From the NCBI RefSeq assembly GCF_001310085.1, contig NZ_CP012643.1, positions 837,001-901,000 on the forward strand: a DNA stretch of 64,000 nucleotides, in the 5' to 3' direction. Of the stretch, positions 1 to 64,000 are shown one piece after another. Within the stretch, counting starts at the first letter, position 1. Each line of letters opens with the position of its first letter. Origin of the DNA: Rufibacter tibetensis. Lineage in GTDB: Bacteria > Bacteroidota > Bacteroidia > Cytophagales > Hymenobacteraceae. A program made the translations under genes and the position numbers. The notes below the pieces were generated by a model, which worked only from the letters and a program-made list of their open reading frames with translations, ran no database searches and had not been told where the DNA came from.

Positions 1-45
1 TCATTTTTCTAAAAAGTACCTTAAAGCCTTTAGGCTGACACCCCA

Positions 46-780
46 TCAAAGCAAAAGCAGAAGAACCGAATAGGCAGTTGCGCCAATGAGAAAAGCGGAG
101 AACTTGCTTTCCCGCTCTTCGGGCAGTTCTTCCTTTAACACATTGAGCACGACTCCTCCAGCCAGAAAAGCTAACAGCAAAGCGGTGGCTGCATCAGAGA
201 TTTCCAAAAGCAAGCCCATCACCCACCCTACAGCCAAGGCGGTCACCAGCAACCAACGGCCTACGTGTTGGTAGCGTTTTTTGTGATGCTCACGCAGCCC
301 GAAGTCATTGACCAGGAAATGCAAGGCCATGGCTACCCAGTAAAACAAAATTTCTGCTGCTGGTTGTTCTTCGCGTTTATGCAGAAGGTAGCCAATCAAA
401 GCATTGTACAGCGCAAAGGACCCCATGTGCACCCAAAACACTGAAGCGGGTGTTTCATCACTATCCCCCTTTCCTCCTTTTCTGGTTTTGATGGCCATGC
501 GCTCAATGCCGTAGAACATCACCAGCCCAATCAAAGACATGAGATACATATGGTGCTCTAAAAAATACAAGCCTTGGTTCTGGGCGGCTTTCTGCACATG
601 CTCCTGGCCTTCCTGCAGTTCAGGGAAAAGGTGCAGGAACACATACGCCACTGATACCCCGCCAGCCCCAGACAGCCAGACACTCCTGGGCATCCCCTCT
701 AAGAACTTTAGACGGTAGCCTAATAGGTGCACCATCATCAAGCCAAGCAAAGGAAGTAAGGTGACCAGAAAATCAGGCAT
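46..780 (-). CDS. ZIP-like multi-pass membrane protein
   Basis: 244-residue hydrophobic protein with about seven to eight membrane segments. A segment near residues 38-58 reads GAGGVSVAYVFLHLFPEL, which resembles the glycine-rich membrane helix with a following H..PE pattern seen in ZIP metal permeases, but the classic paired HNxxD/HExxx motifs are not obvious. The C-terminal half has a His-rich turn (LREHHKKRYQH). A metal transport role is only an inference; the safe call is a conserved integral membrane protein. It lies downstream of the MoxR-type ATPase on the same strand but is separated from it by a strong hairpin (832-881), so it may be transcribed independently. Confidence 0.6.
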   Translation of the reverse strand: MPDFLVTLLPLLGLMMVHLLGYRLKFLEGMPRSVWLSGAGGVSVAYVFLHLFPELQEGQEHVQKAAQNQGLYFLEHHMYLMSLIGLVMFYGIERMAIKTRKGGKGDSDETPASVFWVHMGSFALYNALIGYLLHKREEQPAAEILFYWVAMALHFLVNDFGLREHHKKRYQHVGRWLLVTALAVGWVMGLLLEISDAATALLLAFLAGGVVLNVLKEELPEERESKFSAFLIGATAYSVLLLLL

Positions 781-831
781 AGCGCAGGGTTATGGTGAGA
801 TTATTAGTTACGTTGTACTTGAGACACCGCT

Positions 832-881
832 AAAAAGTTAAAGCGCCCGTGACTGGTAGGCCACGGGCGCTTTAACTTTTT
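832..881 (-). terminator. 20-bp perfect hairpin after the AAA+ ATPase gene
   Basis: Arms 832-851 and 862-881 are perfectly complementary (AAAAAGTTAAAGCGCCCGTG and its complement) around a 10-base loop. On the minus strand the 3' arm ends in GTTAAAGC...TTTTT-type sequence, so it can act as the terminator for the gene ending at 910. Confidence 0.75.
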
Positions 882-909
882 AATTTTGATCTGATTTTAG
901 AAAAACAGC

Positions 910-2451
910 TTAGAAGCGGTCATTATCGTCATCATCGTCCTCGTCTTCGGTTAAGCTGAAGTCACCACCGGAGAACATGCTGCTAAGTAGGTCTTTGAAC
1001 TGAAGGCCAGCGATGAGACGGTTACGGGAGATAAGGCTGTACTCGGCCAAACCGTGTAGGCAGAACTCCATCCAGAAAAGGTGCTCCGTATCGCTTTGTG
1101 GGGTAGGCTGAAATTTATTCACTACTTCAGAAAGACCCGGCACCTGGTTCAGCTCGCGTTTGTATTCCGCGTCTGAGGCATCATTGAGCAAGTCAAGCGT
1201 ATGTCCGTCTGAGAACCAGGCCGTCACTTTCTTGTAAGGATCTTTCTCTTTCTGCTTTTTGAACTTGTCTGGGTCTGGGAAGTAGTGCAGGAACTGGGTT
1301 CTGATGGCTTTCCCCATCAATCGGTACGCCACTCCGCCAGCACCTTCCTGCTCACCTTCGTATACCAACTCCACTTTACCTGTCACGGCTGGTACCGCGG
1401 CCAGGAAATCAGCAATGCGGACGTGGGTTTGGGAATCAGCGTTAAGGAGCACGCGTCTTTCGGCAGCGCTTACCACGTTTTCATAAGCTGAGATAGTTAA
1501 GCGAGCCGACACGCCACTTTTGGCATCTACGTACTCGCTTTCACGGGCCTCAAACGCAATTTGCTCCACCAAGTCATGGATGAGTTCATGGCCAATTACT
1601 CGCTCTTTCTGCACCCGGGTAATACGCGCCTCCTGCTTGGTGATGCGCTTACCCGTCTCTATGTTTTTAGGATAGTGGGTGATAATCTGGCTGTCAATCC
1701 GGTCTTTGAGCGGCGTTACAATGGAACCCCGGTTGGTGTAGTCTTCAGGGTTAGCCGTGAATACGAACTGGATGTCCAGCGGAAGCCTGATTTTGAACCC
1801 TCTGATCTGTATGTCGCCTTCCTGCAAGATATTGAACAACGACACTTGGATACGGGCCTGCAAATCGGGTAATTCGTTGATCACGAAAATACCGCGATGC
1901 GCTCTCGGGATCAAACCAAAGTGGATCACGCGTTCATCTGAGTAAGGCAGTTTCAAAGTGGCTGCTTTGATGGGGTCCGCATCACCAATCAAGTCCGCCA
2001 CCGATACGTCAGGAGTGGCCAATTTTTCGGTGTAGCGTTCATCGCGGTGGAGCCAGCTAACAGGCGTGTCATCACCGTGGTGGGCAATCTGGTCCAGGGC
2101 GAAACGGGATAGCGGCTGCAACGGATCATCGTTCAACTCAGAACCAGCGACTACGGGCACGTACTCGTCTAAGAGCTGCACCAGAAGCCGCGCAATACGG
2201 GTTTTGGCCTGACCACGCAAACCCAGCAGGTTTATGTGGTGACGGCTCAGGATAGCGCGCTGCAGGTCTGGAATAACCGTTTCCTCGTACCCGAAGATGC
2301 CCGGAAACACTTCCTCGCCGCTGCTCAGTTTCTGAATGAGGTTGGCGCGCAGTTCTTCTTTCACACTTCGCGGCTCATAGCCGGCGGCCTTTAGTTGGCC
2401 CAGGGTCTTAATCTTGTGCAGTTGCTCTGCAGGTATATCGGTATAAAGCAT
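910..2451 (-). CDS. MoxR/ChlI-type AAA+ ATPase
   Basis: 513-residue AAA+ ATPase of the MoxR / magnesium chelatase I clade. The Walker A motif is GLRGQAKT (about residues 77-84), the Walker B-like strand is GIFVINELPDL, and a sensor-1-type FTAN follows. The C-terminus is a run of Asp/Glu. MoxR-type ATPases work with VWA-domain partners in assembling or remodelling protein complexes; the partner is the VWA gene at 2805-3905 on the same strand. The frame is open to 2523, adding 24 polar residues, but I chose the ATG at 2451 because the conserved-looking sequence begins MLYTDIPAEQ there. The Walker B acidic pair is NE rather than DE, as in some members. The specific client is unknown. Confidence 0.85.
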   Translation of the reverse strand: MLYTDIPAEQLHKIKTLGQLKAAGYEPRSVKEELRANLIQKLSSGEEVFPGIFGYEETVIPDLQRAILSRHHINLLGLRGQAKTRIARLLVQLLDEYVPVVAGSELNDDPLQPLSRFALDQIAHHGDDTPVSWLHRDERYTEKLATPDVSVADLIGDADPIKAATLKLPYSDERVIHFGLIPRAHRGIFVINELPDLQARIQVSLFNILQEGDIQIRGFKIRLPLDIQFVFTANPEDYTNRGSIVTPLKDRIDSQIITHYPKNIETGKRITKQEARITRVQKERVIGHELIHDLVEQIAFEARESEYVDAKSGVSARLTISAYENVVSAAERRVLLNADSQTHVRIADFLAAVPAVTGKVELVYEGEQEGAGGVAYRLMGKAIRTQFLHYFPDPDKFKKQKEKDPYKKVTAWFSDGHTLDLLNDASDAEYKRELNQVPGLSEVVNKFQPTPQSDTEHLFWMEFCLHGLAEYSLISRNRLIAGLQFKDLLSSMFSGGDFSLTEDEDDDDDNDRF

Positions 2452-2577
2452 GTGTACTTTTGGTTGGTCGTTACGTGTAGTTTTATGATCTGTCCTTGCT
2501 CTGCTTTCAGGGTGTTTCTTCAAAAGCAGGGCTGAAACAGCTACTTCTGTCTAAGTTTATTTTTCTATTTTGCGCCG

Positions 2578-2745
2578 ATGAAAACCTCTTCGCTTCTTTA
2601 CTTCCTGGCCACCGTCCTAGCCATATTAGGTGCCGTGCTCCGGATCTCTCACGTCATTGACAAGTATGCTTTTTACGCGCTGTTCGGCGTGAGTCTGGCA
2701 CTAGGTATTTGGGGCAATGAACTGCGGCGGCGCGAGGTCAAATAA
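2578..2745 (+). CDS. Small two-helix membrane protein (GldL N-domain-like)
   Basis: 55-residue frame too short for routine calling: it begins MKTSSLLYFLATVLAILG and ends in GNELRRREVK. It has two predicted membrane helices (about residues 6-22 and 31-46) separated by RISHVIDKY, followed by a basic tail. The pattern resembles the paired-helix N-terminal domain of Bacteroidota GldL-type and related small membrane proteins; this is a pattern resemblance only. It sits on the opposite strand between the VWA and AAA+ genes. A near-consensus -7 box (TATTTTGC, 2566-2573 region) lies only a few bases before the ATG, which suggests a very short leader. Confidence 0.6.
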   Translation: MKTSSLLYFLATVLAILGAVLRISHVIDKYAFYALFGVSLALGIWGNELRRREVK

Positions 2746-2804
2746 GGTCAACGCTAGCGACTTTAAAGCTCTTTTTCTAAAAACGGCTGCAAAATGCACT
2801 ACGG

Positions 2805-3905
2805 CTACATGCGCTTCTTTTTGTTTCGGCCGTAATCCTGGAACACCAGGTCACCCAATCCTTTGAGACTGCTGTAATAAGCTTGCCCGTTATTTACCTG
2901 GGTAAACTCTTCTACAAACTGCTTAAGGTACGGATCTGAAGCAATCATAAATGTGGTGATGGGAATGCCTAATCTTCTGCACTGCGCGGCCAGGTTCAAA
3001 GTTTTGTTCACCACTTTCCTATCCAGCCCGAAGCTGTTTTTGTAGTACTTCAGGCCTTCTTTGAGACACGTTGGTTTCCCGTCGGTGATCATGAAGATCT
3101 GCTTGTTGGTGGTCTTCCGGCGGCGCAGCAAATCCATGGCCAGTTCCAGACCCGCCACGGTGTTGGTGTGGTACGGCCCTACCATAAGGTACGGCAAATC
3201 TTTCACCGTAATCTGCCAGGCATCGTTCCCGAACACAATGATGTCCAGGTTGTCTTTGGGGTACTTGAGTTTCACCAATTCGGCCAGGGCCATGGCCACT
3301 TTCTTGGCGGGCGTGATGCGGTCCTCACCGTACAGGATCATGGAGTGTGAGATATCAATCATGAGCACCGTGCTGGTCTGCGATTTATGCTCGCGCTCTG
3401 TTACCTCCAAATCCTGCTCGGTGAGGAAAAAATCATCGGCAATGCCGTGCTGAATCTGCGCATTCCGGATAGACTCCGTTAGCTCAATCTGCTCAGGCGC
3501 ATCCCCGAAGCGGAACTCGCGGCGGTCTGCCGAGGCCTCGTCGCCAATACCCGTTTTAGGGGTGGTATGGTTTCCGCGGCCGCCTTTTTTCAGTTTCCCA
3601 AAAATCTCTTCCAGCGCGCTTTTCCTGATCTTCTGCTCGCCTTTGGCCTGCAACTTGAACTGCCCATCGGGGCCTTTGTCCTCTATGTACCCGTTTTTCT
3701 TAAGGTCTTCGAAAAAGTCACCTAAACCGTACGAATCGTCGGTGAGGTTGTAGCGTTTGTCTAACTCACTCATCCAGGACATGGCTTCGGCCACGTCTCC
3801 GGCGGTAAGGGTAATGAGTTGGAGGAAGATCTGGAGCAAAGATTCAAAGCCTTTGTCCTTGGGTTCCTCCGGAACGAAATTGGTAAATCTATATCCGGCT
3901 GCCAT
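2805..3905 (-). CDS. VWA-domain protein, partner of the MoxR-type ATPase
   Basis: 366 residues. The N-terminal half is helical and charged; the C-terminal half (about 175-360) is a von Willebrand A domain with an intact metal-ion-dependent adhesion site: DISHS (about 184-188), a Thr in HTNTVAG, and the Asp of ITDGKPT. VWA proteins next to MoxR-type ATPases form a conserved two-component chaperone or activation pair. The gene is upstream of the ATPase on the same strand with a 281-base interval that holds an opposite-strand small gene. There is no signal peptide, so it is probably cytoplasmic. The start at 3905 (MAAGYRFTNF) fits the length and composition. Confidence 0.85.
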   Translation of the reverse strand: MAAGYRFTNFVPEEPKDKGFESLLQIFLQLITLTAGDVAEAMSWMSELDKRYNLTDDSYGLGDFFEDLKKNGYIEDKGPDGQFKLQAKGEQKIRKSALEEIFGKLKKGGRGNHTTPKTGIGDEASADRREFRFGDAPEQIELTESIRNAQIQHGIADDFFLTEQDLEVTEREHKSQTSTVLMIDISHSMILYGEDRITPAKKVAMALAELVKLKYPKDNLDIIVFGNDAWQITVKDLPYLMVGPYHTNTVAGLELAMDLLRRRKTTNKQIFMITDGKPTCLKEGLKYYKNSFGLDRKVVNKTLNLAAQCRRLGIPITTFMIASDPYLKQFVEEFTQVNNGQAYYSSLKGLGDLVFQDYGRNKKKRM

Positions 3906-4036
3906 GGGTTCTTCAGTATCTATTCTGTAACAACGTGTAAACGCAAATGTTCTTGTGAAGGGTAACCTTCTACCGCAAAAGGAGTAAACACTATAAATAA
4001 GTGCAATAAAATTATAATAAAAATACTATTTCAAGA

Positions 4037-4324
4037 ATGCGCGCCATCTGGAAAAACACCATACTTGCAGAAAGTGACACCACAATTGAGGTGGACGGAA
4101 ACCATTATTTTCCACCCTCTTCTTTACGTTGGGAATTTTTCAAACCCAGCTCCAGGCATTCTGTCTGTTCCTGGAAAGGAGAAGCTTCTTACTATTCTGT
4201 ACAGGTGGGCCATTTTGAAAATCCAGATGCCGCCTGGACTTACCCGCAACCCCAGGAAAAAGCGAAACAGATTGAAGGGTTTATCGCTTTCTGGAAAGGC
4301 GTGCAAGTGGTAGGCAAGAACTAA
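4037..4324 (+). CDS. DUF427 domain protein
   Basis: 95 residues covering essentially the whole DUF427 domain: the N-terminal KAIW-like start, GNHYFPPSSL, then SVCSWKGEASYY and DAAWTYPQP, ending in IEGFIAFWKGVQV. These are the hallmark conserved blocks of the family. The function is unknown; the conserved His, Cys, Trp and Lys suggest a small binding or catalytic pocket. It stands alone, converging with the acyl-ACP desaturase across a shared hairpin at 4381-4420. Confidence 0.9.
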   Translation: MRAIWKNTILAESDTTIEVDGNHYFPPSSLRWEFFKPSSRHSVCSWKGEASYYSVQVGHFENPDAAWTYPQPQEKAKQIEGFIAFWKGVQVVGKN

Positions 4325-4380
4325 CCTCTACTGCTAAACTAGATTCATGGTATCACAATTCATATAATGGTGATGTTGGA

Positions 4381-4420
4381 AACACAAACGCCCCGCAGGA
4401 TTCTGCAGGGCGTTTGTGTT
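4381..4420. terminator. Bidirectional hairpin between DUF427 gene and desaturase
   Basis: Arms 4381-4398 and 4403-4420 pair over 18 positions with one mismatch around a GATT loop, starting AACACAAACGCCCCGCAG; T-rich sequence follows on the plus side. It lies between convergent genes. Confidence 0.8.
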
Positions 4421-4457
4421 TTATTTTATGGAAAAGAGGCCTGAACCGGCTTTTCTC

Positions 4458-5441
4458 TTAGGAGTCAATCCACTTAAACTTGTACTGCAGTTCTGGTACA
4501 CGCAAACGGTCTGCCACACGACGTAAACGGTTTGGCAAAGCCATTAAGTAGTCACGAGCACGTTCACCGGCTTCGTTCAAGCCTGTCATGCTAGAGATTT
4601 TCCACTCTCTGATGAGGGTTTCCATGATCTCCACGTAGTCTGAAGAAGTGTACACGCCAATACGCTGAGCGGCATCAGTGAAGTGACCGAAAGTTTGGCC
4701 TTGGTCAATTCCTAATTCACGCAGGTAATGGGCAGGCATTACAATCTTCTTGCGCATCATGTCTTCAAAGGCAAGCATCATTTCTGATGGGTCTACCTCA
4801 AAGATTTTCTTCACGAAGGTTTTATATGCCTTAGCATGGCGTCCCTCATCAGCGGCAATGTAGTTACAGATACGCGACAACGTAGTTTCACCAGCTTGTT
4901 TGGCCAAAGCACCTACGCGACGGTGAGACACGTTCGTAGCCGTTTCCTGGAAGGAGGTGTACACAAAGCTTTTGTACGGATCATCATCGGTCTTGATGTC
5001 CATGCCGTCGGCGATGAGGTACTGGGTGGAAGCTTCCATCTGACGCATGTCAATGCGGCCAGACAGATAGAGATAGCGGTTCAGCAAGTCACCATGACGG
5101 TTCTCCTCAGAAGTCCAGCCGCGGTTCCATTTCATCCAGGAACTGTCTGGGTTGGTGTTCACTTCCTTGATGCTCATGATCCAGCTCTCATATGTAGGCA
5201 GGGCCTCTTCAGTGATGGTGTCACCAATTAAAACGGCAAGCAGGTCATAAGAAAGCTCGCGGGCACGCTCTTTCAAATCACGCACTTCGTCAAAGAAGGA
5301 GTCCATGCGGGCATCTGGCAGAAAATCAGCTGGTTGCCAGCTATCTTCCACTGATTTCAGGAACTCAGGTAGAGCTGTGTCCAGGAACTTCTCCACATAT
5401 ATCATCACCTCTGAACGAGTGGCTAAAGCATTATTAATCAT
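4458..5441 (-). CDS. Acyl-ACP desaturase (ferritin-like di-iron)
   Basis: 327 residues, the usual length of the soluble acyl-ACP desaturase family (FA_desaturase_2). It introduces a double bond into a fatty acyl chain bound to ACP, tuning membrane fluidity. The two di-iron ligand motifs are seen as EENRHG (about residue 110) and DEGRHA (about residue 200), with SFQETAT between them supplying a further ligand. It is cytoplasmic with no membrane helices. A consensus -7 box (TATATTTG, minus strand) lies at 5464-5471, about 20 bases before the start codon, so the leader is short. Monocistronic. Confidence 0.92.
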   Translation of the reverse strand: MINNALATRSEVMIYVEKFLDTALPEFLKSVEDSWQPADFLPDARMDSFFDEVRDLKERARELSYDLLAVLIGDTITEEALPTYESWIMSIKEVNTNPDSSWMKWNRGWTSEENRHGDLLNRYLYLSGRIDMRQMEASTQYLIADGMDIKTDDDPYKSFVYTSFQETATNVSHRRVGALAKQAGETTLSRICNYIAADEGRHAKAYKTFVKKIFEVDPSEMMLAFEDMMRKKIVMPAHYLRELGIDQGQTFGHFTDAAQRIGVYTSSDYVEIMETLIREWKISSMTGLNEAGERARDYLMALPNRLRRVADRLRVPELQYKFKWIDS

Positions 5442-5463
5442 ATATTCTTTGGATATGGAAGAA

Positions 5464-5471
5464 CAAATATA
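5464..5471 (-). promoter_or_regulatory. -7 box of the acyl-ACP desaturase gene
   Basis: Reads TATATTTG on the minus strand, an exact match to the Bacteroidota TAnnTTTG consensus, about 22 bases upstream of the ATG at 5441. No convincing -33 element is seen. Confidence 0.6.
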
Positions 5472-5615
5472 TTACTTTTTAAGAAGAATGCCCGGTGGTG
5501 GCGTAACTCTTAAATAAACCACCTCTCTATTGCACCTTTTCAAGTAGTTCCATACGTAAAAGTCCCCTTCAAGGTGTCAGTATTTGTAGCTCAATGTAAA
5601 AACAGTAGTTTTATT

Positions 5616-5623
5616 TATCTTTG
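5616..5623 (+). promoter_or_regulatory. -7 box of the methyltransferase gene
   Basis: TATCTTTG, an exact TAnnTTTG match, 20 bases before the ATG at 5644. A start site about 7 bases downstream would leave a leader of roughly 14 bases. Confidence 0.6.
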
Positions 5624-5643
5624 GAAACACCTTACTAGCTTCT

Positions 5644-6414
5644 ATGCCACTGCCGTTGTTAAAGAAAGTGCTTCCGGCGAAGGCCCGGCTTTCTTTACGA
5701 AAGTTTTTCTGGCTTTCCAGAAGCTGGTTGTACCTGGGTGGCAAGGTTTATTGCCCTTTGTGTGAGACCACTTTCAGAACGTTTTTACCCTTCGGAAGTG
5801 AGCGCCGCCCCCAAGCCCTTTGCCCACGTTGCCATACCTTGGAACGCCATCGCCTGTTATGGCTCTACCTACAGGAACAGGTAAAAATAAAGGAACGTCC
5901 GCTAATGGTGCTACACATGGCTCCGGAGCCGATTTTGCAAAAACGCCTCAAAAACCTCCCAAACCTACACTACCGAAGCGCAGACTTGACCTCTCCTGTT
6001 GCCATGGACCTCGTAGACATCCAGGCCTTGCCCTACCCTACCGCTTCTTTTGACCTGATTCTGTGCTCCCACGTGTTGGCACACGTGCCAAATGACAGGC
6101 AAGCCTTGCAGGAATTGAGGCGCGTGTTAACCCCAACTGGACAGCTGCTGCTACAAGCCCGTCTGCACTCCCATGCCACTACAGTCGAGAATCCCAATGC
6201 CAAAACTCCCCAGCAGCGTTTAAAAGCATATGGACAGGCAGACCGTTTCCGGAACTACGGACACGATTTCGCCCAACGGGTGGCCGTCCAAGGTTTTAAA
6301 GTGAAGGCGGTTGAGTATGCTAATTCCCGAACTCCTGAAGAGCAGGCTTGGCTGGGCTTGGGCAATCATGAACTGATTTTTGTAGCTACGCACTCTGCCC
6401 ATGGAGTTGCTTAA
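5644..6414 (+). CDS. Class I SAM-dependent methyltransferase with zinc-ribbon N-terminus
   Basis: 256 residues. A basic N-terminus is followed by a Cys4 ribbon (CPLC ... CPRC, about residues 39-64) and a methyltransferase type-11 core: MVLHMAPEP takes the place of the SAM-binding glycine loop, SADLTSPVAMDLVDIQALPY is the acidic strand region, and FDLILCSHVLAHVPND is motif IV and post. It probably methylates a sugar or another polysaccharide precursor, judging by its position in a polysaccharide locus. It overlaps the next gene by 14 bases, so the two are translationally coupled. The substrate is unknown. Confidence 0.8.
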   Translation: MPLPLLKKVLPAKARLSLRKFFWLSRSWLYLGGKVYCPLCETTFRTFLPFGSERRPQALCPRCHTLERHRLLWLYLQEQVKIKERPLMVLHMAPEPILQKRLKNLPNLHYRSADLTSPVAMDLVDIQALPYPTASFDLILCSHVLAHVPNDRQALQELRRVLTPTGQLLLQARLHSHATTVENPNAKTPQQRLKAYGQADRFRNYGHDFAQRVAVQGFKVKAVEYANSRTPEEQAWLGLGNHELIFVATHSAHGVA

Positions 6415-7864
6415 GAAAGTCATCCGGACATTTCCTTTTCTTAGGGCGGTCTTCCTGAAAACAGCGGGTCCGCTCCGGCATTTTGCCTGGCGCCTAAAAC
6501 CGACTCCGCGCCTGACTATAGATGCTGTAACCCCTGATATGGTGCCGCAGCCATTAGAAGGGTACACAGACAAACCTTTTTACCTTCCGGGAGAAACAAT
6601 TGGTTTCCACCTCAAAGCGGAGTTGCCACAGAACCAATTACAACTTCAGAGAAATGTTGGAGATCAACAATGGGAGGAAGTAGCGGTACATGCTTTTGAC
6701 ACCTTCCCCCAACCAGATGTAGTAGAAGAGGCACAAAACGGCTGCGGTTGGCGTGTAGGCTGGCAATTTCAATTACCGCCAACTGCCAACGCTGGATATT
6801 ACTGCGCCTTGTTGACCAACCCTGCCTTAGAGAAGCCCGCTGAGATTCATTTCCTGGTAGGGACTGCCTCCCCCATCTCTACTGTAGCAGTATTGGCCCC
6901 GGTGACCACCTGGTTAGCGTACAATGCCTATGGCGGACAGTCCTTGTACCGAAATGCCATCAATGAAGGCCTTGCTCCTTTTGTCTCGGGACTTCGGCCT
7001 AACTCAGCCCTCACCTATGAGGCCAATCACCCTTTGCAGCACAACCTCCGGATTGAGGCCAACATTTTCCATTGGTTTTACCAACTTTACGAAGCAGACC
7101 TGTACCCCGATTACTACCTGGAGGTGCACCCAAACCTGTTTGAAAAACATCAGGTCCTGGTTCTAGCCTACCACGCTGAATACTTCTCCCAGAAAATGTA
7201 TGCGTCTCTAAGAAACCTGATTTTTCAGCAGCGCAAGTCTTTGTTGGCCTTAGGCGGAAACCAAGTGTATTGGCAGGTAAGATGGCACCAGAACTTTACG
7301 AAGCTAGAGTGCCGCAAAAATGGGGAGTTTTTCCAAAATGAGACCCAAAGAGGTTGCCTCTGGCGACATACACCTTATCCGGAAGCACAACTTCTGGGTG
7401 CCCAATTCTCAGAACCCGGCATGGGAACCTTCGCCCCTTATCAAGTTCTTGAGCCAGACCATTGGCTTTTTGCAGGAAGCGGAGTAAAAGAGAACGAGAC
7501 CTTTGGTGAAAGAGGGCTAGACCAGTTGCCCATTTGCGGAGATGAAACAGATAAAACCAGCTGGAGTACTCCGGTCAATACAGTAATTTTAGGGAAAGGG
7601 TTAAATAAAGAAGACGGAAAAGGCACAAACGTCTATTCAAGAACCGACACTGATTGGAACGGGATTGGCGGTGGTGAGATCACGTTCACAGAACTTTCTC
7701 CTTCTCATGCGGTGCTAAACACAGGCTCCATCCAAAGTGGTTCAGGACTGGGAACAGATACTGTTTTCACCAGCCTCATCCAAAATTTTATGCGGAGGTA
7801 TGTCCGTACCGCCACCTGTGGTACCACCGCCGAAGAAACTGCAAAGGCACCTTCTGCTTTGTAA
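6401..7864 (+). CDS. N,N-dimethylformamidase-like domain protein
   Basis: 487 residues. The middle and C-terminal region matches the large-subunit C-terminal domain of N,N-dimethylformamidase: STVAVLAPVTTWLAYNAYGG (near residue 168), then VHPNLFEKHQVLVLAYHAEYFS and LLALGGNQVYW, a glutamine-amidotransferase-like fold. An N-terminal beta-domain of about 140 residues (PFYLPGETIGFHLKAE) resembles the fibronectin-like domain that precedes it in relatives. The natural substrate in polysaccharide loci is not established; amide hydrolysis of an N-acyl sugar is a guess. It starts inside the methyltransferase gene, and its last 77 bases overlap the oppositely transcribed glycosyltransferase. Confidence 0.7.
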   Translation: MELLKKVIRTFPFLRAVFLKTAGPLRHFAWRLKPTPRLTIDAVTPDMVPQPLEGYTDKPFYLPGETIGFHLKAELPQNQLQLQRNVGDQQWEEVAVHAFDTFPQPDVVEEAQNGCGWRVGWQFQLPPTANAGYYCALLTNPALEKPAEIHFLVGTASPISTVAVLAPVTTWLAYNAYGGQSLYRNAINEGLAPFVSGLRPNSALTYEANHPLQHNLRIEANIFHWFYQLYEADLYPDYYLEVHPNLFEKHQVLVLAYHAEYFSQKMYASLRNLIFQQRKSLLALGGNQVYWQVRWHQNFTKLECRKNGEFFQNETQRGCLWRHTPYPEAQLLGAQFSEPGMGTFAPYQVLEPDHWLFAGSGVKENETFGERGLDQLPICGDETDKTSWSTPVNTVILGKGLNKEDGKGTNVYSRTDTDWNGIGGGEITFTELSPSHAVLNTGSIQSGSGLGTDTVFTSLIQNFMRRYVRTATCGTTAEETAKAPSAL

Positions 7865-8756
7865 GCATCCGGAGAAGTTTATAGACAGCCGTCATTCCGC
7901 CTTCTTCCTGCAGGATTTGTAGCAACTGAGCTGCTTCTGCATAGTTGGCGGTAAGATATGCATGGCGGGCTTCATACTTAATTCTGACTTTGAGCGCCTC
8001 CCTCTCCAATGGAGTCCTAACTAATTTCTGAGCCTTTTGAATCACTTTAACGGTGGAAGCCAACTGCTTATCGCCTTTCTGGTACACTCTTCTAGATAAG
8101 GAATGAGGATGCATCCGGCGCTGGCACAGCACCTGATCCAGAAAATGATACTTCCAATTACGGGAAGAGCGCACCCAAAAATCAAAGTCTTCATATGCCA
8201 ACTCCGGATCATACCCCTTCAATTCTTCCAGCACCAGCCGCCTAATCATCATGGTAGGCGGACAAATAAAGTAACGCCCCAGTACCTCTGAGAACACATC
8301 TCCCTGAACCGGCTTCGGGAATAGTTGACCCGAAGCATTACGGGCGTAGAAAAATCCTAAGGAAGTCGATTGCTCATCTATCAGCTCAGCATCAGTATAT
8401 ACTACTCCGTAAGTGGCACCCAGTTTTTGGAACGCCTCCACTTGTAGTGCCACCCGGTCAGGATACAACACATCATCAGTGGCAAAGTCTATGATGAACT
8501 CGCCTTGACTGAGTAGCAAGGCTTCATTAAAAGAGGCGCAGTTACCTTGGTTCTGGGTATGCCTGATGAATCTAATGGCTGGAAAACGATGTACGTAGTC
8601 TTGTATGATCTCTACACTGTTATCAGTACTTAGGTCATCCACTATCAGAATCTCTATCTTCGGATACGTTTGATCCAGCACCGAGTCAAGGGCCTCTCTA
8701 AGGAACGACGCATGGTTGTAGCAGAGGCAGATAATGGAGACGAGCGGTTCGGTCAT
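7788..8756 (-). CDS. Family 2 glycosyltransferase
   Basis: 322 residues. The GT-A fold begins at once (PLVSIICLCYNHASFLREAL), with the UDP-sugar strand EILIVDDLSTDNS and the metal-binding DxD-like site FATDDVLYPDR (about residues 90-101). The basic C-terminal tail could contact the membrane. It transfers a sugar during assembly of a surface glycan. Its ATG overlaps the flippase stop codon (ATGA at 8753-8756), so it is the last gene of the flippase unit. Its 3' end overlaps the convergent N,N-dimethylformamidase-like gene by 77 bases. Confidence 0.9.
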   Translation of the reverse strand: MTEPLVSIICLCYNHASFLREALDSVLDQTYPKIEILIVDDLSTDNSVEIIQDYVHRFPAIRFIRHTQNQGNCASFNEALLLSQGEFIIDFATDDVLYPDRVALQVEAFQKLGATYGVVYTDAELIDEQSTSLGFFYARNASGQLFPKPVQGDVFSEVLGRYFICPPTMMIRRLVLEELKGYDPELAYEDFDFWVRSSRNWKYHFLDQVLCQRRMHPHSLSRRVYQKGDKQLASTVKVIQKAQKLVRTPLEREALKVRIKYEARHAYLTANYAEAAQLLQILQEEGGMTAVYKLLRMLTKQKVPLQFLRRWYHRWRYGHTSA

Positions 8757-10030
8757 GCTTTAAGAAAATAAGACCGGAAAAGGTACAGGTGAAAAACTAA
8801 AAAAACACCGTAGCGCACAGCATAGGCAATGGGCAATCCCTCTATCCCAAGCAGGGGCATAAGGCAAGCCACTAATGTGACATACAAAAGGCCTGAACCC
8901 AACTGTGTGAGTATGTACAGTTTTACCCGTGCCTGAACAGTAATAATGTAGGAAAGCACCCAAGCAGTCATCTTCAGGAAATCGCCTAAAACCTGGTAGT
9001 TCATCAGGTCACGAGCGGCTAGGAATTCACGGTGAAAAAGCAACTGAATGAAAAAGTCGCGCTGCCACCAGAAGATAAGCAACCCCACCGCTAACGCTGG
9101 CACTAATAGGTAGAATATGCTTTTCACGTAAACCTGCAGTGCCTGGGGCTGAGGCAGCAACGCGGCTATTTTAGGATAGTAGACCATTCCTAAAATAGAA
9201 ACATACACCATGGTGTAGCTGTCTGAGATTTTCACCACCGACTGCCATAAGCCGGTTTCTACCATGGAAAACTGCTGGATGGCCAGTTCCCGCACCACAA
9301 AGTCAATCAATTTAGCGCCTACTAAGGTGGAAAGGGCCATCACCAAAAACTTCCCTAGATTACGGACAACGTCGGGGGACCACCCCCACTGCCACCTGGG
9401 TACAAGGCCTTTGAAAATCACCACCGCCATTCCTACCAAGCCGCTGATACTTTGCCCGGTCAAAAACAGCACCAAAGCTGAGGACAATTCTACCCGGCCA
9501 ACAGCCCACCACGTAACCCCAATACTGATAACACTGGTAAGAAGGCTTAAGTACACATAAGCCCGTAAGGCCTGCTTGGCTAATAGCACTGATAACCAGA
9601 ACAAGTGCAACAGAAGCAGTACAAAGAGGCACAAGAAAATCCAGAACTCCGTAATCCCGGGTTGCACTGGTATTTCTTGGCTGAACCGCTCAAGGAAAAA
9701 AGCAGGAAATAGAATAATAGCCGCAATGCCTCCCAAAAAAGTAAGGAGATTTAAAGACAGGCCCATCCAGAAATAAGATCTGTAGGAAGCACTATCAGGC
9801 TCATGTTGCGCCAAGTGCCTGATCAACCCCACGTTGATACCGCTGTTAGGAAGCGTAGTGAGTAAGGCAATAAGATTCTGGAAGTGCGCCAGCAACGTGA
9901 TTCCCTGCGGCCCATAGTACACGGCAAACAACTTATTAATCATAAGCGAACTGCCCGCCCTGGCAACAGTTGAAAGCCCTGACCACACCGAATTACTTAA
10001 AAATTGCCGCAAGTGCTGCTTTCGCGCCAT
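8753..10030 (-). CDS. Wzx-type polysaccharide flippase
   Basis: 425 residues with about 12 predicted membrane helices and no large soluble domain. The N-terminal pattern (LSNSVWSGLSTVARAGSSLM) is typical of the polysaccharide biosynthesis/O-antigen translocase (MATE-like) family. It would flip lipid-linked oligosaccharide across the inner membrane. The 4-base overlap with the GT2 gene couples them. The preceding aminotransferase gene ends in a U-tailed hairpin (10117-10143), so the flippase and GT2 may have their own promoter in 10031-10116, though I see no exact -7 box there. Confidence 0.88.
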   Translation of the reverse strand: MARKQHLRQFLSNSVWSGLSTVARAGSSLMINKLFAVYYGPQGITLLAHFQNLIALLTTLPNSGINVGLIRHLAQHEPDSASYRSYFWMGLSLNLLTFLGGIAAIILFPAFFLERFSQEIPVQPGITEFWIFLCLFVLLLLHLFWLSVLLAKQALRAYVYLSLLTSVISIGVTWWAVGRVELSSALVLFLTGQSISGLVGMAVVIFKGLVPRWQWGWSPDVVRNLGKFLVMALSTLVGAKLIDFVVRELAIQQFSMVETGLWQSVVKISDSYTMVYVSILGMVYYPKIAALLPQPQALQVYVKSIFYLLVPALAVGLLIFWWQRDFFIQLLFHREFLAARDLMNYQVLGDFLKMTAWVLSYIITVQARVKLYILTQLGSGLLYVTLVACLMPLLGIEGLPIAYAVRYGVFLVFHLYLFRSYFLKA

Positions 10031-10116
10031 GGTGCAAACTACAAAGAAATTGTGGCAATACCGGTTGTAAAGCGCTAAGGCCCTCTGGAGGAAGAGGTCG
10101 CTTTAGCGTCATTATC

Positions 10117-10143
10117 TAAAAACCAGCTTTAAAATAGGCTGGT
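10117..10143 (-). terminator. Intrinsic terminator after the aminotransferase gene
   Basis: Arms 10122-10127 and 10138-10143 (ACCAGC/GCTGGT) with a 10-base AT-rich loop; on the minus strand it is followed directly by TTTTT (10117-10121). It sits 15 bases past the stop codon at 10158. Short stem, so moderate confidence. Confidence 0.6.
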
Positions 10144-10157
10144 AAAAAGAAGGCTTC

Positions 10158-11264
10158 TTAGGGGAAGAAGGATTTCAATTGCTCCACCACATATTCCTGC
10201 TCTGAATCTGTCATGCCCGGGAACAATGGAAGGCTGAGGCTGGTGGAAGCTAATTCTTCGGTAAGCGGAAAGTCACCTTGCCTGTAGCCTAAGTGTTGGT
10301 AGGATGGCTGTAGATGGGGCGGGACAGGGTAATGAACCAAGGTCTGAATGCCTTTCTTCTGCAGGAACACTTGTAATGCTTCCCGGCGGTTAGTGCGCAC
10401 AACGTAGAGGTGGTAAATATGGTCATTCGGTCCAGCAGGAGCCACTGGCAAAATCAAATCACCAATGCCTGCCAGAGCTTCGTGGTATTGGCTAGCTAAG
10501 CGTTTTCGCACTGCATTTAACTCATTCAAACAGGAGAGCTTCACAGATAAAACAGCTGCCTGCAGGGAGTCTAAACGAGAGTTGATGCCCACTTGGGCAT
10601 ACTCATACCGCCGTGACTGCCCATAGTTATGGTACTGGCGTACCCAATGAGCTATAGCAGCATCTTGGGTAACCACAGCTCCCCCATCTCCCACGGCACC
10701 TAAATTTTTGGTAGGGTAGAAACTGGTAGCATTTACTTTCCCGAACGTGCCTACTGGCTTTCCTCCATATAAAGTTCCCTGCGCCTGCGCGAAATCTTCT
10801 ACCAACTCCATGCCATGGTTACGGCATAGGGTCAAAAGCGCATCTAACTCACAACTCTGGCCATACAAATGGATGGGTAACACTACCTTGGTTCTTGGGG
10901 TAATCACTGGCCCAACGGTTTCAGCGGTGATGTTATAGGTGTGCCCGTCCGGCTCGGCAAATACAGGTTTGGCTCCCACTTGCTGCACGGCATTGATGGT
11001 GGCGATGTATCCATTAGCTGGAACCACCACTTCGTCACCAGAACCAACTCCCAAAGTACGAAGGCTAATCACCAAGGCATCGTATCCGTTACCAACGCCA
11101 ATGACATCTCCCCCACCCAAATACTGTCCAAATTCTTCTTCAAAGGCGGTAACAGAAGGACCCAGGATCAACTGGTTTTTCCGCAATTCTGTTAGAAGTG
11201 CTTCCTCTATCCGCTGCTGAAGCCCAACCGGAAAATCACGAAATGTAAAAAAAGGAACGTGCAT
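10158..11264 (-). CDS. fdtB: DegT/DnrJ/EryC1/StrS sugar aminotransferase (FdtB-type)
   Basis: 368 residues, full length for the PLP-dependent sugar aminotransferases. Conserved blocks: VIGVGNGYDALVISLRTLG, GDEVVVPANGYIATINAV, PIHLYGQ, VEDFAQAQG, and the PLP lysine in SFYPTKNLGAVGDGG (about residue 185). In the FdtB/QdtB group it aminates C3 of a dTDP-3-keto-6-deoxyhexose. The neighbouring isomerase at 12279-12683 makes exactly this kind of substrate, which supports the assignment over other DegT members. It starts 28 bases after the GNAT gene in the same operon. Confidence 0.85.
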   Translation of the reverse strand: MHVPFFTFRDFPVGLQQRIEEALLTELRKNQLILGPSVTAFEEEFGQYLGGGDVIGVGNGYDALVISLRTLGVGSGDEVVVPANGYIATINAVQQVGAKPVFAEPDGHTYNITAETVGPVITPRTKVVLPIHLYGQSCELDALLTLCRNHGMELVEDFAQAQGTLYGGKPVGTFGKVNATSFYPTKNLGAVGDGGAVVTQDAAIAHWVRQYHNYGQSRRYEYAQVGINSRLDSLQAAVLSVKLSCLNELNAVRKRLASQYHEALAGIGDLILPVAPAGPNDHIYHLYVVRTNRREALQVFLQKKGIQTLVHYPVPPHLQPSYQHLGYRQGDFPLTEELASTSLSLPLFPGMTDSEQEYVVEQLKSFFP

Positions 11265-11292
11265 ACCTCAATGACTTGTTAGTAACTCAGCT

Positions 11293-12249
11293 TTAGTTAA
11301 AAGAAAGCAGGTACTGTTCCTGCAACATAGCCCGGGCACCCATGCTTTCCTTAAAGTAATAAAGACTTTCATTGATGTACGTGCCGTCCTGTGAAGAACC
11401 AAAGCTGAAAAAGTGCTTCGTCCCGCGGAACTTGTTAAAAATAGAATCTAACAAAAAAGGAAGCGCGCGAAGCTTCTTTCCTTCTGGAGTCATGCCTAGA
11501 TATTGCGCATGTACCACCTGTCCAGAAATATAGAGAACAGCCCCTCCCAGAAGCTTTTCGTTTTGATAGACCCCGTACAAGAGAATGTTTTCTGGGAACA
11601 GGGTAGCCAGCTTGATCATTTCAGCCGGACTGTGGGCTGGTTGCAGTCCATATTTTTCCTGAAGCAGATCTTTCATGATGCCCATAAATCCTTCCCATTC
11701 CTGACATTCACGTACCTGAAGCCTATGGGTGTGCGCTTTTTTAATAGACCACTTTACCCCCCGGTAATACTCTACCGGAGGAGCTGACAAGTTAATTACG
11801 CTTATTAAATCACGCTCTACCATCTCTGATCCTAGTTGGGTTAATACCGCCACATCTTCACAAGCCGGTATCTGGTGGTAACAGGAAGGAATGGCTTTAT
11901 AAAAAATGGTGCATACTTTCTGCTCTTTCAAAAAGTGCTTCAGGGCGTCAAAAACTTCTCGCATAAGAGAGAAGGTCATAGCAGCATCACATAAAATGCC
12001 GCCAAACGTAAGTCCCTTGTGGCTGGACAGACAGCCCTCCTCTAAGTGGGCAGGCAAAATAGCCATTAACTTCTGGTTCTTGAAAAACAACAAAGACGCA
12101 TCCTGGAACCGGTGCTTATGGTATTCCATGTAACGCCTTTTGAACATGAAATGCCCGTTCTTCGCCTTTTCTACAAAGGCATCCCACTCCATTTCATGCG
12201 CTGCGTTATAAGGAAGAACCAGCATGTTTTCTAGATTACTTTGTGGCAA
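11293..12249 (-). CDS. GNAT/FemAB-type acyltransferase of the aminosugar operon
   Basis: 318 residues. A double GNAT-like architecture typical of FemAB or Acetyltransf_6 proteins is suggested by VEYYRGVKWSIKKAHTHRLQ (the shared substrate-binding segment) and by LLYGVYQNEKLLGGAVLYIS (acyl-CoA-type strand). Encoded between the isomerase and the aminotransferase, it is the natural candidate to N-acylate the 3-amino sugar. In characterised Fdt pathways that step is done by a left-handed beta-helix hexapeptide enzyme, and none is present in this window. An internal ATG at 12225 is an alternative start. The substrate is inferred from context. Confidence 0.7.
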   Translation of the reverse strand: MPQSNLENMLVLPYNAAHEMEWDAFVEKAKNGHFMFKRRYMEYHKHRFQDASLLFFKNQKLMAILPAHLEEGCLSSHKGLTFGGILCDAAMTFSLMREVFDALKHFLKEQKVCTIFYKAIPSCYHQIPACEDVAVLTQLGSEMVERDLISVINLSAPPVEYYRGVKWSIKKAHTHRLQVRECQEWEGFMGIMKDLLQEKYGLQPAHSPAEMIKLATLFPENILLYGVYQNEKLLGGAVLYISGQVVHAQYLGMTPEGKKLRALPFLLDSIFNKFRGTKHFFSFGSSQDGTYINESLYYFKESMGARAMLQEQYLLSFN

Positions 12250-12278
12250 TTAGCGGTACGTTGGGTCAGTAAATGCAC

Positions 12279-12683
12279 CTATTCAGAAATCAGGTTTTGA
12301 AACTCTTCATAACTTCTGATGTAGTCCGCTTCCTCAAAATGAGTGGAAGTGCTACAGCAAAGAAGCGAATTAGGTGCCGGGTGAACAGTAATCCAACAAA
12401 AGGGAGGTATGTACAGCCCTTGGGCAGGAGAAGTTAACACAAAGGTGTTGGTTCCTTTGGCCGTTTCCGTTTCTACCCGTACACTCCCTTGTAAAACCAC
12501 CAGCAATTCCTTTGTGGTGCGATGGGCATGGCCGCCGCGTTCCGCGCCCTGATCAGAGGCAAAAACCCAGAATACCCGTTTTACATCAAAGGGCAACCCA
12601 GTGGCATCTTGGGTAGAAATCAGGGTACCGGCGCTGTCAGGCAGGTGCAGGAAGGAAAGCAGGTATGGTTCTGAAGGCAACAT
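12279..12683 (-). CDS. fdtA: FdtA/QdtA-type dTDP-4-keto-6-deoxyglucose 3,4-ketoisomerase
   Basis: 134-residue single-domain cupin. Diagnostic features are AERGGHAHRTTKELLVVLQG (catalytic His region), YIPPFCWITV and the C-terminal EEADYIRSYEEF. FdtA/QdtA enzymes convert dTDP-4-keto-6-deoxy-glucose to the 3-keto isomer, the first committed step to Fuc3NAc or Qui3NAc; the sequence alone does not tell which epimer is made. The frame is open to 12794, but the extra 37 residues are basic and unlike the family, so the ATG at 12683 was chosen. First gene of the operon with the GNAT and aminotransferase genes, divergent from the EamA transporter. Confidence 0.85.
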   Translation of the reverse strand: MLPSEPYLLSFLHLPDSAGTLISTQDATGLPFDVKRVFWVFASDQGAERGGHAHRTTKELLVVLQGSVRVETETAKGTNTFVLTSPAQGLYIPPFCWITVHPAPNSLLCCSTSTHFEEADYIRSYEEFQNLISE

Positions 12684-12792
12684 TATCTGCGAAGTTACGC
12701 AAAGCAGAGCAATTCCGATTGCCCTGTTGCGGTAGCCGCCGTTGCCTTGCCTCGGGTTTTGATATTTTGGAGCCCTTTTGCTAGATACACGC

Positions 12793-13698
12793 ATGATTTA
12801 CCTGCTGCTTTGTATTCTGTTTAACACCCTGCTGGTCTTTATCTTCAAACTGTACCACCGGTTTGGAGTGCGCACCTTCCAGGCCATTGTGGTCAATTAT
12901 GTAGTGTGCCTGTTCACGGGAGCAGCTTTCGCGGTTGAGGACCTTAGAGTATTGGTGCAAAACCTGGGTGAACCATGGATGCTGGCCAGCTGGGCTTTGG
13001 GCAGCTTATTCATCGGTTCCTTTTATCTGGTGGCGGTGGCCGCACAGAAAATCGGCGTTGCCGCCACTACGGTGGCCATGAAAATATCGCTGGTAATTCC
13101 GGTGCTGTTCAGTTTATTAATGCTACAAAATGGCCTGAAACAGTATACCCTCCTAAACTACACAGGAATGGTCCTTGCGTTGGTAGCCGTGGTACTTACT
13201 TCCCGCCGAGCCAATTTAGAAGATGCAAAAGAGGCTACAAAAAGGGCTTGGGTCCTTCCGTTAGTGGTTTTTCTGGCAGCGGGACTAGGCGATGTGATTA
13301 TTAATTTTACCAATGACCAGTTGTTGCAATCACATCAGGCAGGGGCATTTACCATTTCTACGTTTCTAGCCTCGGCAGTGATTGGAGTGATCGTGCTTTT
13401 GTATAGCTCCTTTGCACAGAAGGTTCCGTTTGAAAGAAAGAGCCTGGTGGCCGGAGTAGCACTAGGTGTTCCTAATTACTTTTCCATCTTCTTTTTGGTA
13501 CAAGCGCTTTTTGCGTTCCAGAACGATGGGGCGTTTCTGTACCCGGTCAACAACATCGGTATTATCCTGCTGGGCACATTGGGCGGCATCTTGTTTTTTG
13601 GTGAACGGCTCAGCCGAGTCAATTGGCTGGGAATGGCTCTTGCCATTGTGGCCCTGCTCTTAATGTCCTACCAGGAAATCAGAAACGCACTGTTTTAA
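12793..13698 (+). CDS. EamA/DMT-family transporter
   Basis: 301 residues with ten predicted membrane helices arranged as two repeated EamA-like halves; a short charged loop (SRRANLEDAKEATKRAW, about residue 140) separates them. The C-terminal half has NNIGIILLGTLGGILFFGERLS, typical of drug/metabolite exporters. The substrate is unknown. The frame opens with TTG at 12778, but ATG at 12793 is the more natural start. It is divergent from the fdtA-type gene. The stop codon (13696-13698) lies inside the left arm of a hairpin. Confidence 0.85.
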   Translation: MIYLLLCILFNTLLVFIFKLYHRFGVRTFQAIVVNYVVCLFTGAAFAVEDLRVLVQNLGEPWMLASWALGSLFIGSFYLVAVAAQKIGVAATTVAMKISLVIPVLFSLLMLQNGLKQYTLLNYTGMVLALVAVVLTSRRANLEDAKEATKRAWVLPLVVFLAAGLGDVIINFTNDQLLQSHQAGAFTISTFLASAVIGVIVLLYSSFAQKVPFERKSLVAGVALGVPNYFSIFFLVQALFAFQNDGAFLYPVNNIGIILLGTLGGILFFGERLSRVNWLGMALAIVALLLMSYQEIRNALF

Positions 13699-13734
13699 AG
13701 GCGTTTTTCAGAAAATCGGCTTTAAAACAGTGCG
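13686..13734 (+). terminator. 15-bp hairpin spanning the EamA gene stop codon, core-loop family
   Basis: Arms 13686-13700 and 13720-13734 (CGCACTGTTTTAAAG and complement) are perfect; the 19-base loop contains TTTTTCAGAAAATCGG. No U-run follows. One of the intergenic hairpin family described in the findings. Confidence 0.7.
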
Positions 13735-13757
13735 TCCTGCTTATTCCAAATGATTCG

Positions 13758-13765
13758 TACTTTTG
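13758..13765 (+). promoter_or_regulatory. -7 box immediately before the yigZ-like start codon
   Basis: TACTTTTG, an exact TAnnTTTG match, ends 6 bases before the ATG at 13772. With the usual start-point distance the mRNA would be leaderless or nearly so. Confidence 0.6.
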
Positions 13766-13771
13766 TTTTCC

Positions 13772-14368
13772 ATGAGCGAGGACACCTACCGCACCATAGC
13801 CGCGCCCGTAGAGGGTTTGTACAAAGAGAAAGGCAGCAAGTTCATATCCAAAGCTTACCCTGTACGCACCGAGGAAGAGGTAAAAGAGATTCTACAATCC
13901 CTCAAAAAAGAGTACTTTGATGCCCGTCACCATTGTTATGCGTACTTACTGGGCGCAAACCGGGCCACGTACCGCGCCAATGATGATGGCGAGCCCAACC
14001 ATTCTGCCGGAGATCCTATTTTGGGCCAGATCAGATCAGCGGGGCTGAGCAATGTACTGGTGGTGGTGATCCGGTATTTTGGTGGAATTAAGTTGGGAGT
14101 TGGCGGTCTCATTCACGCTAACAAAACCGCTACTGCCGAGGCATTGGAACAGGCGCAGGTGGTGGAACGCCACGAAACCACTTTCCTAATCGTTGAGTTT
14201 GGCTATGAGCAAATGAATGAGATCATGAAAGTGGTCAAAGACTATGATTTGCCTGTGCGCCAGCAGGACTTCAACGTAGATTGCCGCCTCACCGTAGAGG
14301 TGCGTACTGGTTTGGCTCCGCAGATAGAGGCGCTATTCCAGAAGAACGGGCGTTTGCTGGAGCTATAA
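13772..14368 (+). CDS. yigZ: YigZ/IMPACT family protein
   Basis: 198 residues. The N-terminal domain shows the UPF0029/IMPACT signature: GSKFISKAYPV, DARHHCYAYLLG, NDDGEPNHSAGDPILGQI and VVVIRYFGGIKLGVGGLI. The C-terminal part is the ferredoxin-like DUF1949 domain. Eukaryotic IMPACT modulates the Gcn2 stress kinase; bacterial YigZ is linked to ribosome or translation factors, but its role is unsettled. The frame opens with TTG at 13763, which overlaps the -7 box, so ATG at 13772 is the start. Confidence 0.9.
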   Translation: MSEDTYRTIAAPVEGLYKEKGSKFISKAYPVRTEEEVKEILQSLKKEYFDARHHCYAYLLGANRATYRANDDGEPNHSAGDPILGQIRSAGLSNVLVVVIRYFGGIKLGVGGLIHANKTATAEALEQAQVVERHETTFLIVEFGYEQMNEIMKVVKDYDLPVRQQDFNVDCRLTVEVRTGLAPQIEALFQKNGRLLEL

Positions 14369-14393
14369 TCAGGTTTCTCCGGTTCGTTTAAAT

Positions 14394-14424
14394 CCTGTTT
14401 TCAGAAAATCAGGCACAAAACAGG
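14394..14424 (+). terminator. 8-bp hairpin with core loop after yigZ
   Basis: CCTGTTTT (14394-14401) pairs with AAAACAGG (14417-14424); loop CAGAAAATCAGGCAC. The left arm plus loop form the quasi-palindrome CCTGTTTTCAGAAAATCAGG, so two alternative foldings exist. No U-run. Confidence 0.6.
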
Positions 14425-14497
14425 CTTATCATTATCTTTCTGAAATTCGTATCAGGTGAGCCTCTTGGGCTTCTTTCAATTTAGCACACCAAACCCC

Positions 14498-15622
14498 ATG
14501 CGCATCCTTCCCAACCTAAGACAACCTACCAAGAACATTTTAGACCGGAAAGTGGGTCAAAAACCCGGCTCCCTGACTATTTCAGCCGAGGCGCTTCCTC
14601 CGCGTCTTTTCCTGGTTTCTTTCGATGACAAGCATTGCGACATCAGGGAATTTGAAAGCTATGATGCGCTTATGGGAGCCTTTCACGCGGCCCCGGAGAT
14701 TAGGCATTGGATTGACGTGCGCGGCTACGGGAACCAGGCATTGCTGGAACGCATGATGGTAGATTTTCGCATCCATCCGCTGCAAATGGAAGACGTGGTC
14801 AATGACTACCAGCGCCCCAAGGTAGAAGAAGATCACAACCGCCTGTTCATAGTCTCCCGAATGATTGCCTTTACCCCGCAGCATGAATTGGATGATGACC
14901 AGTTGTCCATCTTCACGGGTCCCAATTATGTGCTCACGTTTCAAAGTGATTACGAAGATTGCCTGGATCCATTGCGCGAGCGCATTAAAGCGGGCAAAGG
15001 AGCCATCCGGAAGAAAACATCCATGTACCTGGCCTACGCCATGATGGACGTGGTGCTGGACCACTACTTTCCCGCCATGGCTTCCTTAGGCGAATACGCC
15101 GAGGAACTGGAGGATTGCCTCTTTGAAAACCCTTCCAAAAAGCTTTTAAGCCAAATCCTTGACCTGAAACGCGAAGTAGTTAAAATACGGCGGATTGTCT
15201 GGCCTGAGCGTGATAAAATAAACGAGATCCTCAGGATGGACGAGAGCATGGTGCCCCATGAACTGAAGATTTACTTTAAAGACATTTACGACCACGCCAT
15301 CCAACTCATTGACCTGGTAGACAATTACAAAGAGATTACCAGCAGCCTAACCGACCTGTATTTGTCTAACGTGAGCAACCGCATGAACGAGGTCATGAAG
15401 GTGTTGACCATTATCTCCACCATCTTTATTCCGTTAAGTTTTATTGTGGGTCTATACGGCATGAACTTCTCCCGCGAAAACCCCAAAGGCGGCATCAATC
15501 CCTTGAACATGCCTGAGTTGTACCATCCCTACGGCTATGTCTCTCTTCTGTGTTTTATGGGCTTGGTAGTATCTGGAATGGTCTATTACTTCTACCGCAA
15601 AGGCTGGCTCACCAAGGTGTAA
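14498..15622 (+). CDS. corA: CorA family magnesium/cobalt transporter
   Basis: 374 residues. A long cytoplasmic N-terminal domain (EDVVNDYQRPKVEE, then a helical bundle with VKIRRIVWPERD) precedes two C-terminal membrane helices; the selectivity loop motif YGMNF follows the first (about residue 317). CorA pentamers move Mg2+ down the membrane potential. The frame opens with GTG at 14456, but ATG at 14498 gives the standard length. Monocistronic. Confidence 0.93.
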   Translation: MRILPNLRQPTKNILDRKVGQKPGSLTISAEALPPRLFLVSFDDKHCDIREFESYDALMGAFHAAPEIRHWIDVRGYGNQALLERMMVDFRIHPLQMEDVVNDYQRPKVEEDHNRLFIVSRMIAFTPQHELDDDQLSIFTGPNYVLTFQSDYEDCLDPLRERIKAGKGAIRKKTSMYLAYAMMDVVLDHYFPAMASLGEYAEELEDCLFENPSKKLLSQILDLKREVVKIRRIVWPERDKINEILRMDESMVPHELKIYFKDIYDHAIQLIDLVDNYKEITSSLTDLYLSNVSNRMNEVMKVLTIISTIFIPLSFIVGLYGMNFSRENPKGGINPLNMPELYHPYGYVSLLCFMGLVVSGMVYYFYRKGWLTKV

Positions 15623-15741
15623 CTTATTCTTATCTGGTTTAAAGCTTGTTCCAAAGAACCTGGCTAAAAACCATTGACAAGGCTACTCTACCCAGTTTAT
15701 AAGGGCAGTTCTAGAGCCCGTGAACAAGAAAGAGCAAAACT

Positions 15742-17187
15742 TTACCGCATGGAAATTCCTGCCATATCAGAACCGAGGTTTCCGGCGGCCCACTGGAGGT
15801 AGTATTTGGCTTTCCCGTATTTGCTTTTAAGTTCGTAGAGTTTGATCTGTTGGGTGAGTAGGTTCATTTCGCGGGTGTTTACTAAAAACAGGGAGCTTTC
15901 CCCGCTTTCAAACCGTTGCTGCTCGCCGTTTCGCAGGAACTCATTGCTAACGATGATCTGCTCCTGCAGAGTAATCTGGTCTTCCAGCATGAGGCGCTCG
16001 TTGTAAGCAGCCTGCACTAGGTTTTGGGTCTCGCGGGTGGTCTGCTGCAGTTCCAGCCTTGTCGCGTTTAGCTTGAGGCGTGTCACCTGCAGTTTTCCCC
16101 GCTCCTGCCGCAGGAAAAGAGGAAAACTGAAACTGGCTCCCAGTTTGTAATTGTCAGAAGCATACCGCTCCTCCAGCCAACTGCGGCTCATAGAGCTGCC
16201 GGCCCCAATCAGGTTGTACTCCAAATTAAGTTTAGGGAGCAGTTTGTTTTGGGAGAACCGCCGCTCTACCTCCAATTGCCTTACTTTTACCTGCAGTTTG
16301 GCTACCTCCGGATGCCGGTCCCGGGCATTGCCCAGAAAGAACGCAAGTTCCCCATCCGTAAGTGGTTCCGGCTCTGTGCCCAGCAAAGAAGGTTTCACCC
16401 CTTCAGGTAATTCCAGAGGAGTGTTGTTTTCGCCCCACAGGAAGTTGGATACCAGCAGCGCAGCGTTCTGGCTTTCTGTACGCGCCTGAAAAAGCAAAGC
16501 TTGCCGGTTCTGGACCTCCATTTGGGCTTCTACAGAGTCAATGGCCGCCAAGTCTCCTTGCCGTACCCGTTCTTTCACCGCTTGTAGCCGCACCTGGGCT
16601 AACTGGAAGCCTTGTTCCAACAAGGCGCGGCGCTGGTAAGCGTAGGCCCAGTCCCAGTAAGCTTTGGCTGCTTCCAAAAGTAATTTGTTAATGGTTTTCA
16701 CCCGATCCGCTTCGGCTAACTCCTGGGCCTGCCGGGCAAGAGCCAACGTAGCCCGCCGTTCATCCATCAACAAACCCTGGGCCAGCGGCACAGAAATGCC
16801 CACATAGGAAAGTCCATCGCGGGGTGTGATGTTCTCCCCGTTCACATTCACTCCGCTGTTGCGTTCATAACCGGCCTTCAGTTCCCCAATCCAGAGAGGC
16901 ACTTTCAAGACGTTGTCCCAGAGCGTAAAATAGTTTTTACCGCCCAGCTCCTTTTTGTAATACTTGGCGGCCAATACGGGGTCAAAGGCTCCGCGGGCCA
17001 TGAGGATCTCCTGCCGCGCCTGCTCTGATAGCTGCTCAGCTTGCCGGGCCACCGGATGGCGCCAGGCAATCTGCTCCATGAAATCATGGATGGTAAACAC
17101 CGCTGTGCTGTCTGCTGCCTGCGTTGGAAAATACCAAAGCAGCAAACCACATAGTAGGGCACTATAAATCATTCGGCTGCTTTTCAT
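15742..17187 (-). CDS. TolC-family outer membrane efflux channel
   Basis: 481 residues. The signal peptide (MIYSALLCGLLLWYFPTQAA) is followed by the two OEP repeats: long coiled-coil helices rich in Leu/Ala/Gln/Glu with beta-segments (DGLSYVGISVPLAQGLL, KLGASFSFPLFLRQERGKL). It would form the outer membrane exit duct of the exporter encoded just upstream. It overlaps the HlyD gene by 4 bases and is the last gene of the operon TetR-ABC-HlyD-TolC. Confidence 0.9.
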   Translation of the reverse strand: MKSSRMIYSALLCGLLLWYFPTQAADSTAVFTIHDFMEQIAWRHPVARQAEQLSEQARQEILMARGAFDPVLAAKYYKKELGGKNYFTLWDNVLKVPLWIGELKAGYERNSGVNVNGENITPRDGLSYVGISVPLAQGLLMDERRATLALARQAQELAEADRVKTINKLLLEAAKAYWDWAYAYQRRALLEQGFQLAQVRLQAVKERVRQGDLAAIDSVEAQMEVQNRQALLFQARTESQNAALLVSNFLWGENNTPLELPEGVKPSLLGTEPEPLTDGELAFFLGNARDRHPEVAKLQVKVRQLEVERRFSQNKLLPKLNLEYNLIGAGSSMSRSWLEERYASDNYKLGASFSFPLFLRQERGKLQVTRLKLNATRLELQQTTRETQNLVQAAYNERLMLEDQITLQEQIIVSNEFLRNGEQQRFESGESSLFLVNTREMNLLTQQIKLYELKSKYGKAKYYLQWAAGNLGSDMAGISMR

Positions 17188-18560
17188 TTCTCTTCTTGCC
17201 CCTTTGCTGCCTTCTCTTTCTTTCCTTCCTTAGAGCTGTTTTGAGCCCCGTTTACATAATCAGGCGGGAAAGCATTCAACTGCCGCCAGAGCTCATACCA
17301 GATGGGAACATCGTTGAGCATGGCCCACCCGTACGCTCCAGATCCTACCAGAATGGCCTCAGGCCAGGGAGTTCCCTCAGGGTCTGGCACCACCAATATC
17401 CGGTAGTTACCCTCGCTGTTCATGTTGTCTATCACGGCCACCTTGCCCCCGAACGTTCCGAACCCAACATTGGGCCATCCGGAGAACACCAAGGCAGGCC
17501 ACCCTTCAAATTGTAAGCGCACGTTTCGTCCTACCTCCAGCAAGGGCACATCCATGGCTTTCATGTACAGTTCCACGGCCAGTTGTGGGTTGGCCGGCAT
17601 AATGCTGCAAATGGCCTCTCCTTCTTTGATGGTTTCACCAAGCCCGGCTTTCAACGTTCTCACCACTACCCCATCCTGCGGCGCGGTCACTTGGTAAAAG
17701 GAATTCCTGATTTCAGTATTGGCATATTCGTTTTTCAGTTTGGAAAGCTCACCCTTGCTGTCATTCACGTAAGCCAGGGTGGAATTCAGGTCTGAGCGGG
17801 CTTTGGAGATTTTATCCTGGTACTCGGCTTCCAAAGAGGAAAGCTCCAGACGCGCGTTCTGCTGCTCATTTCGGCTGATGTTGAGCTTGTTTTGGGTGCT
17901 CTGCAACTTGGCTTGCATTTCCTGAAACTTAAGACGCCGGCTTTCTAGCTCGGTCAACGATTTAAGGCCTTGCTGAAAAAGCTTTTCCTGACGCCCGTAT
18001 TGCGCCTGTGCAATCTCAAACTCAGCTTTGATAGCCACTAAGTCTGCACTGTCACTCTGTACTTTTAAATACGCCTGGCGGGTTTTATTGCGCGCTTTTT
18101 GTAAGCTGAACTGTAAGCCCTCCTGCAGGGCCACAATCTGTTGGGAGAGCGCAGCGGCTTTGTTTTGGGTGGCTTCCAGACTTCCCTCCTTGGCCTGCAA
18201 CTGTTCCTGCATCCGGGTGAGTAACTGAGGGTCAAAGTATTTCTCCTTCACCTCAGAGAGTATCACCAGCGTATCGCCTTTCTTTACTTTCTGCCCTTCC
18301 TGCACCCGCCACTGTTCAATGCGCCCGGCAATGGTACTCTGCACCGTTTGGGGCCGATCTTGAGGTTGCAACGTGGTCACGGCCCCGGCCGACCGGATGT
18401 TTTGGGTCCAGGGGAGCCAGCAGGCAATGAACAGCAGGACAAAAAAGCCCAGGCACCAATACGCCATTACTCTGGCCAGTTTTGGTTTACTCACGTGCCT
18501 AAAAGAATCATATTGTTCCCAGGCAAGCGGAAGTGTGGAAGTGGAGGTTTGCTTCGCCAT
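17184..18560 (-). CDS. HlyD-type periplasmic adaptor protein
   Basis: 458 residues. One N-terminal membrane helix (about residues 31-50, CLGFFVLLFIACWLPW) is followed by a split lipoyl domain (GRIEQWRVQEGQKVKKGDTL and TAPQDGVVVRTLKAGLGETI) that flanks a coiled coil of about 170 residues, and then a beta-barrel domain. The C-terminus is Lys/Glu-rich. It bridges the inner-membrane ABC protein and the TolC-type channel. It begins directly at the stop of the ABC gene (1-base junction) and overlaps TolC by 4 bases, so all are co-translated. Confidence 0.9.
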   Translation of the reverse strand: MAKQTSTSTLPLAWEQYDSFRHVSKPKLARVMAYWCLGFFVLLFIACWLPWTQNIRSAGAVTTLQPQDRPQTVQSTIAGRIEQWRVQEGQKVKKGDTLVILSEVKEKYFDPQLLTRMQEQLQAKEGSLEATQNKAAALSQQIVALQEGLQFSLQKARNKTRQAYLKVQSDSADLVAIKAEFEIAQAQYGRQEKLFQQGLKSLTELESRRLKFQEMQAKLQSTQNKLNISRNEQQNARLELSSLEAEYQDKISKARSDLNSTLAYVNDSKGELSKLKNEYANTEIRNSFYQVTAPQDGVVVRTLKAGLGETIKEGEAICSIMPANPQLAVELYMKAMDVPLLEVGRNVRLQFEGWPALVFSGWPNVGFGTFGGKVAVIDNMNSEGNYRILVVPDPEGTPWPEAILVGSGAYGWAMLNDVPIWYELWRQLNAFPPDYVNGAQNSSKEGKKEKAAKGQEEK

Positions 18561-20284
18561 TACACAAACTGGTTTAATTCCTCAACTGAGGCTTTTTCAC
18601 TTAAAATTTCTCTTTTCACCTTTCCGTTTTCAAGTAAAATCACCCGGTTGCAGAGGCGCATCATGGCTGGATCATTGGAGATCACAACCACGGTCCAGGG
18701 CAACTCCTCCCCTAACAACCGCTGTCCAATACGTTCCCGAAGGGCTTTGTTGACAGCGGGCAGAAAGTGGTCCAGCAAAAGTAGTTTGGGTTTTCGCGCA
18801 ATGCTTCGGGCCAAGGCAAACCGCTGAGCAACCCCTTCCGGTATGGTAGGAGAATGGCTCCGGATCACCGTATAAAGCCCATCTGGCTGGGCCTGCACAT
18901 AATCAGACAACTCCACGGTCTCTAATGCCCATAACACGTCATCCAAGGTAACTTCAGGCTGGCCCATGGTAATGTTTTCCAGGATGGTACCTTCAAACAA
19001 AAGGCTGGGCAACAAATACACCCCGGTTTGCTCCTGAATGGCCTCCGGATTATAATCCTGCAGGGACAGACCATTGTACACGACAGTGCCTTCATAGTCC
19101 GTCAGGATACCTGCCATTACCTGCAGTAAGGTAGACCTACCCGCCTCATGGGTACCTGCCAGGCAGATCTTGTCACCGGGTGCTCCTGAAAAGCTGATTC
19201 CCTGTAAAGCATGTTTTCTGGCACCAGCATAGCGGAAAGCCACTTCCTTTACCTGAATGGCAACGCCTTGCTGGCTGGAAGGTGTTTCTCTTACCTGAGC
19301 TTGGGTTTCCTCCATAGGCAGGTCTGTCACGCTCCCCAACTTTTCCAGGCTGGTCAATACATCATATACCACATCCAGCTTCACCAGCAGTTTTTCCACG
19401 GCACTAATGATGAGAATGATGATGATTTCTGAAGCTACAAACTGGCCCAAGTTTATTTCCTGGTTCACCAGCAGCAAACTGCCCATGAGCAGCAAGCCCG
19501 CCGTAATAATCGTTTTAAAACCCACAAACCCGATGTACTGTGAGATCAACACCTTAAAGTGCGCATCTCTGGCTTTCAAGTAGCCACTGGTATAGGCATC
19601 GGTCTTGGTGAGCGAGAGCCGTTCATGTGATGCAGACTTGAAAACGGTGATATTGCGCGCCATCTCCTCCAACCAGTTCACCAACCGGTATTTGTATTTT
19701 GACTCTTCCAGGCTAGTGCGCATTCCGCGGGGGCTGGAGAGCCTAAGCAAAAGCACCAGCAGGGTGATCAGCACCAAACCGAAGAAGATAAAATAGGAAT
19801 GGTAAAAGGAGAGCAACACCAGCCCAAACAGAATCTGAATGGCCGCCGCCGAAAAATCGGTCAACATCTTGGCCAAGCCTTTCTGCAAGGAAATCACGTC
19901 AAAGAACCGGTTCATCATCTCGGGTAGGTTGTGCGATGCCAGCTGATTTCCCTTGATTTTGGTTAAATGGGTTGTAAACTGAAAAGCTTTAGTAGCAAAG
20001 ATGCGCTGCTGAATATGCTCTACCAAGGAAAGTTGCATCACCTGCAGGCCGCCTACCACCACCACACCCAGTACAATAAATATAATCAGCACTGTCACGG
20101 AGGTCACTAATTGTCCGCCAGACACAAACCCGATCAGGCTTTGGATGCCCAGCGGCAAAGAGAGGTTCACCAGACCAGAGAAAATGGCATAGAGGTAAAT
20201 GTACCCGATCACCTTCTGTTCAGAGGAGAGCACTTCCAGCAAACGCTTGAAGGGAGTTGGTTTTAAAGTTGTTTGAGTCGCCAT
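18560..20284 (-). CDS. Exporter-type ABC protein with degenerate ATPase domain
   Basis: 574 residues: six membrane helices (about 25-310), then a nucleotide-binding domain (about 340-574). The fold is clear, but the catalytic motifs are altered: Walker A is AGTHEAGRST (Arg for the Lys, and Glu for the second Gly); the Q-loop Gln is missing (VYLLPSLLFEGTILENI); the signature is IPEGVAQRFALARS instead of LSGGQ; the residue after Walker B Asp is His (LLLLDHF); and the switch His is Asn (VVVISNDP). There is no N-terminal C39 peptidase domain. Context (HlyD, TolC, TetR) says type I secretion or efflux. Whether it hydrolyses ATP at all is open. The start overlaps the TetR stop (TAATG). Confidence 0.88.
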   Translation of the reverse strand: MATQTTLKPTPFKRLLEVLSSEQKVIGYIYLYAIFSGLVNLSLPLGIQSLIGFVSGGQLVTSVTVLIIFIVLGVVVVGGLQVMQLSLVEHIQQRIFATKAFQFTTHLTKIKGNQLASHNLPEMMNRFFDVISLQKGLAKMLTDFSAAAIQILFGLVLLSFYHSYFIFFGLVLITLLVLLLRLSSPRGMRTSLEESKYKYRLVNWLEEMARNITVFKSASHERLSLTKTDAYTSGYLKARDAHFKVLISQYIGFVGFKTIITAGLLLMGSLLLVNQEINLGQFVASEIIIILIISAVEKLLVKLDVVYDVLTSLEKLGSVTDLPMEETQAQVRETPSSQQGVAIQVKEVAFRYAGARKHALQGISFSGAPGDKICLAGTHEAGRSTLLQVMAGILTDYEGTVVYNGLSLQDYNPEAIQEQTGVYLLPSLLFEGTILENITMGQPEVTLDDVLWALETVELSDYVQAQPDGLYTVIRSHSPTIPEGVAQRFALARSIARKPKLLLLDHFLPAVNKALRERIGQRLLGEELPWTVVVISNDPAMMRLCNRVILLENGKVKREILSEKASVEELNQFV

Positions 20285-20991
20285 TACTTACTATTGGAGG
20301 TGGAGGATACGGCAACGTTCCCAATGAGGGCAAAGGCCAGATGGTTCAAGAAGGTTGTCAAACTGTTTTCTTCTCCGTTGTTCAGCTTCACCTCTGTAAG
20401 GCGGGGAAGGTGCTGCGCGAAGAACAGATGCTTACGTGCCGCTTCAAAGAGCGTGCTCACCAAAGCATGCGGAAAAGGATAGTCTGGGTTAATCTCCAGC
20501 ACCACCAGCGCCATCTTGTGGCACAAGTTTTTGTAATCCTGGAACAAGCCGTCTTTGTTGTCGTTGTCCACTTCCTTGGTGAGGTAGGCCTTAGAAGCTT
20601 CCAGTACTACAATGCGGGCCAGGGCATGTACGTCATTGTACATATCCAACGGTTCTCCCTCCCTGTTATCGGCAAGAATAGAAATGAAGATTCGTAGCCT
20701 CTCAACCGGATCTTTCACGTTGTGGGTCTGGTAGCTGATGCGGTAATCCAACCAGTTCCAGTACCATGATACCAGGTAGAGCAGCAGTTTGTGCTTGTTC
20801 TCAAAGTACCGGTACACCGATGCCTCTGTGGAGTTTATCTGCTGCGCGAGCTTTTTAAAGGTGAATAACTCAAAACCCAATTCATCTATCAACCGGATAC
20901 TTTCCTTAAAGATAGTCCTACCCAATTCGGTCTGTTCCGGGTCTCGCAGGAAAAGCTTTTCATTTAACCTGATTCTGATGGTGGCGCTCAT
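20284..20991 (-). CDS. TetR/AcrR family transcriptional regulator
   Basis: 235 residues. The N-terminal helix-turn-helix is standard: GRTIFKESIRLIDELGFELF, FTFKKLAQQINSTEASVYRY, then FENKHKLLLYLVSWYWNWL. The C-terminal ligand/dimer domain is all helical. First gene of the exporter operon and presumably its repressor: a 19-base palindrome overlaps the promoter just upstream (21031-21049). The stop codon shares a base with the ABC start codon. The ligand is unknown and may be the exported compound or peptide. Confidence 0.9.
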   Translation of the reverse strand: MSATIRIRLNEKLFLRDPEQTELGRTIFKESIRLIDELGFELFTFKKLAQQINSTEASVYRYFENKHKLLLYLVSWYWNWLDYRISYQTHNVKDPVERLRIFISILADNREGEPLDMYNDVHALARIVVLEASKAYLTKEVDNDNKDGLFQDYKNLCHKMALVVLEINPDYPFPHALVSTLFEAARKHLFFAQHLPRLTEVKLNNGEENSLTTFLNHLAFALIGNVAVSSTSNSK

Positions 20992-21025
20992 GGTTCCCTC
21001 TTTGCTGACTTGCTAATATTACCCT

Positions 21026-21055
21026 CAAAGTTAATAGTAATACTATCAACAGCAA
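21026..21055 (-). promoter_or_regulatory. Promoter of the TetR-ABC-HlyD-TolC operon
   Basis: On the minus strand: -33 TTG (21053-21055), a 19-base spacer, and -7 TAACTTTG (21026-21033), an exact TAnnTTTG match. The ATG at 20991 is about 34 bases downstream of the -7 box. Confidence 0.7.
21031..21049. promoter_or_regulatory. Probable TetR operator inside the promoter
   Basis: TTAATAGTAATACTATCAA is a 19-base interrupted palindrome with a perfect 13-base centre (ATAGTA-A-TACTAT). It fills most of the -33/-7 spacer and enters the -7 box, so a bound dimer would block RNA polymerase. Autoregulation by the adjacent TetR protein is inferred. Confidence 0.6.
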
Positions 21056-21190
21056 TACGATTACCATCTCATTTTTCTATTTAGATCGAAATTCATGAAT
21101 GACACCGAAGCAAAGCTTACTACTTCTCTGCATTTGAAACCTTTGTAATCAGGAAAAGAGGAGTTTTTAGGAAAACAGCCTATAAAAAGA

Positions 21191-21225
21191 AACCCTGCAA
21201 ACGGCTTTCGCGCATCTGCAGGGTT
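21191..21225 (-). terminator. Intrinsic terminator of the yceI-like gene
   Basis: Arms 21191-21199 and 21217-21225 (AACCCTGCA/TGCAGGGTT), followed on the minus strand by TCTTTTTAT (21182-21190). It is 24 bases past the stop at 21249. Confidence 0.75.
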
Positions 21226-21248
21226 CTCAACATGAAAAACGGGTGAGA

Positions 21249-21860
21249 TTATTTTTTAGCTACTTGGTCTCTTTGGGCTACCAAGTCAACAGTCAGGTCG
21301 AAATCGTTGCTGATGGCTTTGTCACCTAAGTTGTCAAAGAAAGAACCTGAACCGTATTTGATGTCATATTTGGTTCTGTCTACTTTGATGTTGGCTTTGG
21401 CTTTGATCTGGTTTCCAGCGTGAGTGATAGTAGCTGGGAATTGAACCGGGTTTTTAATGCCTTTGATGGTTAAATCACCGTTCACCAGGTACTGACCTTT
21501 GGTTTTAGTAGGAGTCACTTTCGTGATTACCAAAGTAGAAGTTGGGTACTTGGCAGTTCCGAAGAAATCATCAGACTTTAAGTGACCTACCAGGTTGCCG
21601 TTCATTTTGGCATCAGTGATGTCAGTACAAACAATAGAAGCCATGTCCATGGTGAAAGAACCACCTAAGATGTTCTTGCTGTCGCTGGTCAGTTTGCCAT
21701 CGGCAATGCTGATCACGCCACTGTGCTCGCCAGTTACCTTAGTACCTTTCCAGGCAACTTTAGACTGGTTCTTTACTACTTTGTACTCAACGCCTTTGCC
21801 AGCGAAGGCGAATGTAACCAACGCTACCAGCGCTGCTAATACAGTGTTTCTAAGTTTCAT
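21249..21860 (-). CDS. YceI-family periplasmic lipid-binding protein
   Basis: 203 residues with a signal peptide (MKLRNTVLAALVALVTFAFA). The mature part is a YceI beta-barrel: YKVVKNQSKVAWKGTKVTGEHSG at the start, DLTIKGIKNPVQFPATI in the middle, and KVDRTKYDIKYGSGSFFDNLGDKAISNDFDL at the end, all hallmark blocks (quoted here in pieces of the family pattern). The family binds isoprenoid or other amphiphilic molecules in the periplasm. An exact -7 box at 21890-21897 and a perfect 12-base palindrome at 21908-21919 lie upstream. Monocistronic with its own terminator. Confidence 0.92.
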   Translation of the reverse strand: MKLRNTVLAALVALVTFAFAGKGVEYKVVKNQSKVAWKGTKVTGEHSGVISIADGKLTSDSKNILGGSFTMDMASIVCTDITDAKMNGNLVGHLKSDDFFGTAKYPTSTLVITKVTPTKTKGQYLVNGDLTIKGIKNPVQFPATITHAGNQIKAKANIKVDRTKYDIKYGSGSFFDNLGDKAISNDFDLTVDLVAQRDQVAKK

Positions 21861-21889
21861 TTCTGTTTTGGGTAATTGTTTAACCTGTG

Positions 21890-21897
21890 CAAATGTA
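21890..21897 (-). promoter_or_regulatory. -7 box of the yceI-like gene
   Basis: TACATTTG on the minus strand, an exact TAnnTTTG match, 30 bases before the ATG at 21860. The -33 position is occupied by a palindrome (21908-21919) instead of a clear TTG. Confidence 0.6.
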
Positions 21898-21907
21898 TAA
21901 ACAATTA

Positions 21908-21919
21908 ATGTATATACAT
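21908..21919. promoter_or_regulatory. 12-base palindrome upstream of the yceI-like gene
   Basis: ATGTATATACAT is a perfect palindrome ten bases upstream of the -7 box, covering the -33 region. It has the form of a regulator site; the protein that would bind it is unknown. Confidence 0.4.
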
Positions 21920-22034
21920 ACGTTGGGTGAAAATATTTTTAAATTATTTTTCAAAAAGGCCCTAATTCCTCTGTAGGACACTTTTAAAGCCAGTTATGGA
22001 AGAAATATATTTTCTGGTGGATTGAAAAGCTCTT

Positions 22035-22064
22035 ACTGTTTAGAAGCTATTTTCTGTAAACAGT
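22035..22064 (-). terminator. 8-bp hairpin after the DUF3352-like gene
   Basis: ACTGTTTA (22035-22042) pairs with TAAACAGT (22057-22064); the loop contains ATTTTCTG. There is no U-run. It is 30 bases past the stop codon at 22094. Confidence 0.5.
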
Positions 22065-22093
22065 CCTATAATAGAGGAGCCGCAGATGCAGTT

Positions 22094-24799
22094 CTAGTTT
22101 CGGCCTTGCACAATGGTTTTCTTGAGAGCTTTGTTGTACGTGGAGAAAACGGAGTATTGGTTCTGCACTTCATTGAACCGCACCTCTACCGGGAACCCAG
22201 TGTTGATTGGATCCTGACCCAGGGGTTGGGCATGCACATCAAACAGGTATGCCTTACGGGGACCTGTCTCCCAAATGACGTACAGCTTGCGGTCACCCCC
22301 AAAGTGAAAGTACTGCACCTCTTTTGGCGAGGAAGTTACAAACCTGCGGTCCAGCAAAAGTTTTCCGTCCTGCCCGAACAAAGCCACCCGACCTGGATCT
22401 GAGCGGGCAATAATAAAGGACTTCCCTCCTGCTTCAGGTACTAATTTAAAGGTGCTTCGGCGGTCTGGCCGCAGAAGCTGTTCCCTTTTGGTTACCTCAC
22501 CCGTCAAGTCAAAGGTGATGATCTCACCGTTCTGGGTGACAGTGGTGAAAAGGGAGCGCCGGAACGAGATGCCTAGTTTAGGAAAGAGACCTGAGCGAAG
22601 ATTGGTGTTCAGGTTGATGGGGAAGCCCGGATACGGTTCTCCCTGCGCCCCGAAAGCGTGGACATAGCCATTCTCCAGCACCATCAGCAATACGTTGCGC
22701 CCGTTCACTTTTACATGCTGCGGCGGCGCGGCCAACCTTCCATCCAAGCGCATGGGCGACCAACCCGGCAGCATGTTGCCCTGCATGTCCAAAATGAAGA
22801 CATTGCCCAAGTTATCATCGGCCACCAGGTGATAGTCCCCGGTTTTATCGTAGTCAAATACGGTCAGGCGCTGAAGTCGCAGGGAATCGCCTAAGCTAAA
22901 AGGGAAGTTTTCCTGCTCTGTCCCGTTCTTATCAATGCAGTGTATGCCGTTGGTAGTAGCGAAAAAGTACTTCAGGCGTTTGTCTCCGCCGTAGGGCAAC
23001 TGGTGCACAGGCCCAACAACCCGAGCGTTCAGCGAATCAGTCCAGTTGCGGCGCCCTTGGGCAGCCCCAATCCCGTACAAGACCAACGAAGAATCCTGTA
23101 CCACCAACTCTTCGCTGTTATCAACGGGGTAATGGGTTAGGAAGGGAGGCGAAATCAGACGGTTCTTGAAGTCAAACGTTTCTTCGCGCCGGATGCCTTG
23201 CCGCGCAATCACCGTTTTCACCGTTGACTCTTCCTGGTGCCGAAGGATGATGCTGGTGTAATACTGGCTCTCTTTGGCGCTGAACTGAACACTGAAGAAG
23301 TTGAATTTCTTTACAATGCTGCTGTTGCTTAACAGGCTGCCCTGTTTCTGGGGGTTCATGGAGCGCAACAACAGGTTCCAGGCATTGCTGGTATTAATGA
23401 AAATTCCCAGGTTGTCTTCCTGCTGCGATTCATTTAGCTTAGGCTCCAGCGCCGCCGATTTGCTCCAGACTTTTCCGGCCTCTACTTCGGTCAGCAAAGA
23501 CCGCATGGTGGCAACATCATCAGTGAAGAGGATGTAGTTGCCCAACGTGGTGTAATAGGTCTGCTCAAAGCCCTTAAAGATCTCGCCGAACAGTTGCTGA
23601 GGCAGCTCCCGTGCCGTTAACAACCGAATGATGTTTTTGCCGTGCTTTTCCTGCGTGCCCGCGGTTTGGCCGGGCTGCAGGCGGTTCAGCATTTGTTGGG
23701 TCACTAGAGGGTTGGTGGTCTGGGCGAAAAGGATTTTCTCAGCACTGGTTTTAGTGTCATAGGCCTCCAGGTAACACAAGCCCAACTCCCCCGCAAAAGA
23801 ACTTGAAAGTGAATCTAAGAAAGAGCCGCCTACGGGGCCGGGTTCTTTTCTGAGGGTGCTCATCTGGTTCAGGCCCATGTGCAACACCACTGCCGCCCTT
23901 TGAGGTATAATCTCGCGCAGGTTAAAAGTCTTGGCAGGATGTCCCTTGATCCGGCTGTACAAAGAGCCTTCCACAGTCTCAGGGTGTGAGAAGCCGTTCA
24001 GAAACAGGCGGTTGTTGTCCAGCTTCAGTTCCAGCATGCTGTTCTTGCACAAACTGCTCAGCAGGTTGATATCGTCCCGCAGATCCTTTTTCAGGAAAAC
24101 GCCTAATAAATCGGGAACGTGCTGGTAATTGATGAAGACGTTAGCGTAAACGTCGTTCTGGCTCAGGTAATTGGTGTTTTTGTACTCTTTGGCCGGAGAC
24201 TCCAGTTGGCCTCGGTTTATCTTTCTAATGGTCTCCTCCACCAGCACCGGGCTTGGGCTAATGATCAGGTTATTATGGAAGCTGAAGTATGAGAGATTGC
24301 TGTTATTACTTTTATGAATGATGTCTGTGATCTGGAAGCCCTGGTACTCCCTGCTTTCCTGGCGGTACTCCCCTATCTTTCTGAGGTTCTCCATGAGCGT
24401 GCGGATGTACCGGTGCTGCCCCACGGTACTCACCGGCACATAATAAATCATTTCAAACTCTGAGCGACCCAGCACGTGCATGGAAACCAGCACATTCTTT
24501 TTGGTAAGGAAGTTGCGTAAGGAAGAACGCCCCGTTGAAAGGCTGTCTACCAATGCCAGTTGATCATCTAACCGCAGCACGAACGGCATCTGGGAGACCG
24601 TCGTCCACAAATCGGTTTCCTGCAGGTGATCCAAAAACCGGGGAGCGTTGTTTGTTTCTACCACAAAAACGGCATCGTCGGGTACCAGGGTCCAGAGGCT
24701 CACCTTTTCGCGCGCCTCCGTCCATTTAGAAAACCCATAGAAGCCCAGCGCCAACAGCACTAAAACACCGCACAGCCAGTAAATCGTCTTTTTCGGCAT
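22094..24799 (-). CDS. Membrane-anchored DUF3352-like protein with C-terminal propeller-like region
   Basis: 901 residues. One N-terminal membrane helix (IYWLCGVLVLLALGFYGFS) anchors a large exported domain. Residues about 30-530 resemble DUF3352-type proteins (PDDAVFVVETNNAPRFLDHL near the start, repeated halves with beta-alpha structure). Residues about 590-901 look like a beta-propeller made of strand repeats with GNVFILDMQGNMLPGWSP, GYVHAFGAQGEPYPGFPI and GEIITFDLTGEVT, akin to PQQ/FG-GAP blades. The function is unknown; a cell-envelope quality-control or scaffold role would be a guess. Apparently monocistronic, divergent from dtd. Confidence 0.7.
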   Translation of the reverse strand: MPKKTIYWLCGVLVLLALGFYGFSKWTEAREKVSLWTLVPDDAVFVVETNNAPRFLDHLQETDLWTTVSQMPFVLRLDDQLALVDSLSTGRSSLRNFLTKKNVLVSMHVLGRSEFEMIYYVPVSTVGQHRYIRTLMENLRKIGEYRQESREYQGFQITDIIHKSNNSNLSYFSFHNNLIISPSPVLVEETIRKINRGQLESPAKEYKNTNYLSQNDVYANVFINYQHVPDLLGVFLKKDLRDDINLLSSLCKNSMLELKLDNNRLFLNGFSHPETVEGSLYSRIKGHPAKTFNLREIIPQRAAVVLHMGLNQMSTLRKEPGPVGGSFLDSLSSSFAGELGLCYLEAYDTKTSAEKILFAQTTNPLVTQQMLNRLQPGQTAGTQEKHGKNIIRLLTARELPQQLFGEIFKGFEQTYYTTLGNYILFTDDVATMRSLLTEVEAGKVWSKSAALEPKLNESQQEDNLGIFINTSNAWNLLLRSMNPQKQGSLLSNSSIVKKFNFFSVQFSAKESQYYTSIILRHQEESTVKTVIARQGIRREETFDFKNRLISPPFLTHYPVDNSEELVVQDSSLVLYGIGAAQGRRNWTDSLNARVVGPVHQLPYGGDKRLKYFFATTNGIHCIDKNGTEQENFPFSLGDSLRLQRLTVFDYDKTGDYHLVADDNLGNVFILDMQGNMLPGWSPMRLDGRLAAPPQHVKVNGRNVLLMVLENGYVHAFGAQGEPYPGFPINLNTNLRSGLFPKLGISFRRSLFTTVTQNGEIITFDLTGEVTKREQLLRPDRRSTFKLVPEAGGKSFIIARSDPGRVALFGQDGKLLLDRRFVTSSPKEVQYFHFGGDRKLYVIWETGPRKAYLFDVHAQPLGQDPINTGFPVEVRFNEVQNQYSVFSTYNKALKKTIVQGRN

Positions 24800-25030
24800 C
24801 CTTAAAGGGTTAGGAAATACAAAAATAACGGAAAAACTGCCGCTTCAGCGATATAGGGGTATAATTTGAAGATTGAGCCCTAAACAGCCCGGCCTGCCGC
24901 TTTTCTTTTTATCTTGCCGTTTTCCTGAAGCGTGAAACAGGGCTGCTGAAAAGGAGAAGGAAGCTTCTTTCTTCTATAAACTTGTACTTCAGCCCGATTC
25001 CCGCTTAAAGCTACTCTTTTCTATTTCAAT

Positions 25031-25483
25031 ATGCGCGTTGTGATTCAGCGGGTGTCTCAGGCATCTGTGACCATTGAAGGAGCCGTGAACGGACAAATTG
25101 AGCAGGGGCTTCTGGTGCTGGCAGGCTTCACCGCTTCTGACACTCCCGAGGACCTTGCCTGGACGGCCAAAAAGATAGTCCAGCTCCGGATATTTTCTGA
25201 TGCCGAAGACAAAATGAATTTGAGCGTGCAAGACGTAAACGGCGGAATTTTGCTTATCAGCCAGTTCACACTCTATGCCCTTACCAAGAAAGGCAACCGT
25301 CCCTCCTACATCAACGCCGCTCCTCCCGCTGTGGCCATTCCGTTGTATGAACAGTTTCATGGGGTTTTAGAAAAAGAACTCGGAAAACCCGTGCCCACCG
25401 GCATCTTCGGTGCAGACATGAAAGTAGCCCTACTCAACGATGGACCTGTCACCATCACCATTGACTCACAGAACAGAGAGTAG
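25031..25483 (+). CDS. dtd: D-aminoacyl-tRNA deacylase
   Basis: 150 residues, standard length. It hydrolyses D-aminoacyl-tRNA (and Gly-tRNA-Ala), protecting translation. The family's two cross-subunit motifs are present: SQFTLYA (about residues 77-83) and NDGPVTI (about 137-143), which carries the Gly-cisPro in GP. The N-terminus MRVVIQRVSQASV is invariant-like. Start at 25031. It lies upstream of mazG-like with a 143-base repeat-rich gap. Confidence 0.95.
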   Translation: MRVVIQRVSQASVTIEGAVNGQIEQGLLVLAGFTASDTPEDLAWTAKKIVQLRIFSDAEDKMNLSVQDVNGGILLISQFTLYALTKKGNRPSYINAAPPAVAIPLYEQFHGVLEKELGKPVPTGIFGADMKVALLNDGPVTITIDSQNRE

Positions 25484-25498
25484 GTAATTGCTGGTTGT

Positions 25499-25618
25499 TC
25501 ATTGTTGGTTGTTTTCAACCTGTTTTCCTGAAAATGGTCTGAAAACAACTTCAGCCGCAATCCCGGATTTCTACTCCTAACTCTTCCACAAAAACAACCA
25601 ACAATTGACAACCAACAA
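25499..25618. repeat. Inverted GTTGGTTGT/ACAACCAAC repeats between dtd and mazG
   Basis: The gap has GTTGGTTGTTTT near 25504-25515 facing AAAACAACCAAC near 25592-25605, plus a further copy ACAACCAACAAC to 25619. An inner hairpin sits between them (25522-25546). Together they could fold into one long stem before the mazG start codon. Confidence 0.5.
25522..25546 (+). terminator. Short hairpin with core loop between dtd and mazG
   Basis: GTTTTC (25522-25527) pairs with GAAAAC (25541-25546) around CTGAAAATGGTCT. The stretch TTTTCCTGAAAATGGTC matches the repeated loop core described in the findings. Confidence 0.4.
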
Positions 25619-25626
25619 CAAATAAG

Positions 25627-25953
25627 ATGACCTTAGAAGAAGCGCAACAAGCCGTAGACACATGGATCAAAGACGTGGGCGTGCGGTATTTCTCAGAACT
25701 GACCAACCTGGCAATTCTCACGGAGGAAGTAGGCGAAGTGGCGCGCATCATCGCGCGGCGGTACGGAGACCAGTCGTTCAAGAAAAGTGACGAGGAGGTG
25801 GATCTGGGGGCTGAAATGGCCGATGTCCTATTTGTGCTCATCGCGCTGGCAAACCAAACGGGCGTCAACCTCACCGAAGCGTTCGCGAAAGGCATGGAGA
25901 AACGCACCTCCCGCGACAAAGACCGTCACCAGAACAATCCTAAACTGAGATAA
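25627..25953 (+). CDS. MazG-like nucleotide pyrophosphohydrolase
   Basis: 108 residues, one MazG domain. The Mg2+-binding helices are intact: LTEEVGEVARII (EExxE-type, about residues 32-43) and DLGAEMADVLFVLIALA (ExxD, about 59-75). Such all-alpha NTP pyrophosphatases cleave (d)NTPs, often non-canonical ones, to NMP and pyrophosphate. The single domain makes it closer to RS21-C6/dCTPase-like MazG proteins than to two-domain E. coli MazG. Downstream of dtd, converging with the comB-like gene. Confidence 0.9.
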   Translation: MTLEEAQQAVDTWIKDVGVRYFSELTNLAILTEEVGEVARIIARRYGDQSFKKSDEEVDLGAEMADVLFVLIALANQTGVNLTEAFAKGMEKRTSRDKDRHQNNPKLR

Positions 25954-25967
25954 ACCCATTTTAAGAA

Positions 25968-26019
25968 AGAAGCCTGCTTTGGGCGTGTTTTAGGTAAAAC
26001 ACGCCCAAAGCAGGCTTCT
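25968..26019. terminator. 24-bp perfect hairpin between mazG-like and comB-like genes
   Basis: Arms 25968-25991 and 25996-26019 are perfect complements (starting AGAAGCCTGCTTTGGGCGTG) around the loop AGGT; the top of the stem reads GTTTTAGGTAAAAC. It serves both convergent genes. Confidence 0.85.
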
Positions 26020-26040
26020 CATTTCTGTATTCTCTTATGC

Positions 26041-26748
26041 TTATTCTGCAGGCACCAGGAATTCGCCTTTTAGAACAGGCACCACGGTGTACGTATCTTC
26101 CTGCAGGCAGAACTCAATGTCTTTCAAGATATGCAACCGCTCCAGACGTTGCACGTGTGATGATTTGGAAAGAAATCCTAGCTTATCTGCTTTGGCAGCC
26201 TTATACAAATGATAAGCTGCCAGGGTGGCGTCATGATTTAAAGTAAAGTCACCTTCTAAACGTTCAGCCAAAGCTCCGGCAAACAGGGTATCTTCCAGAT
26301 TGAAAAGCCCCTTCCAGCCAGCGCACACCACAATTACATCTTTTCCGGCTTTACGCACATACTCTGCCACGGCTCCCACGTTCAGGAAAGCGCCTACCAA
26401 TACTTCATCAGCCGCCCGTGAAAGCCGGATGGCTTGGGTTCCATTGGTAGTGGTAATGGCCAGCATACGGCCGGTTCTGTCTTCCTCTAGGTAATGGAAC
26501 GGGGAATTGCCCAGGTCAAATCCTTCAGCCTTAATCCCGTCGCGCTCGGCAGCTACCAGATACCCTAAATCGCGGTATGCCAGGCAGGAATCCAATTCGC
26601 TTACGGGGGCAATGTGGGTAATGCCATGCGACAGCGCAGTAACCATGCTGGAGGTAGCGCGCAACACATCAACCGCTACGGCAATCTTTCCGGTTAAATT
26701 ATACAAAGGCAACAGCTCCGGGCTGAAGCAAACGTCCATTGAAGGCAT
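26041..26748 (-). CDS. comB: 2-phosphosulfolactate phosphatase (ComB family)
   Basis: 235 residues. Family blocks: IDV-like N-terminus MDVCFSPELLP, AVAVDVLRATSSMVTAL (catalytic Asp/Arg region), AERDGIKAEGFDLGNSP, ITTTNGTQAI and VVCAGWKGLFNLEDTLFAGAL. ComB removes phosphate from 2-phosphosulfolactate, known from coenzyme M synthesis. Bacteria with this enzyme do not usually make coenzyme M, so the product sulfolactate may feed sulfonate or sulfonolipid metabolism; that part is speculation. The ATG at 26739 is an alternative start. Confidence 0.9.
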   Translation of the reverse strand: MPSMDVCFSPELLPLYNLTGKIAVAVDVLRATSSMVTALSHGITHIAPVSELDSCLAYRDLGYLVAAERDGIKAEGFDLGNSPFHYLEEDRTGRMLAITTTNGTQAIRLSRAADEVLVGAFLNVGAVAEYVRKAGKDVIVVCAGWKGLFNLEDTLFAGALAERLEGDFTLNHDATLAAYHLYKAAKADKLGFLSKSSHVQRLERLHILKDIEFCLQEDTYTVVPVLKGEFLVPAE

Positions 26749-26770
26749 GATGAAGTAAGTTCTGAATTAT

Positions 26771-26920
26771 GGGTTCTGAGTACTGAGTTGGGCTAAAAAG
26801 ATTGGCGTTTAGGGACTGCTTTTCTAAAGCGGCCCCTAAACGCCAAAACAGGTTCTGAATCTTGAGCTGAAGAAGTTTACGTGTGTAACTCAGGACTCCT
26901 GACTCAAGACTCAGAACTCT
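26771..26920. repeat. CTGAGT/ACTCAG inverted repeats with central hairpin
   Basis: GGTTCTGAGTACTGAGT (26772-26788) is imperfectly complementary to the run of ACTCAGGACTCCTGACTC...CAGAAC units at about 26887-26919. The 13-bp hairpin at 26802-26846 lies between them, so the gap between the gcvT and comB-like genes is a nested inverted repeat. Confidence 0.5.
26802..26846 (-). terminator. 13-bp hairpin with core loop between gcvT and comB-like genes
   Basis: Arms 26802-26814 and 26834-26846 (TTGGCGTTTAGGG and complement). The loop ACTGCTTTTCTAAAGCGGC has its own small GCTTT/AAAGC pairing. There is no U-run on the minus side. Confidence 0.65.
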
Positions 26921-28015
26921 TTATACAGTTGGTTTGTAGAAAGGCAGTTTTACTACTTGTGCTTTCAGTTGCTTGTTCCGGACTTTGATGAAGATCTCAG
27001 TGCCGGGAGCGGTGTATTCGTTTTGCAGGTAGCCAAGACCCACGCCTTTGCCTAAAGAAGGAGACATGGTACCGGAGGTTACTTCACCAATGGTAGCGCC
27101 CTCGGCGTTCACAATCTCATAGTGGCTGCGCGGAATGCCTTGCTCCATCATCTCGAAACCAATAAGTTTGCGGCTCACGCCTTGCTCTTTCTGAGCTTTC
27201 AGCGCTTGGGCGTTGGTAAAGTCTTTGTTGAATTTGGTAATCCAACCTAAACCAGCTTCCAACGGAGAAGTAGAGTCGGTGATATCATTGCCGTAGAGGC
27301 AGTAACCCATTTCTAAACGCAGGGTGTCACGGGCGCCCAAGCCGATTGGCTTGATTCCGAAGGCAGCGCCAGCTTCCATGATTTTCTGAAAAACCTCTTT
27401 TGCGCTTTCGTTGGGTACGTATATCTCAAATCCGCCGGCACCAGTATAACCGGTAGCAGAAATGATCACGTCTGGCTGACCAGCGAAAGTGCCTTTGTCA
27501 AAAGTGTAGTACACCATTTTGGTCAGGGCAACCGGGGTGAGGCTCTGGAGAGCTTCGGCAGCTTTAGGTCCTTGCACGGCAAACAAAGACATCTCATCAG
27601 AAATGTTCTTCATTTCGACGCCGTTGGTGTTGAATTGGCTTATCCAGTTCCAGTCTTTCTCAATATTAGAGGCATTCACCACCAGCATGTACTCTTCTGG
27701 CGCCAGGCAATATACCAGCAGGTCATCTACAATGCCGCCTTCAGCATTGGGCAGGCAGGAGTACTGTATCTTGCCGGGAGTTAGTTTAGAAGCATCATTG
27801 GTAGTCACACGCTGAATCAGATCCAGGGCATTAGGCCCAGAAATAAGAAATTCGCCCATGTGCGATACGTCAAAAATACCTACAGCCTTCCGCACCGTGT
27901 GGTGCTCGTCTAAATCTGAACTGTAGCGTACGGGCATGTTGTATCCGGCAAAAGGCACCATTTTAGCGCCCAAGGCTTCGTGCACATCATTCAGGGCTAT
28001 TTTCTTTAATTCCAT
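26921..28015 (-). CDS. gcvT: Aminomethyltransferase, glycine cleavage T-protein
   Basis: 364 residues, full-length GcvT. Features: [16 protein letters not shown] and [15 protein letters not shown] at the N-terminus, [53 protein letters not shown], and the C-terminal [20 protein letters not shown]. It transfers the aminomethyl carbon from the H-protein lipoate to tetrahydrofolate. The other glycine cleavage genes are not nearby, as is common in Bacteroidota. An exact -7 box lies at 28054-28061. Confidence 0.96.
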
Positions 28016-28053
28016 ATAGAATTGGTCTTATGATAATCAAGTGTTAGTAAGGC

Positions 28054-28061
28054 AAAAGTAG
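28054..28061 (-). promoter_or_regulatory. -7 box of gcvT
   Basis: TACTTTTG on the minus strand, an exact TAnnTTTG match, 39 bases before the ATG at 28015. Confidence 0.6.
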
Positions 28062-28453
28062 GAAAATAAGGCGGGTTTCTAAACCTTGCCAGCGACCTCT
28101 TTCCCTCCTGGTTAGGTCTTTAAACAAGGAAAGGGATGTGTTCCACCGTGAAACCCTCCGTCATACCTAAGGGTACGCATGTTCCTGACATAAGGCAAGC
28201 CCAATTGAAGGTGCAGCCACTTGCGGTCTTTGACAAAAGCTATCAGGAACTGTTCAAACTTGTGGTGTATTACCTGCGGGACTGTGCCATGCCATTGGGT
28301 TAGGTGCCGGTTGAAGAATTCACTTTCAAGTCTTTGCCTGTGTAAGTACTGCAAAACCCGTACTTTTGCCTGCCGGCTTTCTTTTACAGGAAAGAGCGGC
28401 TGTTTCAGTTTTTATCCTGAGCTGCGCTTTGCGTGGCTCCTATCGCACACTCC
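28062..28453. other. Intergenic region between gcvT and histidine kinase
   Basis: About 390 bases holding the -7 box of the kinase (28361-28368). A minus-strand frame (28112-28354, from a TTG) of 80 codons is open with natural-looking codons, but it has no ATG start, recognisable domain or promoter, and it may be a gene remnant. Nothing else is clear. Confidence 0.4.
28361..28368 (+). promoter_or_regulatory. -7 box of the histidine kinase gene
   Basis: TACTTTTG, an exact TAnnTTTG match, 86 bases before the ATG at 28454; a leader of about 80 bases is predicted. Confidence 0.5.
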
Positions 28454-29947
28454 ATGAAGCTATCAACCAAGCTCTTCGCTGGCTTTGTTCTTATTTCATT
28501 CCTGTTTACCTCGGTGGCCATTGTCAATTATCGTTTGTCTGAAGACGTGATTGCCAACTCCAAATTCGTATCTGACTCGCAGAACATCACCCGTACCTCA
28601 GCCACTTTGCAAAGGAGCCTGATTGACATGGAAACCGGAATGCGGGGCTTTCTCCTGACCGGGAACGAGACCTTTCTGGAACCTTACCACTCTGCTGCTG
28701 ACCTGCTACCCAGCCAGTTCAACCTGCTCAAGATTTACATGAAAGACAACCCCGAGCAGCTGAAGCGTATTAAAGAAATTGAAGACCTGCACCATAAATG
28801 GCGCAATGAGTTTGCAGAACTTCTGATTGCAGAAAAGAAGAAAGAAGTAGCTAAAGGAATTGGCAGCAGGGGAATCACAGCGCTGGAACATGGCTTTCTG
28901 GTGTTGAACGAGGAGGGCAAGCGCATCACAGACAGAATGCGGATCTACTTCAAAAACTTCAACTCCATTGAGTACGAGGTGCGGACAGAAAGAAATACCC
29001 GCCTGGAAAAAAGTATCGCAAACACCCGCCGTATCTCCACTACTTTAACCATCATTTCAGTGTTACTGGGCCTGGGTTGGGCGTATTACATTACGCGCCT
29101 CATCTCACGCCGTATCATGAAAATGGTGAACCTGGCCGACCGGATCTCACACGGCGAATACAAAACCCAGATTGAAGATAACGCCAATGATGAGCTTACC
29201 CGCCTTTCAGACTCCCTAAACCGCATGTCCTCTACCATTGACAAAACCTTTACTGAACTGGACAGCAAAAACAAGGAACTGGACCAGTTTGCCTACGTGG
29301 TGTCTCATGACCTGAAAGCACCGTTGCGCGGCATAGAGAATGCCTCCCGCTGGGTGGAGGAAGACATGGGCAAAGAACTTCCACCGCACATCCATGAATA
29401 CCTTATGATGATGCGCATACGCGTGCATCGCATGGAAAACCTGATCAATGGTATTCTGGCCCTAGCCCGGATTGGCCGGTCACGTATTGAGGAGGAAATG
29501 GTAGATGTGCAGGTGTTGCTGTATGAAATCATAGACATGCTCAATCCTCCGGCAGGGTTCAAGATCCACATTCCGGCACGGCTGCCGGTAGTAGAGGCTG
29601 CCCGGGTAGAGTTGCAACAGGTATTTTCCAACCTCATCAGCAACGCCATCAAGTACCATCATGACACTTCAGGCAACGTGACGGTTTCTTATGAGGAGCA
29701 GCAAGACCTGCACGAGTTTTCAGTTATTGATGACGGCCCAGGGATTGAAGAAGAGTACCATGACCGCATTTTTGTGCTCTTTCAGACCCTGCAGGAGCGT
29801 GATGCCGTAGAAAGTACGGGCGTGGGGTTGGCCATTGTGAAAAAGATCATTGAACGGCGCGGAGGCACCATTAAGGTTGCTTCTACCTTGGGCAAAGGGT
29901 CTGCTTTCACCTTCACCTGGCCCAAGTTTAAGTTGGCCGAAGCTTAA
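28454..29947 (+). CDS. CHASE3-type sensor histidine kinase
   Basis: 497 residues. Membrane helix 1 (about 5-24), a periplasmic helical domain with SLIDMETGMRGFLLTGNETFLEPY that marks CHASE3, membrane helix 2 (about 188-208), HAMP (MKMVNLADRISHGEYKTQI), a short coiled coil, HisKA with the phospho-accepting His in FAYVVSHDLKAPLRGIE (about residue 285), and HATPase_c with NLISNAIKYH, DDGPGIEEE and GVGLAIVKKIIERRGG. The frame opens with GTG at 28433; ATG at 28454 fits the hydrophobic N-terminus. The partner is the single-domain regulator that follows. The stimulus is unknown. Confidence 0.92.
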   Translation: MKLSTKLFAGFVLISFLFTSVAIVNYRLSEDVIANSKFVSDSQNITRTSATLQRSLIDMETGMRGFLLTGNETFLEPYHSAADLLPSQFNLLKIYMKDNPEQLKRIKEIEDLHHKWRNEFAELLIAEKKKEVAKGIGSRGITALEHGFLVLNEEGKRITDRMRIYFKNFNSIEYEVRTERNTRLEKSIANTRRISTTLTIISVLLGLGWAYYITRLISRRIMKMVNLADRISHGEYKTQIEDNANDELTRLSDSLNRMSSTIDKTFTELDSKNKELDQFAYVVSHDLKAPLRGIENASRWVEEDMGKELPPHIHEYLMMMRIRVHRMENLINGILALARIGRSRIEEEMVDVQVLLYEIIDMLNPPAGFKIHIPARLPVVEAARVELQQVFSNLISNAIKYHHDTSGNVTVSYEEQQDLHEFSVIDDGPGIEEEYHDRIFVLFQTLQERDAVESTGVGLAIVKKIIERRGGTIKVASTLGKGSAFTFTWPKFKLAEA

Positions 29948-29963
29948 ATTCCCTTTATATTTG
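29933..29963 (+). promoter_or_regulatory. Internal promoter of the response regulator gene
   Basis: -33 TTG (29933-29935), a 20-base spacer, and -7 TATATTTG (29956-29963). The -33 lies in the last codons of the kinase gene, so the regulator can be made separately from the kinase. Confidence 0.55.
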
Positions 29964-29991
29964 AACTTTACCCGTACCTAAACAAGAAACT

Positions 29992-30435
29992 ATGAGTGAG
30001 TCGCAAGCAAGTATTTTGTTAGTGGAAGATGATTACCTTGATGCTATGAGCGTGGAGCGCGAGTTGAGGAAAATAAAGGTAATGGTGCCCCTACACAAAG
30101 CCAAAAACGGACGTGAAGCGCTGGCCATGCTGCGAGGAGAACCCGGGACCCCCAAATTGACTCCTACCCCCAACATCATTCTCCTGGATATAAACATGCC
30201 TAAAATGAACGGGATTGAGTTCTTGCAAGAACTTCGCAGTGATCCTTTTCTTTCAGATGTGAGCGTGTTTATTATGACTACTTCTAACGAAGACTCTGAC
30301 CGGCACGCAGCCCAGAACCTGAAGGTAAGCGGCTACATTGTGAAACCCCTTACCTTTGACACCTTCAACGACGGGGCCTCCAGCCTGGACAGCTTCAGCC
30401 TCTTCCTCGATCTGCTGAAACTGAAACCCCAATAA
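29992..30435 (+). CDS. Single-domain response regulator (Rcp1-like)
   Basis: 147 residues, a receiver domain only. Acidic pocket in LLVEDDYLDA, the phospho-acceptor Asp in IILLDINMPKMNG (about residue 66), Thr in FIMTTSNED, and the invariant Lys in GYIVKPLTFDTF. No DNA-binding or enzymatic output domain; it resembles regulators paired with phytochrome-type kinases (Rcp1 group). It probably acts by protein contact or in a phosphorelay. It lies 44 bases after the kinase and also has its own promoter. Confidence 0.92.
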   Translation: MSESQASILLVEDDYLDAMSVERELRKIKVMVPLHKAKNGREALAMLRGEPGTPKLTPTPNIILLDINMPKMNGIEFLQELRSDPFLSDVSVFIMTTSNEDSDRHAAQNLKVSGYIVKPLTFDTFNDGASSLDSFSLFLDLLKLKPQ

Positions 30436-30452
30436 TATCTCCCCATTTTCTA

Positions 30453-30516
30453 AAAAGCCGCGAGGCGCTTTGGAGGTCCTTTTTAGAAAGAGACTCCAAA
30501 ACGCCTCGCGGCTTTT
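30453..30516. terminator. 23-bp hairpin between response regulator and rnhB
   Basis: Arms 30453-30475 and 30494-30516 pair with a single mismatch (AAAAGCCGCGAGGCG...); the loop GTCCTTTTTAGAAAGAGA carries the core-like TTTTTAGAAAG. Shared by convergent genes. Confidence 0.8.
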
Positions 30517-30556
30517 CAATGCAACCTATACTCCGTTTCTCTTTCACTGATACTGG

Positions 30557-31168
30557 CTAAACTGCTGCTTCCAACACGGTAGTCTCCCCTTCAGGCAGTA
30601 ACCTGAAGGATACCCTGTGGTGGGGCGATACTCCATGCTCTCTGATGGCATTTCTATGGGCCTTGGTAGGATAGCCGGCGTTCTGCTCCCATTTATAGTG
30701 CGGAAACTCCGTTGCCAAGGCGCACATCAACTCATCACGGTGCGTTTTAGCCAGAACAGAGGCCGCTGCAATGTTGAAGAAGCGGCTATCACCTTTCACC
30801 ATGCAGGTGTGCGAAACCTCTTTATAAGGGGTGAACCGGTTGCCATCTACCAACAGATACTCTGGTAAGATGTTCAACATATCTGTGGCGCGGTGCATGG
30901 CCAGGAAAGAAGCGTTCAGAATATTGATCTCGTCTATCTCCTGGGGGCTCACCTCGGCCACGGCCCAGTACACTGCTTCCCGGCATATTTCTTCCCGCAG
31001 CTGCTCTCTTTGTTTGGCGGTCAGCAGTTTAGAATCGGTGAGCAGAGGGTGAAAATAATCCAGGGGCAGCACCACGGCACCCGCCACTACAGGACCAGCC
31101 AGGCAGCCCCGCCCGGCTTCATCTAACCCTACTTCCAACAATTTGCCGCTATGATTTGCTATGAGCAT
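30557..31168 (-). CDS. rnhB: Ribonuclease HII
   Basis: 203 residues. Removes ribonucleotides from RNA-DNA hybrids. Catalytic motif GLDEAGRGCLAGPVVAGAV (Asp-Glu pair near residue 16), the third acidic residue in LLVDGNRFTPY, and SVLAKTHRDELM supplying the fourth. The C-terminal ENAGY-like block is EQNAGYPTKAH. Standard length. Confidence 0.95.
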   Translation of the reverse strand: MLIANHSGKLLEVGLDEAGRGCLAGPVVAGAVVLPLDYFHPLLTDSKLLTAKQREQLREEICREAVYWAVAEVSPQEIDEINILNASFLAMHRATDMLNILPEYLLVDGNRFTPYKEVSHTCMVKGDSRFFNIAAASVLAKTHRDELMCALATEFPHYKWEQNAGYPTKAHRNAIREHGVSPHHRVSFRLLPEGETTVLEAAV

Positions 31169-31356
31169 GTCAAGACTCTTTTATCAATTTCCAATACAAA
31201 ACAGGCAAAGAAGGTAAATAATTCTCTCATTGTATAGCTCCTTTTAGATATATCTCATTAAATTAACCGGTCTGTTACAGATTATTTCTGGATCAGACCA
31301 AGGCTCCGGCCTTACTTTCTTTCTGCTTTCTACCGTACCAAAACAACAAACAAAAC

Positions 31357-31665
31357 ATGAATCAACACACCCAAAAGCCCCATGAAATCCTGGAAAGTCC
31401 TGATTTCAAACAACTGGTCAAGAAACGCTGGTCGGTTTCGCTTATTCTCACCTTTACCATGTTGGTAGTGTATTTCGGGTTTCTGTTGGTGGTGGCGTTC
31501 AACAAACAGGTGTTGGCTACCCGAATTGGCGAGTACACCACGCTGGCCATTCCTATTGGGCTAGGCATTATTCTGTTTGCCTGGATTTTGACCGGCATCT
31601 ATGTCTTCTGGGCGAACAATCACTATGATACCGCCGTGGAAAACCTGAAAAAGAAAATTAAATAG
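31357..31665 (+). CDS. DUF485 membrane protein
   Basis: 102 residues with two membrane helices (about 30-52 and 64-86) and cytoplasmic ends; N-terminal SPDFKQLVKKRW and ALVVAFNKQVLATRI-like middle typify DUF485 (E. coli YjcH). It is habitually encoded just before the acetate permease and is thought to be its accessory subunit. Here the symporter starts 39 bases downstream, so they form one operon. Confidence 0.9.
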   Translation: MNQHTQKPHEILESPDFKQLVKKRWSVSLILTFTMLVVYFGFLLVVAFNKQVLATRIGEYTTLAIPIGLGIILFAWILTGIYVFWANNHYDTAVENLKKKIK

Positions 31666-31704
31666 CCTTCTCTTCTAACCAACTAACTGACATACACCAG
31701 CACT

Positions 31705-33276
31705 ATGCTCCTGTCTCTTCTGCTGCAAGCCAGCCCTAGCGCCTCCACGTTGGGCACCGCCAATCCGGTTTCCATTGGCATGTTCTTTCTATTTGTGGCC
31801 GTTACCCTTTACATCACCTACTGGGCGGCAAAAAAAACAAAAACGGGTTCTGAATTCTACGCCGCTGGCCGAAACATTTCGGGTTTCCAGAACGGCCTGG
31901 CCCTGGCCGGTGACTACATGAGTGCCGCCTCCTTTCTGGGCATTGCGGGAATGGTAGCCACTAAAGGCTATGACGGCCTTATTTATTCTATTGGCTTTTT
32001 GGTAGGCTGGCCACTCATTATGTTCCTGATTGCCGAACCGCTCCGGAACCTGGGCAAATACACCTTTGCTGATGTGGTGGCTTTCCGCTTACGTCAACGC
32101 CCTATCAGAATTGTGTCTTCCGTGGGCTCGCTCATGACCATCGCCTTTTACCTGATTGCCCAAATGGTAGGAGCTGGTGGCCTGATCAAGACGCTTTTCG
32201 GCTTGGACTATGAGATTGCGGTCTTAGTAGTGGGCTGCGTAATGACCTTGTATGTGTTGTTTGGGGGCATGATTGCCACCACCTGGGTGCAGATTATCAA
32301 GGCAGTGTTGCTACTAAGTGGCGCCACGGTTCTGGTGTTGCTTTCCCTGGCCAAATTCGATTTCAGGCCTTCTTTCTTGCTGGAAGCAGTAAGCACCCAA
32401 TACGGGCAAGAAATGCTGGCTCCAGGTGGTTATATCACCAATCCGTTTGATGCGCTTTCTTTAGGTTTAGCGCTAATGCTGGGTACTGCCGGCCTGCCGC
32501 ACATCTTAATGCGGTTCTACACCGTGCCAGATGCCAAAGCCGCCCGTAAATCGGTGTTTGTGGCGACTGGGTTCATCGGGTATTTCTATTTACTTACCTT
32601 CCTGATTGGTTTCTCGGCCATGGCGCTGGTAGGCAAACCGGCCATTGAAAGCATTGACAAAGGGGGCAACATGGCCGCCCTGCTGTTGGCGGAACAAACC
32701 GGCGGTACGGCTTTCCTGGGTTTTATTGCCGCCGTAGCATTTGCGACCATTCTGGCCGTAGTAGCTGGGTTGACGCTTTCAGGGGCTTCCAGTATTTCGC
32801 ATGACTTGTACGTGCACGTGTTCAAAAATGGGGTTTCCAATGAGAAAGGCGAAATGAAAGTAGCCAAACGTGCTACGGTGGCTCTGGGGATTCTTTCTAT
32901 TATACTGGGCTTGGTGTTCAAAGGCCAGAACGTAGCCTTCATGGTGGGTCTAGCCTTCTCCATTGCTGCCAGTGCCAACTTCCCGGCCCTGCTCATGTCC
33001 ATTATCTGGAAGCGCTTCACCACCAAAGGCGCAGTCTGGAGCATTGCCACCGGCGCAGCCCTTTCTTTGATTCTGATTGTGCTCAGCCCTACCATTATGG
33101 TAGACATTATGGGCTATGAAGAAGCCATCTTCCCTTTGAAAAACCCAGCGTTGGTGTCTATGTCAGGGGCTTTCCTGATGGGGATCGTGGTTTCCCTGCT
33201 TCAGCCGGAAGAATCTGCCGCTTTAAAGTTTGAGTCTGAAAAGCTCAGAACCTACCTGGGTGTAGGTGCAGAATAA
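31705..33276 (+). CDS. actP: Cation/acetate symporter, solute:sodium symporter family
   Basis: 523 residues with 13 predicted membrane helices. SSS-family features: [23 protein letters not shown]-type start of the transport core (seen near residue 50), [15 protein letters not shown], and [23 protein letters not shown]. With the DUF485 partner upstream and acetyl-CoA synthetase downstream, acetate or a similar short monocarboxylate is the likely substrate. Ends in a strong terminator at 33293-33338. Confidence 0.88.
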
Positions 33277-33292
33277 CTTGCTACAATAAAGG

Positions 33293-33338
33293 AATGCGTT
33301 TTGGGGTTTCTTCGGATAAACCAGCCCCAAAACGCATT
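33293..33338 (+). terminator. Intrinsic terminator after actP
   Basis: Arms 33293-33306 and 33325-33338 (AATGCGTTTTGGGG and complement), 18-base loop, followed by TTTTATTTTTT. It separates the symporter transcript from acs. Confidence 0.85.
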
Positions 33339-33429
33339 TTTTATTTTTTACTCGTATTTATCTTTTTAGCTTCTTTTCAAGAAACAAGGCGCAAAAGGGG
33401 CAGCAATTTGCCTTGACTAGCCTCTTTTC

Positions 33430-33459
33430 TTGACTGCTTCGGCAGAACTTCTATATTTA
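33430..33459 (+). promoter_or_regulatory. Candidate promoter of acs
   Basis: -33 TTG (33430-33432), a 19-base spacer, and -7 TATATTTA (33452-33459), seven of eight matches to the consensus. ATG follows at 33487. Confidence 0.5.
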
Positions 33460-33486
33460 AGCCTTCAAACCGAACTAACAGACAAA

Positions 33487-35385
33487 ATGGATTACCGCAT
33501 AAAATCTTTTGAAGAGTACCGGGATACCTACCAGAAAAGCGTGGAACAACCAGAGGAGTTTTGGGCCGGGATTGCCGAAAACTTCACCTGGCGTAAAAAG
33601 TGGGACAAGGTGCTGGACTGGAATTTTGAGGAACCCAACGTAAAATGGTTTGTAAACGGCAAACTCAACATCACTGAAAACTGCCTGGACCGTCACCTGG
33701 AAACCCGGGGTAACAAACTGGCCCTTATCTGGGAACCCAATGACCCCAAAGAGCGCTACATCCGGTTTACCTACCGTGAACTGCACGAGAAGGTCTGCCA
33801 GATGGCGAATATCTTGAAGCGCAACGGTGTGCAGAAAGGCGACCGCGTTTGCATTTACATGCCTATGATCCCGGAGCTGGCATTTAGTGTGTTGGCCTGT
33901 GCCCGCATTGGCGCCGTGCACTCGGTGATCTTTGCAGGTTTTTCTCACACCGCCATGTCTGACCGCATCAATGACGCTCAAGCCAAAGTGGTCATGACCT
34001 CTGATGGCCTCAACCGCGGCGCAAAGCAAATCCCGGTAAAGCGGGTAGTAGATGAAGCCTTGGAAACCTGTACCTCGGTAGAAAAAGTAATAGTAGTGGA
34101 CCGCGTAGGCTGGGCCGTGAACATGGTAGAGGGCCGTGATGTCTGGTACCACGAGGAACTGCAGCACGTTGATAAAGTCTGCCCAGCTGAGGAGATGGAC
34201 TCTGAAGACCTGCTCTTCATCCTGTACACCTCCGGTTCTACTGGTAAACCCAAAGGCGTAGTGCATACCTGCGGGGGGTACATGGTCTACACAGACTATA
34301 CCTTCCGGAACGTGTTCCAGTACGAGGAAAGCGATATCTACTGGTGCACCGCTGACGTTGGCTGGATTACCGGTCACTCTTATTTGCTCTACGGCCCACT
34401 TCTTTCAGGTGCCACGTCGCTTATGTTTGAGGGCGTGCCTACCTTCCCAGACCCAGGCCGTTTCTGGCAGGTAATTGACAAATTTGGGGTAAACATCTTC
34501 TATACAGCCCCTACCGCCATCCGTTCTCTGATGGGTGCTGGTTTGGACCACGTTCTGTCGTATAGCCTTGATTCGCTGAAGGTACTGGGTTCCGTGGGTG
34601 AGCCTATTAACGCAGAAGCCTGGCATTGGTACCACATTCACGTGGGCAAAGAGCGCTGCCCGGTAGTAGATACCTGGTGGCAAACCGAAACGGGTGGCAT
34701 TATGCTCACCTCTCTGGCTGGGGTGACTCCTATGAAGCCTAGCCATGCCGGCTTTGCACTGCCAGGCGTTCAGCCGTTGCTGGTAGATCAGAACGGAGAC
34801 GAAATCAAAGAAAACGAACAGGAAGGTTATCTCTGCATTAAATTCCCTTGGCCGGGCATGATTAGAACCACTTACGGCGACCACGAGCGCTGCCGTCAAA
34901 GTTATTTCAGCACCTACAAAAACCTGTATTTCACCGGCGACGGGGCCAAACGTGATGCCGATGGTCTATGGCGTATCATTGGTCGGGTAGATGACGTGAT
35001 CAACGTATCTGGGCACCGCTTCGGCACCGCCGAGATCGAGAACGCCATCAACAAGAACAGGCACATTGTAGAAAGTGCTGTGGTAGGGTATCCGCATGAC
35101 GTAAAAGGACAGGGCATTTACGCCTTTGTAGTCTGCGGAGACGAGGCCCCAGGTAACCCTGAGAACCTTCGGGCAGAGGTGATTGAAACCGTAGTAGACC
35201 AGATTGGTAAAATTGCGAAGCCAGACAAAATACAGATTGTGAGTGGACTGCCTAAAACCCGGTCAGGGAAAATTATGCGCCGTATTCTGCGTAAAGTGGC
35301 CGAAGGCGATACTTCCAACCTGGGAGACACCAGTACGCTGCTGGACCCACCTATTGTAGACGAGATAATTCAAGGGGCCTTGTAG
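33487..35385 (+). CDS. acs: Acetyl-CoA synthetase (AMP-forming)
   Basis: 632 residues. Activates acetate to acetyl-CoA through acetyl-AMP. Motifs: ATP-binding LFILYTSGSTGKPKGVVH (about residue 245), the acetate-pocket Trp/Gly of DTWWQTETGG, hinge GRVDDVINVSGHR and the catalytic, regulated lysine in TRSGKIMRRILRK near the C-terminus. The frame is open to 33430, but ATG at 33487 (MDYRIKSFEEY) fits the family and the candidate promoter. It completes the acetate module with the symporter upstream. The stop codon lies within a terminator hairpin. Confidence 0.95.
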   Translation: MDYRIKSFEEYRDTYQKSVEQPEEFWAGIAENFTWRKKWDKVLDWNFEEPNVKWFVNGKLNITENCLDRHLETRGNKLALIWEPNDPKERYIRFTYRELHEKVCQMANILKRNGVQKGDRVCIYMPMIPELAFSVLACARIGAVHSVIFAGFSHTAMSDRINDAQAKVVMTSDGLNRGAKQIPVKRVVDEALETCTSVEKVIVVDRVGWAVNMVEGRDVWYHEELQHVDKVCPAEEMDSEDLLFILYTSGSTGKPKGVVHTCGGYMVYTDYTFRNVFQYEESDIYWCTADVGWITGHSYLLYGPLLSGATSLMFEGVPTFPDPGRFWQVIDKFGVNIFYTAPTAIRSLMGAGLDHVLSYSLDSLKVLGSVGEPINAEAWHWYHIHVGKERCPVVDTWWQTETGGIMLTSLAGVTPMKPSHAGFALPGVQPLLVDQNGDEIKENEQEGYLCIKFPWPGMIRTTYGDHERCRQSYFSTYKNLYFTGDGAKRDADGLWRIIGRVDDVINVSGHRFGTAEIENAINKNRHIVESAVVGYPHDVKGQGIYAFVVCGDEAPGNPENLRAEVIETVVDQIGKIAKPDKIQIVSGLPKTRSGKIMRRILRKVAEGDTSNLGDTSTLLDPPIVDEIIQGAL

Positions 35386-35397
35386 GCCCCTTTTTTC
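35372..35397 (+). terminator. Intrinsic terminator overlapping the acs stop codon
   Basis: AAGGGGCCT (35372-35380) pairs with AGGCCCCTT (35384-35392) around a three-base loop, followed by T-rich sequence. The TAG stop (35383-35385) is at the loop, so the terminator encodes the last residues. Confidence 0.8.
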
Positions 35398-35549
35398 TTT
35401 CCTGCTGGTTGGGTTTCAGGCATTCAGCTCCATTATTTTGTCGCGTTACAGGATTAATCTTGACAGGCATCAACCTTTTATGCAAGGATAAGTAAGAATA
35501 ATGGTTTCACTTTCAGGAGCCCATACATTTTACTCTAATTCCTTCTACC

Positions 35550-35813
35550 ATGAACCTAGACTTTGAGCATGACCAGGACGCCCAGCAGTTTACTGCTCTG
35601 CTGGAAAACGAAGATATTGGCGAGCTTGCTTATGCGCTCCCAGATGAAGACACCATAGATTTCCAGCATACCTTCATAGAAGAAGAGCATCGTGGAAAAG
35701 GGTACGCAGACCAGCTTATTAAACACGGCTTGGAGTACGCTGCCTCTAAAGGATTGGAAGTGCGTGCCACCTGCCAGGCCGTAGCAAGTTATCTGGAAAG
35801 ACATCCTCAATAA
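35550..35813 (+). CDS. Small GNAT-fold N-acetyltransferase (GCN5-related, YjdJ-like)
   Basis: 87 residues matching the compact Acetyltransf_CG family: AYALPDEDTIDFQHTFIEEEHRGKG-like core, with the acetyl-CoA pyrophosphate loop EEHRGKGYADQLIKHGLEYA (about 46-65), then VRATCQAVASYLERHP. The substrate is unknown. Stand-alone gene between two hairpins; the 157 bases upstream show no clear promoter. Confidence 0.88.
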   Translation: MNLDFEHDQDAQQFTALLENEDIGELAYALPDEDTIDFQHTFIEEEHRGKGYADQLIKHGLEYAASKGLEVRATCQAVASYLERHPQ

Positions 35814-35852
35814 GCGACAGCCCTACGGGACTATCATTTACTTTATTAGAAC

Positions 35853-35888
35853 AACAGGAGCGGCGGGCATAGACCTGCCGCTCCTGTT
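35853..35888. terminator. Hairpin after the small GNAT gene
   Basis: AACAGGAGCGGC (35853-35864) pairs with GCCGCTCCTGTT (35877-35888), followed by TT. It lies between convergent genes. Confidence 0.75.
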
Positions 35889-35924
35889 TTGAAGGTGTTT
35901 TGGCTAAACTAACCCCTAAAAATA

Positions 35925-35957
35925 AAAAAGAGCCTGTGCTAAGCGCAGACTCTTTTT
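35925..35957 (-). terminator. Terminator of the LysM gene
   Basis: AAAAAGAG (35925-35932) pairs with CTCTTTTT (35950-35957), with an inner CTGTGC/GCGCAG stem; the minus-strand 3' side is U-rich. Confidence 0.65.
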
Positions 35958-35976
35958 CCTACTAAAACTAAAGTGA

Positions 35977-36273
35977 TTATGCCTTAGGTATTTTCAATTG
36001 CCAACCCACATCAATGAGGTTAGGGTCCTTGATTTTATCCAGGTTAGCCTGGTGAATTTTGTGCCATTGTGAAGCATCACCGTAAAAGTTCTTGGCAATT
36101 TTTGATAGTGAATCGCCGCTCTTCACGGTGTAAGTGTCAAAAGCAGGCTGAGCCGCCGCTGCTGGTTGAGCAGCAACAGGTTGAGCCGCCGCAGCAGGCT
36201 TAGCCGCAGGTTGAGCAACAGGCTTTTGAACCGGCTTCTCCTCCCCTTTCTTTAGAAAATCAAATAATCCCAT
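35977..36273 (-). CDS. LysM domain protein
   Basis: 98 residues. A short basic N-terminus (MGLFDFLKKGEEKP), an Ala/Pro/Gln-rich linker (about 20-44) and a single C-terminal LysM domain (TYTVKSGDSLSKIAKNFYGD ... QLKIPKA). There is no signal peptide, so it resembles cytoplasmic potassium-binding YgaU/Kbp-like LysM proteins in its C-terminal domain more than wall-binding ones, but it lacks a BON domain. Function unknown. Confidence 0.85.
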   Translation of the reverse strand: MGLFDFLKKGEEKPVQKPVAQPAAKPAAAAQPVAAQPAAAAQPAFDTYTVKSGDSLSKIAKNFYGDASQWHKIHQANLDKIKDPNLIDVGWQLKIPKA

Positions 36274-36356
36274 AGTTGTATTTTTCGATTAATGGTCAGA
36301 TTCTGCTAATTGTATCCAATTGGTATACAGGCTAATTTCTACGAACCCTCTTAAGA

Positions 36357-36364
36357 TAAGTTTG
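36357..36364 (+). promoter_or_regulatory. -7 box of the lipocalin-like lipoprotein gene
   Basis: TAAGTTTG, an exact TAnnTTTG match, about 93 bases before the ATG at 36457. Confidence 0.5.
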
Positions 36365-36456
36365 TTTATTTTCATATAACTGTGCATAAAAACGCACGTA
36401 TGAAAAGCGTGTTTGCCTCGGCAAATACGCAGAAACCTGAACCAAAAATTAAAACT

Positions 36457-36882
36457 ATGAAAATGAAAATTGTATCTCCGGCCACTCGTCTGTTCACGCT
36501 TGTTTGCCTTGTTTTATTAAGCGCCTTCTCTTTTAGCTGTAACAAGAAGACAGAAGCAGGTGGTAATTCACAGATGATTTCTGGTACCGCCAGCAAAATC
36601 TGGAAGGCCAGTAGAGAAACCACTGCTTCCGGTGACAAAGACAAACTCACCTCTGATGAGAAAAAGGAGCAGATTCAGTTCTTTGCCAACGGCAACTTCA
36701 CCCAGACGTCAGAAAGCCAGTCTGCCAACGGTACCTGGACCTACAGTGCGCCTAATAAAACCCTGAGTTTAACCTATGCCAACAACAACGTGAGTGAGAA
36801 CTTCACCGTGGCTGAGTTAGACGAAGACGACATGAAATTACAGGCCCCGGACGGCTCTACGCTTACCCTGAAAGCAGAATAA
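36457..36882 (+). CDS. Lipocalin-like lipoprotein
   Basis: 141 residues. Lipoprotein signal peptide ending at a lipobox-type SFSC (about residue 28), then a beta-rich domain: ISGTASKIWKASRET, QIQFFANGNFTQTSESQ, ANGTWTYSAPNKTLSLTY and DMKLQAPDGSTLTLKA. This is the order of the small lipocalin-like domains common in Bacteroidota. The ligand is unknown. The frame opens at 36382, but the ATG at 36457 puts the signal peptide at the N-terminus. Confidence 0.8.
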   Translation: MKMKIVSPATRLFTLVCLVLLSAFSFSCNKKTEAGGNSQMISGTASKIWKASRETTASGDKDKLTSDEKKEQIQFFANGNFTQTSESQSANGTWTYSAPNKTLSLTYANNNVSENFTVAELDEDDMKLQAPDGSTLTLKAE

Positions 36883-36905
36883 GATTTCCCTTTTGAAGGA
36901 ATACT

Positions 36906-36939
36906 AGCCCACTCAAATTTCTTTGGGTGGGCTCTTTTT
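36906..36939 (+). terminator. Intrinsic terminator after the lipoprotein gene
   Basis: 12-bp stem (36906-36917 with 36922-36933, one G-T wobble), loop TTTC, followed by TTTTTT. Confidence 0.8.
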
Positions 36940-37055
36940 TGCCATCAAACTTCTTTTCCTGACTGCGGCGTCTCCAGAGCTTCACGCCCTTGGTTTGCGC
37001 CTAATTTTTCAAAAGCGTATCATTAACGCATTAACCTTATCTACTGAACCTGACC

Positions 37056-37838
37056 ATGAAGTTTCGTCTGCACTTGTTTGAACTGGAAGACCAGGCTTGG
37101 TTTCCGCATGTGGTGCGGCAAGGCATGATGGATGTGCTACGCTTTATGATCACGGCTATTGGCATCTACAAACCTATTGTGCCGTTTCTCGCCAAAGGAC
37201 TAGCGCACAGGCAGCACAACCAACTGGTAGACCTTTGCTCCGGGGCCGGAGGCGGAATCCAGCAGGTATGGAGGGAACTGGAAAAGCAGATGGGTCAAAG
37301 CGTCACCATTACCCTCACCGATAAATTCCCTAATCTGGAGGCATACCAGTACCTTGCCCATCAAAGCAACGGTGCGCTAAGGTTTGAGGAAAGATCAGTG
37401 GATGCCACTGCGGTTCCACCATTTATGCCTGGGTTCAGAACCGTTTTCTCTGCTTTTCACCATTTCAGACCCCAAACCGCCACCGCTATCTTAGCCGATG
37501 CCGTACGCCAAAACCAGGGAATTGGGGTATTTGAAGGAGCAGGGAAACGCTGGCATGAATTACTTCTTGTTTGGTTCGTGTTCCCCTGGATCATTCTGCT
37601 CATTACGCCTTTCATCAGGCCGTTTACCTGGAGCCGGCTTTTCTTTACGTATCTGGTTCCGCTTATTCCGTTAGGCACTATCTGGGATGGCACTGTTTCC
37701 CTGCTGCGCCTGTACACGCCAGAGCACCTGCAGAAAATGGTCTCTACCTTGAATGCGCCGCATTACACTTGGCACATAGGCCGGGCGAAGCACTGGAGCG
37801 GCACCAATGTTATCTATTTAGTCGGATATCCTTCGTAA
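37056..37838 (+). CDS. Class I SAM-dependent methyltransferase
   Basis: 260 residues. SAM motif I is VDLCSGAGGGIQQV (about 58-71), motif II acidic end is LTDKFPN, and motif IV is RTVFSAFHHFRP. The C-terminal third has two hydrophobic segments (LLLVWFVFPWIILLITPFI and SRLFFTYLVPLIPLG), so it is likely membrane-associated. It is followed after 8 bases by a UbiA-type prenyltransferase, which suggests both act on the same lipid-soluble substrate. The product is unknown. Confidence 0.8.
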   Translation: MKFRLHLFELEDQAWFPHVVRQGMMDVLRFMITAIGIYKPIVPFLAKGLAHRQHNQLVDLCSGAGGGIQQVWRELEKQMGQSVTITLTDKFPNLEAYQYLAHQSNGALRFEERSVDATAVPPFMPGFRTVFSAFHHFRPQTATAILADAVRQNQGIGVFEGAGKRWHELLLVWFVFPWIILLITPFIRPFTWSRLFFTYLVPLIPLGTIWDGTVSLLRLYTPEHLQKMVSTLNAPHYTWHIGRAKHWSGTNVIYLVGYPS

Positions 37839-37846
37839 ACTGCACC

Positions 37847-38728
37847 ATGAACTCCTACTGGTCCGATGCCTGGCGTTTGCTCCGCATCCCTTTTTCTTTG
37901 TTCCTGATGCCCATTTTCTGGTTCGCGCTGAGTGCCGCACCAGACATATCGCCGTGGAAAGCAGTGGCCGTGTTTCTGATTTTGCACCTCTTGGTTTACC
38001 CGGCCAGCAACGGATACAACTCTTACTACGACCGCGACGAGGGCAGCATTGGCGGCCTGAAACATCCGCCTAAAGTCACTGAGTCGCTCTACTGGTTGGT
38101 CTTGACATTTGATGTGTTGGCGGTGGTGCTCTCGGCGTTTCTTTCCTGGTTCTTTGCCGCCATGGTGCTTTTGTATTTGTTAGTTTCCAAAGCGTACAGC
38201 TACGAAGGCATACGGTTGAAAAAGTACCCTATCCTGAGCACCATAGTGGTAGTGGTATTTCAGGGAGCGTTCACTTTTGCCATGGTTCAGAAGGGCATGA
38301 ACGTACCAGAGGCAACTATACTAAGCACAAACAACCTACTACTGGCCTTGGTAAGTTCGCTGTTTCTGTGTGGCTCCTACCCGCTCACGCAGGTGTACCA
38401 GCACGAGGAAGACTCACGCCGCGGCGACCAGACGTTGAGTTTGAAACTGGGGTTATGGGGTACTTTCCTCTTTGCCGCGGGCAGCCTTCTCATTGCTACT
38501 GCCCTTCTTTTCTACACCTATTGGCGCCGCGATGAAAACTGGCACAGCCTCTTTTTCCTGATAGGTACCGGTCCGGTTTTATTTGTGTTCACGCAATGGC
38601 TTTTGAAGGTGAGGCGAAACCCATCTGCCGCAAACTTTGAGAATACCATGCGCATGAACAAGGTTTCTTCTCTCAGCATGAGCTTTTCATTTGGTTTGAT
38701 TTTGCTTTGGCAACTCTGGAAAAATTAA
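37847..38728 (+). CDS. UbiA-family prenyltransferase
   Basis: 293 residues, eight to nine membrane helices. The two Asp-rich prenyl-diphosphate/Mg2+ sites of the UbiA superfamily are present: NGYNSYYDRDEG (about residues 55-66) and EDSRRGDQTLSLK (about 188-200). The frame is open far upstream in overlap with the methyltransferase, but the ATG at 37847 puts the first helix in the expected place. The partner methyltransferase is 8 bases upstream. It could serve a quinone-, carotenoid- or other aromatic prenylation route; the sequence does not say which. Confidence 0.87.
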   Translation: MNSYWSDAWRLLRIPFSLFLMPIFWFALSAAPDISPWKAVAVFLILHLLVYPASNGYNSYYDRDEGSIGGLKHPPKVTESLYWLVLTFDVLAVVLSAFLSWFFAAMVLLYLLVSKAYSYEGIRLKKYPILSTIVVVVFQGAFTFAMVQKGMNVPEATILSTNNLLLALVSSLFLCGSYPLTQVYQHEEDSRRGDQTLSLKLGLWGTFLFAAGSLLIATALLFYTYWRRDENWHSLFFLIGTGPVLFVFTQWLLKVRRNPSAANFENTMRMNKVSSLSMSFSFGLILLWQLWKN

Positions 38729-38789
38729 ATAGGCTGAACTATGCCCGTCACGGCACGTACATCGATTTTAAGGCCAATTCTCTGAAAAT

Positions 38790-39395
38790 ATGTCGAAAAT
38801 CTATTGGGTAGCGGTACTGGCCTTTTTGTTCAGTTGCCAATCTTCCGGATCAGAAGAAGCTACTACATCCACCAACTCCAGCACCTCTGCCACTTTAGAC
38901 AAGGGAAAATCACGTCAAACGTTCAAAGAACCAGTGCAGCACATTGTACAGCGCACGCATCAGTTCTCGTCTACCCAGAAACCCGATTATTTTCGGCTCG
39001 CCCTGCACGGCAATTCCATTGCAAAAGGCGAAATAGAATTCACCATTACTACCCAGGATGGGCAGACAATTCACGAAGAGAACTTTCCCGCCGCCGATCT
39101 GGAGGCTAGCATGGCCTACGAGATGCAAACTCCTTCTGCCACTGAATCTGAGCGCGAGGCCTACATCATCAAACGGATGGATGACTTTGTTCAGGCTTCT
39201 GACTTTGTTTCGCCGGCCATAGCGCCTAACGCCCCGGTTCAGGCTTCTTTTGTAAATGAAACCACCTGGAAACGCATTCAGTCTAACCCAAAAGCCATTG
39301 GGTTTAAGTACCTGCTGGGCAAAGAAGACGGACGATTATTGGTGTATGACCCAGAGAAGAAGAAAGCGGTGCGGTACGGTAGCTTTGGAGGGTGA
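38790..39395 (+). CDS. Hypothetical lipoprotein
   Basis: 201 residues. Short lipoprotein signal (MSKIYWVAVLAFLFSCQSSG, lipobox FLFSC), a Ser/Thr-rich tether (about 22-42), then a soluble alpha/beta domain with no family I recognise. 61 bases after the UbiA gene and in the same direction, so it may belong to that operon. Confidence 0.7.
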   Translation: MSKIYWVAVLAFLFSCQSSGSEEATTSTNSSTSATLDKGKSRQTFKEPVQHIVQRTHQFSSTQKPDYFRLALHGNSIAKGEIEFTITTQDGQTIHEENFPAADLEASMAYEMQTPSATESEREAYIIKRMDDFVQASDFVSPAIAPNAPVQASFVNETTWKRIQSNPKAIGFKYLLGKEDGRLLVYDPEKKKAVRYGSFGG

Positions 39396-39423
39396 TGGGT
39401 TTTACCCCTCTTTTCCTGAATAC

Positions 39424-39495
39424 CAGTCATAAACAGGAAGCTCTATAAACAGGAAGGCCCCGCAGTTCTCTGCGGGGCCTTCCTGTTTATGACTG
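39424..39495. terminator. Hairpin with two competing arms between a lipoprotein gene and rho
   Basis: A 21-bp perfect stem pairs 39445-39465 with 39470-39490. A second copy of part of the left arm (39424-39440, CAGTCATAAACAGGAAG) pairs perfectly with 39479-39495. The two structures share 39479-39490 and exclude each other. No U-run on either side. Confidence 0.75.
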
Positions 39496-39507
39496 TATAT
39501 TAAAAGA

Positions 39508-41469
39508 CTAGCTGTTCATGGAGATCAGGAACTCGTCGTTGTCTTTGGTGCCTTTCATGCGGTCTTTCAGGAACTCCATGGCTTCCACTGAGTTCATATC
39601 TGACATAAACTTGCGCAGGATCCAAACACGGCTGAGTTCGTCGCGATCCATAAGCAGGTCCTCGCGGCGAGTACCGGAAGCCGGAACGTCGATGGCTGGG
39701 TACACGCGCTTGTTGGCAAGCTTGCGATCCAACTGAAGTTCCATGTTACCGGTTCCTTTGAATTCCTCAAAGATCACCTCATCCATCTTAGAACCAGTGT
39801 CAATCAAGGCAGTAGCGATGATGGTCAAAGAACCACCGTTCTCTACGTTACGGGCTGCCCCGAAGAAACGCTTCGGTTTGTGCAAGGCGTTGGCATCCAC
39901 CCCACCAGATAGGATTTTACCGGAAGACGGAACCACGGTGTTATAAGCACGGGCCAGACGAGTGATGGAATCTAATAGAATAACCACATCATGCCCGCAC
40001 TCTACCATGCGCTTTGCTTTGTCCAACACAATGCTGGAGATCTTCACGTGGCGTTCGGCTTGCTCGTCAAAAGTAGAGGCAATTACCTCGGCTTTCACGC
40101 TGCGGGCCATATCTGTTACCTCTTCTGGGCGCTCATCAATCAACAAGATCATGAGGTACACTTCAGGGTGGTTTTCAGTGATGGCGTTAGCAATTTCTTT
40201 CAGCAATACAGTTTTACCGGTCTTCGGCTGGGCCACAATCAAACCACGCTGTCCTTTTCCTATTGGGGCGAACAGGTCCATGATACGGGTAGAATACTGG
40301 CTGGAGCGAGTGGTCAGTTTTAAGCGTTCTTCCGGGAAAAGAGGCGTTAAATGCTGGAACGGGATACGGTCTCTAATTTCTTCAGTTGTACGGCCGTTCA
40401 CGGAGTCAACCTTCAGCAAAGCGAAATATTTTTCGCCTTCTTTTGGCGCACGTACAGTTCCTTTTACGCTGTCACCGGTTTTCAAACCAAACAATTTGAT
40501 TTGTGACGGTGATACATAGATATCATCTGGGCTAGCCAGGTAATGGTAATGGGCAGAACGCAGGAAGCCGTAGCCGTCTTGCATTAATTCCAGAACACCT
40601 TCGTTCGCGATAACACCATCAAACTCACGGTAGTTGACACTGTTGTTCTGCTGTTGTTGCGGACGATTTTGGTTAGGGTTCTGGTTAGGAGTTTGCTCGC
40701 GGCGGTTTTGCCAGTTTTGGCCATTTTCGCGGGGCTCGCGGTTGTTGTTCTCTCTGGTGTTGTTTTCCCGGGGCTCGCGCTGCTCACGAGGCTCTCTGGC
40801 TATATTTTCTCTAGGCTCCCGAGGCTGGAATTCTCTTTGCTCTCTGGGCTCTCTAGATTCACGCGCCTCTCTAGGCGCATTATTTTCTCTTGGTTCTCTG
40901 GGCTCCCTTGGTTGAAAATCGCGTGGTTGTGGGCGGTTTTCACGAGGTTCTGGTCTGTTCTCACGGGGCTCAGGACGATTTTCGCGGGGCTCACGGGGCT
41001 CAACGCGGGTCTGTTCTCTTTCCCGTACATCCTCACGTAAAGCACGTGGGGCACGTAGTCTGTCTTCGCGCACCGCAGGCGCCGGGGCACGCTCTGCTCT
41101 TGCCGGGCGCTCTGCGGTGTTTCTGGCCGGTCGGGCTGGCGCAGCGGGTGCTTCCTGAACAGGGGCTGCATCAAACGGCAGGGTTTCCTGTACTGCAACG
41201 GGCGCAGGTGCTACCGCTTCCGCTTCTAGGGCAGCAGGGGCTGGTGCTTCTTCAACCGCTACAGCGGCAGTATCCTGTTCGTCTGCTTTCCGTGACGTTT
41301 TTTTATATTTCTTGGGGAGATTCTCAAGGGGGGTAACAGCCTGCTGATCCAGGATTTTGTAAATCAGGTCTTGCTTGCTGAGCTTCTTAAAGTTCGTGAC
41401 GCCGAGGTTCTCAGCAATTTCTTTGAGTTCTGAAAGAAGAGAATCTTTCAACTCGTCAATGTTGTACAT
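39508..41469 (-). CDS. rho: Transcription termination factor Rho with disordered insertion
   Basis: 653 residues against about 420 in E. coli. Residues 1-45 are the Rho_N helical domain; about 50-285 are low complexity (Ala/Pro/Glu, then dense Arg-Glu-Pro-Asn repeats such as [13 protein letters not shown]); about 286-345 are the RNA-binding cold-shock domain ([28 protein letters not shown]); the rest is the ATPase ring with Walker [15 protein letters not shown], Walker [15 protein letters not shown] and Q-loop [15 protein letters not shown]. Rho unwinds and releases transcripts. The insertion is typical of Bacteroidota; in Bacteroides thetaiotaomicron such a region is reported to drive condensate formation. 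Candidate promoter at 41603-41633. Confidence 0.96.
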
Positions 41470-41602
41470 AAATAGATAGTATTAGCTATTCGGTTTAAAT
41501 GCATAGCAGTTGCAGAGCGCAACGGGCAGACGGATAAAAACAGGAAAAAGGTGTGTAAGAAGTAATGAAGAAACCGATGGCGGTCGTTCAGAAAATGTAC
41601 TG

Positions 41603-41633
41603 CAATGTTAGACAGCCGCGTCCTTATTTACAA
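41603..41633 (-). promoter_or_regulatory. Candidate promoter of rho
   Basis: Minus strand: -33 TTG (41631-41633), a 20-base spacer, -7 TAACATTG (41603-41610; seven of eight matches). The leader would be about 125 bases, long enough for autoregulation, which is known for rho in other bacteria. Confidence 0.4.
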
Positions 41634-41714
41634 GCAATACGAGTAATTTTATATATAAAGTTACACAAATTCTTATAAAAAAGTGCCTACTGCCGCAGCC
41701 TATTCAAAATATTC

Positions 41715-41722
41715 TATTTTTG
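41715..41722 (+). promoter_or_regulatory. -7 box of serS
   Basis: TATTTTTG, an exact TAnnTTTG match, 23 bases before the ATG at 41745; a leader of about 16 bases. Confidence 0.6.
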
Positions 41723-41744
41723 CGTACAGATAAACTGACGCACC

Positions 41745-43022
41745 ATGTTACAGATACCCGTTTTACGCGAGCAAACCGATCTTGTTTTAGCCGGTTTACA
41801 GAAAAGAAACTTTCCTAACGCCGCCCAGGAAGTACAATCTTTGTTGGACCTGGACCAACAGAGGCGCTCCCTGCAAACTGAGCGTGATGAGCTCCTGGGC
41901 CGGGCTAACGCTTTAGCCAAAGAAATTGGCGGACTCATGAAAAGCGGCCAGAAAGAGCAGGCTGAGGCTTTAAAAAGTGAAACTGCTGAACTTAAGCTGA
42001 AAACCAAGGCGTTAGATGAGGAAGTACAAAACCTGGAGCAGGCCCTGCAACAAGCTCTTTACAAACTGCCTAATATTCCGCATACCAGCGTACCCGCCGG
42101 CCGTTCCGCCGAGGACAACGAAGTGGTGTTAGAGCATGGGACTATCCCGCAACTACCTGAAACCGCGCAGCCGCATTGGGACCTTATTAAACAATATGAC
42201 ATCATTGACTTTGATTTAGGTAATAAGATTACAGGCGCTGGTTTTCCGGTATACAAAGGCCAGGGAGCCCGTCTGCAACGTGCGCTTATTAACTTCTTTC
42301 TGGATGAAGCCTTCAAAGCGGGTTACACTGAGGTACAGCCACCCATTATGGTGAACGAAGCTTCTGGTTATGGCACCGGTCAGCTCCCCGACAAAGAAGG
42401 CCAGATGTACCACGCCACCGCCGACAACCTGTACCTGATCCCCACCGCTGAGGTGCCCATCACCAACCTGTACCGTGACGAGATCATTGCTGAAGGCAAG
42501 CTGCCCATCAAAAACGTAGGCTACACGCCTTGTTTTAGAAGAGAAGCAGGTTCCTGGGGGGCTGATGTCCGTGGCTTAAACCGCCTGCACCAGTTTGACA
42601 AAGTGGAGATTGTGCAAATTCAAGCCCCTGAAAAATCCTACGAGGCACTGGAGGAGATGAGCCAGTACATTCAGGGCTTACTGCAGAAACTGGAACTCCC
42701 TTACCGCGTACTCCGCCTCTGCGGTGGCGACATGGGCTTTACCTCTGCCCTTACCTATGACATGGAGGTGTATTCTGCCGCTCAGGGCCGATGGCTGGAA
42801 GTGAGTTCTTGCAGCAATTTTGAAACGTACCAAGCCAATAGATTGAAGCTTCGTCAGCGTACTGAGGGTGGGAAGCCGCAATTGCTGCATACCTTGAACG
42901 GCAGTGCCTTGGCATTGCCACGTATTGTAGCTGCCTTGCTGGAAAACAACCAGACTCCTGAGGGCATCCGGTTGCCAAAGGCGTTGCATGCGTATACTGG
43001 TTTTGAAATGATCACTAAGTAA
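41745..43022 (+). CDS. serS: Seryl-tRNA synthetase
   Basis: 425 residues. The N-terminal long antiparallel coiled coil (about 25-105, LLGRANALAKEIGGLMKSGQ) grips the tRNA-Ser extra arm. Class II core: motif 2 CFRREAGSWGADVRGLNRLH with QFDKVEI, motif 3 ALPRIVAALLENNQ followed by IRLPKAL. It charges tRNA-Ser (and tRNA-Sec where present). Divergent from rho. Confidence 0.97.
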   Translation: MLQIPVLREQTDLVLAGLQKRNFPNAAQEVQSLLDLDQQRRSLQTERDELLGRANALAKEIGGLMKSGQKEQAEALKSETAELKLKTKALDEEVQNLEQALQQALYKLPNIPHTSVPAGRSAEDNEVVLEHGTIPQLPETAQPHWDLIKQYDIIDFDLGNKITGAGFPVYKGQGARLQRALINFFLDEAFKAGYTEVQPPIMVNEASGYGTGQLPDKEGQMYHATADNLYLIPTAEVPITNLYRDEIIAEGKLPIKNVGYTPCFRREAGSWGADVRGLNRLHQFDKVEIVQIQAPEKSYEALEEMSQYIQGLLQKLELPYRVLRLCGGDMGFTSALTYDMEVYSAAQGRWLEVSSCSNFETYQANRLKLRQRTEGGKPQLLHTLNGSALALPRIVAALLENNQTPEGIRLPKALHAYTGFEMITK

Positions 43023-43050
43023 GGATACCTCTTTCCTTGTAATTGCTCAG

Positions 43051-43093
43051 AAGCGTTTGTGGCTTGTTTTAGGAAAGCAGGCCACAAACGCTT
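43051..43093 (+). terminator. Terminator of serS, core-loop family
   Basis: Arms 43051-43063 and 43081-43093 (AAGCGTTTGTGGC and complement); loop TTGTTTTAGGAAAGCAG; followed by TTTCTTT. Confidence 0.8.
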
Positions 43094-43482
43094 TTTCTTT
43101 AAAATGCCTTTTTTGGACATTTAGCAGTGCATGCAGTTTGCCTTTACTGGCGTGGTGCCTGGTTGATGCGGAGCCCTTATGCTTGGCTGTTTCATCTTCA
43201 GCGAAAAGCGCTCACGGCCGCGGGGGCCCGTCTTGCCTTCTCGCACTGCCCTTGCGGCCCGAGTTGTCAGTTACTCTTAGATAAAGCTTTTCTATGGCCA
43301 AAAGCGAGGCGCTCGATGGAAAGACTGGAAAAGGGAAAGTAGCAAAAGGCTTTTCCATCTTAATCCCTCTACATGGTTCAAGTCTGTGACTTGGACCTAT
43401 AATTACCGGAAGTTTGCAAATCAGTGGAGCGACAGCTCCAAACGCAATATCGAAAAGCCCATTTAGAGCAAAGCCTTATTAT
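43094..43482. other. Non-coding, GC-rich interval of unknown nature
   Basis: About 390 bases without a credible gene. The segment 43195-43275 is unusually GC-rich (CGGCCGCGGGGGCCCG) in an AT-leaning intergenic setting, with self-complementary pieces such as AGCGAAAAGCGCT and a GATGGAAA/TTTTCCATC pair (about 43314-43361). Overlapping short open frames on both strands look accidental. It could be a structured RNA, a repeat copy or a gene remnant. Confidence 0.4.
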
Positions 43483-43731
43483 TTACTGGTTTTCTGCTAG
43501 TGCGGCATCTAACTCTTCAGGAGAGGGGTTTTTCATGGGCTTCTGCTCTCCTACCACTACCATAGGGAAGCGGACTTTGCTGCGGTTCATGTCCTGGATG
43601 GCCTGCATGGCTTCGTCACTTTGCTCTACGTTGATGTAGTCGTAAGCCAAGTCATGCGTTTTGAAGTAGTCCTGAATGGCGATGGTTTTCTTGCACCAGT
43701 CAGCGCCGTAGAGAATGGGTTTAGCAGCCAT
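43483..43731 (-). CDS. Glutaredoxin-like protein with monothiol active site
   Basis: 82 residues with a thioredoxin/glutaredoxin fold: ILYGADWCKKTIAIQDYF at the N-terminus, the cis-Pro strand RFPMVVVGEQ, and a C-terminal helix. The active site is CKKT, a single Cys where dithiol relatives have CPxC, so it would act as a monothiol glutaredoxin or an iron-sulfur/thiol carrier, or be non-redox. Stand-alone. Confidence 0.8.
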   Translation of the reverse strand: MAAKPILYGADWCKKTIAIQDYFKTHDLAYDYINVEQSDEAMQAIQDMNRSKVRFPMVVVGEQKPMKNPSPEELDAALAENQ

Positions 43732-43807
43732 AAATTCGTTTGTTAGTCTGCCGTTTTCTACGGCTTTTCTCGAAATCAGGCTAAAAGCGGCTTCAGGTCA
43801 GAAGCAC

Positions 43808-44827
43808 TTAAGTTGTCTGCTCTACTGTGGGCAACTGGAACTCAAATTTGATTTCGCGCATGCACCGGAAATGGCGCTCAGGGCATTTGGAGTAACCTAT
43901 TTTGGAACAGGGCCGGCAATACAGGTTTTTTACTTCCATGACCTCAAAATCCTGCGTGTACGGGTACATCCCGAAGGCAGGCACCGTGTTTCCCCAAATG
44001 CTATAGATCTTCTTTTTGAATGCGGCGGCAATGTGCATCAAGCCGGTATCATGGCTGAAGATGGCTTGGGCCTGGCGCACCAAAGAGGCAGAGCCATTTA
44101 AGTTATATTTTCCGCAGGCGTTGTAAATGACCGTTCGGTGATTGGGGTAAGGAGAGTCTTTGGAAAAGTAAGGCTCAGAAGTGAAATAAATTTCAATCAT
44201 GCGGGCTACCTCCACGTCTTCCTTCCCGCCCAACAGCACTACTGGTTTGTTTATCTTTTCACAGAGTTCAATCAGCCGATCTACCGGTAGCCTTTTGGTG
44301 TAATGCTGCGCCCCAATGGCGATGGCATAATACCCTTTTTGGTGCGATGCCGGCAACGTAGACAGGTCTACCTCGTCTTTCTCCGAAATGAAATACTCCA
44401 ACCCTTGTCCGTCGTTTTTCACGCCTAGAGGAGCCGCGGTAGCCAGGTAACGGTCTACAATGTGCACATCGGGCATGCGGTTAATCTTGAACTTGACCAA
44501 CAGCCATTTGCGGTAATTTAATTTGTTAAAGCTTCGGCTAGGGCGGCCCAGACGGGCTTTCAAAATACGGGTACGCAGGTTGTTGTGCAGGTCCAGCACC
44601 AGATCGTACTTCTCGGCTTTTAGTTGGCCTAGCAAATCCTTCAGGGAGTTCTCCAGGCAGAACACCTTGTCCACGTACGGGTTACTGGCCAAGATATTCC
44701 GGAAAGCGGCCTTCGTGCAGAAATGTACTTCCGCCCCCGGCACCTGCTCTTTCACACACCGGATCACCGGCGTGGTCAACACAATATCGCCAATGGACGA
44801 GAACCGGATGATGAGGATTTTTTTCAA
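43808..44827 (-). CDS. Family 9 glycosyltransferase (heptosyltransferase-like)
   Basis: 339 residues. N-terminal KILIIRFSSIGDIVLTTPVI is the family signature, followed by VHFCTKAAFRNIL; the C-terminal nucleotide-binding half has AIAIGAQHYTKRLPVDRLIEL, VVLLGGKEDVEV and IFSHDTGLMHIAAAF. GT9 enzymes add heptose or related sugars to the lipopolysaccharide core. An exact -7 box lies at 44851-44858. Not adjacent to other LPS genes here. Confidence 0.92.
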   Translation of the reverse strand: MKKILIIRFSSIGDIVLTTPVIRCVKEQVPGAEVHFCTKAAFRNILASNPYVDKVFCLENSLKDLLGQLKAEKYDLVLDLHNNLRTRILKARLGRPSRSFNKLNYRKWLLVKFKINRMPDVHIVDRYLATAAPLGVKNDGQGLEYFISEKDEVDLSTLPASHQKGYYAIAIGAQHYTKRLPVDRLIELCEKINKPVVLLGGKEDVEVARMIEIYFTSEPYFSKDSPYPNHRTVIYNACGKYNLNGSASLVRQAQAIFSHDTGLMHIAAAFKKKIYSIWGNTVPAFGMYPYTQDFEVMEVKNLYCRPCSKIGYSKCPERHFRCMREIKFEFQLPTVEQTT

Positions 44828-44850
44828 GCGAACACTGTTTGAACTTCTTG

Positions 44851-44858
44851 CAAAGGTA
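44851..44858 (-). promoter_or_regulatory. -7 box of the GT9 gene
   Basis: TACCTTTG on the minus strand, an exact TAnnTTTG match, 24 bases before the ATG at 44827. Confidence 0.6.
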
Positions 44859-44914
44859 CAGGTCTTGCCGGAGATTTCCTGCGAATGGTAGTAGCTGCCG
44901 TGTCCCCTTTTATT

Positions 44915-45541
44915 TCAACGCTGTTTTCTGAAAAAGGCCACCAAAATAGCCACTATTGAAAGTGCTACTGCGAGATAAGAAAGATAGTACGGTCCACTGG
45001 CTTGAGGTTCCTCTACCTTCCGGTGATTGTTGCGGTAAGCGTTTAGCAAGGCATATTCAATCATCCAGTTTTTGAGGAGGAGGGGCGCAGAACTTGCCTC
45101 ACCTTTATCTACTAAATCCACGGTATTAAAGTCTAGCTTTCCATCTAGTAATGAATGATTGGGAATTGAGCAAGTATAAAAATTATTAATGCTTCTAGTT
45201 ATTCCACAAGAGGGGATTTCGATTGTGCTATCATTCTCATATCTAGCGTAAATAATTGCTAATCCTTCTTTTGGCAGACTAATACAGCTACTATTCATTC
45301 TGTATTCAAAAGTTAAGTCTATTCTCAACTCTCCTTTAAATACATCTATAATCTTTACTGAGACAACCTCTTGTTTAGAAGGTGTGATTTTACCAATGAA
45401 AATTATAGATGCTCTGTCAATGTAATTTTCAACTACAGGTGCCCAATTTGATAAATTTGGAAGATGACACTCACAGGCGTGCGAAGGAACCGCACCAATT
45501 ACAAAAACAATGATCAAGACAACTTTTAGCACTTCCTTCAT
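44915..45541 (-). CDS. Exported NTR/TIMP-like protein with C-terminal membrane anchor
   Basis: 208 residues. The signal peptide ends near AVPSHA, so the mature protein starts CECHLP, the Cys-x-Cys start of NTR/TIMP-type domains. Then ASIIFIGKIT and VVSVKIIDVFKGEL form the OB-like strands; two further Cys (about 85 and 111) could pair with it. A C-terminal helix (YLSYLAVALSIVAILVAFFRKQR) anchors it in the membrane. It is more AT-rich than its neighbours. Function unknown; a protease-inhibitor role should not be assumed for the bacterial proteins. Confidence 0.65.
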   Translation of the reverse strand: MKEVLKVVLIIVFVIGAVPSHACECHLPNLSNWAPVVENYIDRASIIFIGKITPSKQEVVSVKIIDVFKGELRIDLTFEYRMNSSCISLPKEGLAIIYARYENDSTIEIPSCGITRSINNFYTCSIPNHSLLDGKLDFNTVDLVDKGEASSAPLLLKNWMIEYALLNAYRNNHRKVEEPQASGPYYLSYLAVALSIVAILVAFFRKQR

Positions 45542-45723
45542 AAGTGATTTTCTTAGATGATTCTCCTGCTCTCCTACTTTTGATGCACTTTAACCCGCGT
45601 TTCCATAAACAAGCGCATTACACACTTGCAGAAGTAGTAAGTGACGGAAGTAACTTGCGCGCCATAGCTATATTAGTTGCCTTTATTTTAAATTAAACCT
45701 GCCTTCTGAAAAACACATCAAAA

Positions 45724-45751
45724 AAGCCCGCAGCTTTTGCCGCAGGCTTCT
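45724..45751 (-). terminator. Intrinsic terminator of the M28 peptidase gene
   Basis: On the minus strand GCCTGCGGC and GCTGCGGGC pair with two G-U wobbles around AAAA, followed by TTTTTT. It pairs poorly on the plus strand, so it is strand-specific. Confidence 0.75.
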
Positions 45752-45772
45752 CTGTTCCATAGACTGGATTCC

Positions 45773-47158
45773 TTACAATCCATACTTATCCAGCAAATAC
45801 ACCAATGCGGCCATAGACGCACCGCCTAGTTCCAGTTCGCGGCGGTTTACTTTGTCAAAGGTGTCGTTGGCGGTATGGTGGATGTCAAAGTAGCGCTGGG
45901 AATCTGGACGGAAGCCGATAAGGGCAACTCGGTCATCCTTAAGCGGACCAATATCGGCACCGCCGCCGTTGCGGTCAATGTCGTGGAGGCCGTAAGGGGC
46001 CAGCAATTCTCTCCAGGCAAGGGCTTTCTGGTAGGCCGCCTCAGTGGTAGTGGCAATCCCGAAGCCGCGAGGCGTGAACCCACCAGCATCTGATTCAATG
46101 GCGGCAATGTGTTTCTCGCCCTGCTTTTTGGCTACCTCGGCGTACTTGGTGCCCCCACGCAGGCCGTTCTCTTCGTTCATGAATAGCACGGCCCTGATGG
46201 TGCGTTTGGGTTTGTAGCCCATCGCCTTCATCAGGCGCAGCACTTCCATAGATTGGACGCAGCCGGTGCCGTCATCATGGGCTCCTTCGCCAATGTCCCA
46301 GCTGTCCAAGTGACCGCCTACCACAATGATCTCCTCTGGTTTCTCAGAGCCTTTGATCTCGCCAATCACGTTGTAGCTGAGCACATCGGGGAGCCACTGC
46401 GGGTTCATGCGCAGGTGGAATTGCAGCTTTTCGTCTTCTTTCAGCAATTTGCTCAATAAATCGGCGCCTTTGGTGCTGATGGCCACGGCCGGGACTTTAG
46501 GTGCATCTTCAGCGTAGCGCAGGCCGCCCGTGTGCGGGAAGTCATCGTTGTTAGACGCCATGGAACGCACTACTACGCCTACAGCTCCTAACCTACCTGC
46601 TTCTGAAGGTCCGCTGGAGCGTTGGTCTACGGCGCCACGGTACGCATGGCCAGTGATGATGTGGGTCTGGTCAAAGCCCCGGTTAAAGAACACAATCTTG
46701 CCCTGCACTTTTCGCTTGCCCAGTTTCTTCAGTTCGTCCAGGCCGTTTACTTCTATCACCTCGGCAGTAAGCCCCAAGGCCGGGGTAGACACTGATCCGC
46801 CCAAAGCCAGTACGTTTACTTCGCGGGTGGGCGTGATCTTAGAATTAACAATGGCCGCGTATTCTTTGTCGCCGCGTACCCAGTGAGGCACCATTACTTC
46901 TTGCAGGTACAAGCGGTCCAATCCCATTTTCTCCATCTCCTGCCGAGCCCATTCCACGGCAGCGGCGGCCTGCGGAGAACCACTTAACCGGGCTCCAATA
47001 CGGCTGGTGAGGTAGCGTAATTGTTCATAGCTCTGGCCCTGGGTAAGCGCCAGGTCATAAATCTTGCGAATGTGCACAGAATCCTGGTTTTGGGCATTGG
47101 CCACCAACGGAAAGCAGAGAGCCGCAGCCAGGGTTATCTTTTTAAGTGAGCAAAGCAT
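45773..47158 (-). CDS. M28-family zinc peptidase (carboxypeptidase Q-like)
   Basis: 461 residues with a signal peptide (ITLAAALCFPLVANAQ). A PA-type insert (about 140-250) lies before the catalytic domain. Zinc ligands in order: GGHLDSWD, GAHDDGTG, the Glu pair in MNEENGLRGG, ESDAGG, and FDIHHTANDTFD near the C-terminus. It is an exported aminopeptidase/dipeptidase. The CAA repeats (CCAACCAACCAAC) just before the start codon and a 10-bp hairpin (47187-47220) lie between it and the upstream DUF1028 gene. Confidence 0.9.
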   Translation of the reverse strand: MLCSLKKITLAAALCFPLVANAQNQDSVHIRKIYDLALTQGQSYEQLRYLTSRIGARLSGSPQAAAAVEWARQEMEKMGLDRLYLQEVMVPHWVRGDKEYAAIVNSKITPTREVNVLALGGSVSTPALGLTAEVIEVNGLDELKKLGKRKVQGKIVFFNRGFDQTHIITGHAYRGAVDQRSSGPSEAGRLGAVGVVVRSMASNNDDFPHTGGLRYAEDAPKVPAVAISTKGADLLSKLLKEDEKLQFHLRMNPQWLPDVLSYNVIGEIKGSEKPEEIIVVGGHLDSWDIGEGAHDDGTGCVQSMEVLRLMKAMGYKPKRTIRAVLFMNEENGLRGGTKYAEVAKKQGEKHIAAIESDAGGFTPRGFGIATTTEAAYQKALAWRELLAPYGLHDIDRNGGGADIGPLKDDRVALIGFRPDSQRYFDIHHTANDTFDKVNRRELELGGASMAALVYLLDKYGL

Positions 47159-47186
47159 GTTGGTTGGTTGGTTGAATTGTTTTGTG

Positions 47187-47220
47187 TTCTGAGCTGCGAG
47201 TTACAACCCACAGCTCAGAA
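47187..47220 (-). other. 10-bp hairpin between DUF1028 and M28 genes
   Basis: TTCTGAGCTG (47187-47196) pairs with CAGCTCAGAA (47211-47220). There is no U-run on the minus strand, so it may be an mRNA processing or stability element rather than a terminator. Confidence 0.5.
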
Positions 47221-47262
47221 TTTGAAATTTAGGTTTAGGGAAATGTTGGGGCTTGGGGAGTG

Positions 47263-48258
47263 TTACTTCGTTTCAAGGATCTTTTTCAAATTTGCCGCTG
47301 AAACGGTTAACAAGCCCACTGGCGGGAGACGCTCGGTTAAGGTGCGCCAGTTCTTATCGGCTTTGAAAACAGGTTGCAGTATTTTGATAGCCTCGTCTAC
47401 TTTGCCGGTGTTGGCCAGCGTGATGCCATGCCAGTACTGCATCTCCAGGTTGTTGGGCTGGAGCCGTTCGGCAGCGCTGTATTCTTTCATGGCCAGTGCC
47501 ATGTCATTTTTCTCTACCGCCAGGTCGCCGTTGTTCATGTGTTCGTAAGCCCGCTGCACGGTAAGCAAACGACGGAGTTCCTTTAAAGGCACTTCGTGGT
47601 CATCTACGCGCAGGTCTACCAGTCGCTCGTTCCAGGGCTCTTTGTTGCTTTTACCAGGCACCACCAGCAGCGCTGCCGATTGTTTTCCCCTGATATCTCC
47701 GCCTTGGGCTTCGGCGGCATCCAACACGGCCAGCATGCGTTCGGCTAACGGCAAGTGGGCATTTTGCTCGAAAGCCTTTGCCATGGCGGGCCACACGGTT
47801 TCATTCAGCATCATGTTGGCTTGCACTGAGAAGTTTTTGCCCGTGATATGCCCGGCATACGTGATGCATTTTTTACCGGTGTGCGTGGCTACTCCACCTT
47901 TTGCATCCAGAATAGCAACCTGCCGCACCTCGCGTCCGGGATCATTGGAAAGCAAAATCTTCAAGGTTTCCTCCGCCGATTTCCCTTGTTTCATCAGCGC
48001 CAACCCGCGTAGTCCGAAAGATTTATTGGTGAACGACTGGGTGGCCACCACGCCAACTCCGGCCTCCCCCCAGCTTACAGAGGTGCCCACGGAGAACCAG
48101 TGGCTTTGCACCGCCACGGCCATTTCGCCGGTTTTAGGGTCTCTGGCCACAATGGAATAGGTATGGGCAAGAGGTTCCTGTGGTTTATAGACCTGCGCCG
48201 AAGCCGGACGGGCAACTGCCAAAGCACCAAGCCCAAGCAGGATAAGAAGCTTTTTCAT
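47263..48258 (-). CDS. Exported DUF1028 protein with TPR-like C-terminus
   Basis: 331 residues with a signal peptide (KKLLILLGLGALAVARPASAQ). DUF1028 (an Ntn-hydrolase-like fold) covers about 30-225: HTYSIVARDPKTGEMAVAVQ, VGTSVSWGEAGVGVVATQSF, GKNFSVQANMML. The C-terminus has two TPR-like helices (NNLEMQYWHGITLANTGKVDEA). The frame opens at 48357, but ATG at 48258 begins the signal peptide. Upstream of the M28 peptidase on the same strand with a 104-base gap; function unknown. Confidence 0.85.
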   Translation of the reverse strand: MKKLLILLGLGALAVARPASAQVYKPQEPLAHTYSIVARDPKTGEMAVAVQSHWFSVGTSVSWGEAGVGVVATQSFTNKSFGLRGLALMKQGKSAEETLKILLSNDPGREVRQVAILDAKGGVATHTGKKCITYAGHITGKNFSVQANMMLNETVWPAMAKAFEQNAHLPLAERMLAVLDAAEAQGGDIRGKQSAALLVVPGKSNKEPWNERLVDLRVDDHEVPLKELRRLLTVQRAYEHMNNGDLAVEKNDMALAMKEYSAAERLQPNNLEMQYWHGITLANTGKVDEAIKILQPVFKADKNWRTLTERLPPVGLLTVSAANLKKILETK

Positions 48259-48534
48259 GAAGTAAATTCTAGGTAAATGGATGTGAAAGATACAGAATTT
48301 TGACGAGGTGCTTTCTATTTTACCTACCTGAGCGCTGACAAAGCCAAGGCTTACCAATGGTTTTCAGAAATCAGGCGCTAAACAGGTTTTGGCCATCGTT
48401 CCTGGAACTCGCTTTATGGCTGCTTTTAGCAAAGGGAGCTAAAAACAGGCTTCATTCTACCATGCTTCCGAACCTGCGGTTTGTTGCTTACATTTAGAGA
48501 CCCAAACCAACCTACCCAACAAGAAAACTGACTT

Positions 48535-51500
48535 ATGATGAAACATTTACCCAAGCTCTTCTGCCTGTCTTTGCTGGCGTTGGGGCAAGCGCAGGCGCAA
48601 ACGCTGCCCATGGCCCAATTCAACCAAATGAAAGCCCGCAGCATTGGCCCTGGTGTGATGAGCGGCCGGGTAACAGCCATTGACGCCGTGGTGAGCAACC
48701 CAAACATTATGTACGTGGGCGCGGCCTCAGGCGGCGTCTGGAAAAGCGAGAACGGAGGCACCACCTTCACTCCTATCTTTGACGAGCAGCCCAACATCAA
48801 CATTGGCGCCATAGCGGTGCAGCAGAGCAACCCCAGCGTGGTATGGGTAGGGACTGGTGAGGGCAATCCCCGCAACTCGGTGAACATGGGCAACGGCATC
48901 TACAAAAGCATTGACGGTGGCCGTACCTGGAAACACATGGGCCTGGATAAAACCTTTAACATCCACCGCATTGCCATTGATCCTACCAACCCAGACGTAG
49001 TGTACGCGGGCGTGATTGGTTTGCCTTTCGGCGACCATCCGGAACGGGGCTTGTACAAGACGACCAATGGTGGCCAAAGCTGGGAACGCGTCTTGTTCAC
49101 GAATGAAAGATCAGGCGTGGCCGAGATGTTCATGGACGTCAGCAATCCTAACAAATTGGTAGTAGCCATGTGGGAACACCGCCGCACCGGTTGGGATTTC
49201 ACCTCTGGCGGACCAGGTTCCGGCTTGTACATCACCTATGACGGCGGCAAAACCTGGCGCAAGAAAGGCGCAGCCGACGGCTTACCCACCGGAAACTTCG
49301 GGCGGTTAGGATTGGCCCAGAGCCGCAGCATGCCTAGCCGCATATATGCCCTGGTAGAAGCATCTAAAAACGGGTTGTACCGCTCAGATGACGGTGGCGA
49401 GAAATGGGCGAAGGTAACGGAAGACCCGTCTATTGTGACCAACCGCGCTTTCTACTTCAATGAGATTTATGTGGACCCTAAGAACGAGAACCGCATCTAC
49501 ATGCTGTACCAGCCGGTGTCAGTGAGTGAAGACGGAGGTAAAACGTTCACCGTAACGGCGTCTATGGATGCAGTGCATGCCGACCACCAGGCCTTCTGGA
49601 TTCACCCGGAGAACCCGAACCTAATCATTGACGGAAACGACGGTGGTTTGGCCATCAGCCGTGACCGCGGCAAGACCTGGAGCTTTCCGGAGTCATTGCC
49701 TTTGGGGCAGTTTTACCACATCAATGTTGACAACGAAGTACCCTACAACGTGTACGGTGGCTTGCAGGACAATGGCTCCTGGACGGGTCCGGGCTACACC
49801 TTTACCCGCGGCGGCTTGCGCAACTACTACTGGAAATCGGTACAGGGCGGCGATGGCTTTGACGTGGTGCCAGACCCGGAAGATGCCCGCTTTGGCTACG
49901 CCATGTCGCAGGGCGGTAGCCTTGCCCGGTATGACAAAGAAACCGGCCGTTCGTACATCGCCAAACCCACTGCCCCAGACCTGAAGACTAAACTGCGCTT
50001 CAACTGGAACGCGGCCATTGCCTTAGATCCGTTCAACAAAAACGGGGTTTTCTACGCGAGCCAGTACCTGCACCAGTCGGCAGACGAGGGACTTACCTGG
50101 CAAACCATTTCACCGGACCTAACCCGCAACAACCCGGCTCAGCAGAAACAGATGGAAAGTGGTGGACTGAGCCTGGACATCACCTCGGCTGAAAACCACA
50201 ACACCATTCTCACCGTTGCGCCCAGCACTTTAGAAAAAGGCGTGATCTGGGTGGGCACCGATGACGGACACGTACAACTGACCCGCGATGGCGGCAAAAC
50301 CTGGACCAACCTGCGTGACCGTCTGCCCGGCTTACCCGCCGAAGCCTGGATTCCGCAGATCACTGCTTCCCGCCACCGCGCCGGCGAAGCTTTTGTGGTG
50401 GCCAACCATTACCGTTTCGGGAAAGACTTCAGCGCCTACGTGTACCGCACCACTGACTTCGGGAAGACCTGGAGCAGACTGGTAGATGGCAAGAAAGTAC
50501 GTGGCTACTCCCACTCCTTTTTGCAAGATCCCGTTCAGCCGAACCTCATGTTTACCGGCACCGAACATGGCTTATGGGTGAGCATTAACGAGGGCAAGGA
50601 CTGGACCCAGTGGACCCAAGGCTTGCCCTCAGTACCGGTACTGGACTTAGTGATGCAGGAACGGGAGGCTGACCTGGTGATTGGCACGTTCGGCCGTGCC
50701 GTGTACGTGTTAGACAACATCCGTCCGCTGCGTCAATTGGCAGCTACTGGCGGCAAAGCGCTGCAGAAGCCATTGGCAGTGTTTGAACCTGCTGAAGCGT
50801 ACCTGGCTACCTATGCATCGGCACCTGGGTATGGCTCTGAAGCAGACAACCTTTACCAGGCAGCCAACAAACCTGCCGGTGCCACGGTGACGTATTATAT
50901 CAAGCCGAAAGCCTCTACTCCGGCCCCGGCACCTGCCAGAAAAGCAGCGCCTAAAAAGAAAATGGCTGCCTCAGAACTAAACAAAGAAACCGGCGAGAGA
51001 ATGGCTACCCGATTGCCTTCCCGTGATACCACTGCGGCCTTGGCTGCAGGCCGCGTGAAAGCTGATTCATTGACGCTAAGAGTATTTGATGATCAAAACA
51101 AATTGATTCGGACCCTGCGCCAGCTACCTGATTCTACCCTTGGTTTCCAGCGCATGACCTGGAACCTGACCGAGCGGGGCATTCGCCAGCCAGTTGCTAG
51201 CGGTGGCGGTAACCGTGGCCAACGCAGCGGCGGCGGGGAACCAGCCGGAGGCCCTGTTTTACCGGGCACTTACAAACTGGTAATGCAGTATGCCGGCAGC
51301 AAAGACTCTACGTTTGTGACCGTGAAGCCAGACCCCAGGTTCCCGTTCCAGAAAGAGAACGTAATTGCCCGCCGTCAGCAAATGGAGCGCCTGAATCAAC
51401 AGACGCAGCAGTTAACCGAGGTTCTGGACCGCCTGCAGGAAGCTTCTGACGCTACCGAGGCCATCAATGCCCAACTGAAACTGGCCAGCGGAAAAGAGAA

Positions 51501-51837
51501 AGCTGAATTGCAACGCAGCACCAAAGCCATGCAGGACTCCATCAAAACCTACCGGGAGTTAATCCAGGGCCAGCAGCTTTCCCGCCAAGGCTACGGACGC
51601 CTGAACCAATTGACGCCTATGTCTAAATTACAGGAGGCGCGTTCATATGTGATGGGCCGCACTGAGCCGCTTACCCAAACCGAGACCCAATTGGTAGAGC
51701 AGGCAGAAACGCTCACCAAAGAAGCCGTAGGAAAAGTAAACAGCTTCTTCTCCACTTCTTGGGCAGGTTTCCGCCAGAAGGTGCAGTCTGCTGCGCTGAG
51801 CGTGTTCAAAGACGAAAAGAACAAAGTTGTGCTTTGA
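48535..51837 (+). CDS. Large exported BNR/VPS10-like beta-propeller protein
   Basis: 1100 residues with a signal peptide (LFCLSLLALGQAQAQ). Residues about 30-740 are beta-propeller blades with repeated BNR/Asp-box motifs: ENGGTTF, IDGGRTW, TNGGQSW, YDGGKTW, DDGGEKW, RDRGKTW, ADEGLTW, RDGGKTW, TDFGKTW. A Pro/Ala/Lys linker (about 785-815), a beta-sandwich segment with a Gly/Arg stretch (about 870-940) and a coiled-coil tail (about 945-1100) follow. It resembles the sortilin/VPS10-like glycosidase-fold proteins common in Bacteroidota; no enzyme activity is shown. A second ATG is 3 bases downstream. Divergent from the DUF1028 gene. Confidence 0.87.
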   Translation: MMKHLPKLFCLSLLALGQAQAQTLPMAQFNQMKARSIGPGVMSGRVTAIDAVVSNPNIMYVGAASGGVWKSENGGTTFTPIFDEQPNINIGAIAVQQSNPSVVWVGTGEGNPRNSVNMGNGIYKSIDGGRTWKHMGLDKTFNIHRIAIDPTNPDVVYAGVIGLPFGDHPERGLYKTTNGGQSWERVLFTNERSGVAEMFMDVSNPNKLVVAMWEHRRTGWDFTSGGPGSGLYITYDGGKTWRKKGAADGLPTGNFGRLGLAQSRSMPSRIYALVEASKNGLYRSDDGGEKWAKVTEDPSIVTNRAFYFNEIYVDPKNENRIYMLYQPVSVSEDGGKTFTVTASMDAVHADHQAFWIHPENPNLIIDGNDGGLAISRDRGKTWSFPESLPLGQFYHINVDNEVPYNVYGGLQDNGSWTGPGYTFTRGGLRNYYWKSVQGGDGFDVVPDPEDARFGYAMSQGGSLARYDKETGRSYIAKPTAPDLKTKLRFNWNAAIALDPFNKNGVFYASQYLHQSADEGLTWQTISPDLTRNNPAQQKQMESGGLSLDITSAENHNTILTVAPSTLEKGVIWVGTDDGHVQLTRDGGKTWTNLRDRLPGLPAEAWIPQITASRHRAGEAFVVANHYRFGKDFSAYVYRTTDFGKTWSRLVDGKKVRGYSHSFLQDPVQPNLMFTGTEHGLWVSINEGKDWTQWTQGLPSVPVLDLVMQEREADLVIGTFGRAVYVLDNIRPLRQLAATGGKALQKPLAVFEPAEAYLATYASAPGYGSEADNLYQAANKPAGATVTYYIKPKASTPAPAPARKAAPKKKMAASELNKETGERMATRLPSRDTTAALAAGRVKADSLTLRVFDDQNKLIRTLRQLPDSTLGFQRMTWNLTERGIRQPVASGGGNRGQRSGGGEPAGGPVLPGTYKLVMQYAGSKDSTFVTVKPDPRFPFQKENVIARRQQMERLNQQTQQLTEVLDRLQEASDATEAINAQLKLASGKEKAELQRSTKAMQDSIKTYRELIQGQQLSRQGYGRLNQLTPMSKLQEARSYVMGRTEPLTQTETQLVEQAETLTKEAVGKVNSFFSTSWAGFRQKVQSAALSVFKDEKNKVVL

Positions 51838-51943
51838 TTTGATTCGATCTTTTTTCTTACAACTGGAAGCCCTATCACATATATGGTGACGGGGCTTCCA
51901 TAAATTACTTCCTTTCGTTATAGATAAACTCAGCAATCAAAAA

Positions 51944-52789
51944 ATGAGAATACGCATACAAACAAGCACCTCTTTGCTACTTAAATTCTTTTGCTCTTTT
52001 CTTACCCTCTTCACCATTCAAACTAATTGTTGGGCACAAGAAGGAAATTGGGATGTGTACCTAGCTCAATATGAAAAAGGAGCTGGTTCAACAACATTGG
52101 ACATGTCTCTAATAAAAACTGCTCCGCATCAGCAGTTTCCATTTTTGGTTATTACAGGTGTAACCTATAGCGAATGTAGAAATGATGGATTTCCAGAGAA
52201 ACTAGAATTTGATAAGCTATATGACATCTCAGATAATGTGGAACAGATTATCAAATCAACTACCCTTAGCAGAATGGCCGGAACTTTTACCTACAATTGT
52301 GAGAGGCTAGATTACATCTATGTTCAGGACACGCTGAACTTAAGAGAAAAATTAACCGAACTATATGCTTCTAAATTTAAGTCTTATAAGCCATATATAA
52401 ACATCAGGCTGGATCAGGCTTGGGAGGCTTATACAAGCTTCTTGTATCCTAACCCAATCATACAGGAGTACATGTCTAATGAGAAGGTGTTAAACCAATT
52501 AAGATTAGCTGGAGACGCATTAGATAAACCCCGTCCAATTGATCACTGGCTATATTTCAACAACAATAAGGAAAGAGCCCTATTCATTAAGTATGCTCTT
52601 GAGGAAAAGTTTAAGATTGTGAATAAAGCAACTATTGAGGATTCAAAACTACCTTACCAATTACATATTTCTAGAACAGATAGTGCAGATTCACAATCTA
52701 TCAATAATATAACTATACAGTTAAAGAACAAGGCATTAGAATTAAATGGGAATTATGACGGATGGGAGTCCGTTGTATTGAAGGACTAG
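51944..52789 (+). CDS. Exported DUF695-RraB protein
   Basis: 281 residues. A signal peptide (LLLKFFCSFLTLFTIQTNCWA) is followed by a DUF695 domain (NWDVYLAQYEKGAGSTTLDM at its start; about 35-170) and an RraB (regulator of RNase E) domain with PRPIDHWLYFNNNKERALF and LPYQLHISRTDSADSQSI, ending NGNYDGWESVVL. The DUF695-RraB pairing is common in cytoplasmic proteins; the signal peptide here places this one outside, where RNase E regulation is not possible. AT-rich relative to its neighbours. Stand-alone. Confidence 0.78.
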   Translation: MRIRIQTSTSLLLKFFCSFLTLFTIQTNCWAQEGNWDVYLAQYEKGAGSTTLDMSLIKTAPHQQFPFLVITGVTYSECRNDGFPEKLEFDKLYDISDNVEQIIKSTTLSRMAGTFTYNCERLDYIYVQDTLNLREKLTELYASKFKSYKPYINIRLDQAWEAYTSFLYPNPIIQEYMSNEKVLNQLRLAGDALDKPRPIDHWLYFNNNKERALFIKYALEEKFKIVNKATIEDSKLPYQLHISRTDSADSQSINNITIQLKNKALELNGNYDGWESVVLKD

Positions 52790-52821
52790 CTTTACCTATT
52801 TTTAAACATCCTTTAAATAGA

Positions 52822-52855
52822 AACTCCCCACCTGCCATAAGGCGGATGGGGAGTT
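52822..52855. terminator. Hairpin between DUF695 and ABC-F genes
   Basis: AACTCCCCA (52822-52830) pairs with TGGGGAGTT (52847-52855), with an inner CTGCC/GGCGG stem and an ATAA loop. Shared by convergent genes. Confidence 0.75.
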
Positions 52856-52876
52856 CTCATATATAAGTAAGGCAAC

Positions 52877-54523
52877 TTAGTTGGCAACTGCCTTCCGCTC
52901 AATCTCTCTAAGGTTCTCCATTTTCTTGTTGCGCAGGAAACCGTTGATGTCTTCAAAGTGCTCTCTGATACGCTTGTTCCCGAACTCAAATACTTTCTCG
53001 GCCAGGCCATCCAGGAAGTCACGGTCGTGGGATACCAGGATGAGCGTTCCGTCAAAGGCTTTGAGGGCGTCTTTCAGGATGTCCTTGGTTTTGATGTCCA
53101 GGTGGTTGGTGGGCTCATCCAGAATCAAGAGGTTCACCGGTTGCAGAAGAAGCTTGATCATGGCCAGACGAGTTTTTTCCCCACCTGACAGCATCTTCAC
53201 TTTCTTCTCAATGGTGTCACCGCTGAACATGAAAGCTCCCAGAATGTCTTTGATGCGGGTCCGTACATCCCCCACGGCAATCTGGTCTATGGTCTGGAAA
53301 ACCGAAAGGTCCTCATCCATCAAAGAAGCCTGGTTCTGCGCGAAGTAGCCAATCATGGAGTTGTGCCCTAACTGAAGTTTGCCCTCATAATCAATCTCGC
53401 CCATGATGGCTTTAATAAGCGTAGATTTACCTTCGCCGTTCTTGCCCACAAACGCCACTTTCTCGCCGCGTTCAATGGTTAATGACGCATCTTTGAATAC
53501 GGTATGGTCGCCGTACTTTTTGGTGAGTTCTTCCACAATCACGGGGTAGTTACCAGAGCGGGGTGCGGGCGGAAACTTCAGGCTCAATGCCGAGGTATCA
53601 ACTTCGTCCACTTCCACCAGCTCCATTTTCTCCAGCATCTTCACGCGTGACTGCACTTGCAGCGTTTTAGAGTAGGTTCCTTTAAAACGCTCAATAAACG
53701 CCGTAATGTCAGCAATTTCTTTCTGCTGGTCATCGTACTGGCGTTGCTGCTGTTCGCGGCGCTCTTTGCGGAGTTGCAGGTACTGGGTGTATGGTACTTT
53801 GTAGTCGTAAATACGGCCCATGGTCACCTCAATGGTACGGTTGGTGATGTTGTCCACGAAGGTCTTGTCGTGGGAAATCACGATCACCGCCTTGGCGTTG
53901 TTCACCAAGAAATCTTCCAGCCACTGCACCGATTCAATGTCCAGGTGGTTGGTAGGCTCATCCAGTAAAATCAGGTCAGGCTTCTGCAGAAGGATTTTGG
54001 CCAGTTCAATGCGCATGCGCCATCCGCCGGAGAACTCGCTGGTGGGGCGGGGAAAATCCGCACGCAGGAAACCTAAACCCAAAAGCGTTTTCTCTACCTC
54101 GGCATCAAAGTTGATTTCCTCAATGGAGTAGTATTTCTCGCTCAGCTCAGACACGTCCTCGATCAGCTTCATGTACTCGTCTGATTCGTAGTCGGTGCGG
54201 GTTTCCAGCTGAGTGTTCAGCTCGTCCATTTTGGCCTTCATTTCCAGAATCTGCCCGAAAGCTTTGGACGCCTCCTCAAACACGGTGCTCTCATCTTTGG
54301 TGAGCAAGTGCTGCGGCAGGTACGCGATCACGGCATCTTTAGGGGCCGACACCTTGCCTTTGGTAGGCTTGTTAACTCCGGCAATGATCTTGAGGAGGGT
54401 AGATTTTCCGGCTCCGTTCTTTCCCATGAGGGCGATCCGGTCGGTTTCATTGATGTTGAAGGTAACGTTACTAAAAAGAGCCGAGCCGTTAAATTCAACG
54501 GCGACCGAATCAACTGAAATCAT
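52877..54523 (-). CDS. ABC-F family ATPase
   Basis: 548 residues: two ABC ATPase domains, no membrane helices. Domain 1: Walker A MGKNGAGKSTLLK, signature EFSGGWRMRIELAK, Walker B LILLDEPTNHLDIES. The interdomain linker (about 240-310, RKERREQQQRQYDDQQKEI) is the P-site tRNA interaction motif. Domain 2: VGKNGEGKSTLIK, LSGGEKTRLAMIK, LLILDEPTNHLD. ABC-F proteins bind the ribosomal E site and act in translation or antibiotic protection. Which subfamily is unclear. An exact -7 box at 54546-54553. Confidence 0.93.
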   Translation of the reverse strand: MISVDSVAVEFNGSALFSNVTFNINETDRIALMGKNGAGKSTLLKIIAGVNKPTKGKVSAPKDAVIAYLPQHLLTKDESTVFEEASKAFGQILEMKAKMDELNTQLETRTDYESDEYMKLIEDVSELSEKYYSIEEINFDAEVEKTLLGLGFLRADFPRPTSEFSGGWRMRIELAKILLQKPDLILLDEPTNHLDIESVQWLEDFLVNNAKAVIVISHDKTFVDNITNRTIEVTMGRIYDYKVPYTQYLQLRKERREQQQRQYDDQQKEIADITAFIERFKGTYSKTLQVQSRVKMLEKMELVEVDEVDTSALSLKFPPAPRSGNYPVIVEELTKKYGDHTVFKDASLTIERGEKVAFVGKNGEGKSTLIKAIMGEIDYEGKLQLGHNSMIGYFAQNQASLMDEDLSVFQTIDQIAVGDVRTRIKDILGAFMFSGDTIEKKVKMLSGGEKTRLAMIKLLLQPVNLLILDEPTNHLDIKTKDILKDALKAFDGTLILVSHDRDFLDGLAEKVFEFGNKRIREHFEDINGFLRNKKMENLREIERKAVAN

Positions 54524-54545
54524 GGTGCGTTTTACAATTAGAACA

Positions 54546-54553
54546 CAAAGATA
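54546..54553 (-). promoter_or_regulatory. -7 box of the ABC-F gene
   Basis: TATCTTTG on the minus strand, an exact TAnnTTTG match, 23 bases before the ATG at 54523. Confidence 0.6.
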
Positions 54554-54961
54554 CTAGGAATTCCCCGATTGCCCTGAATTTCAAAAGCATCAGAAAATAT
54601 GCTTCTTCAGGGTAAATTCACTAGAAAACAGCACAACACCCATAGGAGCAGATTCGCTCCATTTCAGGCCTACTTTCAGAAAATCAAGCTGAAATCAGCC
54701 TATTACCTAGCAATAATTTGCCTGCGGCAAGACTTTGAGTATCAATTCACTCCCTACCTATATTCTTCTTGCCTACCCCATCGTTCTAAGGGCATTGTTG
54801 CAACCACCTCGGCAAAGCAGTTACGAATTCATAATTATCCTAAGCAAAACGAGGAATAGGAATACCAAAAATTGTGTACCTTTTCAAAACGAACCAACCC
54901 CTTAAATCGAAAATCATTGCCTTGTTTTGTCGCATGGAATGGTTTTTGCCCTGATGCCCAT
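54554..54961. other. Intergenic region between ABC-F and S8 peptidase genes
   Basis: About 400 bases. It holds an ATTTCAG/CTGAAAT pair (54661-54667, 54689-54695) whose loop contains ACTTTCAGAAAATCAAG, a copy of the intergenic core. An open frame at 54599-54859 has no recognisable domain and poor composition. I see no clear promoter for the S8 gene. Confidence 0.4.
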
Positions 54962-56629
54962 ATGAAAATTCCGAATCAAAAGATAGTAAGAACCTCGGCT
55001 AGCCTGCTGTTGGCTGGTTTAACTGTGTTCCCGGCCCTGGCGCAGGATGATCCGGCACCATCGGTTTCAGCCTTTGACCAAACCTATGTCAATTGGTATA
55101 ACCTTGACCCGGTACAGGACAAAGTGCAGGGCGCCAGTGTGAACAGAGCCTACAAAGAACTGCTAGCCAACAAAAAAGCCAAGAAGACCGTGGTAGTGGC
55201 CGTGATTGACAGCGGCATTGACATTCACCACGAAGACCTGAAAGGCAAAATCTGGACAAATAAGAAAGAAGTGGCCGGCAACGGTCAGGACGACGACCAG
55301 AACGGCTACGTAGACGACGTGCACGGCTGGGGTTTTCTAGGCAATGCCAGCGGCGAAAACATCAGGTATGAAACCTATGAGTACGTACGGTTGCTTAGGA
55401 AACTGGCTCCTTCTTACCAGAAGGTTAATGCTATTTCTGAGGTGCCGGTAGCCCAACAACCTGAGTACAAAACCTACCTGCTTGCCAAACAAACCTATGA
55501 AAAGGAACTGGCCAAATACCAGCAGACAAAGCAGAACTTAGCGGCGTTTGAGAAGGTCCTAATCCAGGTGCAGAACGTACTGGCAGATCACTTAAAAACC
55601 AAAGAATACACCCTGCAAGACGTTCAGCGCATTTCCTCCCCAGACCAGAATGTGATGAATGCCCGGGCATGGCTGCTAAGCAAATACAGCCAGGGCTTAA
55701 CGGTGGAGTCTTTCCTGAAGTACAAAGAACACACAGACACCTTCCTGGAAAAACACCTGAATCTGGACTTCAACCCAAGAACTGTTATAGCAGACAACCC
55801 AGAGTCTATTGCTGACACAAAATACGGCAACAGCGACGTGATGGGTCCCAGGCCAACGCACGGCACCCCAGTGTCTGGCTTAATTGCAGCTCTGCGTGGA
55901 AATAACCTGGGCATTGACGGCATTGCCGAAGACGTACAAATCATGGCTTTGCGGGCTGTGCCCGAGGGCGACGAACGTGACAAAGACATCGCGTTGGCCA
56001 TCCGCTATGCGGTAGACAACGGCGCTAATATCATTAACATGAGTTTTGGGAAAAGCTTCTCGCCGCAGAAATCGTTCGTGGATGAGGCCGTGAAGTACGC
56101 TGAGTCCAAGAACGTACTGCTGGTGCACGCTGCCGGAAACGAAGCCACTGACAATGACAAAGTGACCCACTATCCTAGCCGGGTGCTTGATAACGGAAGC
56201 CAGATAAAAAACTGGATTGAAGTAGGCGCCTCGTCCAGAATGCTGGGCAAAGACTTCGTGGGCGTGTTCTCCAACTACGGCAAGAAAACGGTTGACCTTT
56301 TCGCCCCTGGCGTGGACATAATTTCGTTGGCTCCCGAAAACAAATATGCCAAAATGGACGGCACCAGCTTTTCTAGCCCGGTAGTAAGTGGTGTAGCGGC
56401 TTTAGTTTGGTCACATTATCCAGAGTTGACCGCAGCAGAACTTAAGGACGTGATTCTGAAATCTGCGACTGTGTACCCCAAAGAAACTGCGCTGTACCCA
56501 AATGTAGAAAACGAGACCAGGAAAAAAGCGAAGTTCTCAGACTTGTCCGCTACCGGCGGTATTGTCAATGCCTATGAAGCCTTGTTGCTAGCCGAAAAAG
56601 TGGTAAAACAGAAAAGCGCAAAAAGCTAA
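54962..56629 (+). CDS. Exported S8 (subtilisin-like) serine peptidase
   Basis: 555 residues with a signal peptide (ASLLLAGLTVFPALAQ). The catalytic triad is intact: VVAVIDSGIDIHHEDL (Asp), RPTHGTPVSGLIAAL (His), DGTSFSSPVVSGVAAL (Ser), with the oxyanion Asn in VHAAGNEA. Between the Asp and His motifs is an insert of roughly 150 residues rich in Lys/Gln/Glu and probably coiled coil (YLLAKQTYEKELAKYQ), typical of a Bacteroidota S8 subgroup. There is no pro-domain or C-terminal sorting domain. The frame opens at 54872, but the ATG at 54962 starts the signal peptide. Confidence 0.92.
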   Translation: MKIPNQKIVRTSASLLLAGLTVFPALAQDDPAPSVSAFDQTYVNWYNLDPVQDKVQGASVNRAYKELLANKKAKKTVVVAVIDSGIDIHHEDLKGKIWTNKKEVAGNGQDDDQNGYVDDVHGWGFLGNASGENIRYETYEYVRLLRKLAPSYQKVNAISEVPVAQQPEYKTYLLAKQTYEKELAKYQQTKQNLAAFEKVLIQVQNVLADHLKTKEYTLQDVQRISSPDQNVMNARAWLLSKYSQGLTVESFLKYKEHTDTFLEKHLNLDFNPRTVIADNPESIADTKYGNSDVMGPRPTHGTPVSGLIAALRGNNLGIDGIAEDVQIMALRAVPEGDERDKDIALAIRYAVDNGANIINMSFGKSFSPQKSFVDEAVKYAESKNVLLVHAAGNEATDNDKVTHYPSRVLDNGSQIKNWIEVGASSRMLGKDFVGVFSNYGKKTVDLFAPGVDIISLAPENKYAKMDGTSFSSPVVSGVAALVWSHYPELTAAELKDVILKSATVYPKETALYPNVENETRKKAKFSDLSATGGIVNAYEALLLAEKVVKQKSAKS

Positions 56630-56663
56630 GCGTTGTTCTGCTAAAATATAAATCAATCCGCAT

Positions 56664-56693
56664 ACTGCCTCTGATGAATACATCAGAGGCAGT
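56664..56693 (+). terminator. Intrinsic terminator after the S8 peptidase gene
   Basis: 13-bp stem (56664-56676 with 56681-56693, ACTGCCTCTGATG and complement), loop AATA, followed by TTTGTTTTT. Confidence 0.8.
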
Positions 56694-57094
56694 TTTGTTT
56701 TTAAGCCTTTTTTCTAATACCACAGGTAAAATCCTCCCTTCCTATCGCTTCTAATTTCGCTTAAAAAAACTCACGAGGAGAATGGATTTTATTTTTAAAG
56801 ACAAATCAGCATTTTCGTAAAATTCAAACAATGACATGGCTTAAACCAATTGAAATAGTCCAGTTTTATCTTCAATCATCCAGATGAAAATATGAAACCC
56901 TTTTTCTGCTAAGGAAGCCTTCTTTCATTCAAATTCTAGGCTTAGCCTTCCATAAAACTAGTTTGGTTTCTCTAATGATGAAAGGAAGGAGTAAATATAT
57001 TTTCAAAGAATTGCTAAAGAATATTTTAAATAACTAAAGAAAGTCTATATTTGCTATACACACCTTTGATACAACTAAATAATATAATTATAAG
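56694..57094. other. AT-rich intergenic region
   Basis: About 400 bases of AT-rich sequence after the terminator. Only the -7 box at 57046-57053 is recognisable. Confidence 0.4.
57046..57053 (+). promoter_or_regulatory. -7 box of the small basic protein gene
   Basis: TATATTTG, an exact TAnnTTTG match, 41 bases before the ATG at 57095; TTT stands at the -33 position. Confidence 0.55.
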
Positions 57095-57391
57095 ATGAAA
57101 CGTCTACTCAAAAAAGCTATCAAACCCTTCCTGCCTTCTTATCAGGTAGTAACTACTACTTACCAGATAATCCCGGGTCTGCCAATCACCAAAAAATTAT
57201 CTACCCACTCTTTTGAAAAAGGAGAATCCAAAGAAGCGAAAGCCTTTTATGGCAAAGTGGTTTCTTCTGAATTTACAAGAAAACTGGCTCCGGTGGAAGT
57301 ACAGTTAAGAGTTGCTGGCATTACCATCAAGAAAGCCCAGTACGGCCCTATCCAAAACTTCGACAAGAAGAAAATAGCCTTTCAAGCTTAG
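57095..57391 (+). CDS. Small basic protein of unknown function
   Basis: 98 residues, Lys-rich (MKRLLKKAIKPFLPSYQ at the start, FDKKKIAFQA at the end), mixed alpha/beta, no signal peptide, no Cys. I do not recognise a family. A consensus -7 box upstream and a strong terminator downstream (57487-57523) support its being a real, independently transcribed gene. Confidence 0.65.
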   Translation: MKRLLKKAIKPFLPSYQVVTTTYQIIPGLPITKKLSTHSFEKGESKEAKAFYGKVVSSEFTRKLAPVEVQLRVAGITIKKAQYGPIQNFDKKKIAFQA

Positions 57392-57486
57392 TTTCCTCTA
57401 AAGTAGAGCTCACGAGAAGAAGAGAGTTTGCCAACCCAAGTTTCTCTCAGCCTACAGATGAAATACTCAACAAAGGAAAGAATAAC

Positions 57487-57523
57487 AAAAGCCCCGAAAA
57501 CGATCTGCGTTTTCGGGGCTTTT
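57487..57523. terminator. 16-bp terminator between the small gene and surE
   Basis: Arms 57487-57502 and 57508-57523 (AAAAGCCCCGAAAACG and complement), loop ATCTG, U-tailed on both strands. Confidence 0.85.
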
Positions 57524-57547
57524 TGTTTAAATCAGAGGCAAACTAGT

Positions 57548-58381
57548 TTACCCTTCGGCCAATCCGCTCTCAACGGTTTTGGTGCCTACTGGTGGTTTCA
57601 CGCCAGGGTTCAGGTCCCAGTCATTGTTAAGCAAGCTAATGGCATGGCTGGCGGTCATATCAAATTGACATGGCACTACTGACACGTAGTTCTGGGCCAA
57701 AGCCGCTTCATCAGTGTCATCGCCTTTGTCAAAATTCACGAAGTTACCCGTAAGCCAGAAGTAGCTTCTGCCGCGGGGGTCCAGGCGTTCGTCAAACTCT
57801 TCTTCCCATTTGGCACGAGCCTGCCGGCACACCTTGATGCCGGCAATAGGTTTGTCTGACTGTTTCGGGAAATTCACGTTCAGGGCTACTCCGGCCGGTA
57901 TGCCGTGCTCCAGCGCCTGGCGGGTAATCAGCTCCACGTACTCTTCGGTGTGGGAGAAATCAATGTCATGCCCGTAGTCACATAGCGAAAACCCGATGGC
58001 GGGCAAGCCCTCAATGGCTGCTTCAATGGCCGCCGACATGGTACCCGAATACAGGACGCTGATGCTGGAGTTAGAGCCGTGATTAATGCCGCTCACCACC
58101 AGGTCTGGGCGGCGGTCTTTCAGGACATGGTGCTTTGCCAGTTTCACGCAGTCTGCAGGGGTACCGGAGCACTCGTAAGACTCTACTTCATCAAAAACTA
58201 GCGATTTATCTAACCTAAGGGTGTTGCCAATGGTGATGGCGTGTCCCATGCCAGACTGCGGACTGTCTGGGGCTACTACCACTACCTCTCCTATCCGTTG
58301 CATCACTTTCACCAAGGCATGAATACCCGGTGCGGTGATGCCGTCATCGTTGGACACTAATATCAAAGGCTGCTTCTTCAT
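57548..58381 (-). CDS. surE: 5'/3'-nucleotidase SurE
   Basis: 277 residues. Metal-binding LVSNDDGITAPGIHAL at the N-terminus, APDSPQSGMGHAIT, CSGTPADCVKLA and the signature VVSGINHGSN...LYSGTMSAAIEAAIEG (in two pieces). SurE removes phosphate from nucleotides and short polyphosphates under stress. The frame is open upstream to 58900, but that part is antisense to the next gene; ATG at 58381 gives the standard protein. Confidence 0.95.
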   Translation of the reverse strand: MKKQPLILVSNDDGITAPGIHALVKVMQRIGEVVVVAPDSPQSGMGHAITIGNTLRLDKSLVFDEVESYECSGTPADCVKLAKHHVLKDRRPDLVVSGINHGSNSSISVLYSGTMSAAIEAAIEGLPAIGFSLCDYGHDIDFSHTEEYVELITRQALEHGIPAGVALNVNFPKQSDKPIAGIKVCRQARAKWEEEFDERLDPRGRSYFWLTGNFVNFDKGDDTDEAALAQNYVSVVPCQFDMTASHAISLLNNDWDLNPGVKPPVGTKTVESGLAEG

Positions 58382-58461
58382 AGTCAATTGTAATGTTTGG
58401 GCCAATTTAGGTTGTATACGGCCCACCGCCAAATTGAAACAAGGCAACTTCAGGTAAGGGC

Positions 58462-58492
58462 TTGCGTTATGCCGGAAGAAGCTGTACCTATG
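58462..58492 (+). promoter_or_regulatory. Candidate promoter of the lipoprotein gene
   Basis: -33 TTG (58462-58464), a 20-base spacer, and -7 TACCTATG (58485-58492), seven of eight matches. The ATG at 58509 is 16 bases downstream. Confidence 0.4.
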
Positions 58493-58508
58493 CCGTGCTA
58501 AACCACCT

Positions 58509-59237
58509 ATGGCGATGAAAAAGACCACTATTCTGTTCGGAGCGCTACTGGCCCTGGCCTCCTGCAAGCAAGACGCCTCTACTGTAAAAGACAGCAACGA
58601 AACCCAACTGGAAGAAGCCGCCGGCGATGTCTCTACCGAGGCCACTGAAGCCTCTGCTGAAACCCCGGATGGTGGAGCACCTGCTCCTGCTTCCACGGAA
58701 CCTATGTCGCCTGAGCCGTTGCCCGGCGCTCCGTCTACCGCCTCCACGCCTCCATCTTCCAACAACCCGCTCTTTAACTTAACCCTGCAAAAAGGCCAAG
58801 CGGGTATGGTGAAGATTGGCATGTCCATTGACGAACTGAAGCAAGCGTACGGGCAAAACAAACTCCAGCAAATTGAGCACAGTATTGAAGGCATGACCAC
58901 TACTGCCTATGAGGTCTTAGGCGAGCGCCGCCGTCCGGATTTGCGGGTGGAACAGGAATGCGCCGGCACCACTTGTAAAGTGTCCCGCATCACGGTGTTG
59001 AACCCTGCTTTCAAAAGCGCTACCGGCATCGGCATCGGCAGCACCTTCGGAAACGTGAAAGACAATTTCAAAATTACCAGGGTAGGCACCGGCGAAGGAA
59101 ACTTCGTGGCCATTTCAGAACCAGATAGAATCAGCTTCGTGCTGGACATGCGCGGCATCCCTTCAAACCGGTGGGGCAAACTAACGGTGAAAGACGTTCC
59201 TAATTCTACCCTCGTCTCTGGCGTGATGATTTATTGA
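58509..59237 (+). CDS. Hypothetical lipoprotein with acidic linker
   Basis: 242 residues. Lipoprotein signal MKKTTILFGALLALASCKQD (lipobox LASC); an Ala/Glu/Pro/Ser-rich linker (about 25-85) and a C-terminal alpha/beta domain with AGMVKIGMSIDELKQAYGQ, ATGIGIGSTFGNVKDNF and FVLDMRGIPSNRW, a layout similar to small Bacteroidota periplasmic domains. No specific function. Second ATG at 58515 is an alternative start. Divergent from surE. Confidence 0.7.
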   Translation: MAMKKTTILFGALLALASCKQDASTVKDSNETQLEEAAGDVSTEATEASAETPDGGAPAPASTEPMSPEPLPGAPSTASTPPSSNNPLFNLTLQKGQAGMVKIGMSIDELKQAYGQNKLQQIEHSIEGMTTTAYEVLGERRRPDLRVEQECAGTTCKVSRITVLNPAFKSATGIGIGSTFGNVKDNFKITRVGTGEGNFVAISEPDRISFVLDMRGIPSNRWGKLTVKDVPNSTLVSGVMIY

Positions 59238-59318
59238 GCAACCTTTCTTTCTATAAAAAGTCCTCAACCTTGTAAAACCGAAGCCGAAGCCAAAACCATA
59301 TCCCTACCTCTTCTCTCC

Positions 59319-59759
59319 ATGAATCGTCCCCGCAACTTCTACCGGTTTCAAAACGAAGGCCTTCTATTACTCCGCCTGGGCATTGGCTTTATGTTCATTC
59401 TGCACGGCTGGCCCAAGATCACGGGCGGCATGGAGAAGTGGGAACAGGTGGGCGGCGCCATGTCAGCACTGGGCATTACGTTTGGAGCGGCTTTCTTTGG
59501 GTTTATGGCCGCCTTTGCCGAAACCGTGGGTGGTCTGTTTTTGATGCTGGGTTTCCTGTTCAGGCCCGTAACGGTGCTGCTGCTGCTTACTATGATCGTG
59601 GCCACCCTTCGGCACATGGTAGCCGGCGACGGCTTCGGAGGATATTCGCATGCCCTGGAAGCGGCTATTCTGTTCTTGGGCCTCTTTTTCATCGGCCCAG
59701 GCAAATACAGTTTAGATAACAAGATGCTGGGCGACTCTACCAAAAACCGTTTGTATTAA
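59319..59759 (+). CDS. DoxX-family membrane protein
   Basis: 146 residues with four membrane helices. Family features: LLLRLGIGFMFILHGWPKITGG at the first helix (quoted as two blocks, LLLRLGIGFMF and LHGWPKI), GFMAAFAETVGGLFLMLGF at the second, and GGYSHALEAAILFLGLFF at the end. DoxX/YphA-type proteins are linked to redox or membrane stress. 81 bases after the lipoprotein gene. Confidence 0.9.
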   Translation: MNRPRNFYRFQNEGLLLLRLGIGFMFILHGWPKITGGMEKWEQVGGAMSALGITFGAAFFGFMAAFAETVGGLFLMLGFLFRPVTVLLLLTMIVATLRHMVAGDGFGGYSHALEAAILFLGLFFIGPGKYSLDNKMLGDSTKNRLY

Positions 59760-59871
59760 GAATGCTCTTAAGCAGGAGTACTCTACCCTTTTGAGCCTGC
59801 TTTTGGGAAACTTGCTAATAACCCCTTTCTTGAAAATTGCCTGATCTATAAACAAGAAAACATCACCTGTG

Positions 59872-59903
59872 AAGAGGCCCTCAATCCGGGGCCTCTTTTT
59901 ATT
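59872..59903 (+). terminator. Intrinsic terminator after the DoxX gene
   Basis: AAGAGGCCC (59872-59880) pairs with GGGCCTCTT (59889-59897), loop TCAATCCG, then TTTATTTTC. It lies 55 bases before the M14 start. Confidence 0.75.
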
Positions 59904-59957
59904 TTCTCCGCCAGATTACCTAACATTACTTTCTCAATTTACCTCGTTTCCATTTCC

Positions 59958-61709
59958 ATGCTCCTACCTCTGCTCACCACCTTAAGTACCCTTTTTCTTT
60001 CGTCGCCTGCGCCGGATTGGAAGACGCCTTTCGAGAAAAGCAACCGCAACCAAACGGCCACTTACTACGAGTGCATTGACTACTACCAGCGCTTAGATGA
60101 AGCCTACCCTGAAATCAAGATGACGCCTGTTGGCATGACCGATGTGGGCAAACCGTTGCACACGGTAGTTATTTCCACTGATGGGGACTTTGACCCAGCC
60201 TCTATTCACCGGAAAGGCAAAACGGTGTTGCTGATGCAGAACGGCATCCATCCGGGTGAGCCCGAGGGTATTGACGCCACCATGATGCTGGCCCGCGACC
60301 TGGTGCAGGATAAGAAATTACGCAAGCAGCTGGACAACACGGTGCTGGTGATTATTCCTATTTACAACGTAGGTGGGGCCCTGAACCGCAACAGCCACAC
60401 CCGTACCAATCAGAACGGCCCTGAGAGCTACGGTTTCAGGGGCAATTCTCGAAACCTGGACCTAAACCGCGATTTCATCAAGGAAGACTCCAAAAACGCA
60501 AAAACCTTTGCCACCATCTTCCGCACCTGGGACCCCGAGGTGTTCGTGGACAACCACACCAGCAACGGCGCCGACTACCAGTACACCATGACGCTTATTC
60601 CCACCCAGCACAACAAACTGGGCGGTGCGTTGGGTACGCTTCTGAAGCAGCAGATGCTGCCGGCGCTGTACAAAGGCATGGAGAAGCGCAAGTGGCCGCT
60701 GGTGCCGTACGTGAACTCGCGTGGAGAAACCCCGGAGACCGGCATTTTCGGCTTCGCCGATTTACCCCGGTACGCAAGCGGTTATACCACCTTGTACCAG
60801 ACGCTGGGCTTCATCCCGGAGACGCACATGCTCAAAGCCTTTGACAAACGGGTGCAGTCCACGTATGACCTCATGCTGGAGTTCCTGGATTATACCGCCA
60901 AAAACGGGAAAACCATTCAGGCAGCCCGCCAGAAAGACCGCGCCGCTTTGCTTACCCAGCAGGAATTCGTCCTGAACTGGGAACCTGACACCACCCAGGT
61001 AGAAACCATCAACTTTAAGGGCTATGAAGCCAAATACAAACCCAGTGAGGTAAGCGGATTGGAACGCCTATACTATGACCGCAAGGCACCTTTCACCCGG
61101 CCGGTGAAGTTCTTTGACACCTTCCGCCCTACGCTCACAGTGACTAAGCCTGCTGCTTATATTATTCCGCAAGCCTGGACTGAAGTTATTGAGCGCCTGC
61201 AGCAGAACCAGGTAGAACTGAAACGACTGAGCAAAGACACCGTGCTCACCCCCGAAACCTATTACATCACTGACTACAAAACTGGTCAACGTCCGTACGA
61301 GGGCCATTACCTGCACACTGAGGTGAAGGTGCGCACCGCCCAGCAACCCATCCAATACTTCGCGGGTGATTACGTGGTGTATTTAAACCAGGTGAGCAAC
61401 CGCTTTCTGGTAGAGACCCTGGAGCCGCAAGCACCAGACTCTTACTTCGCCTGGAATTTCTTTGACTCTATCTTAGGGCAGAAGGAGCACTTTTCGGCAT
61501 ACGTGTTTGAGGATTTGGCCGCCCAATATCTCAAACAAGATCTCAAACTGAAAGTCGCTTTGGAGGAGGCCAAGGCTAAAGACCCTGCCTTGGCCAAAAG
61601 CGCACAAGCTCAACTCAACTTCATTTACCGCAACACGCCCCATTACGAGAGCACGCACATGCGCTACCCGGTAGCTCGTTGGAAAGGTGGCGCGTTGCCC
61701 ATCCAGTAG
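59958..61709 (+). CDS. Exported M14-family zinc carboxypeptidase
   Basis: 583 residues with a short signal peptide (LLTTLSTLFLSSPAP). Zinc ligands HxxE in QNGIHPGEPEG (about residue 96) and His in FVDNHTSNG; SRNLDLNRDFIK supplies the substrate-binding Asn-Arg; the general-base Glu is in FIPETHML. The C-terminal ~250 residues form an accessory beta-rich domain (EAKYKPSEVSGLERLYYD). An exported peptidase that trims peptides or peptidoglycan fragments. Confidence 0.9.
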   Translation: MLLPLLTTLSTLFLSSPAPDWKTPFEKSNRNQTATYYECIDYYQRLDEAYPEIKMTPVGMTDVGKPLHTVVISTDGDFDPASIHRKGKTVLLMQNGIHPGEPEGIDATMMLARDLVQDKKLRKQLDNTVLVIIPIYNVGGALNRNSHTRTNQNGPESYGFRGNSRNLDLNRDFIKEDSKNAKTFATIFRTWDPEVFVDNHTSNGADYQYTMTLIPTQHNKLGGALGTLLKQQMLPALYKGMEKRKWPLVPYVNSRGETPETGIFGFADLPRYASGYTTLYQTLGFIPETHMLKAFDKRVQSTYDLMLEFLDYTAKNGKTIQAARQKDRAALLTQQEFVLNWEPDTTQVETINFKGYEAKYKPSEVSGLERLYYDRKAPFTRPVKFFDTFRPTLTVTKPAAYIIPQAWTEVIERLQQNQVELKRLSKDTVLTPETYYITDYKTGQRPYEGHYLHTEVKVRTAQQPIQYFAGDYVVYLNQVSNRFLVETLEPQAPDSYFAWNFFDSILGQKEHFSAYVFEDLAAQYLKQDLKLKVALEEAKAKDPALAKSAQAQLNFIYRNTPHYESTHMRYPVARWKGGALPIQ

Positions 61710-61753
61710 TTTCTGTTTCAAAGATGATTTCCTGAAAATACCTCCAAAAGAGT

Positions 61754-61800
61754 TAAAGCAGAAAGCTCCTTTCCGTTCAGGAAAGGAGCTTTCTGCTTTA
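61754..61800 (+). terminator. 21-bp hairpin after the M14 peptidase gene
   Basis: Arms 61754-61774 and 61780-61800 (TAAAGCAGAAAGCTCCTTTC...), loop GTTCA. No U-run after the stem, but the 3' arm is itself T-rich. Confidence 0.8.
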
Positions 61801-61836
61801 CAGGAAAAAATAATATCCATATGACATACACTTAAT

Positions 61837-61872
61837 TACGAACTTTTCGTATAATTACGAAGACATCGTAAT
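61837..61872. promoter_or_regulatory. Double operator upstream of the BlaI-type repressor
   Basis: Two palindromes of one type: TACGA-ACTTT-TCGTA (61837-61851) and ATTACGA-AGACA-TCGTAAT (61854-61872; 7-base arms perfect). Centres are 19 bases apart, about two helical turns. They lie 11 to 46 bases before the ATG at 61883 and would cover the promoter; autorepression by BlaI is inferred. Confidence 0.65.
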
Positions 61873-61882
61873 AAAGAACATC

Positions 61883-62248
61883 ATGGAAAAACTGACACAA
61901 CAAGAAGAAGATGCCATGCAGGTGATCTGGGAAACCGGGGGCGGCTTCATCAAAGACTTTCTGGAGAAACTACCTGAGGCCAAACCGCCTTACACTACCT
62001 TGGCCTCTACGGTGAAGAACCTGGAGAAAAAGGAATTTGTGCAGGCAGAACGCCTGGGGAACACATACCGGTACACGCCGCTCATCAAAGCCGAAGAGTA
62101 CAAGAAAAAGTTCATGAAGGGGTTTGTGGGAGACTACTTCCAAAACTCCTACAAAGAGCTAGTGGCCTTCTTCGTGAAGGAAAAACAACTGAGCCCCGAG
62201 GAGCTGAAAGAAATCATGGACATGATTGAAAACCAAAAATCTGAATGA
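61883..62248 (+). CDS. BlaI/MecI/CopY-family repressor
   Basis: 121 residues. Winged helix: MEKLTQQEEDAMQVIWETGG, then TTLASTVKNLEKKEFVQAER (recognition helix) and GNTYRYTPLIKAEEY (wing). The C-terminal helical part is for dimerisation. The family is cleaved or released by an M56 membrane sensor; that sensor is the next gene, beginning 2 bases after this stop codon. Confidence 0.93.
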   Translation: MEKLTQQEEDAMQVIWETGGGFIKDFLEKLPEAKPPYTTLASTVKNLEKKEFVQAERLGNTYRYTPLIKAEEYKKKFMKGFVGDYFQNSYKELVAFFVKEKQLSPEELKEIMDMIENQKSE

Positions 62249-62249
62249 T

Positions 62250-63638
62250 ATGCCGGCGCTCCTCCTCTACCTCCTGCAAGTGAACGTTGGTCTGGTTCTC
62301 TTCTACCTCACGTACCAGTTGGTCCTTCGGCAGATTACGTTTTACAGCCTAAACCGCCTGTTCCTTCTTACCGGGCTTGTGCTTTCCAGTTTATACCCCC
62401 TGGTAGATGTGCTGTCTTTGTTTGAAGAAAAAAAGCAGATTTACCAAACCTTCCAGACCTTTTCTCCAAACTGGGTAATACATCAGATGCCTACGCCGGA
62501 AGCCTCTGGATTTGATTTCTGGCTTATCCCGGTGGGAGTCTTCTGGCTGGGCGTAGGAGTGATGACGCTGCGCTTTCTAGGACAATTGGCCTCGTTATAC
62601 ACCATCCACCAAAAATCTAAGAACGCCTCTTACAGAGGATTCAAGTACCGGAAGATCCAGGCCAGTTTGCCTCCTTTCTCCTTCGGAAAAACCATTTACT
62701 TTAATTCAGGGCAGCACCCAGAGAGAGATTGGCTGCCTATTCTTCAACATGAGCATACCCACGTGCGGGAATGGCACACGCTGGACATTCTGCTAGTAGA
62801 GATTACCACGCTCTTCCACTGGTTCAACCCAGCAGTGTGGCTGTTGCGCAAGTCTCTGAAACAAAATCTTGAGTTCCTTACTGATCAGCAAACCCTGAAG
62901 GCTGGCCTGGACCGGAAACAGTACCAGTTCTCGCTTTTACAAACCACAGAGGCCTCGTCCCTTTCATTTACCTCTTCTTTTAGTTATCCATCTTTAAAAC
63001 ACCGAATTATGATGATGAACAAAGCTCCTTCTTCCCGTGCGCAGCACCTGCGTTTTGTGGTTGCCTTGCCATTGCTGGCGTTCTCGCTTGTTTCTTTGCA
63101 GGGCATCGCCACAGCGAACTCCACTCCTCTCTGGGAAACTTCCCCTCAGGATGGTCCCGCTAAGAAGACCATCTCTCCTCAAGATGATTATGATGTTTTC
63201 CTGCGCAGAAACCCTAGCATTGACAAAGTGGGCTGGAACCAGAACACGATCTACATCCACCTGAAATCTGGAAAAACTGAAACGTACCCCCGCACAGCGG
63301 AGGGCACCGCGGCGGCTGAGAAGAAGTACGGCACCCTACCCCCACCTCCGCCGCCACCACCCGCTCCTCCTGCCGCGCCAGATGCTGCCTTGGCACCACC
63401 TCCTCCACCTCCTCCCTTAAATGTGGAACTGAACTCTGACTTCAAAAAGCGCAATCCTACTATAAAAGGACTAAGTGTTGGCGATGAAAGCTTGTACGTG
63501 ATTTTTAAATCCGGGGAAGTGGAGAGTTTTGACACTACCCCAACTGGCTTGGCTGCCTTTGAGAAGAAATACGGCAAGCTTCCTCCGCCTCCGCCACCCC
63601 AAAGAAAATCTGCTCCTAAAACGAAAACAGATAATTAA
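62250..63638 (+). CDS. M56-family (BlaR1-like) sensor metallopeptidase
   Basis: 462 residues. Membrane helices at about 5-22, 35-52 and 88-108; the zinc-peptidase site is HEHTHVREWHT (HExxH type, about 169-173) with FHWFNPAVWLLRKSL and NLEFLTDQQ after it. A fourth helix (about 265-285) leads to an exported tail made of two copies of one module of about 45 residues (RRNPSIDKVG...KKYGTLPPPP and KRNPTIKGLS...KKYGKLPPPP), each ending in polyproline. The tail replaces the penicillin-binding domain of BlaR1. It would sense an envelope signal and inactivate the BlaI partner. Confidence 0.88.
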   Translation: MPALLLYLLQVNVGLVLFYLTYQLVLRQITFYSLNRLFLLTGLVLSSLYPLVDVLSLFEEKKQIYQTFQTFSPNWVIHQMPTPEASGFDFWLIPVGVFWLGVGVMTLRFLGQLASLYTIHQKSKNASYRGFKYRKIQASLPPFSFGKTIYFNSGQHPERDWLPILQHEHTHVREWHTLDILLVEITTLFHWFNPAVWLLRKSLKQNLEFLTDQQTLKAGLDRKQYQFSLLQTTEASSLSFTSSFSYPSLKHRIMMMNKAPSSRAQHLRFVVALPLLAFSLVSLQGIATANSTPLWETSPQDGPAKKTISPQDDYDVFLRRNPSIDKVGWNQNTIYIHLKSGKTETYPRTAEGTAAAEKKYGTLPPPPPPPPAPPAAPDAALAPPPPPPPLNVELNSDFKKRNPTIKGLSVGDESLYVIFKSGEVESFDTTPTGLAAFEKKYGKLPPPPPPQRKSAPKTKTDN

Positions 63639-63646
63639 TTCGCCCC

Positions 63647-63684
63647 CGTTTCAGGCCTGCTTCCTAAAAAGCAGGCCTGAAACG
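63647..63684 (+). terminator. 16-bp hairpin after the M56 gene
   Basis: Arms 63647-63662 and 63669-63684 (CGTTTCAGGCCTGCTT and complement), loop CCTAAA. No U-run follows. Confidence 0.75.
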
Positions 63685-63750
63685 AGTTCACCCAGGGCAT
63701 CCACTTTCCCCTGCACCTTCTAGCTGGTTAGCTTTTCAGGTAAATCCTCC

Positions 63751-63758
63751 TAGCTTTG
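63751..63758 (+). promoter_or_regulatory. -7 box before the last ABC ATPase gene
   Basis: TAGCTTTG, an exact TAnnTTTG match, 28 bases before the TTG start at 63787. Confidence 0.55.
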
Positions 63759-63786
63759 CAGGATACCCTTTTCAACCTACCCAGAT

Positions 63787-64000
63787 TTGGCAGACATTTT
63801 AACTATTCAAGGGCTGAGCAAACGTTATGGCACGGTGCAGGCCTTAGACCAATTGAGCATTAACGTACCAGAGGGCAGCATCTATGGCCTTCTGGGACCC
63901 AATGGCAGTGGCAAAACCACCACCCTGGGTATTGTGCTGGATGTGATTAATGCCAGCGCCGGCACCTTCCAATGGTTCGGGCAACCTATCTCTAAAAATA
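63787..64000 (+). CDS. ABC transporter ATP-binding protein, N-terminal part
   Basis: The first 71 codons of an ABC ATPase, cut by the window end. It reads ADILTIQGLSKRYGTVQALD and then the Walker A GPNGSGKTTTLGIVL. No in-frame ATG exists before the Walker motif, so the start is the TTG at 63787, which gives the usual N-terminal length. The style (GPNGSGKTT, 12 residues after VPEGSIYG) is that of importer/exporter ATPases with separate permeases; the permease would lie beyond the window. Confidence 0.85.
   Translation, partial: MADILTIQGLSKRYGTVQALDQLSINVPEGSIYGLLGPNGSGKTTTLGIVLDVINASAGTFQWFGQPISKN

Follow-up and report, generated by a model that had tools for sequence, protein, structure and literature searches.

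Organization of the Operon

The window, which is the whole stretch of 64,000 nucleotides analyzed here, covers positions 837,001 to 901,000 of the forward strand of Rufibacter tibetensis NZ_CP012643.1. It contains an operon on the minus strand, whose first gene encodes a TetR-type regulator (20284..20991; PF00440, E = 2.9e-7). This is followed by the gene for an ABC-exporter-like protein of 574 amino acids with lost ATPase motifs (18560..20284), identified from its open reading frame, Pfam matches and a motif alignment, by that for a HlyD-type periplasmic adaptor of 458 amino acids (17184..18560; PF13437, with TIGR01843 under its cut-off), and by that for a TolC-type outer-membrane channel of 481 amino acids (15742..17187; PF02321, E = 8.6e-32). 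According to the open reading frame list of the window and Pfam, all four frames are intact and abut or overlap, in agreement with the undamaged TetR-ABC-HlyD-TolC operon described in the first-pass annotation. A TetR-type match adjoins the ABC gene in many relatives and in none of the 23 loci in which that gene lacks a nucleotide-binding domain (NBD).

The conserved part of the membrane domain of the ABC protein spans residues 10 to 330 approximately (19295..20257, minus strand), as delimited by PF00664, the alignment and the helices of the AF2 model. The degenerate NBD spans residues 343 to 570 approximately (18575..19258, minus strand; PF00005), and its fold is retained in the AF2 model with a block pLDDT of 72–93. 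A Foldseek search with this model placed PCAT1 at rank 1, TmrAB at rank 5 and HlyB at rank 27, each with a TMq of 0.89, so that the intact fold and membrane domain noted at first reading are recovered as an exporter fold. In the window, the exporter fold, HlyD and TolC are encoded in a single row of genes. Textbooks present exporters of this shape as ATP-driven machines. Fold and gene order (exporter-HlyD-TolC) are like those of the type I secretion and peptide exporters HlyB, LssB, PCAT1 and ComA; however, the ATPase motifs are lost here, the NBD is absent in two clades, and the protein misses the NCBIfam cut-offs (176.3 bits against 709.4 for the best model; 160.7 against 693.1 for LssB).

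Loss of the ATPase Motifs

The Walker A motif of the window protein reads GTHEAGRSTLL, where Arg383 (AGG, 19136..19138, minus strand, as are all codons below) replaces the Lys and Glu380 replaces the second Gly of GxxGxGK, while the other glycines and the Ser-Thr pair are kept. In the motif alignment, the Q-loop Gln column is occupied by Leu425 (19010..19012) in the context LLPSLLFEGT, and the signature LSGGQ is changed to IPEGV at residues 481–485 (18830..18844), with four of the five positions altered and one Gly retained. The catalytic Glu is replaced by His506 (CAC, 18767..18769), directly after Asp505, and the switch His by Asn537 (18674..18676). Over these five features, a single signature Gly remains. 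Six canonical paralogues from the window's own genome served as the control; all five features are present in five of them, and the sixth has Asp instead of the catalytic Glu. The altered residues read in the first-pass annotation are all confirmed by this controlled alignment.

The motif count across the family covers 137 distinct NBD-bearing rows. Rows L071, L079, L092, L103, L122, L011, L021, L024–L030, L033 and L034 were left out of the alignment, the tree and the motif counts. Most of them duplicate genomes kept under another identifier, which L029 and L030 do not; L122 (G393) was dropped as a contig end, and L071 (split) and L079 (frameshifted) as broken copies. The Walker A Lys, catalytic Glu and switch His occur together in none of the 11 rows of the Rufibacter clade and in none of the 99 other degenerate rows, and the motifs are also degenerate in L029 and L030. 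In the Rufibacter clade, the Walker A Lys is changed to Arg in 10 of 11 rows and the switch His to Asn in all 11. The Walker A Lys is present in 94 of the 99 other degenerate rows, a few of the most eroded of which may be misaligned.

The ATPase motifs are gone throughout a large clade consisting mostly of Bacteroidia. The deep-branching relatives are near-canonical, with Lys, Glu and His all present in 13 of 17 rows, although the Q-loop Gln column is without Gln in 17 deep-branch rows as well. As the deep branches are near-canonical, the family ancestor probably hydrolyzed ATP.

The degenerate NBD is under constraint, with dN/dS of 0.04–0.34 in the 11 comparisons, out of 12, that were computable; these are rough values given that many dS exceed 1. 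A recent pseudogene is ruled out by the constraint on both domains and by the recurrence of the alterations in the 110 Rufibacter-clade and other degenerate rows, among which no close homologue with canonical motifs was found. The earlier view that this is not simple decay is thereby upheld. The family is widespread: matches at E ≤ 1e-50 occur in 148 of the 295 genomes sampled from the class, a few of them through contig-end fragments. In 10 of the 20 plasmid records listed, the gene is labeled 'ABC transporter ATP-binding protein', which is misleading for the degenerate members. A literature search limited to PubMed Central articles with one of three open licences found no paper on this exporter family.

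Relatives without a Nucleotide-Binding Domain

In 32 of 128 family-level matches, the alignment stops at or just beyond the membrane domain; in G065 and G073, the match continues through a stop. Nineteen of these 32 loci were fetched, and with four more NBD-less loci from f3 and f42, there are 23 loci encoding membrane-domain-only proteins of 333–374 amino acids that adjoin hlyD. They correspond to 24 rows, in which L068 and L094 are one genome. At seven further loci, the membrane domain is fused to HlyD, both halves being detected by Pfam in L132; the predicted structure of the fusion is poor (pLDDT 57.8).

The gene is followed by hlyD and then tolC in all 19 fetched NBD-less loci, and HlyD-type and TolC-type genes are present in all 30 NBD-less or fusion loci. 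In 22 of the 23 NBD-less loci the gene overlaps hlyD, which leaves no space for an NBD; the exception, L124, has a 34-base gap. No NBD match was found in the first-fetched stretches of the 30 loci, at the edge of which an exporter starts in 8 of 19. An assembly artefact was rejected as the origin of these genes, since they occur in genomes of one to four contigs (G056, G131, G437, G129, G011) and nearly all those fetched overlap hlyD. The NBD-less rows form one clade in the tree (SH-aLRT 99) and the fusions a separate clade (100). By a quick method applied to 111 of 168 rows, the tree gives two changes in NBD presence, against many independent losses. Across five pairs of NBD-less genes, dN/dS is 0.04–0.17. 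As judged from these sequences, the NBD is dispensable in this exporter family.

Conservation of the Membrane Domain

The membrane domain is under purifying selection, with Glu286, Asp308, Ser195 and Lys198 specific to the family. At least 95% conservation is found at 22 membrane-domain columns over 161 rows, five of which are charged. Two acids in TM6 are diagnostic: Glu286 (19427..19429, minus strand) is present in 159 of 161 family rows, and Asp308 at the cytoplasmic end (19361..19363, minus strand) in 160 of 161, and both are absent from the six canonical paralogues. The pair Glu297-Lys298 in TM6 (19391..19396, minus strand) is missing from the four alphaproteobacterial rows of the alignment. 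Because ComA has a Glu aligned to position 297, Glu297 is not unique to the family. Glu286, Glu297 and Asp308 are spaced 11 residues apart and so share one side of the TM6 helix; conservation gives a weak helix-face moment (0.1).

Glu286, Asp308, Ser195, Lys198 and Tyr199 are retained in all 24 NBD-less rows (23 distinct) and in all seven fusions. The coupling-region residues 122, 125, 126, 194 and 198 are likewise retained in all 24 NBD-less rows; in the fusions, residues 122 and 126 are changed in all seven and residue 194 in most. Glu286, Glu297 and Asp308 are already found in 16, 14 and 16 of the 17 deep-branch rows, respectively, and so did not arise as a replacement for the ATPase. A newly gained proton path through these acids is accordingly weakened as an explanation, the acids being older than the ATPase loss.

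Possible Energy Sources of the Transport

PMC13316013 describes SbmA/BacA (SLiPT) as proton-driven peptide transporters, which have an ABC-exporter-type membrane domain without an NBD, and proposes their descent from an NBD-bearing ancestor. This likeness is true here only of the NBD-less and fusion relatives, whereas the window protein retains a dead NBD. The present family also differs from SbmA/BacA in its HlyD-TolC partners, in its extant intermediates and in that its NBD-less clade retains the coupling-region residues. The three conserved acids on one TM6 face may be compared with the glutamate ladder lining the SbmA/BacA cavity. SbmA/BacA is absent from the Pfam matches of the window and the relatives examined. 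PMC4979069 reports proton-coupled transport by the membrane domain alone in MsbA-MD and LmrA-MD; these are laboratory truncations, whereas the absence of the NBD here is natural and conserved.

The sequences show an exporter-type fold alongside HlyD and TolC, conservation of the membrane domain, HlyD and TolC, loss of the ATPase motifs, and absence of the NBD in two clades; something besides its own ATPase may power the system. Our leading reading, held at somewhat under even confidence, is that across the family the exporter's own ATPase domain has ceased to provide ATP drive, the window gene representing one stage of this loss, with the proton gradient as the likeliest energy source. The loss would have proceeded from a near-intact ATPase through the disappearance of the motifs and, in Rufibacter, of the Walker A Lys, to the absence of the NBD. 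A homodimer of membrane domains would still undergo alternating access and pass the substrate to the HlyD-TolC duct, and, by analogy with SbmA and the truncated MsbA and LmrA, transport would most likely be driven by the proton gradient via Glu286, Glu297 and Asp308. In members that retain it, the dead NBD would survive as a structural or regulatory relic. With a little more reserve, we also suggest an ATP-driven to ion-driven switch in ABC exporters, separate from that of SbmA and inside a HlyD-TolC system, the steps of which are still alive: a near-intact ATPase, Walker A only, a fully dead NBD (as in the window protein), no NBD, and a membrane-domain-adaptor fusion.

Besides the age of the TM6 acids, the weak helix-face moment and the poor model of the fusion, two observations count against this leading reading. 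The coupling-region residues kept in the NBD-less rows, unlike in SbmA, are compatible with NBD docking in trans, and in f5 and at some NBD-less loci the operon is linked with a canonical exporter. Both bear on the unlikely alternative, about as probable as a one-in-five guess, that ATP comes from a canonical exporter or free NBD encoded elsewhere, through a heterodimer, docking in trans or hand-off of the substrate, where an ordinary exporter would carry it over the inner membrane before the HlyD-TolC complex takes over. TM287/288 and TmrAB are heterodimeric exporters with one degenerate site, and the degenerate motifs and the canonical exporter directly upstream in f5 resemble that arrangement. 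TmrAB is also named in PMC8277102, and PMC13316013 gives a precedent in the YddA family, with membrane and ATPase on split genes. The canonical exporter lies upstream on the same strand with intact motifs in all five re-fetched f5 loci, in L003 as an orthologue of the own-genome gene. In f1, the window's family, it starts approximately 2.2 kb away in 8 of the 19 loci fetched first, and when longer stretches were taken for 12 NBD-less loci, it was whole in six, approximately 2.2–2.4 kb past tolC. However, the other six contain no exporter-type ABC gene (one has an ABC-F-like gene), and the exporter is a general gene, with clear orthologues (44–66% identity, the query's genome aside) in 13 of 15 genomes, adjoining the operon in only three of the 13. 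No clear orthologue occurs in G228, which is NBD-less (best 38%), or G441 (best 37%). If one half of a heterodimer lacked the NBD, the complex would carry just one and could form no NBD pair, and the changed coupling residues of the fusions do not favor docking. For the active partner proposed at first reading, linkage gives a candidate in f5 and at a subset of NBD-less loci; in the window there is none adjacent, the orthologue lying 2.2 Mb from the operon. No second member of the window protein's own family was found in 10 of 10 genomes with a profile blind to ordinary exporters.

Nearly as probable as such a partner is a passive or gated conduit, in which the membrane domain is the inner-membrane base and channel for HlyD-TolC and the substrate moves down its gradient. 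The fusions resemble a simplified conduit, and no gain of an ion-coupling residue is seen alongside the ATPase loss; nevertheless, the highly conserved columns, five of them charged, suggest that the domain has a worked mechanism and is more than a pore. Dead enzymes can turn into scaffolds, and the neighboring TetR suggests conditional expression, which would suit a sensor, scaffold or part of envelope homeostasis using the dead exporter structurally; this role is improbable, since the HlyD-type and TolC-type partners at every NBD-less or fusion locus indicate a conduit. Least probable is a switch without hydrolysis, in which members with the Walker A Lys bind ATP to gate a channel. The Lys kept in most other degenerate rows favors it, but its loss in 10 of 11 Rufibacter-clade rows, the window included, and the absence of the NBD in two clades oppose it; the ATP-binding gated channel of the first-pass annotation is unlikely for the window protein and impossible for the NBD-less members.

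Implications

A common operon has lost its own ATPase and is yet maintained. If transport through it is ion-driven, the family would offer natural intermediates for testing how ABC membrane domains couple to protons; if it depends on the neighboring canonical exporter, it would represent a new kind of partnership.

Degeneration of the ATPase motifs

The ORF at 18560-20284 on the minus strand encodes a 574-aa protein in which Pfam detects PF00664, the membrane domain of exporters, together with PF00005, the ATPase domain of ABC proteins. When aligned with six canonical paralogues from the same genome, its Walker A motif reads GTHEAGRST, with Arg replacing Lys; the Q-loop Gln is absent, the signature is IPEGV where the canonical motif is LSGGQ, the catalytic Glu position reads DH instead of DE, and the region of the switch His is SND. 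The alignment confirms the altered residues named in the first-pass annotation, and the Walker A codon position quoted there matches the sequence. The AlphaFold2 model (pLDDT 80.4, pTM 0.61, 21 aligned rows) keeps both domains, and a Foldseek search with this model ranked PCAT1 first, TmrAB 5th and HlyB 27th, with a TMq of 0.89 each.

A homologue was found at E ≤ 1e-60 in 128 of 150 genomes of the window's family, f1 (own genome counted). The membrane-domain profile A1 matched 148 of 295 genomes in the class draw (E ≤ 1e-50) and 62 of 247 in the phylum draw (E ≤ 1e-40), the two draws having genomes in common. The closest named relatives are seven Rufibacter loci with 71-81% identity, and the window's clade is therefore labelled Rufibacter; genus names beyond those of named loci, such as Hymenobacter for group g6, are our guesses. 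Among 22 matching plasmid records, six annotated loci were examined (L198, L199, L201-L204), where an adaptor-type gene (HlyD or biotin/lipoyl) and a TolC gene follow the exporter gene; the unannotated plasmid locus L200 has ORFs of fitting size only. The Sphingomonadales plasmids (L199, L202, L203, L204) share a like exporter-adaptor-TolC gene row, with the nucleotide-binding domain (NBD) eroded nearly past recognition.

Five features, namely the Walker A Lys, the catalytic Glu, the switch His, and the Ser and second Gly of the signature, were scored in 137 distinct NBD-bearing rows. All five are present in 5 of the 6 canonical paralogues, the remaining one having Asp in place of Glu. In the deep-branch rows (L178-L194), all five occur in 7 of 17, 6 more lack one, and Lys, Glu and His occur together in 13, while the Q-loop Gln is found in none of the 17. 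The altered motifs of the first-pass annotation recur among homologues: neither the full set nor Lys, Glu and His together occur in any of the 11 Rufibacter-clade rows (Walker A Lys lost in 10) or of the 99 other degenerate rows. The Walker A Lys was scored in 94 of these 99, a few strongly eroded rows being possibly misaligned; Glu or His is retained in 11, and both in L160. Four sphingomonad rows retain almost no motif residues, and PF00005 had no match at E ≤ 0.01 in L199, the single sphingomonad row scanned. From this distribution over the row classes, we infer an order of motif losses.

Seven loci (L156, L157, L159, L160, L128, L129, L201) have longer ORFs whose NBD shows little or no Walker A, and these are possible intermediates preceding NBD loss. 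Outright decay of the gene is also possible, given that L079 and L071 look like frameshifted or split copies. L178-L193, along with further members of ~700-840 aa, have very roughly 150-280 additional N-terminal residues ahead of the membrane domain, a segment that had no Pfam match in those scanned. This extension is perhaps a decayed C39-like domain, because the alignment to the LssB model begins at about model residue 60 in two of the three longer members scanned.

Loss of the NBD and fusion to HlyD

In 32 of the 128 window-family hits, the match reaches no further than the end of the membrane domain or slightly beyond it; in genomes G065 and G073 it continues across a stop. All 19 of these loci that were fetched hold ORFs of 337-374 aa, followed by hlyD and tolC, and four further NBD-less members of 333-339 aa occur in families f3 and f42. 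The NBD-less gene overlaps hlyD in 22 of 23 cases, with a 34-base gap in L124. Seven other genomes encode a single protein of 744-781 aa that joins the membrane domain to HlyD with no intervening NBD, and Pfam detects both halves in L132, the only fusion scanned. HlyD-type and TolC-type genes are present at all 30 NBD-less or fusion loci. The TetR of the window had no match at NBD-less loci L052-L070 and L123-L126; such a gene is present at 6 of 7 fusion loci.

Membrane domains from 111 of 168 rows were placed in a maximum-likelihood tree by a quick method. The 13 NBD-less rows used form one clade (SH-aLRT 99) representing three bacterial families, and the 7 fusions form a separate clade (SH-aLRT 100); both are placed among degenerate rows, giving two changes of NBD presence on a tree whose root is unsure because of long branches (L128, L158, L194, L022 and the canonical rows).

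Nei-Gojobori dN/dS was 0.003-0.15 for the membrane domain and 0.04-0.34 for the degenerate NBD (12 pairs, one value missing per domain, dS > 1 in many). In 9 of the 10 pairs for which both domains gave a value, constraint was weaker on the NBD; for five NBD-less pairs the ratio was 0.04-0.17. Ser195 and Lys198 are invariant in 161 distinct family rows, Asp308 and Lys135 occur in 160, and Glu286 in 159; none of the five occurs in the six canonical paralogues, and all are retained in the fusions. Glu122 and Arg126 are kept in none of the 7 fusions and Glu194 in one, and all three are unchanged in NBD-less rows.

Possible energy sources of an exporter without a working ATPase

The comparisons show that an exporter membrane domain which, judged by its motifs, lacks a working ATPase of its own is maintained alongside an adaptor and an outer-membrane duct. 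This domain would still move substrate, and its coupling to protons, at slightly less than an even chance, is the reading that we tentatively favor. SbmA is a precedent, whose authors trace it to an ancestor that had an NBD (PMC13316013), and MsbA or LmrA membrane domains are reported to carry ethidium with protons after the NBD is cut off (PMC4979069). The acids at 286, 297 and 308, on one face of membrane-domain helix TM6, would be candidates for this coupling, a candidacy tempered by the fact that they are older than the ATPase loss and that ComA has a Glu aligned to position 297. An uncoupled conduit is improbable.

It is unlikely that ATP is supplied by a partner, a reading that the first-pass annotation had put forward as a heterodimer with an active ABC protein encoded elsewhere. 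No adjacent partner is present in the window. The membrane-domain profile found one member per genome at E ≤ 0.001 in all ten genomes searched (that of the window, four from its family that are NBD-less, three from f3/f42 and two with fusions), which excludes a same-family partner only, because the profile does not detect ordinary exporters. BLAST with NBD queries found no NBD in the 30 NBD-less or fusion loci within the stretches as first fetched, of which 8 of the 19 f1 NBD-less ones end inside an exporter. Canonical exporters linked to the operon speak for the partner reading and somewhat against proton coupling. When 12 NBD-less loci were extended, 6 of them (L205-L209, L215) held such an exporter of 608-636 aa, encoded on the strand of the operon ~2.2-2.4 kb past tolC; the other 6 have no such exporter, and one of them has an ABC-F-like gene. 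In family f5, whose members retain a degenerate NBD, all five re-fetched loci (L217-L221) have a canonical exporter of this kind with intact motifs upstream on the same strand, the spacing being 1.35 kb in L221 and 89-371 bases in the other four. In both settings the exporter is an orthologue of the own-genome gene in L003. Five NBD-bearing f1 loci showed no such exporter within stretches of ~20 kb. The linked exporter has a clear orthologue in 13 of 15 genomes, but none in NBD-less G228 or in G441; it adjoins the operon in 3 of the 13 and lies 2.2 Mb from it in the window's genome. Since this orthologue is a general gene and is linked at some loci only, a functional link is possible in some lineages, and an obligate partnership is not supported. 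A 548-aa ORF at 52877-54523 (minus strand) of the window has two stretches resembling ABC ATPase domains; going by its shape, it may be ABC-F-like.

NBD-free transport derived from an ABC protein is already known from SbmA. A search covering part of the literature found no report of a version that is linked to HlyD and TolC, has intermediates still alive and includes a fusion to the adaptor.
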